47,087 bases of DNA. Origin: a virus. The DNA is taken from positions 1 to 47,087 of the IMG/VR virus record IMGVR_UViG_3300044691_000324; one strand, written 5' to 3'. Below, in pieces: positions 1 through 47,087 of the stretch (position 1 is its first letter; every line of letters begins with the position of its first letter). The position numbers were made by a program, and so were the translations under genes. The notes beneath the pieces were generated by a model. The model saw only the letters and a program-made list of their open reading frames with translations, had not been told where the DNA came from and searched no databases.

Positions 1-127
1 AAGTAAATGCGAAGGGAGCCGGAACAAAGGAAGTTAAGTACACAGTCACGCCGAGTCCACGCCGCGAGATCGTTTCAAGCGAAACAATGGAGGAACTGAA
101 CAAGAAGAAACCCGTCATTGAGATCGT
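1..127. repeat. Terminal direct repeat, left copy
   Basis: These 127 bases are identical to 46961-47087. The repeat lies inside one open reading frame that reads straight across the join. An exact repeat of this length is what a de Bruijn assembler leaves when it closes a circle with k = 127. I read it as an assembly mark of a circular or circularly permuted genome, not as a biological terminal repeat. Confidence 0.93.
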
Positions 128-293
128 TCAGAAAATGAAGCAGAACAACGAAGAGAAGCACCATGCGGACGGAAGCTATGCAGCGCGACAGGAATACAAG
201 AAGGAAGCAGCCGAGGCGCTTGCCGCATCCCACGCAAACGCTCCGGTGATCGAGTATCCCGAAGGCCCAGCGCCGGAAGATATTCCGTTTTAA
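3..293 (+). CDS. ssb: Single-stranded DNA-binding protein, C-terminal part (continues from 46627)
   Basis: This is the 3' part of a 208-residue protein that starts at 46627 and crosses the circle junction in frame. It ends in an acidic tail, EGPAPEDIPF. The DIPF tip is the hallmark of bacterial-type SSB proteins and is the part that docks replication and repair partners. The N-terminal part (see 46627) has the phage SSB-like stretch GDNRFRILTEPE. The likely role is coating single-stranded DNA during phage replication and recombination. It sits next to a RecB-type exonuclease gene (45547), the usual pairing in phage recombination modules. The frame is certain; the family call rests on the motif and the tail. 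Confidence 0.8.
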   Translation, partial: VNAKGAGTKEVKYTVTPSPRREIVSSETMEELNKKKPVIEIVQKMKQNNEEKHHADGSYAARQEYKKEAAEALAASHANAPVIEYPEGPAPEDIPF

Positions 294-458
294 GTTCGTT
301 TACAAACCAAGGAAGCTTTGTGCTTCCTATTTGCGGAGTGAGAGTTTTTGTTGTTTCCTACTGCTCATAGGCCGCGACGAGGTTGTCTTCTACCGACCTT
401 TCTATTTCTCTTGCTCCGCAAATAGGGAGTTCAAGGCTGCACATTACGAATAAAACAA
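294..458 (+). other. Intergenic structured element with a 13-bp inverted repeat
   Basis: No gene is visible in this 165-base gap. It holds a perfect 13-bp inverted repeat: CCTATTTGCGGAG at 326-338 and CTCCGCAAATAGG at 414-426. As RNA this would close a domain of about 100 nt. A smaller hairpin, GGAAGC-TTTGT-GCTTCC, lies at 311-327 and shares two bases with the long stem, so the two may be alternatives. There is no U-tract after either. It could be a structured leader for the HNH gene, a small RNA, or an RNA-processing site. Confidence 0.5.
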
Positions 459-1001
459 ATGAGCATACACGACTGGTTGAAACGAAAGCACCCGAACAGA
501 TACAACACGCTCGTATTCTTTCCGTCTGTCCGGGTCAGAATGCTTGAAAAGAAAATACGCATCTTGGAAGCTGAGAAGAAAGAGAAACTGGAGAACGTGC
601 AAATCCGTATGCTCGCGGATCTCAAAACTCGGCTGAAAGAAAAAGAACAAATAGCTATCGCTCGAGACCGGCGACTTCGTGGAGGAAAGGACGTAATGGC
701 GATTCTGTACCTGATACGGGAACGGTTGATACGCGAGATCGGTAGGTGCGAAAAGTGCCACACGACTTCTTTTCCGCTTACACTCGACCACATTATTCCA
801 AAATTCGTTCTGTGGGATTTCGGTATAAATGCCGATACGTATGTGGAAGAAGGAAATTTTCGCCTGCTGTGCAAACCGTGCAACATGCTGAAGTCTAACC
901 ACCTTGATTTCACGGATCCGCGCACCAAACCGCTTTTGCTCGGACTGCTTTCAAAGATACCCACAGTTAAAACAGAAGCAGAAACCGCACCAGAGGTATG
1001 A
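459..1001 (+). CDS. HNH endonuclease
   Basis: 180-residue protein. Residues 27-70 are a charged, probably coiled-coil stretch. The C-terminal half carries an HNH zinc-bound nuclease core: CEKC at 97-100, LDHIIPKF with D110-H111, the Asn of EGNFRLLC at about 133, and the second zinc pair CKPC at 138-141. HNH proteins of this size in phages act in packaging or DNA cleavage, or are free-standing homing nucleases. It lies far from the terminase genes and beside a structured intergenic element, which could fit a mobile or homing role; this is inference. No Shine-Dalgarno site is seen. Its stop overlaps the next start. Confidence 0.8.
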   Translation: MSIHDWLKRKHPNRYNTLVFFPSVRVRMLEKKIRILEAEKKEKLENVQIRMLADLKTRLKEKEQIAIARDRRLRGGKDVMAILYLIRERLIREIGRCEKCHTTSFPLTLDHIIPKFVLWDFGINADTYVEEGNFRLLCKPCNMLKSNHLDFTDPRTKPLLLGLLSKIPTVKTEAETAPEV

Positions 1002-1177
1002 TTGTCTTTATGAAACGACAAAAGTACAACTGCATCTGCCACTACTGCAAAAATCCGCTAGAGCGAGAGATCCCGTGCCGTCCGAATATGAGTTGTTTCG
1101 ACTGCAAAACACAGATTCAAAAAGAATACGAGCGAACCCACAAAGCAGAGAAAGCAGCCCGACGAAAGAAGACATAG
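998..1177 (+). CDS. Small zinc-ribbon protein
   Basis: 59-residue protein starting in an ATGA overlap with the HNH gene. Cysteines are arranged C-x-C-x2-C (CICHYC) and then C-x6-C-x2-C (CRPNMSCFDC), followed by a basic tail (AARRKK). The pattern suggests a zinc-stabilised nucleic-acid-binding mini-protein. It is the first of about a dozen such Cys-rich small proteins in this genome. Function is not known. The stop codon is 1 base before the promoter box at 1179. Confidence 0.65.
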   Translation: MIVFMKRQKYNCICHYCKNPLEREIPCRPNMSCFDCKTQIQKEYERTHKAEKAARRKKT

Positions 1178-1178
1178 A

Positions 1179-1225
1179 CTATCCCCAACGAGTTTATTGC
1201 TTTTATTGGCTATTCAAGGCATAAT
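1179..1225 (+). promoter_or_regulatory. Box-type promoter A
   Basis: CTATCCCCAAC at 1179-1189, 7 bp, -35 TTGCTT at 1197-1202, 17-bp spacer, -10 CATAAT at 1220-1225. The same layout occurs at 4034, 12937, 41410 and 46294. Transcription should start near 1232, only about 9 nt before the ATG at 1241. Confidence 0.75.
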
Positions 1226-1240
1226 AATGAAGGTCGAGCT

Positions 1241-1579
1241 ATGGCACTATTACAAAAGAAACAGGAAGTTTTAGAGTATTGGAATTCGAAGAAGATAACC
1301 GTTCACCGCGCCATGCTTCCTGGTCTTTCGAAAGAACTCGATAAGATTCTGAAGTATCTGAGTGTTGATGATTTGAAAGCCTCGATTGATTTCTACGCAG
1401 AGATTCTTGAAGTTGGAACGCCAGAACCGCAAAAGCGATATTTCTGGACGCACAAATGGAACTTGCAGGAATTCTTGAAACGGGGTGTTGAAAAATTCGA
1501 CGGGCAGCAAGCAGAGAATTATCTTCGACGGGTGAATCTTGATTCTCCTTCCGCAATCGTCTTTAAAAGAAATAAATAA
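1241..1579 (+). CDS. Hypothetical protein, first gene after promoter A
   Basis: 112-residue protein, mostly helical in composition. The segment FWTHKWNLQEFLKRGVEKF (residues 65-83) has the W-x3-EFLKRG-x3-F style of the short C-terminal segment of phage replisome-organiser and DnaD-like proteins, but no complete replication domain is present, so I make no functional call. The start lies 9 nt after the predicted transcription start and has no ribosome-binding site, consistent with near-leaderless translation. It heads a run of genes reaching about 4032. Confidence 0.7.
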   Translation: MALLQKKQEVLEYWNSKKITVHRAMLPGLSKELDKILKYLSVDDLKASIDFYAEILEVGTPEPQKRYFWTHKWNLQEFLKRGVEKFDGQQAENYLRRVNLDSPSAIVFKRNK

Positions 1580-1589
1580 ATAGAAAAAT

Positions 1590-1829
1590 ATGTCAAAAGT
1601 AGAATTAACCCGCGATATGACACTTCCTTCCATTGCGGTACGCAACAGTGATAAGGCAATGTTTCTCGCTGGTGCCGCATCAATGGGCCACGCAATGAAG
1701 GTTCGCATAGAGGAAATGTTGTTAGGCGATGAGATTAGCGCAGAAAGTACTCTTGTTTTGATTAGGCACCAAAAGGAACTTCTGGAACAGTTGAAAGGCC
1801 TCGCTCGCAAAGCCGGAATAATCTCCTAG
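1590..1829 (+). CDS. Hypothetical protein
   Basis: 79 residues, not recognised. It looks like an amphipathic helical protein with an Ala/Met-rich middle (FLAGAASMGHAMKVRIEEML) and a C-terminal helix. It lies 10 bases after the previous gene and 2 bases before the next, so it is part of the same operon. No Shine-Dalgarno site; the base before ATG is T. Confidence 0.65.
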   Translation: MSKVELTRDMTLPSIAVRNSDKAMFLAGAASMGHAMKVRIEEMLLGDEISAESTLVLIRHQKELLEQLKGLARKAGIIS

Positions 1830-1831
1830 CA

Positions 1832-2350
1832 ATGAAAGCAAAACTCTATATAAAAGGGTTGCGCGAACCGATAGAGGTTGACCCCGAAGAAGGAATCGAA
1901 GCGCAGCGCGTCATAACGGATCCGAAGGTTTCGAAAGACACGCCGTTCTCAATCGAGAATGTGTGGACGGGTACGAAGTTCGACATGAAATTCGTTGTGT
2001 TTCCGGAAAAAGAACAAACCTTCGATTCTCCGGTGTTTTCCGTGATGAGCAAAACCGAATACGCAGCGTTCAACAAAGAACTTGAGCCATTCCGAAAGGA
2101 AGCCGTTCGCGCTGGGTGGAAAGAATACGAAGGCGATCTGTTCTGGATGCAGAGCAAAGGCGCAATAAAAATAAGCGAACGAAAAGGAACATACGTGTCG
2201 CTCTATCGGGACTGCGTATCCGTTTCAGACCCTATTAAATTTAAAGACGCAGACGCAAAGATAGACTCGTTCAACGCATACCGCGACCGGATCGCCTACG
2301 CGAAAGCAAAGGATCTCGCCGGATTAGCAGCAATAGCCGAAACCATATGA
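1832..2350 (+). CDS. Hypothetical protein
   Basis: 172 residues, soluble, mixed alpha/beta composition, no recognised domain. The N-terminal part (about 1-60) reads as beta-strands with a short acidic loop; the C-terminal 30 residues are a helix rich in Ala and Lys. The 3' end overlaps the next start by 4 bases (ATGA), so the two genes are translationally coupled. Confidence 0.7.
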   Translation: MKAKLYIKGLREPIEVDPEEGIEAQRVITDPKVSKDTPFSIENVWTGTKFDMKFVVFPEKEQTFDSPVFSVMSKTEYAAFNKELEPFRKEAVRAGWKEYEGDLFWMQSKGAIKISERKGTYVSLYRDCVSVSDPIKFKDADAKIDSFNAYRDRIAYAKAKDLAGLAAIAETI

Positions 2351-2874
2351 AGAAATACATAGTTGGTGCGCTCGTGGGCCTTGTGATGCTTGCGCCGGTG
2401 TCTGTTGCAAATGCAGCCAGCAACCTTTCACCTATGCAGGTCTCGTTAATAACGCAGCTAATTGCTCTTTTGGAGTTTGAACTACAACAATTACTTATGG
2501 AACAGACTACTCCCGCAGCAGGAGCCACCGCATTGCCCTCAGATTCCTCTGTGGCGAGCGATACCGTACCGGCAGGAACATTGGGCCAAAGCGACGCAAC
2601 CTTCACCGTCACGCCGCAAATAACGACGGATGCGGATAATGCACAGATGTTGAATGTCCACTGGGAAACGAACATACCGGTTTCCGCTTCGGCGTTCTAT
2701 CTGAAGCAGCACCCGACTGATGCTGGGGTCTTGCAGCAAAGCTTCAATTCAACCACCACGGCATTTGATTATCAGGCAGCGAAATACAGCACTCCGACGT
2801 TCTACGAAGTGACTATCACTGGTTCGGACGGATCGGTTCAGAGTTTCTCGGGGCAGCTTTCGGCTAACCAGTAA
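2347..2874 (+). CDS. Secreted protein with signal peptide and Fn3-like domain
   Basis: 175 residues. Residues 1-23 form a classic signal peptide: KK, a hydrophobic core VGALVGLVMLAPV, and an ANA-A cleavage site. A Leu/Gln-rich amphipathic helix follows (about 28-52, LITQLIALLEFELQQLL). A beta-sandwich domain of fibronectin type III / metallophosphatase-N style covers about 85-172 (LNVHWETNIPVSASAFY). This three-part layout is very like secreted proteins of Parcubacteria and related CPR bacteria, and it is the best host clue in the window. The phage probably took it from a host and exports it, perhaps to change the host surface; that role is inference. It is odd to find it in an otherwise cytoplasmic operon. 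Confidence 0.75.
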   Translation: MKKYIVGALVGLVMLAPVSVANAASNLSPMQVSLITQLIALLEFELQQLLMEQTTPAAGATALPSDSSVASDTVPAGTLGQSDATFTVTPQITTDADNAQMLNVHWETNIPVSASAFYLKQHPTDAGVLQQSFNSTTTAFDYQAAKYSTPTFYEVTITGSDGSVQSFSGQLSANQ

Positions 2875-2879
2875 GAATT

Positions 2880-3347
2880 ATGAAAAAATCATATCAAGGA
2901 ACGACCGTAAACTGGTCGAAATCACAAGTTCAAATAACCCAGCTTCTTAATAAGTGGGGAGTGTTTGAAAGTCGCTTCACTAACCTTGCCGACAAATTCG
3001 CTCTCGAGTTTCGCATCACGGAAAGCAAGAAACTCCCTCTTGGAATAGGCGTAGAAAAAGGCGTGACCGTTCGCATCGTCGTGCCGTTTCTGAATCTTAG
3101 CGACCCAAAGAAACGAGAGGCAGAGTTGAGTCGTCTGCACCGTATTCTTCTCTATCATTTGAAGGCGAAGTTCGTCGCTATCGAAAATGGCGTTACCGAA
3201 TTCATGGAAGAATTCATGCCGCACTTGGTCGTAATGGACAAGGGAGGGAATTCAACAACCCTTGGTCAGGCATTGCTTCCGCAATATCGAAAGAGTATTG
3301 AGACAGGAGAACAGAAAGGTTTCGATCTTCTTGGTGGAGGAAATTAA
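2880..3347 (+). CDS. Conserved phage protein of unknown function
   Basis: 155 residues. The pattern VNWSKSQVQITQLLNKWGV, then FALEFRI, VRIVVPF, RLHRILLYHLKAKFVAIENG and a final EFMPHL segment looks like a family seen as a small early protein in diverse tailed phages. I recall no assigned function for it. It is soluble, with no signal or membrane segment. Five bases separate it from the secreted protein and two from the next gene. Confidence is high that the gene is real, low on function. Confidence 0.7.
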   Translation: MKKSYQGTTVNWSKSQVQITQLLNKWGVFESRFTNLADKFALEFRITESKKLPLGIGVEKGVTVRIVVPFLNLSDPKKREAELSRLHRILLYHLKAKFVAIENGVTEFMEEFMPHLVVMDKGGNSTTLGQALLPQYRKSIETGEQKGFDLLGGGN

Positions 3348-3349
3348 GT

Positions 3350-3553
3350 ATGGGGCATTTACCAACGTTGGCAGAAATTATGGAGATGAGAAGCAAGCTG
3401 TTGTTTGAGCAGTTGAAGTATCGCAAAGACGAACTTAATGCAGAAACCGATCCAGACCGTAAATTAAAACTGCGAGAAATACACGCGCTAGAAGACATTG
3501 CCTTGGCAAAGGAATCTACTGTGCGCGCAACGAGAAACTTTTTTGGCCTATGA
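3350..3553 (+). CDS. Hypothetical helical protein
   Basis: 67 residues, charged and helical, unrecognised. It is one of very few genes here with a plausible Shine-Dalgarno site: GGAGG about 9 bases before the ATG, inside the 3' end of the previous gene. It overlaps the next gene by 4 bases (ATGA). Confidence 0.6.
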   Translation: MGHLPTLAEIMEMRSKLLFEQLKYRKDELNAETDPDRKLKLREIHALEDIALAKESTVRATRNFFGL

Positions 3554-4032
3554 GTACCGGCCTCGAAAATGTCAACCACAAATACTGCGAAGATGCACTA
3601 GCTCTTGAAGGAGTAGGGAGAACGGTATTCTTTTCCTTGGGGAAAATGCTTCACAAGATCCGCGAGGAACGTCTGTACGAACCGTACTGGGATTCATGGA
3701 TGAGCTACTGCTACGAATTCAAAGACCTGTCTCCGGCAAGCATTTCAAAGCTGATAACCGTGCATGAAATGTTCGTATTGAAATACGGATACTCTCCCGA
3801 GACTCTTTCGGAAACCGCAGGGTGGACGAAGCTGTACCAGATCGCACCGCACATACACGACAAGGAGCAAGCAGAAGAATGGCTGGAGAAGGCGAAGACG
3901 CAAACGCGCCAAGACCTCGCAAAAGAAATAACCGAAGCAAAGACAGGTGTAAGTATGAGTGAGTGCAAGCATCTTAAAACGTTCGTGATTCGCGTTTGCG
4001 AAGATTGTGGGGATCGGGAACTGCTTTACTAA
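3550..4032 (+). CDS. DUF3102-like phage protein with C-terminal zinc site
   Basis: 160 residues. The N-terminal 120 residues (FFSLGKMLHKIREERLYEPY, then SPASISKLITVHEMFV, GWTKLYQIAPHI and ARQ/RQDLAKEITEAK-type helices) match the helical pattern of the DUF3102-like family found in phages, often as the N-terminal domain of ParB-like proteins. The C-terminus adds C-x-H and C-x2-C (ECKHL, CEDCGD), a possible zinc site. Likely a DNA-binding or regulatory protein. Last gene before promoter B. Confidence 0.6.
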   Translation: MSTGLENVNHKYCEDALALEGVGRTVFFSLGKMLHKIREERLYEPYWDSWMSYCYEFKDLSPASISKLITVHEMFVLKYGYSPETLSETAGWTKLYQIAPHIHDKEQAEEWLEKAKTQTRQDLAKEITEAKTGVSMSECKHLKTFVIRVCEDCGDRELLY

Positions 4033-4033
4033 G

Positions 4034-4080
4034 CTATCCCCAACGGGATTATTGTAAATATGCCGGTTTTAAGGGATAAT
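4034..4080 (+). promoter_or_regulatory. Box-type promoter B
   Basis: CTATCCCCAAC at 4034-4044, 7 bp, -35 TTGTAA at 4052-4057, 17-bp spacer, -10 GATAAT at 4075-4080. It starts 2 bases after the upstream stop codon. Predicted transcription start is near 4087, about 20 nt before the ATPase ATG at 4107. Confidence 0.75.
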
Positions 4081-4106
4081 AAATATATTAACCGATAAAA
4101 AGATTT

Positions 4107-5129
4107 ATGGAAACTGAAGAAAAAATAGAAACAGCAGTAGGAAAGCCCGTGAAGAAATATTATGCAACGGATGCGAACCTTCGTTTGCTTCGTGCGTGTG
4201 TTGCTACCAGTGCGGCTGCGCTCCTTATCGGGGAAACCGGAACCGGAAAGACAACGCTCGTGCGTGAGATAGCAGAAGAACACGGGAAGGAACTTATACG
4301 CATCTCGGTGAATGGGTCTATGGGTGTTGAAGAGATCCTCGGCAAATGGCTCGTGAACAAAGGTACGACCGTTTGGCAGGACGGACTTCTCACGGCTGCG
4401 CTTCGGGACGGCCACTGGGTCGTTATGGATGAAATCAACGCAGCCCTGCCGGAAATTCTGTTCGTGCTGCACTCCCTTTTGGATGATGACCGAAAGATAA
4501 TCTTGCCCGAAAAGGACAACGAAGTGATTCGTCCTCATAAGGAATTCCGCTTCTTTGCGACGATGAATCCACCGGAAGAATATGCCGGAACCAAAGATAT
4601 GAACAAGGCTCTCATGTCGCGCTTCACGGCAATCCTCCAGATAGATGTTCTCTCCGACACGGACGAGATGAACCTTCTTATGGATCGCGGTTCGGACAAG
4701 GACGTTGCCTACAAACTGGTTTCGCTTGCTCGCCGTCTGCGTATGCACAAGAGCAAAGATACAATCTTTTATTTCTGCTCGACGCGCGATTTGGTGCAGG
4801 TGAATGAATTGGTTCAGGGAGGCGTACCGTTGCTGGATGCGGTTCTGGGAGCCGTCGTTAATAAAATGTCTCCGAAGGAATACCAGCTCGTGCAGTCTGA
4901 CTTTTCTTCGACGGTTGGGTTGGTCTCTATGGTGTTCCCGTATGACAGCATCGAAGACCTCATGGGTGCGATAAAGAGGAAGGATGCAGATTTGGAAATG
5001 TTAAAAAAGTTCTACGAGGACAAACTGGTGCAGAAAGAAGAAGAGATACGCGCTTCGGTAGATAAGGAGTCTGGCGAGCGAGTACGCGACGAATTGCTTA
5101 AGAAAATCGCTGAACTGGCTAAGTCATAA
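4107..5129 (+). CDS. MoxR/CobS-type AAA+ ATPase
   Basis: 340 residues. Walker A GETGTGKT at 42-49, Walker B VVMDE at 105-109, sensor-1 ATMN at 151-154 and an arginine-finger-like SRF at 171-173. The short insert and the motif NPPEEYAGTKDM are typical of MoxR/CbbQ/CobS AAA+ proteins that remodel a protein partner, usually a VWA-domain protein. Such a partner lies two genes downstream (5449). The C-terminal 60 residues are a charged helix, possibly coiled coil. In phages, CobS/CobT-like pairs are known but their target is generally unclear. First gene of the operon from promoter B. Confidence 0.88.
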   Translation: METEEKIETAVGKPVKKYYATDANLRLLRACVATSAAALLIGETGTGKTTLVREIAEEHGKELIRISVNGSMGVEEILGKWLVNKGTTVWQDGLLTAALRDGHWVVMDEINAALPEILFVLHSLLDDDRKIILPEKDNEVIRPHKEFRFFATMNPPEEYAGTKDMNKALMSRFTAILQIDVLSDTDEMNLLMDRGSDKDVAYKLVSLARRLRMHKSKDTIFYFCSTRDLVQVNELVQGGVPLLDAVLGAVVNKMSPKEYQLVQSDFSSTVGLVSMVFPYDSIEDLMGAIKRKDADLEMLKKFYEDKLVQKEEEIRASVDKESGERVRDELLKKIAELAKS

Positions 5130-5134
5130 CCTCT

Positions 5135-5452
5135 ATGAAAATCACAATCGAATCAAATGCTATTTCAAAAATAGAGCCGACGAAAGTGAACGATTCTTCT
5201 GTCATGGAAGCGTCAATCCATATTCACGCTGAAGGCGCAGCAGAATACGGAAAGAACGCAGAAGCAGCTATCCTTGGAATCCTGATGAACGCATTTATGG
5301 CAGCTGCAGACAAATTCGTTAATAGCCATTCGTGCAAGAGCTGCACCACGTTCGTGATGTACAACTCTATGCTTCGGCACATGCAAACGATTCAGCGAGA
5401 GACCATGAAGCATATCGGCGAGGAAGAACTGTTGGATGCAACCCAGTCATGA
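5135..5452 (+). CDS. Hypothetical protein between the ATPase and VWA genes
   Basis: 105 residues, unrecognised. The N-terminal 60 residues read as beta-strands then an Ala-rich helix; a C-x2-C pair (CKSC) lies near residue 68. It ends in the overlap ATGA with the VWA gene, so it probably works with the MoxR-VWA pair. Confidence 0.65.
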   Translation: MKITIESNAISKIEPTKVNDSSVMEASIHIHAEGAAEYGKNAEAAILGILMNAFMAAADKFVNSHSCKSCTTFVMYNSMLRHMQTIQRETMKHIGEEELLDATQS

Positions 5453-6351
5453 ACGACGTAACTTTCGCAAAGATGCTTTCGTCCGTGATGCTTGATAACA
5501 AGTACGACCGGTTCGTGAAGAACCGCCGAACGGGGAAGCTCGACACGCGAAGCCTGTATAAGGTGAACACTTCATCGCGGCTCTTCAAGAAGCGCGAAGC
5601 TCGAAAGAACAAACACTACGCTGTTTCATTGGTTGTTGATTGCTCGGGTTCAATGAATGGGGAGCAGATCAAAATAGCAGCAAGTGCCGCGCAGAAACTC
5701 TCGCACCACCTTGCGGCTATGGATATTCCGCACAACATAATCTCATTCAATGCACACGCGAAAGAGATGAAGGTCTTCGGCCCGAAAGAACAGCTCGGTG
5801 TTGAAAAGGCAATTGTAAATAGTGTTTCTGGGACTGGAATTGTAAAGGAATACGAGTATATATTTTGGGACACCTCGAAGAAGATAAAATCAAAAGACGG
5901 GAAGCGTATGTTTTACCCGTTTGACACCATAACTGGTGGCGGTTTAACAGGTGCTAAAGAATACAAAAATGAGTCGAAAGGTGTCGGTTCGCTGTTTACT
6001 GTTCCGGCTCCTGCATACAACGCCGACGGCGAGGCTATTCGGTTTGCTCGGGAGAAACTTATGCGGCAAGAAGGAAAGCGTCTCATGATTCACCTTTCGG
6101 ACGGACAACCGGCAAATATGTACGATTCGTACGAGAGTGTTAATTATCCTGGCACGTGCAACGACGACTATGATCTGAAAAAAGAAGTCGAAATAACTCT
6201 TGCACAAGGAATAGAGCTGTATTCGATCGGGATACTTTCTTCTGCTGTTTCAAATTACTACCCACCGAAACGAACCGGAACTATAACGAAACTCGACCAG
6301 CTGTACCCGCACATTATTAAGCTGATTCGCATGAATCTTAAACGAGGATAA
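5449..6351 (+). CDS. VWA-domain protein, CobT-like partner of the MoxR ATPase
   Basis: 300 residues from the ATG that overlaps the previous stop; a longer reading frame opens upstream but would overlap the previous gene by 120 bases. The metal-ion adhesion site DCSGSMN is at 64-70 (D-x-S-x-S), and the strand/loop LMIHLSDGQPANM near 235-250 supplies the later MIDAS Asp. The layout is CobT-like: a basic N-terminal region (KNRRTGK, LFKKREARKNK) then the VWA fold. VWA proteins bind targets through the metal site while MoxR partners drive remodelling. The target is unknown; no cobalamin or porphyrin genes are present. Confidence 0.85.
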   Translation: MNDVTFAKMLSSVMLDNKYDRFVKNRRTGKLDTRSLYKVNTSSRLFKKREARKNKHYAVSLVVDCSGSMNGEQIKIAASAAQKLSHHLAAMDIPHNIISFNAHAKEMKVFGPKEQLGVEKAIVNSVSGTGIVKEYEYIFWDTSKKIKSKDGKRMFYPFDTITGGGLTGAKEYKNESKGVGSLFTVPAPAYNADGEAIRFAREKLMRQEGKRLMIHLSDGQPANMYDSYESVNYPGTCNDDYDLKKEVEITLAQGIELYSIGILSSAVSNYYPPKRTGTITKLDQLYPHIIKLIRMNLKRG

Positions 6352-6355
6352 CCGT

Positions 6356-7009
6356 ATGAATGAAACCCAACTCGTCGAATACCTCATGGAGGGAATCACG
6401 ATTCTGAAAAAGATACGAAGGGCGAACGAAGATACCAACAGGGCTATTGATGCGTTCCTGAATCGACTTGCAAGTGCAGCCGAACAGGAAGAAGAAAAAG
6501 CCAAGGATCCGTCAAGCCCAAAAGCGAACCCCTCCGGAGCAGAATCAATGAGCGAGAAGATGAAGGAAATGCTCAAAAAGATTCAGGATATGAACGGAGG
6601 GATTGCGGACTCTGGCATGACGAAGAAATCTATGGCGGAGGCTATGGAAAAAGCGAAGGAAGCAGCGATGCTCCCGCGAGAATCTCCGTTGACTATGGCA
6701 GGGACTGGCACATTAGTGGGATCCTCAGGTCCGGCTTCAGCGTCGAGTACATCCGCCCTTACGGCCACTTTGGGGAGCGATTCGGCAGCCCTCTCGGCAA
6801 TCGAAAAGCCCGCCGAGATGCCAAGTTCAACAGAATCAGTACTGAAACGCCGCAAGGTGAAAAAGACGGAAGTGGAAAAGGTGACAAGCGTTGGTCTGCC
6901 TAGTGCTGGTGTTAAGGTCGCGCCTGAAGTTGATTCATCAGGCATGGCTATCGGAAAAGTGTGGTGTCCGGTTTGCGAGGAATTTCATTCACCAGAAGAT
7001 GCAGCTTAG
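6356..7009 (+). CDS. Hypothetical protein with low-complexity middle and CxxC end
   Basis: 217 residues. The N-terminal 60 residues are helical and charged; the middle (about 100-150) is Ser/Ala/Thr-rich low complexity (GSSGPASASSTSALTA); the C-terminus ends in WCPVCEEFHSPEDAA, a half zinc ribbon. A weak Shine-Dalgarno-like GAGGA lies 7 bases before the ATG. It probably belongs to the ATPase-VWA operon (5-base gap). Function unknown. Confidence 0.7.
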   Translation: MNETQLVEYLMEGITILKKIRRANEDTNRAIDAFLNRLASAAEQEEEKAKDPSSPKANPSGAESMSEKMKEMLKKIQDMNGGIADSGMTKKSMAEAMEKAKEAAMLPRESPLTMAGTGTLVGSSGPASASSTSALTATLGSDSAALSAIEKPAEMPSSTESVLKRRKVKKTEVEKVTSVGLPSAGVKVAPEVDSSGMAIGKVWCPVCEEFHSPEDAA

Positions 7010-7334
7010 ATATGATTTCACTCTGGAAACGCGTCTGCTCTATCTGGGCCACTGGGAGTGTTTCCTTTGCGGCCAGAACGGCCAAGAAACGGGCGGCCTC
7101 GACATTCATCACATCCTTGGCCGAGTATCAGATTGCGCATTCAACTCATCCTGCCTCTGCCGAAAATGCCACATTGGTATTAGGCATGAGCGAGAAGAAC
7201 ATATTAAAATCTTTGCGAAAACTCTCGAATTCCTTACACGAAAAGAGTACAAACCAAAAGACGAAGACTGGGCTTTCCTCGAAAGAAACGTCCGAGAGAT
7301 TCTTCGATACGAACAGGAGGGTTTGGATAAATAG
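6999..7334 (+). CDS. HNH-type nuclease or zinc-binding protein
   Basis: 111 residues from the ATG that overlaps the previous gene's 3' end by 11 bases. Zinc pairs C21-x2-C24 (CFLC) and C54-x2-C57 (CRKC) flank DIHHILGR (H37-H38), the core of a small HNH fold; N49 could be the central Asn. The C-terminal half is a charged helix. Similar small HNH proteins in phages act in recombination or host-DNA cleavage. The reading frame opens further upstream without a convincing start. Confidence 0.7.
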   Translation: MQLRYDFTLETRLLYLGHWECFLCGQNGQETGGLDIHHILGRVSDCAFNSSCLCRKCHIGIRHEREEHIKIFAKTLEFLTRKEYKPKDEDWAFLERNVREILRYEQEGLDK

Positions 7335-7365
7335 CGACGGCCACAATCACAACCTATAATTCACT

Positions 7366-7767
7366 ATGAAAAATTCATTATTCCAATTCATCGACCAGCT
7401 TAAGAGCAGGGTCATAAAGCCAAAGATGTACGCGATCCTTCTGCGAATCGGGCAGACGCAATACTTGTCTCTGATTGCTGCATTTTCTTTGGAAGATGCT
7501 CTCGTTGGCGCGAAGGATGCGTTTGTGCGCGACAACCCAAACGTAAACCTTTCCGAAACAGGTATCCAACTTGAGCTGTATTCCCATTCGGAAATGATTG
7601 AAATGTTCAGTCCGTTCCTCAGTGCAAAGGTTCAAAAAGAAGAAGGAGACAAGAATACGCTCATGAAGCAGATCGTTGAAACGAAGGACGCAAAGCTCTT
7701 TCAAGAAAACAAAGCCCTGTTCACCCAGAACGAGCAGCGATACTTACGAGCAGAAATCAATAAATAA
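7366..7767 (+). CDS. Hypothetical protein
   Basis: 133 residues, unrecognised, soluble. It is mostly helix-forming with a short beta stretch near 45-60 (MYAILLRIGQTQYLSLIAAF lies in the first third). It follows the HNH gene by 31 bases, in which nothing is seen, and lies 2 bases before the next gene. Confidence 0.65.
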   Translation: MKNSLFQFIDQLKSRVIKPKMYAILLRIGQTQYLSLIAAFSLEDALVGAKDAFVRDNPNVNLSETGIQLELYSHSEMIEMFSPFLSAKVQKEEGDKNTLMKQIVETKDAKLFQENKALFTQNEQRYLRAEINK

Positions 7768-7769
7768 CC

Positions 7770-8588
7770 ATGAAAAATACACACAACCAGAAGAAAGTAT
7801 CGGCCGGAGGTGAAGAGCAGAAGAAACAGCGAGAGGTTTTCAAGTTTGAAGGAGAAATGAACGGAAGCACGGAGAATCTTAAGAAATTCATAGACGTACT
7901 TCACGAGACCGACATCACAAACGATGAAGAAATGAGAAAGGCAATCGAACGAGCAGGGCTTAAGGGAAAGATTGTTCAGCGAAATAAGCACACACAACCA
8001 AGCGCAACATTCGGGGGAAAAAACGGAGACCTCGCCGATAAGCTGAAGGAAGCAATCGAAGAAAAGACGAAGGAACTTTCTGCCAAAAAAGAAAACAAAT
8101 TCTTTAGCATTAAAATGCGGAGTCCGTTCTTCTTGGCAATCCTTGTGACATTCATAGTTCTGCAACTCTCTCATGCGTACCAGTTTTCTGTTGCCGGAAA
8201 CTTTGACGCCTCTACTGAAGCAATAAGTTCAGCGACCTGGATCCTTCTCGTCGCTGTTATTGATTCTGCGTTCAATGCGTATATCGCTCTCACCAAACTG
8301 CGCCTGTCGGTTATGAAGAAACGCGGCCTTGATCTTGTGGGGACGTTGAAAGCGTCGATATTGGAAGCGCAGCGGGAGTTCGAAAAGTACGAGCGACTCA
8401 CCGACCAGCAGGCAAATTTGCAGAAGGCGATAATCAGCACGGAGCGTGCGCAAAAGGCTATTCTCCAATCAGAGCGCGACAAGGCAGTGCGTGAATTGGA
8501 AGCACTCAAGGCTATTGCCCAGAAGGTTGATGCGTTCAACAAAACCAAGCCAGCGCAGAAGAAGGCGAAAACAGTCGCAAAGAAATAG
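7770..8588 (+). CDS. Two-pass membrane protein with C-terminal coiled coil
   Basis: 272 residues. The N-terminal 110 residues are soluble and charged. Membrane segments lie at about 119-135 (PFFLAILVTFIVLQLSHAY) and 156-174 (TWILLVAVIDSAFNAYIAL). A coiled coil follows at about 195-255, ending in a Lys/Ala-rich basic tail. Both ends are therefore probably cytoplasmic with a short outer loop. A membrane anchor for phage replication or a host-envelope modifier are possible roles; neither is shown by the sequence. Confidence 0.7.
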   Translation: MKNTHNQKKVSAGGEEQKKQREVFKFEGEMNGSTENLKKFIDVLHETDITNDEEMRKAIERAGLKGKIVQRNKHTQPSATFGGKNGDLADKLKEAIEEKTKELSAKKENKFFSIKMRSPFFLAILVTFIVLQLSHAYQFSVAGNFDASTEAISSATWILLVAVIDSAFNAYIALTKLRLSVMKKRGLDLVGTLKASILEAQREFEKYERLTDQQANLQKAIISTERAQKAILQSERDKAVRELEALKAIAQKVDAFNKTKPAQKKAKTVAKK

Positions 8589-8590
8589 AT

Positions 8591-8743
8591 ATGGAAGAAC
8601 CTGTAAAGTATCTGGTTATCGGTGGGCAGATATGCGAAACCGGAACGGAAGCATTCCTCGTGAGCCAAGCTGCGAACTATGACGAAGATTACGAAATACT
8701 CGACGAGGATGAATTGCCGGAAGGGTTGTCCACAGAAAGTTAG
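8591..8743 (+). CDS. Small acidic protein
   Basis: 50 residues, MEEPVKYLVIGGQICETGTE then a strongly acidic second half (DEDYEILDEDELPEG). It follows the membrane protein by 2 bases and is the last gene before the promoter at 8770. Not recognised. Codon use and tight spacing support it being real. Confidence 0.55.
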   Translation: MEEPVKYLVIGGQICETGTEAFLVSQAANYDEDYEILDEDELPEGLSTES

Positions 8744-8769
8744 TTTTATCCCTCGGACAGTGGGGTACA

Positions 8770-8778
8770 TGCTATAAT
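8770..8778 (+). promoter_or_regulatory. Extended -10 promoter
   Basis: TGCTATAAT at 8770-8778 is a perfect extended -10. No good -35 lies at 16-18 bp. Transcription should start near 8785, about 22 nt before the ATG at 8807. It drives the nuclease, HU-like and DNA-modification genes. Confidence 0.6.
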
Positions 8779-8806
8779 GCAGCCATTACCCTTAGTGCAA
8801 ATACAT

Positions 8807-8980
8807 ATGGATGAAGAACGAATCGAAGATACTGTTTCGGAGCCAATCGTTGAAACTGCACAGGAAGAAGACGAGGAGGACGAAGAAGTAGCTGATTCTG
8901 AAGATGAAACAGCGGATGACCGTGCAGGAAGCGAGGTTGCTGAACCTCCTACCGCAGAGCCAGCCGACGAGGCGGTCTAA
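8807..8980 (+). CDS. Very acidic small protein
   Basis: 57 residues, almost entirely Asp/Glu with Ala, Pro and Thr (EEDEEDEEVADSEDE). An in-frame ATG at 8777 lies inside the -10 element, so 8807 is chosen. Strongly acidic phage mini-proteins often mimic DNA to block host nucleases or bind basic proteins; that role is only a suggestion. It overlaps the next gene by 77 bases in another frame. Confidence 0.5.
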   Translation: MDEERIEDTVSEPIVETAQEEDEEDEEVADSEDETADDRAGSEVAEPPTAEPADEAV

Positions 8981-9281
8981 GTATCGAAACAGCAAAACCC
9001 TGTATAAAGGGGTTTTGTTCGATTCGCAGAAAGAATCCCAGCGTGCGTATGAACTGGACATTCTTTGCAGATCGGGTGCGGTTGCTCGGTACGAACTGCA
9101 ACCGGTATTCCGTATCGAGCATAACGGCGTGAAAGTTTGCAAGTATATCGCTGATTTTAAGGTCGAGTGGGCAGACGGCTCGACCACGTACGAAGACGTT
9201 AAAGGGGTTCGGACGCCGGTGTTCATTTTGAAGAAGAAACTGGTCAAAGCGTTTTATGGGATTGAGATAATTGAAATCTAA
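8904..9281 (+). CDS. DUF1064 family nuclease-like protein
   Basis: 125 residues (or 121 from the ATG at 8916). The pattern KYRNSKTLYKGVLFDSQKES, then ELQPVF, YIADFKVEW, YEDVKG and KKKLVKAFYGI is that of DUF1064, a phage family with a PD-(D/E)XK-type fold. Candidate active residues: E44, D84, E97 and K100. A role in recombination or Holliday-junction processing is usually proposed. It begins inside the acidic-protein gene, and the next gene starts immediately after its stop. Confidence 0.8.
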   Translation: MKQRMTVQEARLLNLLPQSQPTRRSKYRNSKTLYKGVLFDSQKESQRAYELDILCRSGAVARYELQPVFRIEHNGVKVCKYIADFKVEWADGSTTYEDVKGVRTPVFILKKKLVKAFYGIEIIEI

Positions 9282-9533
9282 ATGGCAAACAGAAAACAAC
9301 GGGTCATTCTCCGATTCAAAGATGATTCATTTGAAGAGCAGCTCAAGAAACTTCTTCTTTCCTCGGGGAAAGTGAAGGTTGGCGGCGTTGGAATATTTGA
9401 GATCCGCGCAGTTTCGGAGCGCAAAGGCTACAACGTTTCAAACGGCGAGGAGATCGTTATACCCGCGCACAACAAAATGTTCTTCCGGCCCACAAAGAAG
9501 CTGAAGGATGCTATACAAGTCTATGGAGATTAA
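9282..9533 (+). CDS. HU/IHF-like DNA-binding protein with shortened N-terminus
   Basis: 83 residues. The segment GVGIFEIRAVSERKGYNV, then SNGEEIVIPAH, F-x-P and KKLKDAI reproduces the beta-arm and C-terminal helix consensus of HU/IHF proteins (GFGTFEVR...GRNP.TGE.I.IPA...F.P.K.LK). The N-terminal helical dimer part is only about 35 residues against about 45 in typical HU, so the dimer interface differs. Likely role: bending or packaging DNA, perhaps near the modification enzymes encoded next. Confidence 0.65.
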   Translation: MANRKQRVILRFKDDSFEEQLKKLLLSSGKVKVGGVGIFEIRAVSERKGYNVSNGEEIVIPAHNKMFFRPTKKLKDAIQVYGD

Positions 9534-10173
9534 AAACCTGAAGGCGTACCACAAGAACCCTCGGAAAATCACCAAGGAAGAGTTTGCGCTCCTAAGCGCT
9601 TCTCTGGTTGAATTTGGGGACTTGTCCGGTATCGTTCTCAATCGTGCCACAGGAGAGGTTATAGGGGGGAATCAGAGGACTCAGTTCTTCAAGCTCCACC
9701 CCGAAAAGGTAGAAATACACATAGAAAAAGAATTCCTCACGCCGACGGAAACAGGAACCGTTGCGCAGGGATACGTTACGTACCTTGGTGAGCAGTACAG
9801 CTACCGTGAAGTTCAGTGGGAAGCAGACAAATCAGAGCGTGCGAATATCCTTGCGAACAAAGCAGGAGGAACGTGGGACTTCGATATTCTTGCAAATGCC
9901 TTCGGGACAGACGTCCTCTTGGCTTCCGGCTGGAAAGACTTCGAAATCGGCTTCGCAACCACGCGAGATGAAGAAACCGCAGACACCGACGGACTCAAGG
10001 GCAGCATGGAAACGTACCTTGCTGGTGATGTGAAGAATATCGGTCTGTATTTCAGCAAAGAAGACTTCGATGAATTCATGACCAGACTGGACAGAGCTGC
10101 AACGCACTTCGGAACAACCAGCAACACCGAGACCGTGATTAAGCTTATGGAGTTCTACGAAGAAAACGCATGA
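9523..10173 (+). CDS. ParB-like (ParB/Srx fold) protein
   Basis: 216 residues from the ATG at 9523; an ATG at 9508 would add five residues. The first 90 residues carry the ParB/Srx N-terminal pattern: NLKAYHKNPRKI, then LSASLVEFGDLSGIVLNRATG and GGNQRTQFF (the GNxR phosphate-binding box). A second part (YSYREVQWEADKSERANILAN) resembles the segment that often links ParB-like domains to DNA methylases in phages, but no methylase domain follows. Its position directly before the dioxygenase and glycosyltransferase suggests it guides or regulates base modification. It overlaps the next gene by 4 bases (ATGA). Confidence 0.75.
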   Translation: MEIKNLKAYHKNPRKITKEEFALLSASLVEFGDLSGIVLNRATGEVIGGNQRTQFFKLHPEKVEIHIEKEFLTPTETGTVAQGYVTYLGEQYSYREVQWEADKSERANILANKAGGTWDFDILANAFGTDVLLASGWKDFEIGFATTRDEETADTDGLKGSMETYLAGDVKNIGLYFSKEDFDEFMTRLDRAATHFGTTSNTETVIKLMEFYEENA

Positions 10174-11051
10174 ACATAGTCCACGCAACAAAGCGCGACC
10201 TTGATTTGAAGGAATATATAAAGCGCTCTGCGAAGGAAACTGACTACGACACCCTGATTACAGAACCAACGATCCTCATGGTCGACGGGGAAATCAAAGT
10301 TGTGTACGACCATTTGAATTTCGACACGGGAAACATAGTAGAAGCATTGAAACGCGTGAAGTATGCGACGGGAAAGCGTAGTCGCGGTCTGGTCTCTACC
10401 AGCAGGATCCTCGGCTACCGCCCACGAAATGAAATGCGCCAGAACTACTGCTCAACAACCAGCCTTGCAGGAGAAGCACCAAGAGAGCACAAGATAGTCG
10501 CAGACTTTGCCTTGCAACTTGAACAGTTTTATAAGAAGCACAATCCGGAAGGATACCAGCGCCACAAAGAAACATCAGAGACTAAAATCCGAAAAGACTG
10601 GCGCATAGAGGGCGAAAGTATCTTCACCTCGGGAATCATAAACAAGAACAATCCCCTGAAGTATCACTTCGATACGGGGAATTTCACAGACGTGTATAGC
10701 ATCATGACGGTGTTTAAAGCAGGAATCGAAGGTGGATACCTTGCGCTTCCGGAGTATGGCATTGCGTTCGCGCTCCCCAATAATTCCGTGTTCATGTTCG
10801 ACGGGCAAGGAATCCTTCATGGCGTGACGCCAATCAAATACACCAGTCCGGCCGGATACCGATACTCGGTTGTGTACTACACATTGAAGCGCATGTGGCA
10901 GTGCTTGGAGATCAACGAAGAAATAGCGCGTGTGCGTAACGAGAAGACAATCAAAGAGCGCGTTCGTATGGAGAATCCTTTAACCGAGGAAGACCGGCTC
11001 TTGAAGGAGAAGAAGCGAGCAGAACTTACCGGACGAATCGGAAAGCAATAA
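10170..11051 (+). CDS. TET/JBP-family 2-oxoglutarate/Fe(II) dioxygenase
   Basis: 293 residues. The double-stranded beta-helix core is clear: IFTSGIINKNNPLKYHFDTG with the iron ligands H166-x-D168, then FKAGIEGGYLALPEYGI, VFMFDGQGILHGVTPI with the distal ligand H217, and GYRYSVVYYTLKRMWQC with R231 for 2-oxoglutarate. This order and the closing Y-x3-RMWQC fit the TET/JBP branch, which oxidises the methyl group of thymine (JBP, base J) or 5-methylcytosine (TET) in DNA. The next gene is a matching glycosyltransferase. No cytosine methyltransferase is seen, so either host 5mC or thymine is the substrate. Confidence 0.85.
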   Translation: MNIVHATKRDLDLKEYIKRSAKETDYDTLITEPTILMVDGEIKVVYDHLNFDTGNIVEALKRVKYATGKRSRGLVSTSRILGYRPRNEMRQNYCSTTSLAGEAPREHKIVADFALQLEQFYKKHNPEGYQRHKETSETKIRKDWRIEGESIFTSGIINKNNPLKYHFDTGNFTDVYSIMTVFKAGIEGGYLALPEYGIAFALPNNSVFMFDGQGILHGVTPIKYTSPAGYRYSVVYYTLKRMWQCLEINEEIARVRNEKTIKERVRMENPLTEEDRLLKEKKRAELTGRIGKQ

Positions 11052-11055
11052 CGCT

Positions 11056-11919
11056 ATGAAAGTCATAATCCTTTCGAAGGGCAGACCAGAGACTATCAGT
11101 ACGCACAAGCTTTTTGAACGAGAAGGACTGGACTATACGCTGGTTCTTCATACGGCAGGAGAACGCCAGAGCTACATAGACGCTGGGTTTGTTTCGCCGG
11201 AGAAAATAGTAGTCTCGAATGCTCCGTTCGGCGTTTCGCACCAGCGCCAGTGGATTCAGGATAATCTGATTCCCAAAGGAGACTGGTACATCTCTCTGGA
11301 CGACAACATACGCTCGTTCCAATGCGTCCCAGAGCCTCTGTACTCCCAGCACAGCCTTCCCGTGCAGGGTGGAGACAAGAAGGCCCAGATAGAGCTTAAG
11401 GATGCCTTTGAGACCGAATGCAGCACCAAGCGATTCTTGGAAGTGTGCGAGGGGATGCACGGGGTAGGCGAGAAGGAGAAAGCATACAATCTCGGGTTCG
11501 GAACCACACCGAACTTCTATTTCAGGGGAAAGAAATTCAGGTTTGTCGGGTACGTTATCTCGAAAGCGGTAATCAGGAAGAACCTCGGGATTCCGTTCGA
11601 ACTCACGAATCAAAGTATGGAGGACTATGCCTACACGGCAGAGAACCTTCTCAGGTACGGGAAAGTACTTATAAACAACTACTGCTTTCCGGTTGCTGGA
11701 CATTACGAGAAAGGCGGTATCGGTACGTACAAAGAACGCGCACCAGCAAAAGTGCGAGACAGTGCGTTCCTGATGCTGAAGTATCCGGGACTCTTCCGGT
11801 ACAAAGTGAAAAAAGGGTGCGATCCTAAAGCAGAGATACAGATACGTTTCACAACACTGAAGCAGGTTGAAATGTGGAGAGCACTGATGCGCAATAAGTA
11901 TGAAAAGAACACAGACTGA
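11056..11919 (+). CDS. TET-associated glycosyltransferase (TAGT-like)
   Basis: 287 residues. The N-terminus, KVIILSKGRPETISTHKLF, is a GT-A nucleotide-sugar fold start. The key acidic motif is WYISLDDNIRSF with D82-D83, where a divalent metal and the sugar nucleotide bind. The region VGYVISKAV...SMEDYAYTAENLLRYGK is the acceptor half, typical of the TAGT family described next to phage TET/JBP genes. It should add a sugar to the hydroxymethyl base made by the upstream dioxygenase. Four bases separate the two genes. The resulting DNA would resist host restriction. Confidence 0.8.
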   Translation: MKVIILSKGRPETISTHKLFEREGLDYTLVLHTAGERQSYIDAGFVSPEKIVVSNAPFGVSHQRQWIQDNLIPKGDWYISLDDNIRSFQCVPEPLYSQHSLPVQGGDKKAQIELKDAFETECSTKRFLEVCEGMHGVGEKEKAYNLGFGTTPNFYFRGKKFRFVGYVISKAVIRKNLGIPFELTNQSMEDYAYTAENLLRYGKVLINNYCFPVAGHYEKGGIGTYKERAPAKVRDSAFLMLKYPGLFRYKVKKGCDPKAEIQIRFTTLKQVEMWRALMRNKYEKNTD

Positions 11920-12130
11920 GTCAAGACTGTACGACTGGGCTGGCGGCCAGCGCTGGAATGCGTTGATCTATTCAGGAAGAACGAAGAACGCTGATGATTT
12001 TGGCGTTATACGCACGGTTAAAGACGGAAGCGACGCAGACCCACTGATTATTCTGTTCAGAAAGAACCTATTAACCGGACAGGCACTCCAAGATGCTACA
12101 GACGTATGCTCAAGAAACTCAAACCGTTAA
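11900..12130 (+). CDS. Hypothetical protein overlapping the glycosyltransferase end
   Basis: 76 residues, unrecognised. Its first 20 bases overlap the glycosyltransferase 3' end in another frame, and the next small gene overlaps its own 3' end by 25 bases. The middle (GQRWNALIYSGRTKNADDFG, then DPLIILFRKNLL) looks like a compact alpha/beta domain. Confidence 0.5.
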   Translation: MKRTQTESRLYDWAGGQRWNALIYSGRTKNADDFGVIRTVKDGSDADPLIILFRKNLLTGQALQDATDVCSRNSNR

Positions 12131-12276
12131 AAAGTGCAAGCCGGAAGCGTTCGAAGAAGAACTGGATGTGGTATCTGGACGTTCCGAAAGACGACGGCCA
12201 TGATCGCTGGCGGAAAACGAAACGAAAGACCAAGACAAAATACACCCAGCTAGAGAACATAGAACGACGTACATAA
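12106..12276 (+). CDS. Small basic protein
   Basis: 56 residues, very rich in Lys and Arg (MLKKLKPLKSASRKRSKK, then RWRKTKRKTKTK). It overlaps the previous gene by 25 bases in another frame. Probably binds nucleic acid. Last gene before the terminase promoter. Confidence 0.5.
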   Translation: MLKKLKPLKSASRKRSKKNWMWYLDVPKDDGHDRWRKTKRKTKTKYTQLENIERRT

Positions 12277-12294
12277 CGAGAGAAAACTTAACCT

Positions 12295-12325
12295 TTGAAC
12301 TATAGAAGTACATGGTGTGTATAAT
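12295..12325 (+). promoter_or_regulatory. Promoter before the small terminase gene
   Basis: -10 TATAAT at 12320-12325. The best upstream element is TTGAAC at 12295-12300, with a long 19-bp spacer. The start would be near 12332, about 17 nt before the ATG at 12349. The 72-base gap holds nothing else. Confidence 0.6.
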
Positions 12326-12348
12326 GCCTTAAATAGCCTAAATTACGT

Positions 12349-12951
12349 ATGAGTACCACTACGAGCATCGCAAAGAAGACTGCCAAAGCAATTAAAAAGC
12401 ATGGAGGGGGTGCGTTGGCCAAGATTAAAGAGAAGGAAGCGTACTTGATTTGGCGTTCTATTCCAGCATTACTCTCGCTTCTTCCGGAATCAGACCAGCG
12501 GAAAATGGGCTATGACGTAGACGATCCGCTATTCAAGCAACTCATAGGAATCAAGACCAAGGCAGAGTTCTGCGTTGCGTTGAAAGTATCTACCCGCATG
12601 CCGAGCGAATGGGAGAAAGACCCAGAGTTCTTAAGTACGGTGCGTCAACTGTCGCTGAACAATCACGTACTGCGATTCCAGAAAGACATAGACTTTTCGT
12701 TTACGCAGAAAGTCCTTAAGAACGGAGATGCGCAGCGTGTGAAACTTTGGAAGCAATTATACGAAGGCTGGACGGAAAAGACTGAAGTGAAGAACCTGAA
12801 CATTGAGGCCAGCGCAGCTGAACTTCAGGCATTCATAGAGCAGCGCAACAAAGAACTGTGGAGGCGCAACGATGAACTGAATATCATAGAAGACGAAGAA
12901 GAAGACCTTCAGGACATCGCCGACGAAGAAGATACGCTATCCCCAACATAG
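12349..12951 (+). CDS. Small terminase subunit (phBC6A51-type helix-turn-helix)
   Basis: 200 residues. The stretch KQLIGIKTKAEFCVALKVST is a helix-turn-helix of the kind found in phage small terminases; it is followed by DFSFTQKVLKNGDAQRVKLWKQLYEGW, the usual oligomerisation helices, and by a very acidic tail (IIEDEEEDLQDIADEEDTL). Small terminases recognise the phage packaging site and load the large subunit. The large subunit lies 2.9 kb further on, which is unusual. The stop codon falls inside promoter C. Confidence 0.7.
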   Translation: MSTTTSIAKKTAKAIKKHGGGALAKIKEKEAYLIWRSIPALLSLLPESDQRKMGYDVDDPLFKQLIGIKTKAEFCVALKVSTRMPSEWEKDPEFLSTVRQLSLNNHVLRFQKDIDFSFTQKVLKNGDAQRVKLWKQLYEGWTEKTEVKNLNIEASAAELQAFIEQRNKELWRRNDELNIIEDEEEDLQDIADEEDTLSPT

Positions 12952-12983
12952 ATATTGCAAATATTGGCTTTCCAAGGCATAAT
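12937..12983 (+). promoter_or_regulatory. Box-type promoter C
   Basis: CTATCCCCAAC at 12937-12947, 7 bp, -35 TTGCAA at 12955-12960, 17-bp spacer, -10 CATAAT at 12978-12983. This copy is closest to the family consensus. It overlaps the 3' end of the small terminase gene. Predicted start near 12990, about 21 nt before the ATG at 13011. Confidence 0.8.
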
Positions 12984-13010
12984 AATGAACGTAACCACTA
13001 AAAAATAGAT

Positions 13011-13307
13011 ATGAAAGAGCGTATAACAAACATCACTTCTCGTTTGCAGAACCTCGAAGAGGTATCCAGTGAGGTAGATCCTGAATTGCTTGACGTCATT
13101 ACGTTGATTTCAACGCAGAAAAAGAAAGGATTCATCATGGCTGCGTACTTTGAGGAAACCCCAGAAGGAACAAAGCGAACGTGTGCGTTTGTTTCAAATG
13201 AAATGAGAGAGTCAGATCTGATAGAGTCCATTACTTCAATCGGTGCAGCAGCACTTAACAAAGCAAATGAAGGAATCGCAGACGGTACGCTTTCGGGCCA
13301 TATTTAA
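13011..13307 (+). CDS. Hypothetical protein, first gene after promoter C
   Basis: 98 residues, soluble, unrecognised: an N-terminal helix, a beta segment (GFIMAAYFEE, then KRTCAFVSNE) and an Ala-rich C-terminal helix. It leads a string of small genes to 14939 with gaps of 2 to 80 bases. Confidence 0.65.
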   Translation: MKERITNITSRLQNLEEVSSEVDPELLDVITLISTQKKKGFIMAAYFEETPEGTKRTCAFVSNEMRESDLIESITSIGAAALNKANEGIADGTLSGHI

Positions 13308-13309
13308 TT

Positions 13310-13531
13310 ATGGCAAAGCGCACAAGAACGAAACTGGCACGGACGTACGAGCTTGATAAGCGCGGAAACCCTCTTAAACGCCTCGTGGCGATGCTTGCTC
13401 CCGCAAAGATGAACCAAGTGCCGTGTCTGGTATGCAGATGGCCCTTGCGGGTGAACGTGGGGCAGCTTGCTCGTGTTCATGGAGAGTGCAGGAAGCGTCG
13501 TGCTGGCTACATGCCGATAATCAAACGGTAA
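13310..13531 (+). CDS. Small basic zinc-finger-like protein
   Basis: 73 residues. CLVC and, 16 residues on, VHGEC form a probable C-x2-C...H-x2-C zinc site in a very basic protein. A nucleic-acid-binding role is likely. The stop shares one base with the next start (TAATG). Confidence 0.6.
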   Translation: MAKRTRTKLARTYELDKRGNPLKRLVAMLAPAKMNQVPCLVCRWPLRVNVGQLARVHGECRKRRAGYMPIIKR

Positions 13532-13632
13532 TGGGTTGGCTCCTGCTTATCTTCTTCATAACCGGCCTCGATACCCACAAATGGTATCCGTTTTGGATCG
13601 TTGTTGTGGTTTCTTTACTCTCTAGCTCTTAA
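13531..13632 (+). CDS. Small membrane peptide
   Basis: 33 residues: hydrophobic stretches GWLLLIFFITG and FWIVVVVSLL separated by a polar turn (LDTHKWYP). This is either a tight hairpin or a single membrane span. It starts inside the previous stop (TAATG), so it is translationally coupled. Function unknown. Confidence 0.5.
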   Translation: MGWLLLIFFITGLDTHKWYPFWIVVVVSLLSSS

Positions 13633-13638
13633 ATTCAT

Positions 13639-13818
13639 ATGAAAAAGTGTTCCATGTGCGAAATAGGAATTGCTGATGGGGGTTCTCGTGTCGAGTGTTC
13701 GTGCGGTGAGATTTACTGTGGTGCGTGCATATCAATGTTCAGCGGAGAAGAATTTGATCGCGTCGAGACAGAAGCAGCTGCGCGTGGTCACATACTCGAT
13801 AAGACAAACTTAGTATGA
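13639..13818 (+). CDS. Small zinc-binding protein
   Basis: 59 residues. Cysteine pairs CSMC, CSC and CGAC give a treble-clef or cross-brace-like pattern in the first 35 residues, followed by a helical acidic tail. It ends in an ATGA overlap with the next gene. Not recognised further. Confidence 0.55.
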   Translation: MKKCSMCEIGIADGGSRVECSCGEIYCGACISMFSGEEFDRVETEAAARGHILDKTNLV

Positions 13819-13997
13819 AAATAGTTTCACCAGAAAAGATAGTAGAAGCATTTGAAGATTGGTGGAAAAACAAAGCACCAGTGTTTCCGGATCCGGAGGA
13901 ACACGAGCGACATCGCATCGTTGCTCGTTCGGCGTGGCTGTCTGCATACCTGTGGGCTATCAAGATGCAGCCGGAGGAAGACCTCATTCGCATATAG
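13815..13997 (+). CDS. Hypothetical protein
   Basis: 60 residues, helical, with aromatic-rich patches (FEDWWKNK, then WLSAYLWAIKM). The core FEDWW...HERHRIVARSAWLSAYLW resembles a small domain often seen in phage accessory regions. It overlaps its upstream neighbour by 4 bases and ends 1 base before the next ATG. Confidence 0.55.
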   Translation: MKIVSPEKIVEAFEDWWKNKAPVFPDPEEHERHRIVARSAWLSAYLWAIKMQPEEDLIRI

Positions 13998-13998
13998 T

Positions 13999-14418
13999 AT
14001 GAAACTCTGGGTAGACGACATTCGGAACGCACCAGACGATAGCTGGACGGTAGCGCGTACCGTGACCAGCGCCATTCGTGCGATCGCTCGGTACGATTTC
14101 GACGAGATCTCTCTCGACCACGACATATCGCATCAGGTTACCGTTGGAGCGCTTGGTCGTCCGTATCCTTGCGAAGAAACATTCATGGCGGTTGCGTACT
14201 TCATCGCGCAGAAATACACCAAGAACATTCCGGCTGGATACACGCGCACGCACATCCCGCACGAGAGCTACCAGCAGAAGAAACCGAACATAACCATACA
14301 TAGCAGCAACACGGTCGCCGGAGAGGAAATGAAAAAGGTTCTGCATGATGCAGGATTCTCGCAAATAGATCATGTCCCAATGGGGCTGGCAAACAGGCTG
14401 GAAATGGAACTTCCGTAG
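13999..14418 (+). CDS. Cyclic-phosphate-processing receiver-like (cPPR) protein
   Basis: 139 residues from the ATG at 13999; the reading frame is open further upstream but would overlap two genes. The start KLWVDDIRNAP and the later DEISLDHDIS (LDHD at 39-42) match the receiver-like cPPR domain, in which the two acidic clusters form the active site. That family has been proposed to process cyclic phosphates at RNA ends or tRNA-splicing-type products. In a phage it may act on RNA damaged by host defence. The catalytic role is inference. Confidence 0.65.
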   Translation: MKLWVDDIRNAPDDSWTVARTVTSAIRAIARYDFDEISLDHDISHQVTVGALGRPYPCEETFMAVAYFIAQKYTKNIPAGYTRTHIPHESYQQKKPNITIHSSNTVAGEEMKKVLHDAGFSQIDHVPMGLANRLEMELP

Positions 14419-14501
14419 TCCACAGGATATACAAGACTTCTCCCCAAGAACGGGTACATACTTCATTTGAACTTCACTGTTCTTTTGAAAGAGGCAATCA
14501 A

Positions 14502-14663
14502 ATGTACAACTGTCCTGTCTGCCAGAAACAGACTCTCGAATCTACCGATGTGAACCACAGCAAGTTCGTTGCCCTCGGCCAAGCCGTGTGCAGCCAACGC
14601 TGCTACGAGGATGCGTACAACGTAGAACCGTTCCAGCTTCCCCTTCGCCTGAACCCTGGGTAG
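14502..14663 (+). CDS. Small zinc-ribbon protein
   Basis: 53 residues with CPVC and, about 25 residues on, CSQRC: an MYM/FCS-like small zinc finger. The preceding 83-base gap (14419-14501) holds only a weak box-like stretch, TCTCCCCAAG, without a usable -10. A faint GAGG lies about 8 bases before the ATG. Confidence 0.55.
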   Translation: MYNCPVCQKQTLESTDVNHSKFVALGQAVCSQRCYEDAYNVEPFQLPLRLNPG

Positions 14664-14667
14664 CACT

Positions 14668-14847
14668 GTGAAATGTATGCGGTGCAGAAAACCAATGCTG
14701 CGCTCCCACCGAGAAGAGGTGGAAAGCTGCGGCTCGTACATCCTGCGCACGCAGGTGTATACCAACGAGTGCGTGTTTTGCTCGGCGTTGGTACTGGTAC
14801 GCTTGCCGGTGTTTTCCGGCGAAGAAGTTACGGGATTTCCCCCATGA
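14668..14847 (+). CDS. Small zinc-ribbon protein (GTG or internal ATG start)
   Basis: 59 residues from GTG, or 56 from the ATG at 14677. C-x2-C (CMRC) near the start and C-x2-C (CVFC) about 30 residues later form a zinc ribbon. It ends in an ATGA overlap with the next peptide. A competing frame (14673-14939) has no such motif and merely contains the next gene. Confidence 0.5.
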   Translation: MKCMRCRKPMLRSHREEVESCGSYILRTQVYTNECVFCSALVLVRLPVFSGEEVTGFPP

Positions 14848-14939
14848 ACATCGTTCTCTGTCGGGTTGCTGTCTACGGACTCCACCCTGCTCTCATACTT
14901 GCTCTGGCCGCATACGGAATCTTCCGTGTCGTCCACTAA
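14844..14939 (+). CDS. Small membrane peptide
   Basis: 31 residues, one membrane span (LHPALILALAAYGIF). It starts in the ATGA overlap with the zinc-ribbon gene and ends 3 bases before the minus-strand terminator region. Last plus-strand gene before the tmRNA. Confidence 0.45.
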   Translation: MNIVLCRVAVYGLHPALILALAAYGIFRVVH

Positions 14940-14941
14940 AC

Positions 14942-14970
14942 GAAAAACACCCGCTCAATTTGGCGGGTGT
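14942..14970 (-). terminator. Rho-independent terminator of the minus-strand cassette
   Basis: Perfect 8-bp stem ACACCCGC (14947-14954) / GCGGGTGT (14963-14970) with an 8-base loop. Read on the minus strand it is followed by a run of five T. The stop codon of the 43-residue minus-strand gene lies in the loop. Confidence 0.85.
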
Positions 14971-15086
14971 CCTTCTTCTAAAGCTTTCATTTCTTCCACT
15001 ATCCTCCGTAACATATCATCCGATCGTGCGAGTCCTGCTACTGCTTCTAGAAGCCGTTCTTCTTCGAAAGAGCGCGGTTCTTCCAT
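14955..15086 (-). CDS. Small acidic helical protein, minus strand
   Basis: 43 residues, helical and acidic (MEEPRSFEEERLLEAVAG, then RRIVEEMKALEEG). It has the best Shine-Dalgarno site in the genome, GGGAGGA five to eight bases before the ATG, in contrast to nearly all plus-strand genes. It is followed at once by a strong terminator. It may be a small regulator; function unknown. Confidence 0.6.
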   Translation of the reverse strand: MEEPRSFEEERLLEAVAGLARSDDMLRRIVEEMKALEEGHPPN

Positions 15087-15141
15087 GACTTCCTCCCAGT
15101 GCTGATTCCTAGGATACCCGAACCTTTGGAAGAATCAAGGC

Positions 15142-15324
15142 TTACGCAGCCGGTACGAACTTCTTTGTAGAACCGTCCGAAAGGAGGAGATCTACTTCGA
15201 CGTCCTCGGGAGCAACGATAGGTCCTGCAAGTGAAGAATTAACGTAGCTTACGGTTGAACCGTCTGCCTTCGTGATAGTGAGAACATCTGCTGCTGCATC
15301 GTAGGCGACTGTGAAATTTTCCAT
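15142..15324 (-). CDS. Small protein, minus strand
   Basis: 60 residues, MENFTVAYDAAADVLTITKA then VAPEDVEVDLLLSDGSTKKF: a short beta-rich, acidic protein. Upstream on the minus strand lies TATACT (15352-15357 on the plus numbering) with TTCTTG 17 bp further up, a plausible promoter. There is no Shine-Dalgarno site. It forms a two-gene minus-strand cassette with 14955-15086. Not recognised. Confidence 0.55.
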   Translation of the reverse strand: MENFTVAYDAAADVLTITKADGSTVSYVNSSLAGPIVAPEDVEVDLLLSDGSTKKFVPAA

Positions 15325-15387
15325 AGAGTGTAATTAAATTGTAATATTACTTCCCCAGTATACACGTAGAGCAAGAGAGCAAGAACA

Positions 15388-15433
15388 CTATCCACAAGCA
15401 TTTTATGGCTATGCAAGCCGAGAGTGGTAAAAT
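15388..15433 (+). promoter_or_regulatory. Variant box-type promoter in front of the tmRNA
   Basis: CTATCCACAAG at 15388-15398 differs from the consensus box at two positions. Seven bases later TGGCTA (15406-15411) is a weak -35, and TAAAAT at 15428-15433 a -10 (16-bp spacer). The block GTAAAATGTGAAGAGCA (15427-15443) recurs with one mismatch at 41480-41496 near the ncRNA. The start would be near 15440, leaving a 65-nt leader to be removed from the tmRNA. The stretch 15444-15504 holds an inverted repeat AAGAGCA/TGCTCTT and no gene. Confidence 0.45.
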
Positions 15434-15504
15434 GTGAAGAGCAGATGAGGAACGTATTCACTTTTTGCTCTTACAATCAAAACACGGTTCCGATTCTGCT
15501 GACT

Positions 15505-15838
15505 GGGCTAGCTAGGTTTTGACGGATTTGTACCTTGTGAGATGCATAGCTGCTAAGGCCACATCAAAGTGTTGTGGCAACCAATACATGCAAAGAGCAT
15601 TCTCTCTCCGTTCTTCGCTACGGTTGAATCCCTCGGGACTCTTTCTTTCGCCTAGATAATCGGTGTCTTGCGATAAGATTATGCTGGTAATCGTAAGGCA
15701 TACCCACAAGCATATGGTGGAGGTGTCATACACCCTGGTGCCACAGGTAAACGAGCTGAAGCGGTACTTCAGATATGCTATGTAGAGTTCTTACAAGGTT
15801 CTTGTTCGGACGGCGGTTCGATTCCGCCCTAGTCCACC
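15505..15838 (+). ncRNA. ssrA: Transfer-messenger RNA (tmRNA)
   Basis: tmRNA rescues stalled ribosomes, acting first as alanyl-tRNA and then as mRNA for a degradation tag. Acceptor stem: GGGCTAG (15505-15511) pairs with CTAGTCC (15829-15835), with G15507 opposite U15833, the G3-U70 alanine identity pair. The D-loop motif GGTTTTGACGG (15515-15525) matches the conserved GGNTTCGAC block. T-arm: GGCGG/TTCGATT/CCGCC (15812-15828). Before it, ATGTAG...GGTTCTTGTTCGGAC matches the usual tmRNA 3' half. A helix GCCAC/GTGGC (15558-15562/15574-15578) is placed like pseudoknot 1. AATACAT before GCA (15590) matches the AATAGTC-GCA resume region. The tag frame is 15590-15655: 21 residues, beginning AKSIL and ending GTLSFA, then TAG-A-TAA. 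The final A of CCA is not encoded. Confidence 0.88.
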
Positions 15839-15845
15839 TTTTTAA

Positions 15846-17471
15846 ATGCACTATCCAACCATTGCCAGCAGAGGAGGCGTGTTCGCCGACAAAGAATGGC
15901 GCATGGACCATTTGTACGCGATCAAAACCAAACGCAAACGCCTCGAGCCGATGCGATTAAACGATGCGCAGCGCGATTACCTGAAGCGCCGACGCATGTT
16001 CAACTTCGTTTTAAAGGCTCGCCAGCTCGGATTCTCTACGTTCTGCTTGCTGGATATGCTGGACGATACGATCAATACGCCAAACATGAACTCCGCTATC
16101 GTTGCGCACGAGAAGCAGAAGGTTGTGAAGCTTTTCGAGATCATCAAGCGCGGATTCGAGAACATTCCCGAACACATGCGCCCGAGAGTTTCCATTGAGA
16201 ACCGCAACGAGCTGTACTTTCCCGATCTGGATAGCAAGATATTCGTCACCGTGGATACGCGCGGCGAAACCGTCCACAATCTTCACGTTTCCGAGCTTGC
16301 CTTCATTTCCCACGCAGACGAAAAGCTTGCAGCAACGCTAGAGTCCGTACCAAAGAACGGCAAGATAACGTTTGAGACAACCGCAAACGGTATGGTTGGC
16401 TATGCCTTCGACGAGTGGGTGTCTGATGAATTCGAAGGGAAGAAGTTCTTTTATAACTGGATGTGGGATCCGCAGTACAGATTAAAGACCAGCAAAACGA
16501 TAGAAGAGCTTAAGGAAGAGTACCGACCGTTGGCGCTTCGCTATGGCTGTATGCTCGACCTCGCCGATAGGTTCAAACTGGATGCAGAGCAATTGGCGTT
16601 CTATCTTGCGAAAATGCGCCGACACAAGGAACTGGTCGTGCAGGAATATCCAACCACAGACCTTGAGGCATTTCTCTCCTCGGGACGGTCTATCTTTCAT
16701 GCGCAGGACATCGCCAAGCACCACCCAGCGCCGCCCGTGGAGCGCAAATGGGGGGATCTGCTCGTCTACGAACCGCCGTTGCTTGGCTTTAATTACACGG
16801 TAGGGGTAGATACCTCAGAAGGAGGAGGCGGAGACAACGCAACGATCTGCGTACTGAATGTGCAGACTGGCGTGCAGGTTGCCGAATATGCGAATCCGAA
16901 CATTCAACCGGCAGATTTGGGGAAACTCGCAATCGAAGTGTGCAAATGGTACAACCGTGCGCTCATGGTTCCGGAAATCAACAACACCGGAATCGCCTTC
17001 ATGGACTACGTGAAAACGAAGTACGGGAATATATATAAGCGTGAAGTGATTGACAAGCGAAGCCGCGAGACAACAGAAGCCCTTGGGTGGCGCACAACGG
17101 CAGTGACGAAGCCGCGTCTGGTGTTCGCCCTCGAAGAGGCAGTGCGCGACGAAGCCATAAACATCAGAAGCGCAGAGCTTTTAAAAGAACTCCGTACGTT
17201 CGTGAAGCCAGAGGACAGCTCGAAGCATGGCTACGGCGCAGAAGGAACGAACCACGACGACCGTGTGATTGCTATCGGGCTTGCCTTGCAAGGTCTCAAG
17301 TTCACGCAGCGAACGAAGAAGCCAGAGAACGTCGCGGAGAAGCGATTGAAAGAATACATTGCCGGAAAATCGCTCGATACCTACTTCGGAACGGAGAAGC
17401 CCTTCGGCTTGACGAACGCAGACCGACGCAAGCGATACAGCATACGAAGTAATCCACAGTCCACAGAATAG
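15846..17471 (+). CDS. terL: Large terminase subunit
   Basis: 541 residues; the packaging motor ATPase and nuclease. The ATPase has the phage-type Walker A KARQLGFST at 57-65, Walker B-like VSELAF at 148-153 and the coupling motif FETTANG at about 176-182. The nuclease has its first Asp in TVGVDTSEGG (D322), a middle acidic residue in PEINN (376-380), and NHDD at 469-472. The ATG is 8 bases after the tmRNA, with no ribosome-binding site, so the messenger probably comes from the tmRNA transcript; 3' cutting of the tmRNA would leave an almost leaderless terminase mRNA. An ATG at 15903 is a possible later start. Confidence 0.92.
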   Translation: MHYPTIASRGGVFADKEWRMDHLYAIKTKRKRLEPMRLNDAQRDYLKRRRMFNFVLKARQLGFSTFCLLDMLDDTINTPNMNSAIVAHEKQKVVKLFEIIKRGFENIPEHMRPRVSIENRNELYFPDLDSKIFVTVDTRGETVHNLHVSELAFISHADEKLAATLESVPKNGKITFETTANGMVGYAFDEWVSDEFEGKKFFYNWMWDPQYRLKTSKTIEELKEEYRPLALRYGCMLDLADRFKLDAEQLAFYLAKMRRHKELVVQEYPTTDLEAFLSSGRSIFHAQDIAKHHPAPPVERKWGDLLVYEPPLLGFNYTVGVDTSEGGGGDNATICVLNVQTGVQVAEYANPNIQPADLGKLAIEVCKWYNRALMVPEINNTGIAFMDYVKTKYGNIYKREVIDKRSRETTEALGWRTTAVTKPRLVFALEEAVRDEAINIRSAELLKELRTFVKPEDSSKHGYGAEGTNHDDRVIAIGLALQGLKFTQRTKKPENVAEKRLKEYIAGKSLDTYFGTEKPFGLTNADRRKRYSIRSNPQSTE

Positions 17472-17503
17472 CCTTGACAGGTGCATAGTTCGCATTGTGT
17501 GCG

Positions 17504-17520
17504 TGCTATACTCACGACAT
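17504..17520 (+). promoter_or_regulatory. Late promoter before the portal gene (extended -10)
   Basis: GTGCTATACTCACGACA; the extended -10 TGCTATACT is at 17505-17513. The same 17 bases with one change recur at 21520-21536. A TTGACA at 17475 is 27 bp away, too far to act as a normal -35. Start near 17520, about 19 nt before the portal ATG. Confidence 0.65.
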
Positions 17521-17538
17521 CTTCATCTTTAAACTCAC

Positions 17539-19626
17539 ATGGCATTACCACAAGCTACACAGGGATTGAAACCGGATGCAAAAGAAAAGACCACGAAAGG
17601 TGGGTACGTTCCAAAAGGTGCAGAAAAGAAAGTATGGGATCAGTTCCTTCGCCGAAAGAGCGAGCTTCTCATGTCCCGTACGAATGTGCTGGGCCAGAAC
17701 ATCGACATGCAGATGCGCAAATGGGATAAGAACTACTTCAACAGGGATGCAGAGATTCCCGCAAGCGAGCTGGACCCGAACCAGAAGCCGATAGCAATCA
17801 ACAACGCCTTCGGAAAGGTTCAGGCTGCGCTTGGAATCATGATTGACCGCAACCCAGAGATCACCCTGAACGAGACGAACCCGAAATATTCAGCAACACG
17901 CGAACTCATGCGTGGACTTGCAACATACAGTTGGCAGAACACGAACTCGCTCGGGCAGCTTAAGTTGTCTATTTTTAATTGCGCAAAGCGTGGGTGGTTC
18001 GTCGGGAGAACCTACAACCGTGTGATTAAGCACAAGGCACGCTTTTTGGAGCAAGTCGGCGACGACGGCAAAGAAAAGTACGTTGAGCGTGAAGTGACCA
18101 AAATGGATGATATTCAGTACCAAAACCTGAATAACTACAACGCATGGATCGACGAGCAAGCAATGCCGGACGATATGTTCAGCGTACGCGACTGGATGTG
18201 GCGCGAAGTGTGGCACATTGACGACGTTAAGCGTCTGTTCCCGAAGGAAGACTATCCAAACATGGAGTATGTGGTTGCTGGTGGCGATACGCAGGAAATC
18301 ATAGGAGGACTCTCCGCGATCAGTACGTCGACGGCAAGCTCCGGAAATCAGGCAAAAGTCACCAAGAAAGGCATGACAGAGATCTTCTTCTACGAGAATC
18401 AGTACGATGACTGGCTTATCGTTGAGATTAACGGCGTCATGGTTGGCTGGATGCCATTGCCGCAGAACAGCAAGCGTCTCTCTCTGGTCACGGGGTACTG
18501 GAACATGCGCAGCGCAGAGACTATCTACGGAATCGGCGTCGTCGAGGAAATGGAGAAGAACGAGCAGGTCATCGACCGAATCCTGAACATGACACTCCGC
18601 CAGCTCTTGCTCACTATCACGCCTCCTGGCTTCTACACAGGCGCAGAGGACCCCGAGGACGACAACCTCCGCTACACTCCTGGAGTCCTTCGTCGTGTAC
18701 TCGATCCGAAGAGTATCGTTTGGGCTGAAATCCCTCCTGGAAACCAGCAAGGCCAAGAATGGATCTCGTGGCTTGAAGGCAAACAAGACCAGATGACGGG
18801 AATTACGGGAACAATCGAAGGCGAACAAAGCCAAGAAGGCCAGAATCCAACCGCCTTCGAACTCGGCGTGAACCGTGAAGCTGGACTGAAACGCCTTCGT
18901 TTGCCGTTGAAATCTATCCAGTACGCACTTGAGTGGGAATTCAACAACCGAATCGCGCTGATTCAGCAGGTGTATTCAGACTTTGACGTCGAGCACCTCG
19001 AAAGCGACGAAGATATATTCGCGTACCTTGACGAGACACAAGCAGACCCAGACTTCTACTTCATCGAGAACGAAGGCAAAGGAGAGAAAGAGAAGTTCTA
19101 TAAAAAGAATTTCCGCGAAGTTCAGCTCAACTTGTCGCAGGACGACGCCGGAAACTTCACCGAGGCAGACAACAAAAAGTTCTTCAAGATCAAGCCGCAG
19201 TACCTTGCCTTCGAAGGAACCTGTACGGTTGACGTCGGTTCTATCCTCGTGCAGAGCGAAGAACTGGAACAAGCAGACACACTGCGCCTCGCAAACATCG
19301 TGATTCCCCTTCTCACCACGGCAGACCCGAACGTCGTCGGAAAACCAGTGAAGCAGTTGTTCTTGGCGTTCAACAAAGACCCGAAGAAATGGCTACCGGA
19401 CAAATGGGTGCAGGTACTCGAAAGCCCAGAGGCCGCACAAGGCGCAAAACAGACCCCTGCGGCTCCCGCTGCCCCTGCACCTTCCCAATCCCTCACTCCT
19501 CCTGCTCCTGGCTCCCAGAGCCTCGATACGGTGGTTCCGCCAAGCCAGCTCGAAAGTACGCCGAACGGATCCAGCGCACTCGCAGCCTTTTCGGGAACGA
19601 ACACAGGAAGCAATCCAAGCGCATAA
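17539..19626 (+). CDS. Portal protein, P22-like
   Basis: 695 residues, the size of P22-type portals. Characteristic parts: KPIAINNAFGKVQAALGIM and DRNPEITLNETNPKY early on, the long wing region with GWFVGRTYNRVIK, then GVVEEMEKNEQVIDRILNM (crown/stem helices) and QSQEGQNPTAFELGVNREAG. The last 75 residues are Ala/Pro/Gln low complexity (PAAPAAPAPSQSL) and probably disordered. The portal is the 12-subunit DNA gate at one head vertex, docked by the terminase during packaging and by the tail adaptor afterwards. A P22-type portal implies a short-tailed virion. Confidence 0.9.
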   Translation: MALPQATQGLKPDAKEKTTKGGYVPKGAEKKVWDQFLRRKSELLMSRTNVLGQNIDMQMRKWDKNYFNRDAEIPASELDPNQKPIAINNAFGKVQAALGIMIDRNPEITLNETNPKYSATRELMRGLATYSWQNTNSLGQLKLSIFNCAKRGWFVGRTYNRVIKHKARFLEQVGDDGKEKYVEREVTKMDDIQYQNLNNYNAWIDEQAMPDDMFSVRDWMWREVWHIDDVKRLFPKEDYPNMEYVVAGGDTQEIIGGLSAISTSTASSGNQAKVTKKGMTEIFFYENQYDDWLIVEINGVMVGWMPLPQNSKRLSLVTGYWNMRSAETIYGIGVVEEMEKNEQVIDRILNMTLRQLLLTITPPGFYTGAEDPEDDNLRYTPGVLRRVLDPKSIVWAEIPPGNQQGQEWISWLEGKQDQMTGITGTIEGEQSQEGQNPTAFELGVNREAGLKRLRLPLKSIQYALEWEFNNRIALIQQVYSDFDVEHLESDEDIFAYLDETQADPDFYFIENEGKGEKEKFYKKNFREVQLNLSQDDAGNFTEADNKKFFKIKPQYLAFEGTCTVDVGSILVQSEELEQADTLRLANIVIPLLTTADPNVVGKPVKQLFLAFNKDPKKWLPDKWVQVLESPEAAQGAKQTPAAPAAPAPSQSLTPPAPGSQSLDTVVPPSQLESTPNGSSALAAFSGTNTGSNPSA

Positions 19627-19635
19627 CCACAACCT

Positions 19636-19872
19636 ATGAATTCACCAAGGGAACGTGGCTTTCTCCGAGGAAAATGCAAACAGATGATGCTCGAATATTC
19701 AGACGTTCTGGACGAGATCGAGAAAGAAGTTCAGGAAGACATAGACCGCGAGCGAATCTCCGGTGAATCTTCGTTCGAATATGCGAAGAAAGTAATTAAA
19801 AAGGAAGGAATCAAAGAGGGCTTGAGCTTATTCAAGTCTAAAATAAACAAATATGCCTCCGAACGAGCCTAA
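19636..19872 (+). CDS. Hypothetical helical protein
   Basis: 78 residues, strongly charged and helical (VLDEIEKEVQEDIDRERI, later KVIKKEGIKEGL). It follows the portal by 9 bases and overlaps the next gene by 20 bases. It may be a small head-assembly factor; not recognised. Confidence 0.65.
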   Translation: MNSPRERGFLRGKCKQMMLEYSDVLDEIEKEVQEDIDRERISGESSFEYAKKVIKKEGIKEGLSLFKSKINKYASERA

Positions 19873-20374
19873 AGCACCAGACGAAGGATCGAATAAGAAA
19901 ATACGGGGAGGAAAGGCGAAAACAAAGGCGTGGCGCATCAAGGACAAAGCAACCCAGCGTTGGTTGGAGTTCTACCCCATGTTCGAAGTGAGCGAGGATA
20001 CGAACGAGATCGAGTGCCGGTTCATTGAAATGAAATTCAGGGACGACCGCAACCACGACCACTCCTTCACCTTCGACTGGCTGAACATTTATATGTTCAT
20101 GTACTACACCTGCAACGAGGAACTTCGCCAAGGACTTGCGCAGCGATACGAGCGCAAAGTTAACTACGTCCCCTATGACATAAGTATCAAGCTTTCTCCT
20201 GATGAAATCGCCTCGGGCCAAGCGAAACGCAGAGTCGAGCTTCCGGTCGATGAGCTGACTATGGCGATTGCTCGGGAAGAGGCGTGGGGGATTCTGATGA
20301 AGAACAAGGGGAAACTGAACGACCCGAAGGCGTTCCTGTACTCTCGTCCGAAGAAGAATCCTTTCGCTTTATAA
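19853..20374 (+). CDS. Hypothetical protein of the head gene cluster
   Basis: 173 residues. A basic disordered-looking start (NKKIRGGKAKTKAWRIKDKA) precedes a mixed alpha/beta domain with many aromatics (FTFDWLNIYMFMYYTCNEEL). No family recognised. The position between portal and scaffold suggests a role in head assembly or an inserted accessory gene. Confidence 0.65.
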   Translation: MPPNEPKAPDEGSNKKIRGGKAKTKAWRIKDKATQRWLEFYPMFEVSEDTNEIECRFIEMKFRDDRNHDHSFTFDWLNIYMFMYYTCNEELRQGLAQRYERKVNYVPYDISIKLSPDEIASGQAKRRVELPVDELTMAIAREEAWGILMKNKGKLNDPKAFLYSRPKKNPFAL

Positions 20375-20400
20375 AAGTTTATAAACATTTACAAACATTT

Positions 20401-21021
20401 ATGTCTGAAATAGCAAAAGAAGTGAAAGTTGAGTCCGGAATGACCGTAAAGGTCGCAAAGGAAGAGGAAACCGAAAAGAAAAAGCACGATAAAGAGCTTA
20501 TGGACATTCTTAAAGGACTCGCCGGAAGCATGGGCGAAATCAGCGATCGCCTCGGTGGTCTTGAAAAGCGCGTGAATAAGGTCGAGACGGGAGACAAGGA
20601 TTCGTTCAAAGAGCAGGCAAAGGACGCAGACATTGCCAGCGTTAGCGAAGGACGAAGCAGCATCGACCCCAAGGTTATCAATATCGTGAATGAAATCCTC
20701 GGGTCGGACTTCGGCGTTGAGCTGAAGGGTCGTGAAGACACTCCAGGGTGGATGTTTACGCTTATCGTTCCCGATCGCCTGTCCGATAACGTGACGGAGA
20801 AGCGTCCCGTGAAGGATCCCGAGAAGCCAGGAGAATACAAGAAGAACGTCTTTGGGGACGTCGAGTTCGAAGATTACCGCCCCGAAGACCGCCGCACCAA
20901 GGCTATTTCGGGGTCTGACTCTTATGCAGCAATCAAAGAGCATTGCGAGCGCGTGCGCAATTATATCGTTGCGTACTACCAGACCTCCCAGAAGCCATTA
21001 CCACCATTCAAAGTATCGTAA
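20401..21021 (+). CDS. Hypothetical protein with N-terminal coiled coil
   Basis: 206 residues from the ATG at 20401; the frame is open further upstream, but that would overlap the previous gene. Residues 10-65 are a Lys/Glu coiled coil (KHDKELMDILKGLAG, then ISDRLGGLEKRVNKV). Residues 90-200 form a compact domain (IVNEILGSDFGVELKG, then SYAAIKEHCERVRNYI). Function unknown; perhaps a head-assembly oligomer. Confidence 0.65.
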   Translation: MSEIAKEVKVESGMTVKVAKEEETEKKKHDKELMDILKGLAGSMGEISDRLGGLEKRVNKVETGDKDSFKEQAKDADIASVSEGRSSIDPKVINIVNEILGSDFGVELKGREDTPGWMFTLIVPDRLSDNVTEKRPVKDPEKPGEYKKNVFGDVEFEDYRPEDRRTKAISGSDSYAAIKEHCERVRNYIVAYYQTSQKPLPPFKVS

Positions 21022-21027
21022 ATCAAC

Positions 21028-21498
21028 ATGAAAACATTCAGACTCGAAAAGTCATATCTTGCAGGGCTTGCCACATGGCTCGGAAGCCAGCAGCTCGCTG
21101 CGCGCCCGTCTCGGTTCCGTTCTCGGTTCTTGAAGGATCTCAGTGCGGAGATAGTTCAGCTCGACGAAGACCGCATCGCGCTCGCTTCGGAAGCAGCAGA
21201 AAAAGATGAAAACGGAAAAGCAAAGGTTGAGGGTGTGGACAACGAAGAGCACTTTGTCGTGTCGGAAGAGAATCAGCGGGAGCTTAATCTTGCCGTCACG
21301 GAACTTATGAAAGAGGAATATGTGGTCGACATCACGGAGGGCAACAAAGAAAAAATGGACACTATTCGGAATATTCTGCTCAATACTGCGTATTCGTTCG
21401 GTCCGCGCGAATCCGATACACCGCAGGAAGCACAGATGCATATTCTGGAAATGAACAACTACGACGTGTGGTGCAATGCGTTCGAAGGAGAAGACTAA
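21028..21498 (+). CDS. DUF1617-like phage protein
   Basis: 156 residues. The pattern LAGLATWLGSQQLAARPSRFR, LKDLSAEIVQLDEDRIALA, KDENGKAKVEG, HFVVSEENQRELNLAVTELM and EEYVVD fits the DUF1617-type family found near phage structural genes. No mechanism is known to me. Last gene before the capsid promoter. Confidence 0.65.
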   Translation: MKTFRLEKSYLAGLATWLGSQQLAARPSRFRSRFLKDLSAEIVQLDEDRIALASEAAEKDENGKAKVEGVDNEEHFVVSEENQRELNLAVTELMKEEYVVDITEGNKEKMDTIRNILLNTAYSFGPRESDTPQEAQMHILEMNNYDVWCNAFEGED

Positions 21499-21502
21499 AC
21501 GC

Positions 21503-21536
21503 TTGACGTAATTTACTCGGTGCTATACTGACGACA
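21503..21536 (+). promoter_or_regulatory. Late promoter before the capsid operon
   Basis: TTGACG at 21503-21508 and extended -10 TGCTATACT at 21521-21529 (15-bp spacer, short). The block GTGCTATACTGACGACA matches 17504-17520 at 16 of 17 positions. Start near 21536. Confidence 0.7.
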
Positions 21537-21715
21537 GATTTTAGAACATTCACAGATTATTCATACTTTGGTTGTCGGTTGGACTCTCTACTTAATTTCT
21601 CATTCTGGGGAGTGAGTGTGGAGTCCAGCCCTCAACATAGAGGGAATTTCTAGGGATTAGTTCGGGAGGTCGCTCTCCCCGTAAATAAAAAGTTGTCACC
21701 TAACCTACGAAATCT
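21537..21715 (+). promoter_or_regulatory. Long structured 5' leader of the capsid operon
   Basis: About 180 nt without a gene, against 9-22 nt for most other predicted leaders. Pairing visible by eye: GGACTC (21580-21585) with GAGTCC (21620-21625), an inner CTCAT/GTGAG helix, and GGGAG/CTCCC at about 21664-21679. No U-tract follows, so it is not a terminator. It could be a stability or translation-control element that boosts coat production. Confidence 0.5.
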
Positions 21716-22399
21716 ATGGACGAAAAAGCATTCAACGAGCTTAAGACGCAAGTTGATAACTTGAACAAGGGCATTGCTTCCTATCGGGACGAGTCGCAGT
21801 CTGCAAAAACAGACGCGGCAGAAGCCAGAAAAGAAGCTGGCGAGGCCAAAGCAGCGTTAGCAGACTTCAAGAAGCTGTCCGAAAAGGCAGCAGACGAGAA
21901 GGCTCCTGACCTCACTGCTGAGGAGAAAGCTCGTTTCAAAGCCTACGCAGAAGAACAGGGACTCGTAACGAAAACCGAATTCAACCAAGAGCGTGTCGCA
22001 GATCAGACCGCGAAAATGAAGGAGGCAGAAAATACGGCAGTCTCGGAGTTCCTTGCGAAGCATCCAGAGTATGACGAAAAGGCGAAATGGGAGGAGGTAC
22101 TTGAGCAATTCGGCCAGTACAAAGTTCCAACCACGGTTGCCGGTTTCAAAAATGTCCTTGACAAGATTCACAACGACCTCACGGGAGAAGGAAAATCCAA
22201 GGACGCAAAAGCAGAAGCAAAAGCAGAAATTATAAGCAGAGCACGTCTCAGTATGGGCGGTGGTTCGCAAAAGACGGGCGACGAGGGGGAAGTTGAAGCC
22301 AAGCTTGACCAGTACAAGAAGCGCTACCCGAACCTCTCCGAAGACCAGATTTTGCAGCGACTCTCGGACATTGACGCGCTCTATCCCGCAAAGAAATAA
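21716..22399 (+). CDS. Scaffolding protein
   Basis: 227 residues, highly charged and helical. An N-terminal coiled coil (about 5-60, NELKTQVDNLNKGIASYRDE) is followed by Ala/Lys/Glu helices and a C-terminal helical end (YKKRYPNLSEDQILQRLSDI). Composition, size and position just before the decoration and coat genes are those of a scaffold, the internal protein that guides head assembly and then leaves. First gene of the capsid operon. Confidence 0.8.
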   Translation: MDEKAFNELKTQVDNLNKGIASYRDESQSAKTDAAEARKEAGEAKAALADFKKLSEKAADEKAPDLTAEEKARFKAYAEEQGLVTKTEFNQERVADQTAKMKEAENTAVSEFLAKHPEYDEKAKWEEVLEQFGQYKVPTTVAGFKNVLDKIHNDLTGEGKSKDAKAEAKAEIISRARLSMGGGSQKTGDEGEVEAKLDQYKKRYPNLSEDQILQRLSDIDALYPAKK

Positions 22400-22407
22400 A
22401 ACAATTT

Positions 22408-22857
22408 ATGTCTGTAATACTTTCAAATCAGTCTCCGACCGCGCAGGTCTTCACATACCCTGCAAACACTTCTACGCTCTATACGACGGGAAGTCTGCTC
22501 TACCGCGACACAACCGCTGGGGTTGTTAAGGAGGCTACGGCTTCGGTAGGCATTACCACAAACATCGAAGCAGTCGGCAAGAAGACGTTTACGTCCTCTG
22601 CTACGGCTTCGCTCGCAACCATTGACGCGACGCGCCTTCTCGGTGCATCGCAGCTTTGGATCGTTGACTGTACCAACGTTACGGCTGCAAACCAGCTCAT
22701 GAAGGCACAGGCAATGACGGACGCACGAACCGTTGCAAACACGTCGAGTGCAATCACAACGACCTTGGGCGTCTTCGTTCCTCTCGCAATCGTGGGAGCA
22801 ACAACAGACAAGAAACTCATGGGATTCTTCGTGAGCCTCGGTCAGGTCGCTGCATAA
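22408..22857 (+). CDS. Head decoration protein candidate
   Basis: 149 residues, Ala/Thr/Val-rich beta protein (SVILSNQSPTAQVFTYPANT, later GVFVPLAIVGATTDKKLMGF). Small beta-rich proteins between scaffold and coat genes usually stabilise the outer head surface. There is no signal peptide or membrane segment. Confidence 0.65.
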   Translation: MSVILSNQSPTAQVFTYPANTSTLYTTGSLLYRDTTAGVVKEATASVGITTNIEAVGKKTFTSSATASLATIDATRLLGASQLWIVDCTNVTAANQLMKAQAMTDARTVANTSSAITTTLGVFVPLAIVGATTDKKLMGFFVSLGQVAA

Positions 22858-22883
22858 ATTATTAACGTTATCCTACTGATTCT

Positions 22884-23879
22884 ATGTCTACTACAGTACC
22901 TCTCGACATCAACGCAATCGGCGACCTCACCGACCTTTCCGTGCAGGAAGTTTGGATCAAGTCTCCGGCTGACCTTCAGCAGTATCACACCGACTACGTA
23001 TACGTAGAGCCGGTTTCTGATCTGATCGTGAAGGACAGTTCTATCACCGCAGTTAAGGCGTTCACGAAAATTCCAGAGCAGGGTTCTATTCCTGCCTCTT
23101 CGCCGAACCCAGGTTTTAAGCAGACGTATACCCAGAGTTTCTTCGCTGGTATGCTCCGCATCACTCGTCCTATGTGGCGCTACGGCCTCGAGGCTCGCAA
23201 GCTCGAAGGTGTGGTGACGCAGCTTAAGAACGATGCGATTCGTTTCCGCGAGCAGCTTCTTGCAAACATGGTTAATAACATGACTGCGACAAGCTACACG
23301 GATACGACTGGTTCTATGTCCTTCCCCGTCACCAACTCGGGTGGCGACGGTGTTTCTCCGCAGTCCGCATCGCATACGCGTGAAGACGGTGGAACAAACT
23401 GGTCAAACCTTATTTCAGACGGTACGACAAACAACCTCTCGTTTGACTACGCTGGCTGGAAGGCAGCACTCAAGACTGCGCAGGCAATCAAGGGTGGTGT
23501 TGGCGAAATCCTCGACGTGAACGTTGACACTATTCTCGTTAAAAAGAATAGCTCGGCGCATCATCGTGCAGAGGAAGTTTTGAAGTCTATTGATCGTGGG
23601 GAGAAGCCTGGCACGGCCAACCGTGACGGCGCTATCAACCGTACGTACAACATCTCAGCAAACCCGTACCTTACGGCGGACGCTGCATGGGGTGCGTTCG
23701 ATTCTTCTAAGGTCTCGATGCAGTTCGGCTTCCAGCTCAAGGAAGGAATGCCACTCAGTCTCGACCCTCAGTTCATCGACTACGACACGAAGGAAATTAA
23801 GTACAGCGCAGGTTCCGACTTCGCGTATGGCTTCAACGACCTCCGAAACTTCACGCTTTCGACGGGCCTCAACGCCTAA
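22884..23879 (+). CDS. Major capsid protein
   Basis: 331 residues, HK97-fold coat by composition, size and place. A short N-terminal arm precedes the segment FTKIPEQGSIPASSPNPGFK (E-loop region) and MLRITRPMWRYGLEARKLEG (spine-helix start). The central A-domain includes VNVDTILVKKNSSAHHRAEE, and the C-terminal part YDTKEIKYSAGSDFAYGFND closes the fold. No N-terminal protease or pro-domain is seen, in line with a P22-like maturation without cleavage. Confidence 0.85.
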   Translation: MSTTVPLDINAIGDLTDLSVQEVWIKSPADLQQYHTDYVYVEPVSDLIVKDSSITAVKAFTKIPEQGSIPASSPNPGFKQTYTQSFFAGMLRITRPMWRYGLEARKLEGVVTQLKNDAIRFREQLLANMVNNMTATSYTDTTGSMSFPVTNSGGDGVSPQSASHTREDGGTNWSNLISDGTTNNLSFDYAGWKAALKTAQAIKGGVGEILDVNVDTILVKKNSSAHHRAEEVLKSIDRGEKPGTANRDGAINRTYNISANPYLTADAAWGAFDSSKVSMQFGFQLKEGMPLSLDPQFIDYDTKEIKYSAGSDFAYGFNDLRNFTLSTGLNA

Positions 23880-23893
23880 CGGATACCAGTTCT

Positions 23894-23916
23894 GGTTGCT
23901 CTGCCCAAAAGCAACC
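23894..23916 (+). other. Hairpin after the coat gene
   Basis: GGTTGCT (23894-23900) and AGCAACC (23910-23916) form a 7-bp stem with a 9-base loop in the 84-base gap after the coat gene. There is no T-run, so it is more likely a transcript-stabilising or attenuating hairpin than a full terminator. Confidence 0.5.
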
Positions 23917-23963
23917 GCACTACTGTTTGGATACTTTACTCTCCAAGTTCCACCTACAAGCAC

Positions 23964-24257
23964 ATGAGAGTTGCCCTTTCAAAAAAAACCTCAACGAAAG
24001 CCGAACGCATCTTTGCGGAAATGCTTAAAAAGAACCATATCGAGTTCATCCACCGGTTCAAACTGAGTGGACGCGAGATAGACTTCCTGATCGGCACCTA
24101 CGCGATAGAAATCGACGGCCACCCGCAGAATTCGTTCCGAAATACATGGTTGGTTCTGCAAGGATTCACTCCTCTGCATTACACAAACAGGGAAATTCGG
24201 GAAGATTTGAAACGTGTTGAGGAGGGCATTATACGAAGATTCAAACCTAATTTTTAA
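23964..24257 (+). CDS. DUF559/Vsr-like PD-(D/E)XK endonuclease
   Basis: 97 residues. The core REIDFLIGTYAIEIDG gives D40, E49-x-D51, with H53 following in DGHP: the DUF559 pattern related to very-short-patch repair nucleases. The first 30 residues (TKAERIFAEMLKKNHIEF) match the family's N-terminal helix. It sits alone inside the structural operon between coat and decoration-like genes, so it looks like an inserted or homing-type gene. Confidence 0.75.
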   Translation: MRVALSKKTSTKAERIFAEMLKKNHIEFIHRFKLSGREIDFLIGTYAIEIDGHPQNSFRNTWLVLQGFTPLHYTNREIREDLKRVEEGIIRRFKPNF

Positions 24258-24261
24258 GCCT

Positions 24262-24957
24262 ATGCCCGCACCTTACTACACGTCGAAGCCATACGGCGAC
24301 AGCGTTACCTCATTCAATATCGTAGAAGAAGACGGCGTCGTTGCAGTCGTTGGCGCAAGCCTCACCACCGTCACGATTTTCGAAGTCGATTCAAACGGAA
24401 ACATCGTTCGCGCATCGGGAACAACCGCACCAGTTGACGGCGACGCAGGATACGGAGTCGGTTCAACGTTCTTCACCCTCGCGGGCGGAACTGGAAGTTC
24501 GTTCTACATAAACGAAGGAACCAGCACCTCTTGTAACTTCAACGTCGTCACGACGATTGACCCGAACGCAGGAACGACCTCTATTGCGGTTGCTCATGCG
24601 ATTTATTCATTCGCAACAGACGGCGGTGCGGTTGGTCTCATCACGCCAGCACTTAACGTTACGATTCCCGCAAACGCAATCATCGTCGGGGCAAGTTTCA
24701 ACTCCACTACGGCTCCTGTCGGCGCTGGTGCTACGCTCGCCTTCGGTACGAGTGCCGGTTCGACTGCGAACTCGCTCCTCACGGCAACAGCAATCACGAG
24801 CTTCACACTCGACGCCATTGTGAACGGAACTGTTACCTTCGCTGCTCCAAGGAAACTTAGTGCTTCTGGCGGAATCACCATGACGGTCGCAACCGCACCG
24901 CTTACGGCTGGCGTTATCGAAGCATTCGTCTACTACACTGTCGCAAAGAACGCATAG
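24262..24957 (+). CDS. Virion structural protein, beta-rich
   Basis: 231 residues from the ATG at 24262; the frame opens 48 bases earlier inside the nuclease gene. Gly/Thr/Ala-rich beta composition (VGASLTTVTIFEVDSNGNIV at the start, later NGTVTFAAPRKLSASGGITM). A surface or decoration protein of the head, or a fibre base, is likely from position and composition. Confidence 0.65.
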   Translation: MPAPYYTSKPYGDSVTSFNIVEEDGVVAVVGASLTTVTIFEVDSNGNIVRASGTTAPVDGDAGYGVGSTFFTLAGGTGSSFYINEGTSTSCNFNVVTTIDPNAGTTSIAVAHAIYSFATDGGAVGLITPALNVTIPANAIIVGASFNSTTAPVGAGATLAFGTSAGSTANSLLTATAITSFTLDAIVNGTVTFAAPRKLSASGGITMTVATAPLTAGVIEAFVYYTVAKNA

Positions 24958-24977
24958 TCCTTGCTTTCTCTTTCCTC

Positions 24978-25130
24978 ATGGAAACGATAAGCAAAAAGAA
25001 GCACGACGGGCCGCACAAGTACGCGGCCGACAGCAAGTCCTGTGCGCTCTGCACCGCTGCAAAGACATCACGACAGCTTACGGATTCGGTCGCCGGAGGA
25101 AGCAAAGTTAAAAGAACATTAACAAAGTAA
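24978..25130 (+). CDS. Small basic CxxC protein
   Basis: 50 residues, basic, with a single CALC pair (SCALCTAAKTS). It lies between two structural genes with gaps of 20 and 2 bases. Unrecognised. Confidence 0.45.
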   Translation: METISKKKHDGPHKYAADSKSCALCTAAKTSRQLTDSVAGGSKVKRTLTK

Positions 25131-25132
25131 AC

Positions 25133-25525
25133 ATGAGTACAATCTTTCCGATTACCAAACAAACAACACCGATCTGCTCTGCGAAAGCGCTGACTGGCTC
25201 GTATGTTGAGGCGGGGCGTGTTGGTCTCGATACGCAGAACTTCGTCGGCTACACGATCCGCTACACCAAAGGCGACGAAACATCGTTGCAGATGAAAATC
25301 GAAACTTCGGTTGACGGAGGAACGACATGGGACCAGCAGACGACCGAAATCGCAACAGGCGGTTCGATTGCCGTAACCCTTGCGGAGCGAACCTATACCG
25401 GCAGCGGAAACTACGCAGGAATCGTGTCGCCTATAAAGGCTGACGTGATCCGGTTCAGTGTCAAAGCTACCGCAGGAACGCCAACGGGAACCGTCACGAT
25501 CATCGCACTCCCTTCTTGGGTATAA
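25133..25525 (+). CDS. Virion-associated beta-sandwich protein
   Basis: 130 residues, Thr-rich beta composition: GYTIRYTKGDETSLQMKIET, then SVDGGTTWDQ and a C-terminal VTIIALPSWV. It resembles small phage head or neck beta-sandwich proteins. No clear family. Confidence 0.6.
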   Translation: MSTIFPITKQTTPICSAKALTGSYVEAGRVGLDTQNFVGYTIRYTKGDETSLQMKIETSVDGGTTWDQQTTEIATGGSIAVTLAERTYTGSGNYAGIVSPIKADVIRFSVKATAGTPTGTVTIIALPSWV

Positions 25526-25531
25526 CGCTAT

Positions 25532-26233
25532 ATGGAGTTGGACGTTGAAACCAGAAACGCTCAACTCACTCTGGCTGCAGTCCGCGAGGAATGTATGCAA
25601 GAGGGAGCCTTCTTGGCTGTGCTGTATGAGAAAAAGAAAGACGTCCAATCAGAGATTGATTCAGTTCGCGCGGTTATTTCCTCGGAGAAAGCAGAGCACG
25701 AAATAGAACGAGACGACATGCAGCGCGAACGCGACGCACTTTCGGAACGCCGCAGGGACATGAACTCCTTTGAAGCGCAAAAAACGAAGGAAATAAAGAT
25801 AGCGCAAGACCAAGTTCACGAGGCGATGAAGGAACTCTCAAAATTGAATTCTTGGGTCGTTACGGCAGAGGAACGGGAAAAGGTGCTTCGACGAAGTTTG
25901 AACGCCCTAGAGAGCCAAATAGAGGCCAAAAACGAGCTCCTACGGATCGTTAAGGACATGCATTTGAAGGAACGGGACAGTATGGGCTACACAATTGCCG
26001 ATGCTGAACTTACGAAGCTTGATGCGAAGGAAACCGTCGCACGCGCTTCCCGTGAACTTGCGCAGATAGAAACGCAGAAAGAAGCAGCAATCGAGGCGAT
26101 GAAGCAGGCCGAAATCGACCGAAACCACATGACCGACGAGAAGACACGAGTGATGAACGACCTTGAGATATATATCCGGCGCGTAGAAGAAAAATACAAC
26201 GAAGCGTTCCCTGATCTGCGAATGAAACTATAA
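25532..26233 (+). CDS. Long coiled-coil protein
   Basis: 233 residues, almost wholly coiled coil, rich in Glu, Lys, Arg and Ala (MQRERDALSERRRDMNSF, then LEIYIRRVEEKYNEAF at the end). It is placed between head proteins and the main fibre, so it may be a fibre-attachment rod or assembly chaperone. No enzyme motif. Confidence 0.6.
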   Translation: MELDVETRNAQLTLAAVREECMQEGAFLAVLYEKKKDVQSEIDSVRAVISSEKAEHEIERDDMQRERDALSERRRDMNSFEAQKTKEIKIAQDQVHEAMKELSKLNSWVVTAEEREKVLRRSLNALESQIEAKNELLRIVKDMHLKERDSMGYTIADAELTKLDAKETVARASRELAQIETQKEAAIEAMKQAEIDRNHMTDEKTRVMNDLEIYIRRVEEKYNEAFPDLRMKL

Positions 26234-26239
26234 AACCCT

Positions 26240-29200
26240 ATGCTTAATCCCTTTACCAGCGCGAATCAGTTCTCCTCTGCGGAAAAGACATTTTTGCAGA
26301 CTTTTGCTGATCTTCCGGTTGTGTGGGGAGACGTATTCTTTGTCGGTTCTGATTTGCAGGTTCACCGACTTGCCGCTGGAACGTCAGGGCTTTTCCTGCA
26401 AACGAAAGGTGGCGGTGCGGACCCGATATGGGCAGCCGGAGGGTCTGGTGGTTCACCACTCACAACCAAGGGTGATCTCTTCGGTTTCGACACTTCAGCG
26501 AACCGAATACCTGTTGGTGGGAACGGAACCGTGCTTACGGCCGATTCGACACAGGCACTTGGCGTCAGGTGGGGAACTATCTCTGGTACGGGAACCGTCA
26601 CAAGCGTTTCGGTTGTCTCGGCGAACGGATTCACGGGAACCGTCGCAACCGCAACGACAACCCCAGCAATCACGCTCACAACCAGCATCACGGGACTTTT
26701 AAAAGGAAACGGAACGGCTATCAGTGCTGCTGCTGCGGGTACTGATTACCAAGCGCCGATAACGCTCACGACGACGGGAACCTCAGGCGCAGCGACCTTC
26801 ATTTCAAATACGCTTAATATTCCGCAATACGCAGGAGCAACCTACACGGCAGGAACAGGACTCACGCTTACCACGGGAACGTTCTCTGTTAATGCGAGCC
26901 AGCTCATAACGACCCTTTCGAACCTGACGGCAAACGGAATCGTCACGACGTCGGGCGGAACGGGAACGCTCTCCGTCACGGCTACAACAGGATCCGGTAG
27001 TGTCGTTCTCGCAACCAGCCCAACCCTCGTAACTCCTGCACTGGGAACACCAAGTTCTGTGGTTCTCACAAGCGGAACCGGACTGCCACTTACCACAGGA
27101 GTCACCGGAAACCTGCCAGTCACGAACCTGAATAGCGGAACAAGCGCGACCTCGTCTACGTTCTGGCGTGGGGACGGCACATGGGCGACTCCTTCTGGTG
27201 CTTCGCCGCTTACCACGAAAGGCGACCTGTATGGTTTCAGTACCGTTAATGCTCGGCTTCCCGTGGGAACGGATACGTTCGTTCTTACGGCGGACAGTAC
27301 ACAGACACTTGGGGTTAAATGGGCTGCCGCGACAGGATCGAGCGCGACCGCATTTGCCGAGACTCCAACTGGGTTGGTGAATAGCAGTAACACAGCCTAC
27401 ACGATTGCAAATACCCCTTCGAGCACCGTAGGAGTTATTGTCACGCTGGACGGAACGGTTCAGCGAAACGGAGTCGACTACACGGTTTCGGGAACGACTA
27501 TAACGTTTGTCGCAGCTCCGGTTACGGGAAGTGAAATATTCGCCTACTACAACACCCTTACTGGCGCTGGCTCCGGAACCGTTACCAGCGTTACGTCTGC
27601 TGATGCGAACGCTACGGTTGCAAACACGACCTCAACGCCCGTAATCACTATTGTGTCTTCTCCGAAATGGGCGACCGCACGCACGCTTGCCGGAAATTCA
27701 GTAGACGGATCGGCTAACGTTGCTTTTGCGAACAAGTTCATAGTCCAAGGAACGACGGATGCTGGCCTTTCGGCTGCGCAATTCCTCGGAGCGCTTGGTA
27801 CGGGAATTGTTAAGAACACGACAACCACAGGCGTACTTTCAATAGCAGTAGCCGCAGACTTCCCGACGCTCAACCAGAGCACAACCGGAAACGCAGCGAC
27901 CGTCACGACGAACGCGAACCTCACGGGTGTTGTAACTTCCATTGGAAACACAACATCTCTTGGTTCCTTCACTTCAGCAGCACTTGCAGCAGCCCTCACG
28001 GACGAGACCGGAACAGGAGCAGCCGTATTCGCAAGCGGAGCGACACTCATCGCACCGGTGCTTGGAACCCCAGCTTCGGGCGTCCTCACGAACGCAACCG
28101 GCCTTCCCCTCACAACTGGCGTGACTGGAAACCTTCCCGTAACGAATTTAAATAGCGGAACCAGCGCGACGTCTTCGACCTTCTGGAGAGGTGACGGAAC
28201 GTGGGCAGCGCCGTCGGGTGCTTCACCCCTGACGACCAAGGGAGACCTCTACGGGTTCAGTACCGTCAACGCACGATTACCAGTCGGTACGGACACATTC
28301 GTACTTACTGCAGATTCAACGCAGACACTCGGCGTTAAATGGGCTGCTTCCTCGGGTGGTACTGCTCCTGCAATCGGCGGAACCCTTACCTCAGGAACCC
28401 TGGGTTCTATTCTCTTTTCGGGATCGGCTACGTTCGCACAGGACAACACAAACTTGTTCTTCAACAACACCAGCAAGCAGATGCGAATCGGTTTGACTGG
28501 CGCACCGTTTGATACAGATAGCCGTGTTCGCCTTGCGGTTGTTGGAAACGTAAACGATTACTCGGACGTTGCTGCGCAGAATCAAAACTCGGGTGCTGCT
28601 GCGACCACCGACTTCTTCACTTCGGCCGACAACGATAGCTCGACGCTTGTCGGACACTACACTGACTTCGGCATCACCAGCTCCGGTTGGAGTGCGACCA
28701 ATGCCGGAAACATAAAGGGTGTTTCTGTAGCTGCCGGTGGTACTGGGTACGTCGTTGGAAACGTACTCACTATTTCGACGGGAGGAAACGGAGACGCAAC
28801 CGTAACCGTTGCCACCGTTAGTGCTGGTGTGATAACTTCCGTAACCATTTCAAATAACGGTACAGGATACGTAACGGGGGCAGCACGATCAACCACAGGC
28901 GGTGCAGGAACCGGCGCTACGATAAACGTACTCAGCATCATCGACTTCACCTTCTGGGCTGCGAACGACGGATACTTGTTCAACTCGGGAGGAAACTTGA
29001 ATATTTCTACTGACACGATAGGTAAAGTAATCAAATTTTCGGTTGGCGGTATCGGCACTACAAATGAAGTAGCGCGATTTGCCACTGGTGCAGTAACGCT
29101 CACCGCAACAGGCGCAACAGCGTTGGCTGTCGGTCCGAACGGAACGACGAATCCAACGCTTACGGTAGACACCAGCACCACATCTTCAGCAACAGGTATC

Positions 29201-30124
29201 TCTATAAAGTCTGCAGCAGCAGCAGGTGGGGTTGGAATAAACGTAATATCATCAGGCACGAACGAGAGTCTTACTATACTTGCAAAGGGTTCTGGAAGTA
29301 TTACTGCAAAATCGAATGGAGGTAGCTTCACCGTATCCTCAGCATTCGGCCCGAACCAATACACCCTTGGACAAGGCGCATTCGCTATTTCTGGGTTTTC
29401 AAACAGTAACGCAGTAACCACACGATTTAGTACAATATTTACGACAGACAGTGCATTAACTGCAAGCACTGAGGCTCTAAATGTGTATTTCAACATGGGA
29501 CAGACGCGTACTCATGCGACAGGCGCACTAACGCTCCAGCGTGACTATCGAATAACAGGAACTACACATGCCTTCGTAGGAGCTTCGACACTCACCGACC
29601 ATGCCGTATTCGCTGTAGACCAGCTCGCTTCAACTGCTGCGACAAATGCAACGATAACGAACACAAGCGGAATCTACATTCCTACGGTTGCGCTCGGTAC
29701 GGGCCGCACGAACTCCTACGGACTTAATATTTCAGCGACCACGGGAGCGACGAATAATTACGCCGCACGCTTCATTGGTCAGGTTGTAAACGGAGGAGCA
29801 ACACCCACAACCGCAGCAGGAACAGGCGCAGGGACGACCCCAACCATAACGATTGCAGGAGCGAACAACGGTGGTGTGGTGAACGTAACGACCGGAACCT
29901 CACCAACACTTTCGGGTGTGGTGGTAACGGTCACGTACAGCAACCCGTATCCAAACGGATCGGCGTCTGTACTTTCCCCAGCGAACGCAGCAACAGCAGC
30001 ACTCAACAGCACCACGTCTGTGTTCACGAACGGAACCACGACCACCTTTACGATTACAGCAGGAACGGTTGCGCTCGCAGCCTCGACTGCATATTCGTGG
30101 AATTATCAAGTAATCGGCTACTAA
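26240..30124 (+). CDS. Large tail fibre protein
   Basis: 1294 residues, Thr/Gly/Ser/Ala-rich. It is built of modules common in phage fibres: [20 protein letters not shown] near residue 70, [15 protein letters not shown] near 310 and [15 protein letters not shown] near 650, [20 protein letters not shown] and [12 protein letters not shown]-type beta-helix units, and a C-terminal head-binding or knob-like domain (SYNWNYQ-type end, [10 protein letters not shown]). Two 82-residue units at 27083 and 28103 are nearly identical in protein but not in DNA. Fibres of this kind form trimers and bind the host surface. Confidence 0.85.
27083..27328 (+). repeat. Fibre repeat unit, copy 1
   Basis: 82 codons, beginning [10 protein letters not shown] and ending LGVKWAA. 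The protein is identical to copy 2 (28103-28348) at 81 of 82 positions; by my codon-by-codon count about 54 other codons differ only synonymously. Confidence 0.85.
28103..28348 (+). repeat. Fibre repeat unit, copy 2
   Basis: Partner of 27083-27328. The one residue change is Thr to Ala in DGTWA-x-PSG. A third, looser copy ([12 protein letters not shown] to LGVRWG) lies near 26449-26575. Confidence 0.85.
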
Positions 30125-30125
30125 T

Positions 30126-30299
30126 ATGGAAGACCAATACGTCAAAGTTTCAGACACTTCAATCGGAATCGTGAAAACGGAAACGGTAGATATGGCAACG
30201 CTCATCGCCACGCGCGACAACCTTCAGGCACAGCTTGACGCAACGAACGCGATGATCGCAACCGCGCAATCACTTGGAGTTACCCAAACAGCTCCTTAA
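30126..30299 (+). CDS. Small fibre-associated protein
   Basis: 57 residues, with a C-terminal helix (LIATRDNLQAQLDATNAMIA). It sits 1 base after the fibre stop and 9 bases before the second fibre gene. It may be a fibre chaperone; unrecognised. Confidence 0.6.
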   Translation: MEDQYVKVSDTSIGIVKTETVDMATLIATRDNLQAQLDATNAMIATAQSLGVTQTAP

Positions 30300-30308
30300 T
30301 AAATCTCT

Positions 30309-30974
30309 ATGGCTCAAAACAAACTTAAATTAGCGGATGTCAACTCTTCCACAGGGACGGGGGCTTTCGTGTTTGCTACGAGTCCTACTCTCACGACCCC
30401 CGCCCTCGGAACTCCGTCTGCGCTGGTTCTGACGAATGCGACGGCGCTTCCCGTTGCGCAGTTGACTGGTACGGCGACCGGTATCCTTGCGTTCCTCGCA
30501 ACTTCATCGAGTGCGAACCTTGCAGCTGCACTCACGGACGAAACAGGAACGGGCGCTCTGGTGTTCGGCACTTCGCCGACGTTTACCACACAGATCACCA
30601 CTCCGGCAATCACGGCAGCAACGAACACTTCAGTGAATATTAATGCTGGTTCGTACAACACGATTCAGACCTATACGCCGACTGCTGCAGGAACGGCAAC
30701 GCTCGACCTTTCAAAAGGAAATACCCACCACATAACAATGCCAGCCGGAAATATCACGATAGCAATTTCAAACGGAACAGCTGGGCAATGCTTCATCGTT
30801 CGTATCCTTCAGGATGCGACAGGATCACGAACAGCAACAATGTTCACCACTATAAAATGGGCTGGGGGAGCCGCACCAACACTTACGACTACCGCTTCAA
30901 AAGCAGATACCCTCGGCTTCGAAGTAACGGGAACCAACACCTACGACGGGTACGTAATCGGCCAGAACATATAA
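30309..30974 (+). CDS. Second, short fibre-like protein
   Basis: 221 residues. The N-terminal half repeats the fibre module of the large protein ([38 protein letters not shown]). The C-terminal half (about 120-221) is a separate beta domain: HHITMPAGNITIAISNGTAG, then TIKWAGGAAPTL. Probably a secondary fibre or a tip for the first. Confidence 0.75.
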   Translation: MAQNKLKLADVNSSTGTGAFVFATSPTLTTPALGTPSALVLTNATALPVAQLTGTATGILAFLATSSSANLAAALTDETGTGALVFGTSPTFTTQITTPAITAATNTSVNINAGSYNTIQTYTPTAAGTATLDLSKGNTHHITMPAGNITIAISNGTAGQCFIVRILQDATGSRTATMFTTIKWAGGAAPTLTTTASKADTLGFEVTGTNTYDGYVIGQNI

Positions 30975-30975
30975 C

Positions 30976-33138
30976 ATGGCTATCGCTTTCGATTCATCAA
31001 GCAGCACCGGCCCAGTCTTCCCAGGAGGCGGAAGCCAGTCTGTTTCGCACACCTGCTCCGGAGTCAACAGGATTCTATGGGCTATCGTGTATGACGAAAG
31101 CTTCACTTCAAATGTTTCAAACATAACGTCCGTTACGTACAACGGCGTTACGATGACTCTCGCAAATTCCTCGTATACTTCAGGCCAGTACGGCGTGTCT
31201 GCATGGTATTTGGTAAATCCACCAACTGGTTCGCATACACTTGCGACGACTCGAAGTAACACCACGAACGGTTTTGGTATCGCTGGGATGTCATATACGG
31301 GTGCTGCACAATTTGGAATACCAGATGCTTCAACGACCGATCGCACGAATGGAAACGCGACCGTTTCGGTAACCACAATCGCAGATAACTGCTGGACTAT
31401 CCTTGGCGAAGCATCTGGACGCGGAGTCACTGCCAGCACCGGCACAACAGTACGACAGGGAAGCGGTGCGCAGCTATTCGCGGGAGACAGTAATGGTGCA
31501 AAGACACCTCCTGGAAGCACCTCGATGTCTGTTACAGAATCTACAGGTGGTACACCCGGTAGAGTAATGGTTTCGTTCGCACCGTTCTCAGCAATCGCAT
31601 TTGATAACGCAGCGGACGGAGGAAGCACCACTTCTACACCACTTACGTGGCCGCACACTGTAAACGGCACGAATACTATTCTGTTTGTGGCAACTCAAGG
31701 TGGAGTCGGTGCAACACCAACAACCACGGGCGTTACGTACAACGGCGTTGCGATGACGAGAGTAACCGCCCAGCAGATCCCTTCAGACCGAATCATTGAT
31801 CTCTGGTATCTGGTTGGAGCACCAACAGGTTCACACAGTGTCGTAGCAACCTTCACCGGAACATTTTGCGCAGGGGTTTCTGGCTCTTATAACGGCGTAA
31901 GCCAAGGTGCGCTAGACAACAGTGGAGCGAACACGGGTTCTGGCGTGACGACATATACGCAATCACTATCAACGGTAGCCTCTGGTTGTTGGGTTCTTGG
32001 CACGTTCGCAAATAATAATCGTTTGACCGTAAGCAGCTCTGGTACTACACAACGAGTAAACGAAACCGCAAGTGGTGGTTCTGCTCTTGTTGATAACAAT
32101 GCGGCAGTTGCAGGAAGTACATCGGTAACGCTTGGAGTTCAGCAATCCTCTTCTCCAATATCATCAAACTGGGCTGGAATAATGGTTTCGATAGCGCCAG
32201 CACTTTCAACAACAGTTGACGTTAAGCTGTGGGGTGCTGGTGGTGGCGGCGGAGGTTCAAACTCCGAACCGGGAGGTGCTGGTGCGTATGTCCACAACGG
32301 GAATTACGCGGTCAATTCAGGCACAGGATACACCGTTACCGTCGGCCAAGGTGGTGGTGGTGGTATGGACGGTACGGGTGGTGCAGGAGGTGCTGGATAC
32401 CAGTCCGGCGGTTCGGGTGGTGTCGGCACTCATGCCGGTGGCGGTGGTGGTGGTTCTACGCAATTCGACACGCTCATAGGTGCAGGTGGTGGTGCGGGTG
32501 GTGGTGACGCAGGCCCAGGACAAGCAGGAACAGCAATCGGCGGTGTCGGTGGTACGCTAGCTGGCCATACGGGTGGAGGTGGTGGTGCTTCTGCTACGGC
32601 CGGTGTCACTGGTACAAGTTCAACCCTTGGAGCGGGAGGCACAGGAGGTTCTACCCCTACAGGAATCGGTGGTGCAGGAAACACAAACAACGGTAGTGCC
32701 GGTGGCTCTTCTGCTGGTATGTCCGGAAATGGAAACACTGGCGACCCAAGTATCGGAGCTGTTGGTTCGGGCGGTGCTGCTGGTGGTACTAACTCAGTTG
32801 GTGGTACTGCTGGTACAGGAGCAAACGGAGCTTCTGGTGATTCGGGTGGTGGTGGTGGTTCTGCTGCTGCTGCGGTCGCAACGAATGGTGGTGCTGGTGG
32901 CGTTCCTGGAGGTGGCGGTGGTGCAGGATACAACGCAGGTTCAGGCTCGAACATCGGTGGTGCGGGTGGAAACGGAATGGTCATAATCTCCGCACCAATC
33001 GGAACCGTTGTCTCCGCAACGGGCGGTACGCACACAACATCAGGCGGAAACGACGTATGGACGTTCCTTTCAAACGGAACATGGACACCGTCGTTCGGCT
33101 CCACTACGAACGCATCGTTCCTTCTTAAAATGATATGA
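30976..33138 (+). CDS. Glycine-rich adhesin / fibre tip protein
   Basis: 720 residues. Two tandem beta domains of about 200 residues (each with SVTYNGV-TMT or GVTYNGVAMT, then WYLV-PPTGSH) are followed at about 415-690 by a glycine-rich region with GGGGG and GGAGG blocks. The end is a common fibre closing domain (GNDVWTFLSNGTWTPS). Gly-rich blocks of this kind form polyglycine-II lattices in phage adhesins and carry variable receptor-binding loops. It is the best candidate for the host-range protein. Confidence 0.75.
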   Translation: MAIAFDSSSSTGPVFPGGGSQSVSHTCSGVNRILWAIVYDESFTSNVSNITSVTYNGVTMTLANSSYTSGQYGVSAWYLVNPPTGSHTLATTRSNTTNGFGIAGMSYTGAAQFGIPDASTTDRTNGNATVSVTTIADNCWTILGEASGRGVTASTGTTVRQGSGAQLFAGDSNGAKTPPGSTSMSVTESTGGTPGRVMVSFAPFSAIAFDNAADGGSTTSTPLTWPHTVNGTNTILFVATQGGVGATPTTTGVTYNGVAMTRVTAQQIPSDRIIDLWYLVGAPTGSHSVVATFTGTFCAGVSGSYNGVSQGALDNSGANTGSGVTTYTQSLSTVASGCWVLGTFANNNRLTVSSSGTTQRVNETASGGSALVDNNAAVAGSTSVTLGVQQSSSPISSNWAGIMVSIAPALSTTVDVKLWGAGGGGGGSNSEPGGAGAYVHNGNYAVNSGTGYTVTVGQGGGGGMDGTGGAGGAGYQSGGSGGVGTHAGGGGGGSTQFDTLIGAGGGAGGGDAGPGQAGTAIGGVGGTLAGHTGGGGGASATAGVTGTSSTLGAGGTGGSTPTGIGGAGNTNNGSAGGSSAGMSGNGNTGDPSIGAVGSGGAAGGTNSVGGTAGTGANGASGDSGGGGGSAAAAVATNGGAGGVPGGGGGAGYNAGSGSNIGGAGGNGMVIISAPIGTVVSATGGTHTTSGGNDVWTFLSNGTWTPSFGSTTNASFLLKMI

Positions 33139-33434
33139 GCGACGAACACCCAACAAACACAGACCTTCAGGAAACAATGCGAAAGCAGGAGGAAACGATC
33201 CGTGCGCACACGGTTGAAGATACGGAACAGTTTGAGGCGATTCACGCAAGATTCGATGAAGTTGCAAAGCAGCAGGATGCTATCCTTAAGAAGTTAGATC
33301 CTGTTGTTGACGTATATAAAGCGACACTCTTGAATGTGAAGTTCATCACCGGCCTCGGGTCTGTCGTATTCGCAATAAGCGCAATCGGAACGGGAATATT
33401 CTGGATTGTTCAGCACCTCATACTAACGAAATAA
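33135..33434 (+). CDS. Coiled-coil protein with C-terminal membrane anchor (holin-like)
   Basis: 99 residues. Residues 8-65 are coiled coil (TMRKQEETIRAHTVEDTEQF) and residues 72-94 one membrane span (GLGSVVFAISAIGTGIFWIV). The layout is that of XhlA-type lysis accessory proteins. A better-placed holin candidate lies at 41070, so this may be an accessory or a virion membrane protein. It overlaps the adhesin stop by 4 bases. Confidence 0.55.
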   Translation: MSDEHPTNTDLQETMRKQEETIRAHTVEDTEQFEAIHARFDEVAKQQDAILKKLDPVVDVYKATLLNVKFITGLGSVVFAISAIGTGIFWIVQHLILTK

Positions 33435-33437
33435 GCT

Positions 33438-33665
33438 ATGCAACCAACTCTCCAACAATTCAACCAAATGGCGCAGCAATTGAAAGCTCTTCAGGAGCAG
33501 GTTAATGCTATGCAGTTCGTCTTCAGGAATCACAAGCACCGAGGAACCGACGGCAGCCAACCGTTCGGATTCCGCGATCTCGCTGACGCTCCAAAATTGT
33601 ATATCGCAAACGATTATGTTCGTGTCACCGCAGACGGAAACGCACTGCACCTTTCTGCTACATAA
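33438..33665 (+). CDS. Small virion-associated protein
   Basis: 75 residues: an N-terminal coiled coil (QFNQMAQQLKALQEQVNAM) and a short beta end with a His pair (NHKHRGTDGSQP). The HxHxG-like segment resembles metal-binding tips of short phage spike or fibre proteins. Two bases before the hub candidate. Confidence 0.6.
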   Translation: MQPTLQQFNQMAQQLKALQEQVNAMQFVFRNHKHRGTDGSQPFGFRDLADAPKLYIANDYVRVTADGNALHLSAT

Positions 33666-33667
33666 TT

Positions 33668-35374
33668 ATGGGATCAGACGAACAAACAATCACAATCGAC
33701 CTGACGGGAAGCAAGGGCCTCGCGCCGAGGTTCTATGCTGACCAGCCGTATTCGATTCCGAGTCCGAATTTGCGCTATCAGGCCCAAGACGGAATGGCCG
33801 TCGGTGGCGTGTATAACCCGTTCCGTCGCCTTGGGTATATGTCCCCAAGCAACACCGCAACGAAGAACGTCACGATTACGGGAAACAGTCTCTTCACCCA
33901 CACGACCGCATGGGAATATGATTCGCTGAATCAGAACGCATACCTTGCAACCGGCTCTATCGTCGCAACGGGAACGACTGACCTGAGCACTTTTGCAAGC
34001 TCGATGACACTCACGAACTGGACGTCTGGTTCGGTGCGGGATATGGCTATCTATCAGGTTAACGGAAAGCGCACGCTCATGGTAATGGGAGTGTTCAATT
34101 TCGGCGGAGTGAACGAGGGACGCATCGCAACGCATGACCTCGACCATGGACTCGGAAACACCATAAACTACCTTGGTACGGGTGGTTCGGTTGCGAATAC
34201 GTTCGGCCTTTCAGTCAGTCCGAGCAAAATGATTCCAGCCGACAACAGTTTCATGTACATTTTAGACAACAATGCCGTACATAAGCTGGACGGGACGCTC
34301 GCCGGAGGAACGAACGGAACAATCACGGCAAATGCCCTCACGTTTCCAGCGTGGATGGTTCTCACCGACGGTCTCGACCTGCACGGAAAGCTCTACATGG
34401 GAGTCCAAGATACTCCGTCCGGAACGTCCTTTGGAAACTACGCAGGATTCTGCGGTGTGTACATTTGGGATCGCCAGACTACAACGTTCGGATTCCAAGA
34501 TTTCGTCATAATTCCGCAGGCGCACTTCATCCGAAAGCTCTACGTTTCTCCGGCTGGAAAAATCCGCGCAATCATAAGTACCACATCGAACGAAACAGCA
34601 ATCGTCGAATATAACGGAGTCTCGTTCGAAACGATAGCGCGACTCGGCGTGAATTCGTTCCCTCCGTACTACGATTCTGCGCAGGTAGTTGATTCGGGTA
34701 TCTGGTGGCAGACATTCGACGGGCAGATTTTCTTCTATGGAACCCCAGCACCAGAAATGAACGGAAACGCAGTCGACGCAATGGGAAACATAGTGAGCGA
34801 CGCAGAGGCACTCTACTGTGTCGGGAACTTCACACCAGCCGGAACGATAGGCGGAACGCTCTTCTACGGTTCTAATCTTTCAGACTACTCAGCCGGAGTG
34901 CCAACCGGAATGAGGGCGTCGCCAGAAGGATTCTTCCTTTCCTATCGTGACGTTGCGGGGTCTGCGTTCTTCATGAAAAAGTGGTATCCCCACGCAGAAG
35001 CAAGCGCGAGCCTGATAACGCCTATGGCTACGGACATTGGAAATGTGTTCTATCCTGTGCGTATTCTTCCGATTTTCTCGTCTATTGATTTCGTGAAGAT
35101 CGCGTGCGCGCCGTTGGCAGACGACACGATCGGAAACACTACCGTCGTCGCTACGGTGAAAGTGTTTTACAACATGAGTACAACCCCAGCAGCAACCGTT
35201 GCCGTTACCAGAAACGCGTGCCTTTCCGGAGCAGTAGACATTCCGTGCGCCAAAAACGGAGTGTTTGCAATCCAGATGAAAATCGAATTCAACACGGCAC
35301 AAAGTGTCGGTCCGTTCGATTTCCACCCATACATGGCAGTTGTTAACTACACTCCTTCTGTTAAGCGAAGGTAA
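33668..35374 (+). CDS. Tail hub candidate, beta-rich (propeller-like)
   Basis: 568 residues, repeated beta segments with many Gly/Asn/Thr turns (MAIYQVNGKRTLMVMGVFNF, MYILDNNAVHKLDG, IRAIISTTSNETAIVEYNGV). The recurring strand-turn rhythm suggests a beta-propeller, as in the short-tail hub/nozzle proteins of podoviruses. The position just before the adaptor gene supports this. No signal peptide; no enzymatic motif. Could also be a receptor-binding spike. Confidence 0.6.
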   Translation: MGSDEQTITIDLTGSKGLAPRFYADQPYSIPSPNLRYQAQDGMAVGGVYNPFRRLGYMSPSNTATKNVTITGNSLFTHTTAWEYDSLNQNAYLATGSIVATGTTDLSTFASSMTLTNWTSGSVRDMAIYQVNGKRTLMVMGVFNFGGVNEGRIATHDLDHGLGNTINYLGTGGSVANTFGLSVSPSKMIPADNSFMYILDNNAVHKLDGTLAGGTNGTITANALTFPAWMVLTDGLDLHGKLYMGVQDTPSGTSFGNYAGFCGVYIWDRQTTTFGFQDFVIIPQAHFIRKLYVSPAGKIRAIISTTSNETAIVEYNGVSFETIARLGVNSFPPYYDSAQVVDSGIWWQTFDGQIFFYGTPAPEMNGNAVDAMGNIVSDAEALYCVGNFTPAGTIGGTLFYGSNLSDYSAGVPTGMRASPEGFFLSYRDVAGSAFFMKKWYPHAEASASLITPMATDIGNVFYPVRILPIFSSIDFVKIACAPLADDTIGNTTVVATVKVFYNMSTTPAATVAVTRNACLSGAVDIPCAKNGVFAIQMKIEFNTAQSVGPFDFHPYMAVVNYTPSVKRR

Positions 35375-35386
35375 TACTATATATTT

Positions 35387-36613
35387 ATGTCTGTCACTTT
35401 AAACGATATCAACAACCTCGTGAACGATAAGCGCCGTGATACCGGCTCTGCTTCAATCGACATGACGCAGAACGGGTTCCGTGCGATCAATTCAACGCTC
35501 AACACGTGGAACATTGAGCACGACTGGCCGTGGCAGTTTGAAAGTACGATCATAAATTACAACCAAGGAATCACGGTGTATCCGTTGCCGTCGAGCCTTG
35601 CGTTCAAAGCGGTCATAAATCTGCGCCCGTATTCGCCAACAATGCGCGCACAGGACTTGTACTACATTTCAAACTCAAAGTTTGACTCAGACTTCGTGCA
35701 TCCGTATAAGTTCGCAACCCGAACCAAGGCGCAAGCACAGCAGCTACGCATACGGTATTCAGGAGACTCGATGACGGTTAATCCTGTCTCTTCGACCACG
35801 AGCAACGGAACGTGGGTTGCTGCTGCTGCGATCTCGACCCTTTCAACAGACGTTTGGGAGCATTTCGAGCAGCCGTCGTCGCTGAAGTTTAACTATTCCG
35901 GAACCAGCGGATCGCTCACCGTAACGTCCGGCTCCGCACTCAACCTGAGCGAGTTCACCCAGCGAAGTAACGTATATTTCAACGTCAACTTGCAAAGCGT
36001 CACTAACTTCACCTCAATCACCCTTAAAATCGGCTCAGACGCGTCCAATTACATAACAGGCACAATCTCCACAGATTACCTTGGCGCGGCGCTGGGAGCC
36101 GGACAGTGGTCTCGGTGCGTTCTCCCTTGGAACGGCCTGACGACGGTTATCGGCAGTCCGGATTATACGAATATGCAGTATGTCCAGTTCACGATCGCCT
36201 ACGGTTCCAGCTCAACGATGACGGGAAACCGAATCGAGAACCTTTTCGTTGCCGCGAACGTCCCGATGACGCTTGAATACTACTCACGCAACATGGCGAT
36301 TGCTGCGTCCGGAAGCACCAAGACCCCTATTTTTGCAAACTCTGCGAACACAACCGACACTCCGTTGTGGTCGGGAGAGTGGGACTGGGCAAATGAAACG
36401 TTCGTGAATGGCGTCATGGAAACGGTCTCGTACCTTACGGGCGAGCGCGACGACGAAGCAAATGCGCAGCAGAGAGTCGTTGAGCAGCTTCAGCCGTTGA
36501 AAGCGCGACTTCCTTCGAAGCGCCGGTATCCACAATTCACTATGATGCCGGACGTTAATGAGCAGATGTCTGGCAGTTCGTCGAGGCCGTATTCCCCATA
36601 CGGGAGATTCTAA
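35387..36613 (+). CDS. Head-to-tail adaptor with an inserted carbohydrate-binding-like domain
   Basis: 408 residues. The N-terminal 100 residues (VTLNDINNLVNDKRRDTGS, GFRAINSTLNTWNIEHDWPW) and the last 90 (ETFVNGVMETVSYLTGERDD, LKARLPSKRRYPQF) look like the helical adaptor that sits under the portal in short-tailed phages (T7 gp11 / P22 gp4 role). Between them, about 155-300, is a jelly-roll-like insert (SLKFNYSGTSGSLTVTSGSA, WSRCVLPWNGL) of carbohydrate-binding type. The combination is unusual. Confidence 0.65.
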   Translation: MSVTLNDINNLVNDKRRDTGSASIDMTQNGFRAINSTLNTWNIEHDWPWQFESTIINYNQGITVYPLPSSLAFKAVINLRPYSPTMRAQDLYYISNSKFDSDFVHPYKFATRTKAQAQQLRIRYSGDSMTVNPVSSTTSNGTWVAAAAISTLSTDVWEHFEQPSSLKFNYSGTSGSLTVTSGSALNLSEFTQRSNVYFNVNLQSVTNFTSITLKIGSDASNYITGTISTDYLGAALGAGQWSRCVLPWNGLTTVIGSPDYTNMQYVQFTIAYGSSSTMTGNRIENLFVAANVPMTLEYYSRNMAIAASGSTKTPIFANSANTTDTPLWSGEWDWANETFVNGVMETVSYLTGERDDEANAQQRVVEQLQPLKARLPSKRRYPQFTMMPDVNEQMSGSSSRPYSPYGRF

Positions 36614-36639
36614 TTTATAAACCGTAGTACACTTTATTT

Positions 36640-37830
36640 ATGGCAACAACTGATGCAGCAACCACCACACTGAAGTCTTTGACCGGAGCCGGAAGCAACG
36701 GGCCAAGCACCAGCATCACTCCAGACTCTACGGCAAGCCGAAGCCTGACGACGGGGTCGCAGGGCTACACCCAGTTCGGAAGTACCGACCCGACAACTGC
36801 CTCTGCAACTTCGGATCCTGCGCTCGGAGACATAAACAGCGATGCATCAAGTACGCTCTCTGATTACCTGAAGAACAACCCTGAAAGTTCGCAGGAATCC
36901 GGAATCATAGACCGATACAACACGGCCGTTGGCGGAATCAATACAGCAGCAGGGGATACCGCAGAAAGTATCGGTGATTACTACAACGAGAACCTTGCAG
37001 ATACCCAGCGCCAGAACACTTCAGACGTCACTTCTGCGAAGGAAGCACAGGCAGGATTCGCTACAAACACCGCAGCACTTACGAACATTCAGGCAACGGG
37101 AGCAAAGCGCATCCGCGACCTCACGAATTCGCGCGATGCAGCTCTTCTCACCAACAACGCAGACCAAGCGAAGTCGTTATCCGACCTCATCATGCAGGAG
37201 CAGACAAACATAACGACCGCTCGCCAGAACTGGGTTCAGAACCTTCTCGCACTCACGACGACGCAAGCCCCAGAAAAGGCAGCCGTTCTTCAGTTCGCAA
37301 CGCAGTACCCTGGAGCTGGGATTCTTCCTTCAGATACTATGGCGCAAGCCAGCGCGAAGGCTCAGGCGTCGCCACTTTATAAAGCGAATCTGTCACAGAT
37401 CAATGCAAACGCTTCTGCAGCCAGTGCTTCTGCTGCTTCTTCCGCAGCAACGGCAGCAAACACGCGCACGTTGACTGGATTCCTTACCCCTACGACTCTC
37501 GGCGCGAGCGACCCAGACGTTGCGAGCCTGATAAATCACAGTGCAACACCAGAACAGATACAGGCAAAGTATCCGGTCTCGCTCTTCGGCGGAAAGGCAG
37601 CGTCAGTAATCAGTAGCGCACAGGCAAACGGATACTCCTTGAACCAAGGAACCCTTACGGGAGATGCGCAGAAAGACCAAGTTTCAGCACAGAATTCCGG
37701 CAATCCGCTTCAAAGCGTTACGTCTTGGCTTTCAAGTTTCGGAGTAGGAGCTGGAAAGGCACTCACTGCACCGGCAGCTGCAGCTCCACAGGTCACTCCT
37801 TCAGGAATCAAGTTCACCATAACGCCATAG
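36640..37830 (+). CDS. Internal virion / ejection protein candidate 1
   Basis: 396 residues: a disordered Ser/Thr/Gly-rich start, a long helical middle (about 65-270, rich in Ala, Gln and Asn) and a low-complexity end. The size and the position between the adaptor and the endolysin fit an ejection protein packed in the head and released into the host. Short LTG motifs recur (LKSLTG, TRTLTG, GTLTG); TRTLTG also occurs in the next protein. Confidence 0.55.
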   Translation: MATTDAATTTLKSLTGAGSNGPSTSITPDSTASRSLTTGSQGYTQFGSTDPTTASATSDPALGDINSDASSTLSDYLKNNPESSQESGIIDRYNTAVGGINTAAGDTAESIGDYYNENLADTQRQNTSDVTSAKEAQAGFATNTAALTNIQATGAKRIRDLTNSRDAALLTNNADQAKSLSDLIMQEQTNITTARQNWVQNLLALTTTQAPEKAAVLQFATQYPGAGILPSDTMAQASAKAQASPLYKANLSQINANASAASASAASSAATAANTRTLTGFLTPTTLGASDPDVASLINHSATPEQIQAKYPVSLFGGKAASVISSAQANGYSLNQGTLTGDAQKDQVSAQNSGNPLQSVTSWLSSFGVGAGKALTAPAAAAPQVTPSGIKFTITP

Positions 37831-37834
37831 CACC

Positions 37835-39967
37835 ATGTCTACCGTAACTTTCTCAAACGGAAAATCAGCTACGTTTGAAGGTACTCCGACTCCTGCAGAT
37901 GTCGACTACGTAGCAAAACAAATGGGCATACAGCCTGATTCCTCTGCCAGCCCTACCGCTCCAGGAGAAACTGATGTACCTGATGACGGTGCGTGGACAA
38001 AACTTGTTGGTAACGTTTCGAAAGGGCTATCTACACTGGAAAGTCCGCTTACTTCTGTTCTGGCAACACCCGTGCAGCTTATTGCAAAGGCTGCAGGAAA
38101 ACCCGATCCGTTTGCAGGGGGTGTTCCTATGGGGCTTCCAGGAGCGCCAACCCAGTCGGCGGCTCCGGCTCCGGTAACTCCGGCTGGGTTCCTTCAAAAG
38201 GCAGGACAGGCAGGGGAAATAGCGAGTACGGCATACATGCCAGAAAAAGGTCTTCTTAAGTGGGGACTCACTGGTGGTGCTAACGCGCTTTCGCAGGACG
38301 TTGCAAGCGGTTCAACCGACCACCTTCTTCGGGATACTATTTTCGGAACACTCGCGGGTGCTGGAACGAGTCTTCTTGGAGACTTTGGAAAATTCATCGG
38401 TTCATCTGAAAGAGCAAAAACAGGAATCGAAGGAACGGTAGAAAAAAGCTTGACTGATGCTTCGTCTGATGTTCCGAAGCAGACACCTGTAGAGGCAGCA
38501 ACTTCCGACCTCGGAGACACTGCCGACAAGACTCCCGGAGGTGAAGCTCCCGGAGACCCAATTTCCCCAGAGAAAGCTCCGCAAATTGCGAGCAACATTG
38601 CAAACGAAATAGCGCACACCTCGCCGGAGCTTCTGAACCATTATGTGAATACAACCCTTGAGCACGCAGACAACATTCGTGTTCCTACTCCCGTGCAAAT
38701 TGCAGAAAACGCAATGGTTAAGCGTGCGCATATATTCATGGATCAGGTTCTTCCGAAAGCAGGAGAAGCTGTCGGCGCAGCAAAAGACGCAGCTCGCAAT
38801 CTTCCGATTTCGATTTCAACAGGAGCAGGACAAGCAGCACTTACCGGAGCTGATGCTGCGCACAGTCTCTTTGCTGACATAACGCAGAAGGTCGAGCAGA
38901 TGACGAAGCACACTTTCGGAAGCGTAGAGAATCAAGGCTTCGAAGGAGGACGCACGCCGGTTCTTGCGCAGATGCACGGAAGCGCCGTTGAGCTTAACGA
39001 GACCGAACATAAGCAATTGCAGGGTGTGTATAAAGCCATTGACGGCCTCGCAAATTACAAACCAACCGTCGGCCAAGCTCTCGACCAAGTGACGAACCTT
39101 CGCAAGAGCCTGAAGGGTGCGCTGATAAAGGGCGACATGGTTTCGAATTCGCCTGTTGTTGGTGCGGTGAAGTACGCTATCGGCGCGATCAATGACGCCG
39201 CCAAGAACGCTTCGCCTGAACTTGCCGCAGCGAACCAGCATTTTGCAGACCTTAAGAACCTTCAGGCTTCGATTGCAAAGGAAAGCGGAAAGGATTTGCA
39301 GAGTGCAAACCTTATGATGCGTCGAGTTGTTGCTGGTGATAAGTCCGGTCACGTTATTCCTGTGCTTGACCAGCTCACCGCCGTCACTGATCCGTTTATA
39401 AAGCCTTCAGCGATCGCAAAAGACCCTGAGCTTCAGGGGAATCTTGTACAGCACGCTATTCTCGCAAAGTGGGCGACGCAAAACTTCGGCGACGAATCGA
39501 CCAAGACCCTGTTGCAGGGATACACGAGCAAAGAAAAGGAAACGGCAGGAATCCTTGCCTACCCGAAGCGCTTCATCATGGGACTTGGTGCGCACGCACT
39601 TGGAGCGATCTCGCCGAAACCTCTTGAATATGCGCAGTCGTTGGCGAAAGGCGAACCGCAAAGTATGGAGCCGATCGCTCGTGCCGTGGATAAGGCTATG
39701 GCTTCCGCAGAAGGAAACAAGATCGTTGGTGGGTTCGTTACGAAACTTCGCCAAATGGGAATGACTGCAAAGAACCTCGAAGAGAAGATAGCTGTTCCGC
39801 TTGCTCGTGCGTACTATCTGAACAAGCTTAACAACCCAGACACCGGACTCGCTGCACAGGAGAGCAACCCCTTGGCTGCTCCTTCGGTTGCCGTTCCGCA
39901 GGATGTAGGGCCGACCCGAACACTGACGGGGCCGAATGCCGCACAACGATCATTAACGGGAAACTAA
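37835..39967 (+). CDS. Internal virion / ejection protein candidate 2
   Basis: 710 residues. The N-terminal 35 residues (FSNGKSATFEGTPTPADVDY) are a small domain found at the start of many phage internal virion proteins. Gly/Ala-rich amphipathic stretches at about 145-190 could insert in a membrane. The middle (about 350-560) is long helix. The tail has TRTLTG and RSLTG. The likely role is forming the DNA conduit across the host envelope at ejection. Confidence 0.6.
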   Translation: MSTVTFSNGKSATFEGTPTPADVDYVAKQMGIQPDSSASPTAPGETDVPDDGAWTKLVGNVSKGLSTLESPLTSVLATPVQLIAKAAGKPDPFAGGVPMGLPGAPTQSAAPAPVTPAGFLQKAGQAGEIASTAYMPEKGLLKWGLTGGANALSQDVASGSTDHLLRDTIFGTLAGAGTSLLGDFGKFIGSSERAKTGIEGTVEKSLTDASSDVPKQTPVEAATSDLGDTADKTPGGEAPGDPISPEKAPQIASNIANEIAHTSPELLNHYVNTTLEHADNIRVPTPVQIAENAMVKRAHIFMDQVLPKAGEAVGAAKDAARNLPISISTGAGQAALTGADAAHSLFADITQKVEQMTKHTFGSVENQGFEGGRTPVLAQMHGSAVELNETEHKQLQGVYKAIDGLANYKPTVGQALDQVTNLRKSLKGALIKGDMVSNSPVVGAVKYAIGAINDAAKNASPELAAANQHFADLKNLQASIAKESGKDLQSANLMMRRVVAGDKSGHVIPVLDQLTAVTDPFIKPSAIAKDPELQGNLVQHAILAKWATQNFGDESTKTLLQGYTSKEKETAGILAYPKRFIMGLGAHALGAISPKPLEYAQSLAKGEPQSMEPIARAVDKAMASAEGNKIVGGFVTKLRQMGMTAKNLEEKIAVPLARAYYLNKLNNPDTGLAAQESNPLAAPSVAVPQDVGPTRTLTGPNAAQRSLTGN

Positions 39968-39976
39968 AATACACAC

Positions 39977-41050
39977 ATGGAACCAACACAGATACCCGCA
40001 GAAATAGCGCTCGGTGCGATACAGTCCGAACCAGATTACCGAGACTCGCTCGCTTCGGCCGAAACCCAAGGCGAGGCCGGTGCGGTTTCCCTTCCGGCGA
40101 TCTACGCAACGGATTTAACCCAGCTTGGGCCAGTTATGATGCAGGGCCAGCAGCCGTCGTGCGTTTCGCATGCGTGGGCGATGCTTATGAAGCTGTACTG
40201 GTTCCGACAGACAGGCGAAGTGATAGACTTTTCCCCACGCTTTCTGGATATTCTTTCCGCAGAATCAGACATACCGCTTGACGGTGGTCGCCGACCACGA
40301 ACCGTAGCGAAGATAGCAGCACAATTCGGCTGCTGCACCACGGCGATGCTTCCGAACAACGTGAACCTTTCTATCGCTGAGTATCGAGACCGAGCGCACA
40401 TAACGCAGGCAGCATACGCAGAGGCCGCAAAGTACCGGATTCCTGGGTACGTTCGCATATCCGACACTCCGGTTGCAATCCGCCAAGGTATCCTCGCCTA
40501 CGGTGCTCTCAGTGGCCTATTTTCGATCGGTAGCGAGTTCTGGCTGCCAAGCTGGGCAGATTCCGATATAGACCCCCTACGCACGCCTAGGGCGATTGTG
40601 AGCGGCCATGAACTCGTCCTGAAAGGTTGGGTAGATAGCACCATGAATATCCTCCGCAATCAGTGGAGCGCTGCGTGGGCGAACCAAGGCGAAGCGAAGT
40701 ACGACCAAACAAAGTGGTCTCCGTACATTTCCGAGGTGTGGGCAATTGCGCAGATACCGCAGGACGTTCAGGATTTCCTTAACACCCTGCCGAAGCAGAG
40801 CGATTTCCACTACGAGTGGGACAAGAACCTCGCCCTTGGCGACGTCGGCGTAGACGTTAAGTTTGCGCAGGTTGCTCTGATGATTCTGGGGCATTTGGGA
40901 GCCGTCCCCGCAGACCAGCTTGGGTTCTATGGACCAAAGACTGCCGTTGCGGTTGCCGCGTTCCAGAGTGCGCACAAGATAACCCCGACTGCTGGAAACA
41001 GCATAGGGCCGAAAACGCGTGTTGCGCTGAATGCTCTTTTTGCAATTTAA
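39977..41050 (+). CDS. Papain-like cysteine peptidase with peptidoglycan-binding domain (endolysin candidate)
   Basis: 357 residues. The papain (C1) core shows QGQQPSCVSHAWAM with oxyanion Q57 or Q59 and nucleophile C62, SGHELVLKGW with H211, and LRNQWSAAW with N228. The C-terminal 80 residues are a peptidoglycan-binding type-1 domain (LALGDVGVDVKFAQVALMIL, GFYGPKTAVAVAAFQSAH). There is no signal peptide, so release would need the holin encoded next. C1-type endolysins are rare; CHAP and amidase domains are usual. It could instead be a virion peptidase. Confidence 0.75.
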   Translation: MEPTQIPAEIALGAIQSEPDYRDSLASAETQGEAGAVSLPAIYATDLTQLGPVMMQGQQPSCVSHAWAMLMKLYWFRQTGEVIDFSPRFLDILSAESDIPLDGGRRPRTVAKIAAQFGCCTTAMLPNNVNLSIAEYRDRAHITQAAYAEAAKYRIPGYVRISDTPVAIRQGILAYGALSGLFSIGSEFWLPSWADSDIDPLRTPRAIVSGHELVLKGWVDSTMNILRNQWSAAWANQGEAKYDQTKWSPYISEVWAIAQIPQDVQDFLNTLPKQSDFHYEWDKNLALGDVGVDVKFAQVALMILGHLGAVPADQLGFYGPKTAVAVAAFQSAHKITPTAGNSIGPKTRVALNALFAI

Positions 41051-41069
41051 CCTTTAAACCTATACTCCT

Positions 41070-41360
41070 ATGCTTATAATCTTCAGTGCTCTGGTATCGC
41101 TCTTGGCGCAGATCCTTAAAAACGTCACAAGGACGAGCGAATGGGTGACGCTCTTGATCGTGCTGGTTCTCTCTCTCGTTGCTGCGTATGTAGATTTCCT
41201 GCTCACGCAGTTCAACCTTATGGAAAGCTTCATCGCAATCATGACAATTGCCGGAGCTATCTACACGTTCATAATCCAGCGATTCGAAACGGACGCACCG
41301 AACGGAACGAACGGAATTTTGAATGTGAATGTTCCTGCGTCTGCGAGCGCTCCGGGTTAA
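41070..41360 (+). CDS. Holin candidate
   Basis: 96 residues with membrane segments at about 2-18 (LIIFSALVSLLAQIL), 26-45 (VTLLIVLVLSLVAAYVDFLL) and 50-68 (MESFIAIMTIAGAIYTFII), then a short polar tail. Size, topology and the place right after the endolysin gene are those of a holin. Last gene of the virion block; a hairpin follows. Confidence 0.7.
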   Translation: MLIIFSALVSLLAQILKNVTRTSEWVTLLIVLVLSLVAAYVDFLLTQFNLMESFIAIMTIAGAIYTFIIQRFETDAPNGTNGILNVNVPASASAPG

Positions 41361-41377
41361 GTCCAGCGTTCGCCGGA

Positions 41378-41408
41378 GAAAATGCCTTGTTTATTGCAGG
41401 GCATTTTC
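41378..41408 (+). terminator. Terminator after the virion/lysis block
   Basis: GAAAATGCC (41378-41386) pairs perfectly with GGCATTTTC (41400-41408) around a 13-base loop. The T-run is inside the stem, so efficiency is uncertain. The next promoter box starts 2 bases on. Confidence 0.6.
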
Positions 41409-41409
41409 G

Positions 41410-41456
41410 CTATCCCCAACTTCTCATTTTGTATTCACGCAATTCACACGCATAAT
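41410..41456 (+). promoter_or_regulatory. Box-type promoter D, drives the ncRNA
   Basis: CTATCCCCAAC at 41410-41420, 7 bp, -35 TTTGTA at 41428-41433, 17-bp spacer, -10 CATAAT at 41451-41456. The start is near 41463. A second possible promoter (TTGTTA, 17 bp, TAAAAT at 41481-41486) lies inside the RNA. Confidence 0.7.
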
Positions 41457-41462
41457 CTTGTT

Positions 41463-41592
41463 ATATGGCAAGCAAGCATGTAAAATGTGAACAGCAAGTA
41501 GAGAAAGGTTTTTGCAATTCTCGAAAGTCTTTCCTTGCTTGCTTGCCAGTATTCAAGTGTGAAAAGCTCTAGCTTCGGCTGGAGCTTTTTGC
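41463..41592 (+). ncRNA. Non-coding RNA, about 130 nt, unknown class
   Basis: No open reading frame of note. TGGCAAGCAAGC (41466-41477) pairs perfectly over 12 bp with GCTTGCTTGCCA (41537-41548). A rival inner pairing, AGCAAG + GAAAG with CTTTC + CTTGCT, is possible, so the RNA may switch between two folds. It ends in a strong terminator (41562-41590). The internal GTAAAATGTGAACAGCA (41480-41496) matches 15427-15443 upstream of the tmRNA at 16 of 17 bases. Promoter, compact fold and terminator together make a stand-alone RNA gene likely. It is not a tRNA, and I do not recognise 6S or another known class. Confidence 0.65.
41562..41590 (+). terminator. Rho-independent terminator of the ncRNA
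   Basis: AAAAGCTCTAGC / GCTGGAGCTTTT, a 12-bp stem with one T-G pair and a TTCG tetraloop, followed by a T. Very clear. Confidence 0.85.
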
Positions 41593-41770
41593 ATTTGGCG
41601 CTGGGGGTTAGAACGGGAGCGATATGCCCGTATAAGATTCATCGGCTGCTTCGGCTGAAATAGAAGCTACATATACCGAGGAGTCTTCTCTCTTCTGCAT
41701 TTCTTTCGGGATCTGCGGGGGAGGGGGGTCTTATACAAGACATACCCGAGGAATCTTAAAATACTTACTT
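41593..41770 (+). other. Non-coding stretch with a short direct repeat
   Basis: 178 bases without a gene. It holds ATACCGAGGAGTCTT (41673-41687) and the near copy ATACCCGAGGAATCTT (41742-41757), and a small hairpin ACGGG/CCCGT near 41618-41636. It may be the leader of the gene at 41771 or a binding region; no good promoter seen. Confidence 0.4.
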
Positions 41771-42070
41771 ATGAAGAGAATATACAAACAAGCCGTAATG
41801 TACGAAGAAGGCCAGAAGTGCATCGCGTGTTCTGGGGAAAAAGGAAACGACAAAGGCGGACGGCTCGTTGCCGTTTTGAAGCAGACTACCGTGTTCTCCC
41901 GTAGGTTCTCGATGCCCTACCGGTATCACATTCTTCAGTGCTCGCGGATCGCGTGCAAATACAAGCTCATTTCCGACGAGGTCGAGAAGAAACTGCACGA
42001 ACGCAGCAGTGCGTATGTCCAAAAGGAAAAAGACAGTACCCTCGAAAAAAGGCTCAGGTTTACTCACTGA
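41771..42070 (+). CDS. Small zinc-binding protein
   Basis: 99 residues: C-x2-C (CIAC) and later C-x4-C (CSRIAC), each next to basic residues, then a charged C-terminal helix. Probably a zinc ribbon that binds nucleic acid. Stands alone between the ncRNA region and promoter E. Confidence 0.55.
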   Translation: MKRIYKQAVMYEEGQKCIACSGEKGNDKGGRLVAVLKQTTVFSRRFSMPYRYHILQCSRIACKYKLISDEVEKKLHERSSAYVQKEKDSTLEKRLRFTH

Positions 42071-42074
42071 TTCG

Positions 42075-42129
42075 CTATCCCCAACTAGGCTATAGGCATA
42101 TTGCAAATATCCCGATTATCAGGCATTAT
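42075..42129 (+). promoter_or_regulatory. Box-type promoter E (8 bp longer spacing)
   Basis: CTATCCCCAAC at 42075-42085, then 15 bp rather than 7 to the -35 TTGCAA (42101-42106), 17-bp spacer, -10 CATTAT (42124-42129). It is the only copy with altered box spacing; the extra 8 bp is a little under one helical turn. The start would be near 42136, which is itself an ATG opening a 10-codon frame (42136-42168). Confidence 0.6.
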
Positions 42130-42189
42130 ATACATATGGGAAGCGAAATGAGCCTCTCGGAATTATAAAAAATATAAATGTGTAGAAAC

Positions 42190-42423
42190 ATGAAAACCCT
42201 CATAAATATAAACGTGTTCGAGAATCGAAAAGCGCAGGAATTCTTCCTTGAATGTTCAAATTCTCTGGAAGGAAAAAAGAAGGAAGCGTTCAGTTTGTTC
42301 ATCATAAATAAGTTTGATATGAAGATCACCTCAAAAGAGGGTGTGTGCAAGGAATTTAAAATCACGAAAGAAGACGTAGCGGAAACCTACGATTTCGTGG
42401 CTGGTAATACGGTCTCCGCCTAA
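42190..42423 (+). CDS. Hypothetical protein, first gene of the micro-gene operon
   Basis: 77 residues from the ATG at 42190; an in-frame ATG at 42178 would add four (MCRN). A compact alpha/beta sequence (LININVFENRKAQEFFLE, then FKITKEDVAETYDFVAG). Locally AT-rich compared with the virion genes. Not recognised. Confidence 0.55.
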   Translation: MKTLININVFENRKAQEFFLECSNSLEGKKKEAFSLFIINKFDMKITSKEGVCKEFKITKEDVAETYDFVAGNTVSA

Positions 42424-42428
42424 CGTGT

Positions 42429-42695
42429 ATGACTGTCCACCCCCGAATGCGAATCACGGAAGAAGATATGGCTATGCACGATTGCCACGCTTCCCCCGAA
42501 GACGGTTGCACTGCGTGCAATGCATGGGAACAGCAGCAAGATGAAGCGCGGGTCTGCCCCGAAGATGCGTGCGACGGCTCCGGTCTCGTGCAGAAATTTA
42601 CCTACGATTCAGAAATGCACACGTACCTCCCCGACGGGGAAGAAGATTGCGTGTGTGCTGATTCAACCGATAGCGATTCCGAAAATGTCTACTAA
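42429..42695 (+). CDS. Acidic Cys-rich small protein
   Basis: 88 residues with CTAC, CPEDAC and CVC cysteines and a His-rich start (MTVHPRM, later AMHDCHA), arranged like a zinc-binding DnaJ-type or ribbon site. Strongly acidic. It overlaps the next gene by 11 bases. Confidence 0.55.
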   Translation: MTVHPRMRITEEDMAMHDCHASPEDGCTACNAWEQQQDEARVCPEDACDGSGLVQKFTYDSEMHTYLPDGEEDCVCADSTDSDSENVY

Positions 42696-42843
42696 ACCTA
42701 TTTTCTGGGTGCTGCTTGTGATCGGTTTGTTCTTCGCGTTCTGTGCTGGTTTGCTCTGGAACGGAAACAATCTTGTTGCGCAGATGTTCTCTCTCGTTTC
42801 TGCCGCGTGTCTCCTTTACGCCATTACTTTCGGAATCAAATAA
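42685..42843 (+). CDS. Small membrane protein
   Basis: 52 residues, two hydrophobic spans (FWVLLVIGLFFAFCAGLLW and FSLVSAACLLYAITF) joined by a short polar loop. It starts inside the previous gene. Function unknown; hairpin membrane peptides recur in this region. Confidence 0.5.
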   Translation: MSTKPIFWVLLVIGLFFAFCAGLLWNGNNLVAQMFSLVSAACLLYAITFGIK

Positions 42844-42846
42844 TAT

Positions 42847-43002
42847 ATGCCAACCCCTATAACTGTTAAAGATGTTGCTGATTTCCTTCGGGATTCGCGC
42901 GAATGCCTGACGCTCAATGCTATTGCTCGTGCTGTCAAAGAAGCGCTCACGCCAGAAGAAGTGAACCTTCTTATTGAAAACCTAGAAGCTGTACGCGTAT
43001 GA
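42847..43002 (+). CDS. Small helical protein
   Basis: 51 residues, helical, amphipathic (VKDVADFLRDSRECLTLNA, then EEVNLLIENLEAVRV). Ends in an ATGA overlap with the next gene. Unrecognised. Confidence 0.5.
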   Translation: MPTPITVKDVADFLRDSRECLTLNAIARAVKEALTPEEVNLLIENLEAVRV

Positions 43003-43148
43003 TTAAGATCCTAAGTATTAACTTCGTTTTCTTCGTAATCGGTATTACAGGTGTCTGGATTACCACCCACAATTGGTTGGCGATGTTCTGGACGTTTATA
43101 GCTGCGGTCCATATCACCTTTACTAATAAGACGCAGATAACAGTATGA
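42999..43148 (+). CDS. Small membrane protein
   Basis: 49 residues, two membrane spans (FVFFVIGITGVWITT and WLAMFWTFIAAVHI). It starts and ends in ATGA overlaps, so it is translationally coupled on both sides. Confidence 0.5.
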   Translation: MIKILSINFVFFVIGITGVWITTHNWLAMFWTFIAAVHITFTNKTQITV

Positions 43149-43375
43149 GTCTCGCTCGCGTGTATAAAAAGTCGGACTGGGCTTCGGAAAAACTAGGTGA
43201 TGCTATGAACGCATGGGTTCCGAGAGAATTCCAACCGAAGGTTGTCGAAATAATCAATAAAGTTCTGCGTGCGACGGTTGACCTTGCGATAAATACCCAG
43301 CGCGACGAGGTCACGCGATTCGTGCAGGACGGCATGACCTTGGAGGAAGCGTTCGATAAGTACGCAGAAATATGA
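43145..43375 (+). CDS. Hypothetical protein
   Basis: 76 residues, soluble, helical (WASEKLGDAMNAWVPREFQP, then LEEAFDKYAEI). Coupled by 4-base overlaps to both neighbours. Unrecognised. Confidence 0.55.
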   Translation: MSLARVYKKSDWASEKLGDAMNAWVPREFQPKVVEIINKVLRATVDLAINTQRDEVTRFVQDGMTLEEAFDKYAEI

Positions 43376-43680
43376 AACCTTCCATAACCAGCCGAGAGCG
43401 TATCATCCCGAAGAAAGCGACGCCTGAATTCAGTGCCAAGCGTGAATTCTTCAAGTGGGTTCTGTATTGCAGTATCGGTGCGCTTATCGCCCTGATGATT
43501 CATTTCTCCGGCGAAAGCAAAGAACCGATCGCACCCGTGGCGCACGCAGATGAGATAGAGCAAGCTCCTGATTCGGTTCAGGAAGCGGCGTATTGCCGGT
43601 CATGGGACAAGGGCGCGACCAAGATTACCAACCTTAAGAGCAATATGCTCGTTGCGGCGCATTGCGCCAAGTATCTATGA
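43372..43680 (+). CDS. Single-span membrane protein with outer Cys pair
   Basis: 102 residues. A basic N-terminal 30 residues, one membrane span at about 29-45 (WVLYCSIGALIALMIHF), then an exported-looking tail with two Cys (YCRSWDKG and AAHCAKYL) that could form a disulphide. Possible envelope-located superinfection or defence function; not recognised. Confidence 0.5.
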   Translation: MKPSITSRERIIPKKATPEFSAKREFFKWVLYCSIGALIALMIHFSGESKEPIAPVAHADEIEQAPDSVQEAAYCRSWDKGATKITNLKSNMLVAAHCAKYL

Positions 43681-43814
43681 AATCTCCTCTATTTTTTCTG
43701 GGCTGCATCTTGTGGGGTGTGTGGTGCGTAATCGTTATTCCGAACATTGTAGAAATGGCGGTGACGGCACTGTTCGGAGGATTCTTAATAGGCAACGCAA
43801 CAATAGATTTATGA
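43677..43814 (+). CDS. Small membrane protein
   Basis: 45 residues with spans PLFFLGCILWGVWCVIV and VEMAVTALFGGFLIG. FLGC near the start is only loosely like a lipobox. ATGA overlaps on both sides. Confidence 0.45.
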   Translation: MKSPLFFLGCILWGVWCVIVIPNIVEMAVTALFGGFLIGNATIDL

Positions 43815-44161
43815 ACCGAACAATTAAATTCAGGGCGTGGATGAAGAAGGAGTTCAGTTTGCCGCGTGCAAGCTACGACACCTTCACAATTCAAGAACTG
43901 ATGAGTGGAAAGTACGAGTTCTCGAAGTACGAAAACTGGGAGCAATTCACCGGCCTCCTCGACAGAAACGGGAAAAAGATTTATGAGGGGGATTTATTCC
44001 AAGACGAAGAGGACGGAAGTTTCAACTGCGTTGAATGGTCTGAGACACACGCAGGCTGGACGACTAACGAATGGTTCACTCCGCTAGAACTGTCGCAGCA
44101 GTCCCACAGTCTCGAAATCATCGGCAACCTTTACGAGAATCCTGAACTTTTAAAAGTATGA
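43811..44161 (+). CDS. YopX-family phage protein
   Basis: 116 residues. The start NRTIKFRAWMKKEF, the middle EQFTGLLDRNGKKIYEGDLF and the end SLEIIGNLYENPELL are the hallmarks of the YopX family (named for a SPbeta phage protein). The function of the family is not established. The start at 43811 lies in the ATGA overlap; a longer frame upstream lies within two other genes. Confidence 0.8.
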   Translation: MNRTIKFRAWMKKEFSLPRASYDTFTIQELMSGKYEFSKYENWEQFTGLLDRNGKKIYEGDLFQDEEDGSFNCVEWSETHAGWTTNEWFTPLELSQQSHSLEIIGNLYENPELLKV

Positions 44162-44277
44162 AACTAACTATCTGCCGCGAGTGCCTTGCGCCGAAGCGAA
44201 GTCTGTTTTTCAAATGGGGAGCGTGCCTGATGTGCAGGATCTCCAGCGTTATTCCTGAGATAGGTGTGTGGATATGA
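44158..44277 (+). CDS. Micro zinc-ribbon protein
   Basis: 39 residues with CREC and CLMC, 17 residues apart, and a basic linker: a minimal zinc ribbon. ATGA overlaps on both sides. Confidence 0.5.
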   Translation: MKLTICRECLAPKRSLFFKWGACLMCRISSVIPEIGVWI

Positions 44278-44438
44278 ACCGCCCTATAGACCCTCGTGAA
44301 CACGACGCACCGTACGAAGAATTAGAACCACTACTGAATGAACGTATGCCAAAATTTTCAGAAATTACACCAAGCGAGGTTCTGGGAAGTCGAGGATACA
44401 AGATTTATTTGCTCGTTCTTCTAAATATTGGCGCGTAG
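44274..44438 (+). CDS. Small protein cut by an in-frame TAG in a membrane segment
   Basis: 54 residues up to a TAG at 44436-44438. The frame stays open to a TAA at 44490-44492, and the sequence beyond (TIPAIMFVTYLLGVKTL) completes a hydrophobic region begun before the stop (YKIYLLVLLNIGA). A single change from TGG would restore a 72-residue membrane protein. This is either a recent amber mutation, a sequencing variant, or a readthrough gene. Confidence 0.5.
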   Translation: MNRPIDPREHDAPYEELEPLLNERMPKFSEITPSEVLGSRGYKIYLLVLLNIGA

Positions 44439-44504
44439 ACGATCCCTGCAATCATGTTCGTTACGTATTTACTAGGCGTGAAAACACTCTAATGCTTTAA
44501 CGGT

Positions 44505-44597
44505 ATGAACACCAACACCGTCTTGCTGGCTATATTAGTAATCATGTGCGTGTGGGTTATGGGCCTCTTCACGTATGTAGTAATTCATTTCTCATGA
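44505..44597 (+). CDS. Micro membrane peptide
   Basis: 30 residues, one span (VLLAILVIMCVWVMGLFTYV). It overlaps the next start by 4 bases (ATGA). Confidence 0.4.
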   Translation: MNTNTVLLAILVIMCVWVMGLFTYVVIHFS

Positions 44598-44665
44598 ATA
44601 AAACCACCTGCTGTGAATTGTGTACCGATAGCCACCCTGCAATTCAGAAGGGCGCATGGCGATAG
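44594..44665 (+). pseudogene. Truncated copy of the Cys-rich gene at 44989
   Basis: 23 residues beginning MNKTTCCELCTDS, against MNTPTCCELCADT at 44989. After this shared start the frame closes. It looks like the remnant of a duplication, though a functional micro-peptide cannot be ruled out. The 33 bases that follow hold nothing recognised. Confidence 0.45.
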
Positions 44666-44698
44666 TTAGATACCTCTAATCCCTAACAGTAGAACTAT

Positions 44699-44992
44699 AT
44701 GAAAGACCTTGTAAAGCAAAAGATTATAGAATTAGTGCCTGAACCTGAAGGCGTAAATTACGCCTGCCCGCGATGTTCTTTGTATCCAAACACCCTTGCC
44801 GACGTACTGCGTGCGATAGACGAATACGGTATCGCAATTCGTGTAGACCAAAATGGTACGTTTTGGCGCGTCATACGTGATGAACCATTCCGAGACGAAG
44901 ACGGAGCATCGATCTGGTGGAACCTCACCACCGACTTCGACGGCCAGACTGACGAAGTGAAGACCTTTATCGGCTCATTGATTGGCGCATGA
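44699..44992 (+). CDS. Hypothetical protein with one CxxC
   Basis: 97 residues: CPRC near residue 23, then an alpha/beta domain (LADVLRAIDEYGIAIRVDQN, later WWNLTTDFDGQTDEV). Unrecognised. It overlaps the next gene by 4 bases. Confidence 0.6.
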   Translation: MKDLVKQKIIELVPEPEGVNYACPRCSLYPNTLADVLRAIDEYGIAIRVDQNGTFWRVIRDEPFRDEDGASIWWNLTTDFDGQTDEVKTFIGSLIGA

Positions 44993-45360
44993 ACACCCCT
45001 ACCTGCTGCGAACTCTGTGCTGACACGAATTTCAGGTTCGCACATGGCTGCCAAGACACAGCCTGCAAATGCCATACCGCAAAGAGGGAAACAGATGAAA
45101 CGAAGTTCTTCCAGCATATAAATCAAACCGCATGTACGCTCCCGTTCGGTCATAAAGGGAACTGTTTTCCACCAAAGACCGAAGGCGAAGCAATCTATTC
45201 CAAGGATAACCAAGGAGGGTTCCACACTACCCCTAAGAAACGTGGGGAGGTGTACGCAGCACTCAATAAACACTTCGGACGTGAGATACACGTAGGAGAG
45301 AGCGACCTCGAAACTGCACGCGAGATAGCAACGCTAGACCTTAAAGCCCCTACCAAATAA
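44989..45360 (+). CDS. Cys/His-rich protein
   Basis: 123 residues. The first 75 carry many Cys and His: TCCELCADT, HGCQDTACKCH, CTLPFGHKGNC, enough for two zinc sites. The second half is soluble and helical. Related at its start to the truncated frame at 44594. Possibly nucleic-acid binding; unrecognised. Confidence 0.6.
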   Translation: MNTPTCCELCADTNFRFAHGCQDTACKCHTAKRETDETKFFQHINQTACTLPFGHKGNCFPPKTEGEAIYSKDNQGGFHTTPKKRGEVYAALNKHFGREIHVGESDLETAREIATLDLKAPTK

Positions 45361-45370
45361 TTAAATCTGT

Positions 45371-45544
45371 ATGGATACGAAAGAGAAGAAAAACGCAAGG
45401 AGCCGCAGGTGGAGATTGAAAAATAAAGTAGTCCTACGGGATCTGGTAACGGATCCGCTTGCGGTCGAACTGTGCGCTGGGTGCTATCGGACGTTCCTTT
45501 CAAAGCTCGGGTGCTTGTGGTGCATTAAATATAACCAAAAATAA
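45371..45544 (+). CDS. Small basic zinc-ribbon protein
   Basis: 57 residues: a very basic start (KEKKNARSRRWRLKNK) and C-x2-C pairs CAGC and CLWC, 15 residues apart. Two bases before the exonuclease gene, so probably co-expressed with it. Confidence 0.55.
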   Translation: MDTKEKKNARSRRWRLKNKVVLRDLVTDPLAVELCAGCYRTFLSKLGCLWCIKYNQK

Positions 45545-45546
45545 TT

Positions 45547-46293
45547 ATGAGAATAGACGGATACCTCGATCGCCTTATCGGCCAAACGCTTCTTGCGCTG
45601 GATAGTATAAAGCGCGCAGAGCATGTGTCCTCGGGCAAACTTTCCGCATCTGCGCTCGGCAACCCCTTGCAATGGCAGATCCTTAAATCGCTTGCCGTGG
45701 AGCGCGGAGACATAGACGAATACACGCTGCGTAAATTCCAGCGCGGAAACCACGTAGAAGACTGGTACTTGGGATTGATTCCCGGAGTCATAAAGAAGCA
45801 GACATTCGTTGAGTACCGGAAGGTTGTCGGCTACCTCGATGCGTTTGTCTCTACGGAAAGCTGGGACTTCGAGAACCTCGGAGACCTTCCCTTGGAGGTC
45901 AAAAGTGTCACCAACGCGAAGTTTAAGCGCATAACGACCCAAGGCGCACCCGACCACTCGCACGCCCTCCAGTGCGCCTTGTACGCCCTTGCAGAGGGTA
46001 CTCCGTTCTTCGCTGTGTCGTACATTGCCGCAGACGACTACCGAGTTCTCACGTATGTCCTGAATACAGAAGATTTCAAGGCAGAAATAGACGGAATAAT
46101 AGATCTGTACGACCAGACAAAAGCTCGCGGAATCATTCCGGTGTTTGAAGCGAAAGAGAAGTGGCAAATGCTCCAGAAATACAATGACTATTATGAGTGG
46201 TCTAAACTGAACGCCGCAGAGATAGGAGCAAAGGTTCGCGGTATGGGTATGGCGTACCCAATCATTACCCCCGTCTACCTAACTACCCGCTAG
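45547..46293 (+). CDS. RecB/Cas4-type PD-(D/E)XK exonuclease
   Basis: 248 residues. Motifs in order: RGNHVEDWYLG (H69, E71), VVGYLDAF (D98), LPLEVKS (E117, K119) and QCALYAL (Q142-x3-Y146), the QxxxY box of RecB-family nucleases. No iron-sulphur Cys cluster is seen, so it is nearer to phage recombination exonucleases than to Cas4. With the SSB downstream it forms a likely end-resection module; no annealing protein was recognised. Its stop codon is immediately before the promoter F box. Confidence 0.82.
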   Translation: MRIDGYLDRLIGQTLLALDSIKRAEHVSSGKLSASALGNPLQWQILKSLAVERGDIDEYTLRKFQRGNHVEDWYLGLIPGVIKKQTFVEYRKVVGYLDAFVSTESWDFENLGDLPLEVKSVTNAKFKRITTQGAPDHSHALQCALYALAEGTPFFAVSYIAADDYRVLTYVLNTEDFKAEIDGIIDLYDQTKARGIIPVFEAKEKWQMLQKYNDYYEWSKLNAAEIGAKVRGMGMAYPIITPVYLTTR

Positions 46294-46340
46294 TTATCCC
46301 CTTGGAATATATAGCAAATATGCCTAGTACATGGGATAAT
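46294..46340 (+). promoter_or_regulatory. Box-type promoter F, drives SSB
   Basis: Variant box TTATCCCCTTG at 46294-46304, 7 bp, -35 TAGCAA at 46312-46317, 17-bp spacer, -10 GATAAT at 46335-46340. Start near 46347, about 20 nt before the ATG at 46367. Confidence 0.7.
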
Positions 46341-46366
46341 GTGAATATTACTGATAACACTTGAGC

Positions 46367-46618
46367 ATGTTTTTCAACAGAAAAAAGCAGGGTGCGGTTG
46401 TTCGTGAAGGGATCGTTTCGCTGGAAGACGCACCGCAGGAGACTGGGGTTGATTTCCACGCGACAACAGAAGCAGCATTAAAGAACGTTCTTTTGATGTC
46501 GCAGCAGGATGCGTTTTCTATTTCCTTGGAGAAAGTGGCAGCTATCCTGATTCAGAGTTTCCCGAAAACTGATGTGCAGGAACTTATAAAAATACTGGCT
46601 CGAAACCAGACTAAGTAA
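46367..46618 (+). CDS. Hypothetical protein before SSB
   Basis: 83 residues, helical, soluble (EAALKNVLLMSQQDAFSISL, then VQELIKILARNQTK). Start at the ATG 46367; a TTG two codons earlier is less likely. First gene from promoter F, 8 bases before the SSB gene. It may be a recombination or SSB-partner protein; unrecognised. Confidence 0.6.
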   Translation: MFFNRKKQGAVVREGIVSLEDAPQETGVDFHATTEAALKNVLLMSQQDAFSISLEKVAAILIQSFPKTDVQELIKILARNQTK

Positions 46619-46626
46619 TTATTCTT

Positions 46627-47087
46627 ATGACCTACGCAGAGAAAATGAAACAGCAGGAAGATGAAGCAAAGAAAAGTGGCTACGCAAGCTCCGGAAACGA
46701 CTGGTTCAAGTTTGCCGAAGGCGATAACCGGTTCCGCATCCTCACCGAGCCGGAAACAATCTATGAAGATTACACGAACGGAATCTGCTACACAGACTGC
46801 GGCTACGAAGGATCCCCAAAGGCGATGACCTACGTTCTCGACGGGAAGGACGGCAAGATAAAGCTTGCAAAGCTTCCCTATGGCGTTGCAACCACGATTG
46901 CTGCGTATGAATCCGACGACGACTATGCGTTCTCTGGGTTCCCTATGGATTTCGACGTTAAAGTAAATGCGAAGGGAGCCGGAACAAAGGAAGTTAAGTA
47001 CACAGTCACGCCGAGTCCACGCCGCGAGATCGTTTCAAGCGAAACAATGGAGGAACTGAACAAGAAGAAACCCGTCATTGAGATCGT
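46627..47087 (+). CDS. ssb: Single-stranded DNA-binding protein, N-terminal part (continues at position 3)
   Basis: The reading frame starts MTYAEKMKQQEDEAKKSG, then WFKFAEGDNRFRILTEPETI, as in phage SSB-like proteins, and runs past the window end into the copy at position 1. Joined across the circle it is 208 residues. The C-terminal part, with the acidic DIPF tip, is described at 3-293. The last 127 bases here duplicate 1-127. Confidence 0.8.
   Translation, partial: MTYAEKMKQQEDEAKKSGYASSGNDWFKFAEGDNRFRILTEPETIYEDYTNGICYTDCGYEGSPKAMTYVLDGKDGKIKLAKLPYGVATTIAAYESDDDYAFSGFPMDFDVKVNAKGAGTKEVKYTVTPSPRREIVSSETMEELNKKKPVIEI
46961..47087. repeat. Terminal direct repeat, right copy
   Basis: Exact copy of 1-127. 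Remove one copy to obtain the 46,960-bp circle. Confidence 0.93.

Follow-up and report, generated by a model that had tools for sequence, protein, structure and literature searches.

Phage-encoded tmRNAs and the terL-adjacent gene

Phage tmRNAs are uncommon and established, having been recorded in 402 of 18,146 phage genomes (PMC9004378). Complete tmRNAs are carried by mycobacteriophages Bxz1 and Wildcat and by Bacillus phage G (PMC4131195), while tmRNA is also encoded by Bradyrhizobium elkanii phages of about 63 kb, which possess no annotated lysogeny genes (PMC12656738), and by huge phages, some of which additionally specify SmpB (PMC7162821). The DNA analyzed in this study, hereafter the window, is the entire 47,087-nt stretch of the IMG/VR virus contig IMGVR_UViG_3300044691_000324; as this contig carries a direct terminal repeat of 127 bp, the 47-kb phage genome is probably complete. 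In common with the phage tmRNAs described above, the tmRNA (ssrA) gene of the window is a complete gene on a phage, from which it differs in the host phyla concerned and, in comparison with some of the huge phages (PMC7162821), in that no SmpB gene was found in the window phage. The ssrA gene of Methylophilales phage Melnitz (PMC9004378) is comparable in that it represents a tmRNA of bacterial descent in a phage of an uncultivated-type host group, with no integrase found; it differs in being a two-piece, permuted tmRNA which is located behind a glutamine riboswitch in a genome of 141.5 kb. The window gene, in contrast, has the standard one-piece arrangement rather than the two-piece (permuted) one. 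No report of a tmRNA in phages of Patescibacteria was found in the open-access literature, and the present locus extends an already known class of phage gene to what are probably phages of Patescibacteria, hosts with very reduced genomes.

Architecture of the window tmRNA

The first-pass annotation had proposed that the window encodes a complete tmRNA next to the large terminase gene, and this was borne out by both of the programs applied. ARAGORN calls exactly one tmRNA, at positions 15505 to 15838 on the plus strand, with the tag AKSILSPFFATVESLGTLSFA preceding a stop codon, and the Rfam tmRNA model RF00023 (gathering cut-off, 47 bits) matches positions 15505 to 15839 from end to end (model positions 1 to 374, 64.8 bits, E = 3.9e-23), being the sole Rfam family matched in the window. 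The score is modest, and the sampled tmRNAs of Patescibacteria mostly score higher. Directly downstream lies terL (15846 to 17471, plus strand), whose product was identified as the terminase large subunit by PF17289 and phrog_2.

The individual parts that had been reported can be read from the sequence. The acceptor stem comprises 7 bp, with GGGCUAG (15505 to 15511, plus strand), which harbors G3 of the alanine identity pair, being paired to CUAGUCC (15829 to 15835) so as to include the G3-U70 wobble. The conserved D-loop motif, GGUUUUGACGG, is present, as is the T-arm, GGCGG-UUCGAUU-CCGCC, which together with the acceptor 3' strand CUAGUCC, an A and an encoded CC occupies positions 15812 to 15838 (plus strand). 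The resume region, CCAAUACAU and then GCA, leads into a tag of 21 codons whose frame, inclusive of its TAG stop, extends from 15590 to 15655 (plus strand) and ends in ...SFA-TAG; the TAA that had been taken for a second stop after this TAG does not lie in the same frame (TAG ATA ATC). As in the bacterial one-piece tmRNA represented by RF00023, a tRNA-like domain with G3-U70 and GGxUUxGACxG, a tag frame after the resume site, a long P2 and a post-tag pseudoknot are present, whereas the window RNA is short (334 nt against a host-order median of 395), contains a hairpin in place of PK1 and specifies a tag tail which differs from those of hosts.

The MFE fold of the window tmRNA beats 99 of 100 shuffles (z = -2.1). 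A pseudoknot-compatible fold, upon which the earlier reading had been made dependent, is indeed available: an H-type pseudoknot of 15 bp in all follows the tag at positions 15665 to 15714 (plus strand; gene positions 161 to 210) and is composed of S1 (GUCUUGCGA/UCGUAAGGC) and S2 (UAUGCU/AGCAUA), equally good pseudoknots being obtained in 26 of 500 shuffles when this element is considered by itself. Pseudoknots with quite different sequences are located at the same position in the related phage contigs L011, L012, L025, L396 and L398 (see below) and in host tmRNAs. PK1 is clear in L011, L012, L025 and the hosts; no canonical PK1 is evident in the window tmRNA, in which the expected site (15558 to 15578, plus strand) is occupied by a stable 6-bp hairpin, GCCACA/UGUGGC. 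This hairpin is kept in L396 by means of two compensatory changes (stem GCGACC/GGUCGC), and helices covary among the tmRNAs of the window, L396 and L398. In E. coli tmRNA, a stable hairpin can substitute for PK1.

Distribution of related tmRNAs among phages

A clade of related phages was gathered from IMG/VR by searching for relatives of the portal, TerL and TerS-like proteins. In total, eight distinct phage tmRNAs with SP[YF] tags were found, that of the window included. Six of these belong to a single terminase clade, in which each is located upstream of terL, either immediately or at the distance of a single small ORF, this order being common to L002, L011, L012, L025 and L256; the remaining two, L396 and L398, are close homologues of the window tmRNA in other phage backgrounds. 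The tmRNAs of L012, L025 (= L026) and L256 are detected by ARAGORN, while those of L011, with an Rfam score of 81.9 bits, and L002 are missed by this program and were identified by reading the sequence. Across the terminase clade, all acceptor stems are intact with G3-U70, most pairs being strongly diverged, and all members retain an open SP[YF] tag frame, a stop and a final Ala. The tmRNA-like gene of L002 (2115 to 2480) combines an intact acceptor and an SP[YF] tag with a non-canonical T-loop (GGCAGTG) and an altered D-loop motif, and it scores under the Rfam threshold; in view of this T-loop, some copies need not be functional.

In the TerL tree, every carrier of a terL-adjacent tmRNA falls within one clade (support, 98/99). 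For L010, L022, L009, L255 and the MAG contig L032, all of the same clade, no tmRNA could be located beside terL, and the gene is thus dispensable. A single gain plus losses across the clade would be the simplest reading of this distribution; alternatively, several independent gains may have taken place. At the tmRNA slot of L010 (approximately 8130 to 8230) and L022 (approximately 2670 to 2770), an element of approximately 90 nt has, by eye, the look of a pseudoknotted hairpin, for which no Rfam match was obtained.

Homologues of the window tmRNA occur in contigs of 39.0, 45.0 and 46.3 kb. That of L396 (39.0 kb) is homologous over the full length of the window tmRNA, with 63% identity and a score of 102 bits (best host match, 48 bits), and neither a portal nor a TerL match was found in this contig. 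The L398 tmRNA (46.3-kb contig), which is located in a Gln-Met-tmRNA-Asn-Trp cluster, is likewise homologous over the full length in a three-way alignment with L396, and the TerL of L398 is only 33% identical to that of the window. The gene has, therefore, probably been transferred between phages. A blastn search with the window tmRNA against 50,697 phage records returned no match, the relatives returned by tblastn of the window TerL against 50,697 phage records were all below 60% identity (the best near 31%), a scan with a generic tmRNA pattern yielded no hits and a MAFFT identity ranking of phage and host tmRNAs was uninformative.

The SP[YF] tag head and the probable host

The window tag, of 21 residues, had been described as longer than that of E. 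coli and as ending in FA rather than LAA, in the manner of mycoplasma-type tags. The comparison with mycoplasma cannot be upheld, as the tag carries the SP[YF] motif of one order of Patescibacteria (Parcubacteria), and its length and final A are ordinary among 73 tags surveyed from this likely host order, which have a median of 23 aa and of which 71 end in A and 7 in FA. One of two indications of the host is provided by the portal protein (17539 to 19626, plus strand; weak SU10_portal match, under the curated cut-off), for which L032 (64% identity) represents the sole relative among 84,980 GTDB species genomes. This contig is binned in a Candidatus Parcubacteria MAG; it is possibly mis-binned, and the isolate is named 'viral-cat'. 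The same MAG harbors an ssrA gene of its own after smpB, with the tag AKSTFAFVSPFHTADEFQFAYARA. Among tags called by ARAGORN, SP[YF] is present in 57 of the 73 sampled chromosomal tags of the order to which the MAG belongs, as opposed to 1 of 82 distinct tags in a class-wide sample and 1 of 29 in the phylum sample, and it is present in all eight phage tags. Based on the SP[YF] tag type and on the portal relative in a Parcubacteria MAG, that is, on one MAG contig and a tag motif, the window phage probably infects Parcubacteria. Tag motifs can, therefore, point to the host of a phage even where DNA similarity fails, and the survey exposes an as yet unexplained SP[YF] motif that runs through the host tags of a whole order.

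The serine codon of the motif belongs to the UCN family in some phages and to AGY in others, from which it follows that the peptide, and not the RNA letters, is conserved; sequence comparison thus indicates that the SP[YF] tag peptide is under selection. The AK..SP[YF] tag head is shared with chromosomal ssrA genes of the Parcubacteria order (L033, L150), and the window tag matches eight of the nine residues of AKSILSPYF, a segment internal to the L150 tag. These chromosomal genes differ from that of the window in the acceptor (GGGGAUG/GGGGGUG in hosts, GGGCUAG in the window) and in the tag tail (A-[FYP]-A-x-A in hosts, polar in the window), and DNA similarity is confined to the 3' end. A recent copy of a sampled host ssrA was rejected, as a search of 400 genomes with the window tmRNA gave short matches, nearly all of them in the 3' T-arm region. 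Two full-length tmRNA matches per assembly were observed in some Patescibacteria, namely G752 (contigs C16 and C13), G186 (C3 and C97) and G127 (C6 and C16), the second copy of which is possibly of phage or mobile origin.

Proposed function and divergence of the tag tail

We consider it likely that the window gene specifies a functional, phage-borne tmRNA which performs ordinary trans-translation inside a Parcubacteria host. The sequence support for this proposal consists of the complete tRNA-like domain, the tag frame, the post-tag pseudoknot, conservation at the terL side and the tag motif of the host order. As neither SmpB nor a tyrosine integrase was found in the phage, the RNA most likely works with host factors: the phage would supply the tmRNA, and the host would supply AlaRS, EF-Tu, SmpB and proteases. 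The phage tmRNA would then free ribosomes that have become stuck on broken mRNAs or on those lacking a stop codon, appending the phage tag, and ribosome recycling would probably be sustained as host transcription drops and nonstop mRNAs build up. We infer that the gene is expressed and that its RNA is charged with alanine and bound by SmpB; the timing and the benefit to the phage are inferred likewise. Recycling of host ribosomes and redirection of tagged proteins had both been suggested as roles in the first-pass annotation, and the latter may still apply because the tag tails diverge from those of the host.

This divergence is pronounced. Among host SP[YF] tags (n = 65), position -6 is nonpolar in 64, and Ala is found at -5 in 57, at -3 in 58 and at -1 in 62; the window tail, GTLSFA, retains the last A alone of this pattern. 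Positions -5 and -6 are both polar in seven of the eight phage tags against one of the 65 host tags (Fisher, 4e-8, uncorrected for kinship, the phage tags not being independent samples and the host tags being those of the order rather than of the exact hosts). Ala at -5 occurs in a single phage tag, whereas Ala at -3 is present in four and a final Ala in all eight. Polar tails are borne by four lines of the terminase clade (the window, L002, L011 and L012/L025/L256) as well as by L396, while the tail of L398 is host-like (...TPAFARA), the window frame ending two codons sooner. The polar-tail pattern is, therefore, strong and not universal, a universal tail change being ruled out by L398. The exchange of alanine and aromatic residues for polar ones in phage tags is a new and unexpected finding.

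It is possible, although on balance we think it unlikely, that the degron has been rewritten, in which case ribosomes would be freed normally while the tagged proteins, having a tail without the host F-A-[FYP]-A-x-A, would be degraded poorly or by another protease, so that useful fragments would survive or the load on host proteases would be eased. The polarity at -5/-6, the scarcity of Ala at -5, the recurrence of polar tails in four clade lines and L396, and the retention of the SP[YF] head and final Ala beside an altered tail are consistent with such a change. It is opposed by L398, a close homologue of the window tmRNA which retains the host-like AFARA tail, by the persistence of the final A and, in half of the phage tags, of Ala at -3, and by the non-independent, order-level nature of the comparison. 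In E. coli, ClpXP recognition is dominated by the last tag residues. A wider proposal, to which we attach rather little confidence, is that Parcubacteria phages share an exchangeable tmRNA lineage in which the SP[YF] head has been kept and the host degradation tail repeatedly lost, rescue thereby being uncoupled from host proteolysis during infection; the head would then perhaps constitute an adaptor or handling signal. The kept head and divergent tail allow a direct test of whether, in phages, the rescue of ribosomes has been separated from the destruction of proteins.

The proposed trans-translation function would not apply if the gene were a passenger without function or a host ssrA copy in decay, which we regard as very unlikely: the modest Rfam score (64.8), the abnormal T-loop of L002 and the sister phages without the gene at the terL site would fit such a scenario, but acceptor, tag frame, stop and pseudoknot are intact across highly diverged copies, and both helix covariation and serine codon-family switching argue against decay. 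It is highly improbable that the RNA is a decoy which, without any tagging, sequesters host SmpB or impedes trans-translation by the host; a form close to TLD only is known in mycobacteriophage DS6A, and a molecule resembling it acts as an inhibitor of tmRNA (PMC4131195), yet the window gene retains an mRNA-like half, a tag and a downstream pseudoknot, none of which a decoy would need. Although ssrA is often an attachment site in bacteria (PMC9004378, PMC12656738), the notion that part of a host ssrA was retained as attP by a temperate phage is largely refuted and barely credible, given that the gene is complete, that the window has no PF00589 tyrosine integrase match, that the gene lies upstream of terL in every clade member carrying a tmRNA and that the 400-genome search gave only the short matches noted above.

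Genes surrounding the tmRNA

Upstream of the tmRNA, the window encodes a terminase-small-subunit-like protein (12349 to 12951, plus strand), which was assigned by position and has homologues in L010, L011, L025, L255 and L256, being conserved upstream in the clade; it has no match in Pfam or PHROG. Between this gene and the tmRNA lies a gene for a cREC_REC (cyclic-phosphate processing receiver domain) protein (13999 to 14418, plus strand; PF20274, 69.3 bits). A cREC_REC gene is located upstream of the tmRNA in three tmRNA carriers, namely the window, L256 (3407 to 3802) and L002 (1116 to 1625), with no match in the tmRNA-less relatives L009, L010 and L022, and the predicted role of such proteins in cyclic-phosphate RNA-end processing makes an RNA-repair link possible.

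A sigma-70 consensus scan returned no promoter for the window tmRNA gene. Its 3' end is followed after 7 nt by the ATG of terL (15838 to 15846), beyond which the portal gene is situated; the corresponding distance is 4 nt in L256 (4281 to 4286) and about 15 nt in L012 (1792 to 1808). Gaps of this size can scarcely, if at all, accommodate a ribosome-binding site, and 3' processing of the tmRNA could yield a nearly leaderless terL mRNA.

Elsewhere in the window, a TET/JBP-family oxygenase (PF12851; 10170 to 11051) lies ahead of a TET-associated glycosyltransferase-like protein (PF20691, under the cut-off; 11056 to 11919), and this pair is adjoined by a ParB/methyltransferase-like gene (9508 to 10173), the group as a whole (9508 to 11919) likely representing a DNA hypermodification module. 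The phage also specifies a MoxR-VWA-like pair, consisting of an AAA (CbbQ/MoxR-like) ATPase (4107 to 5129) and a CobT/VWA-domain protein (5332 to 6351).
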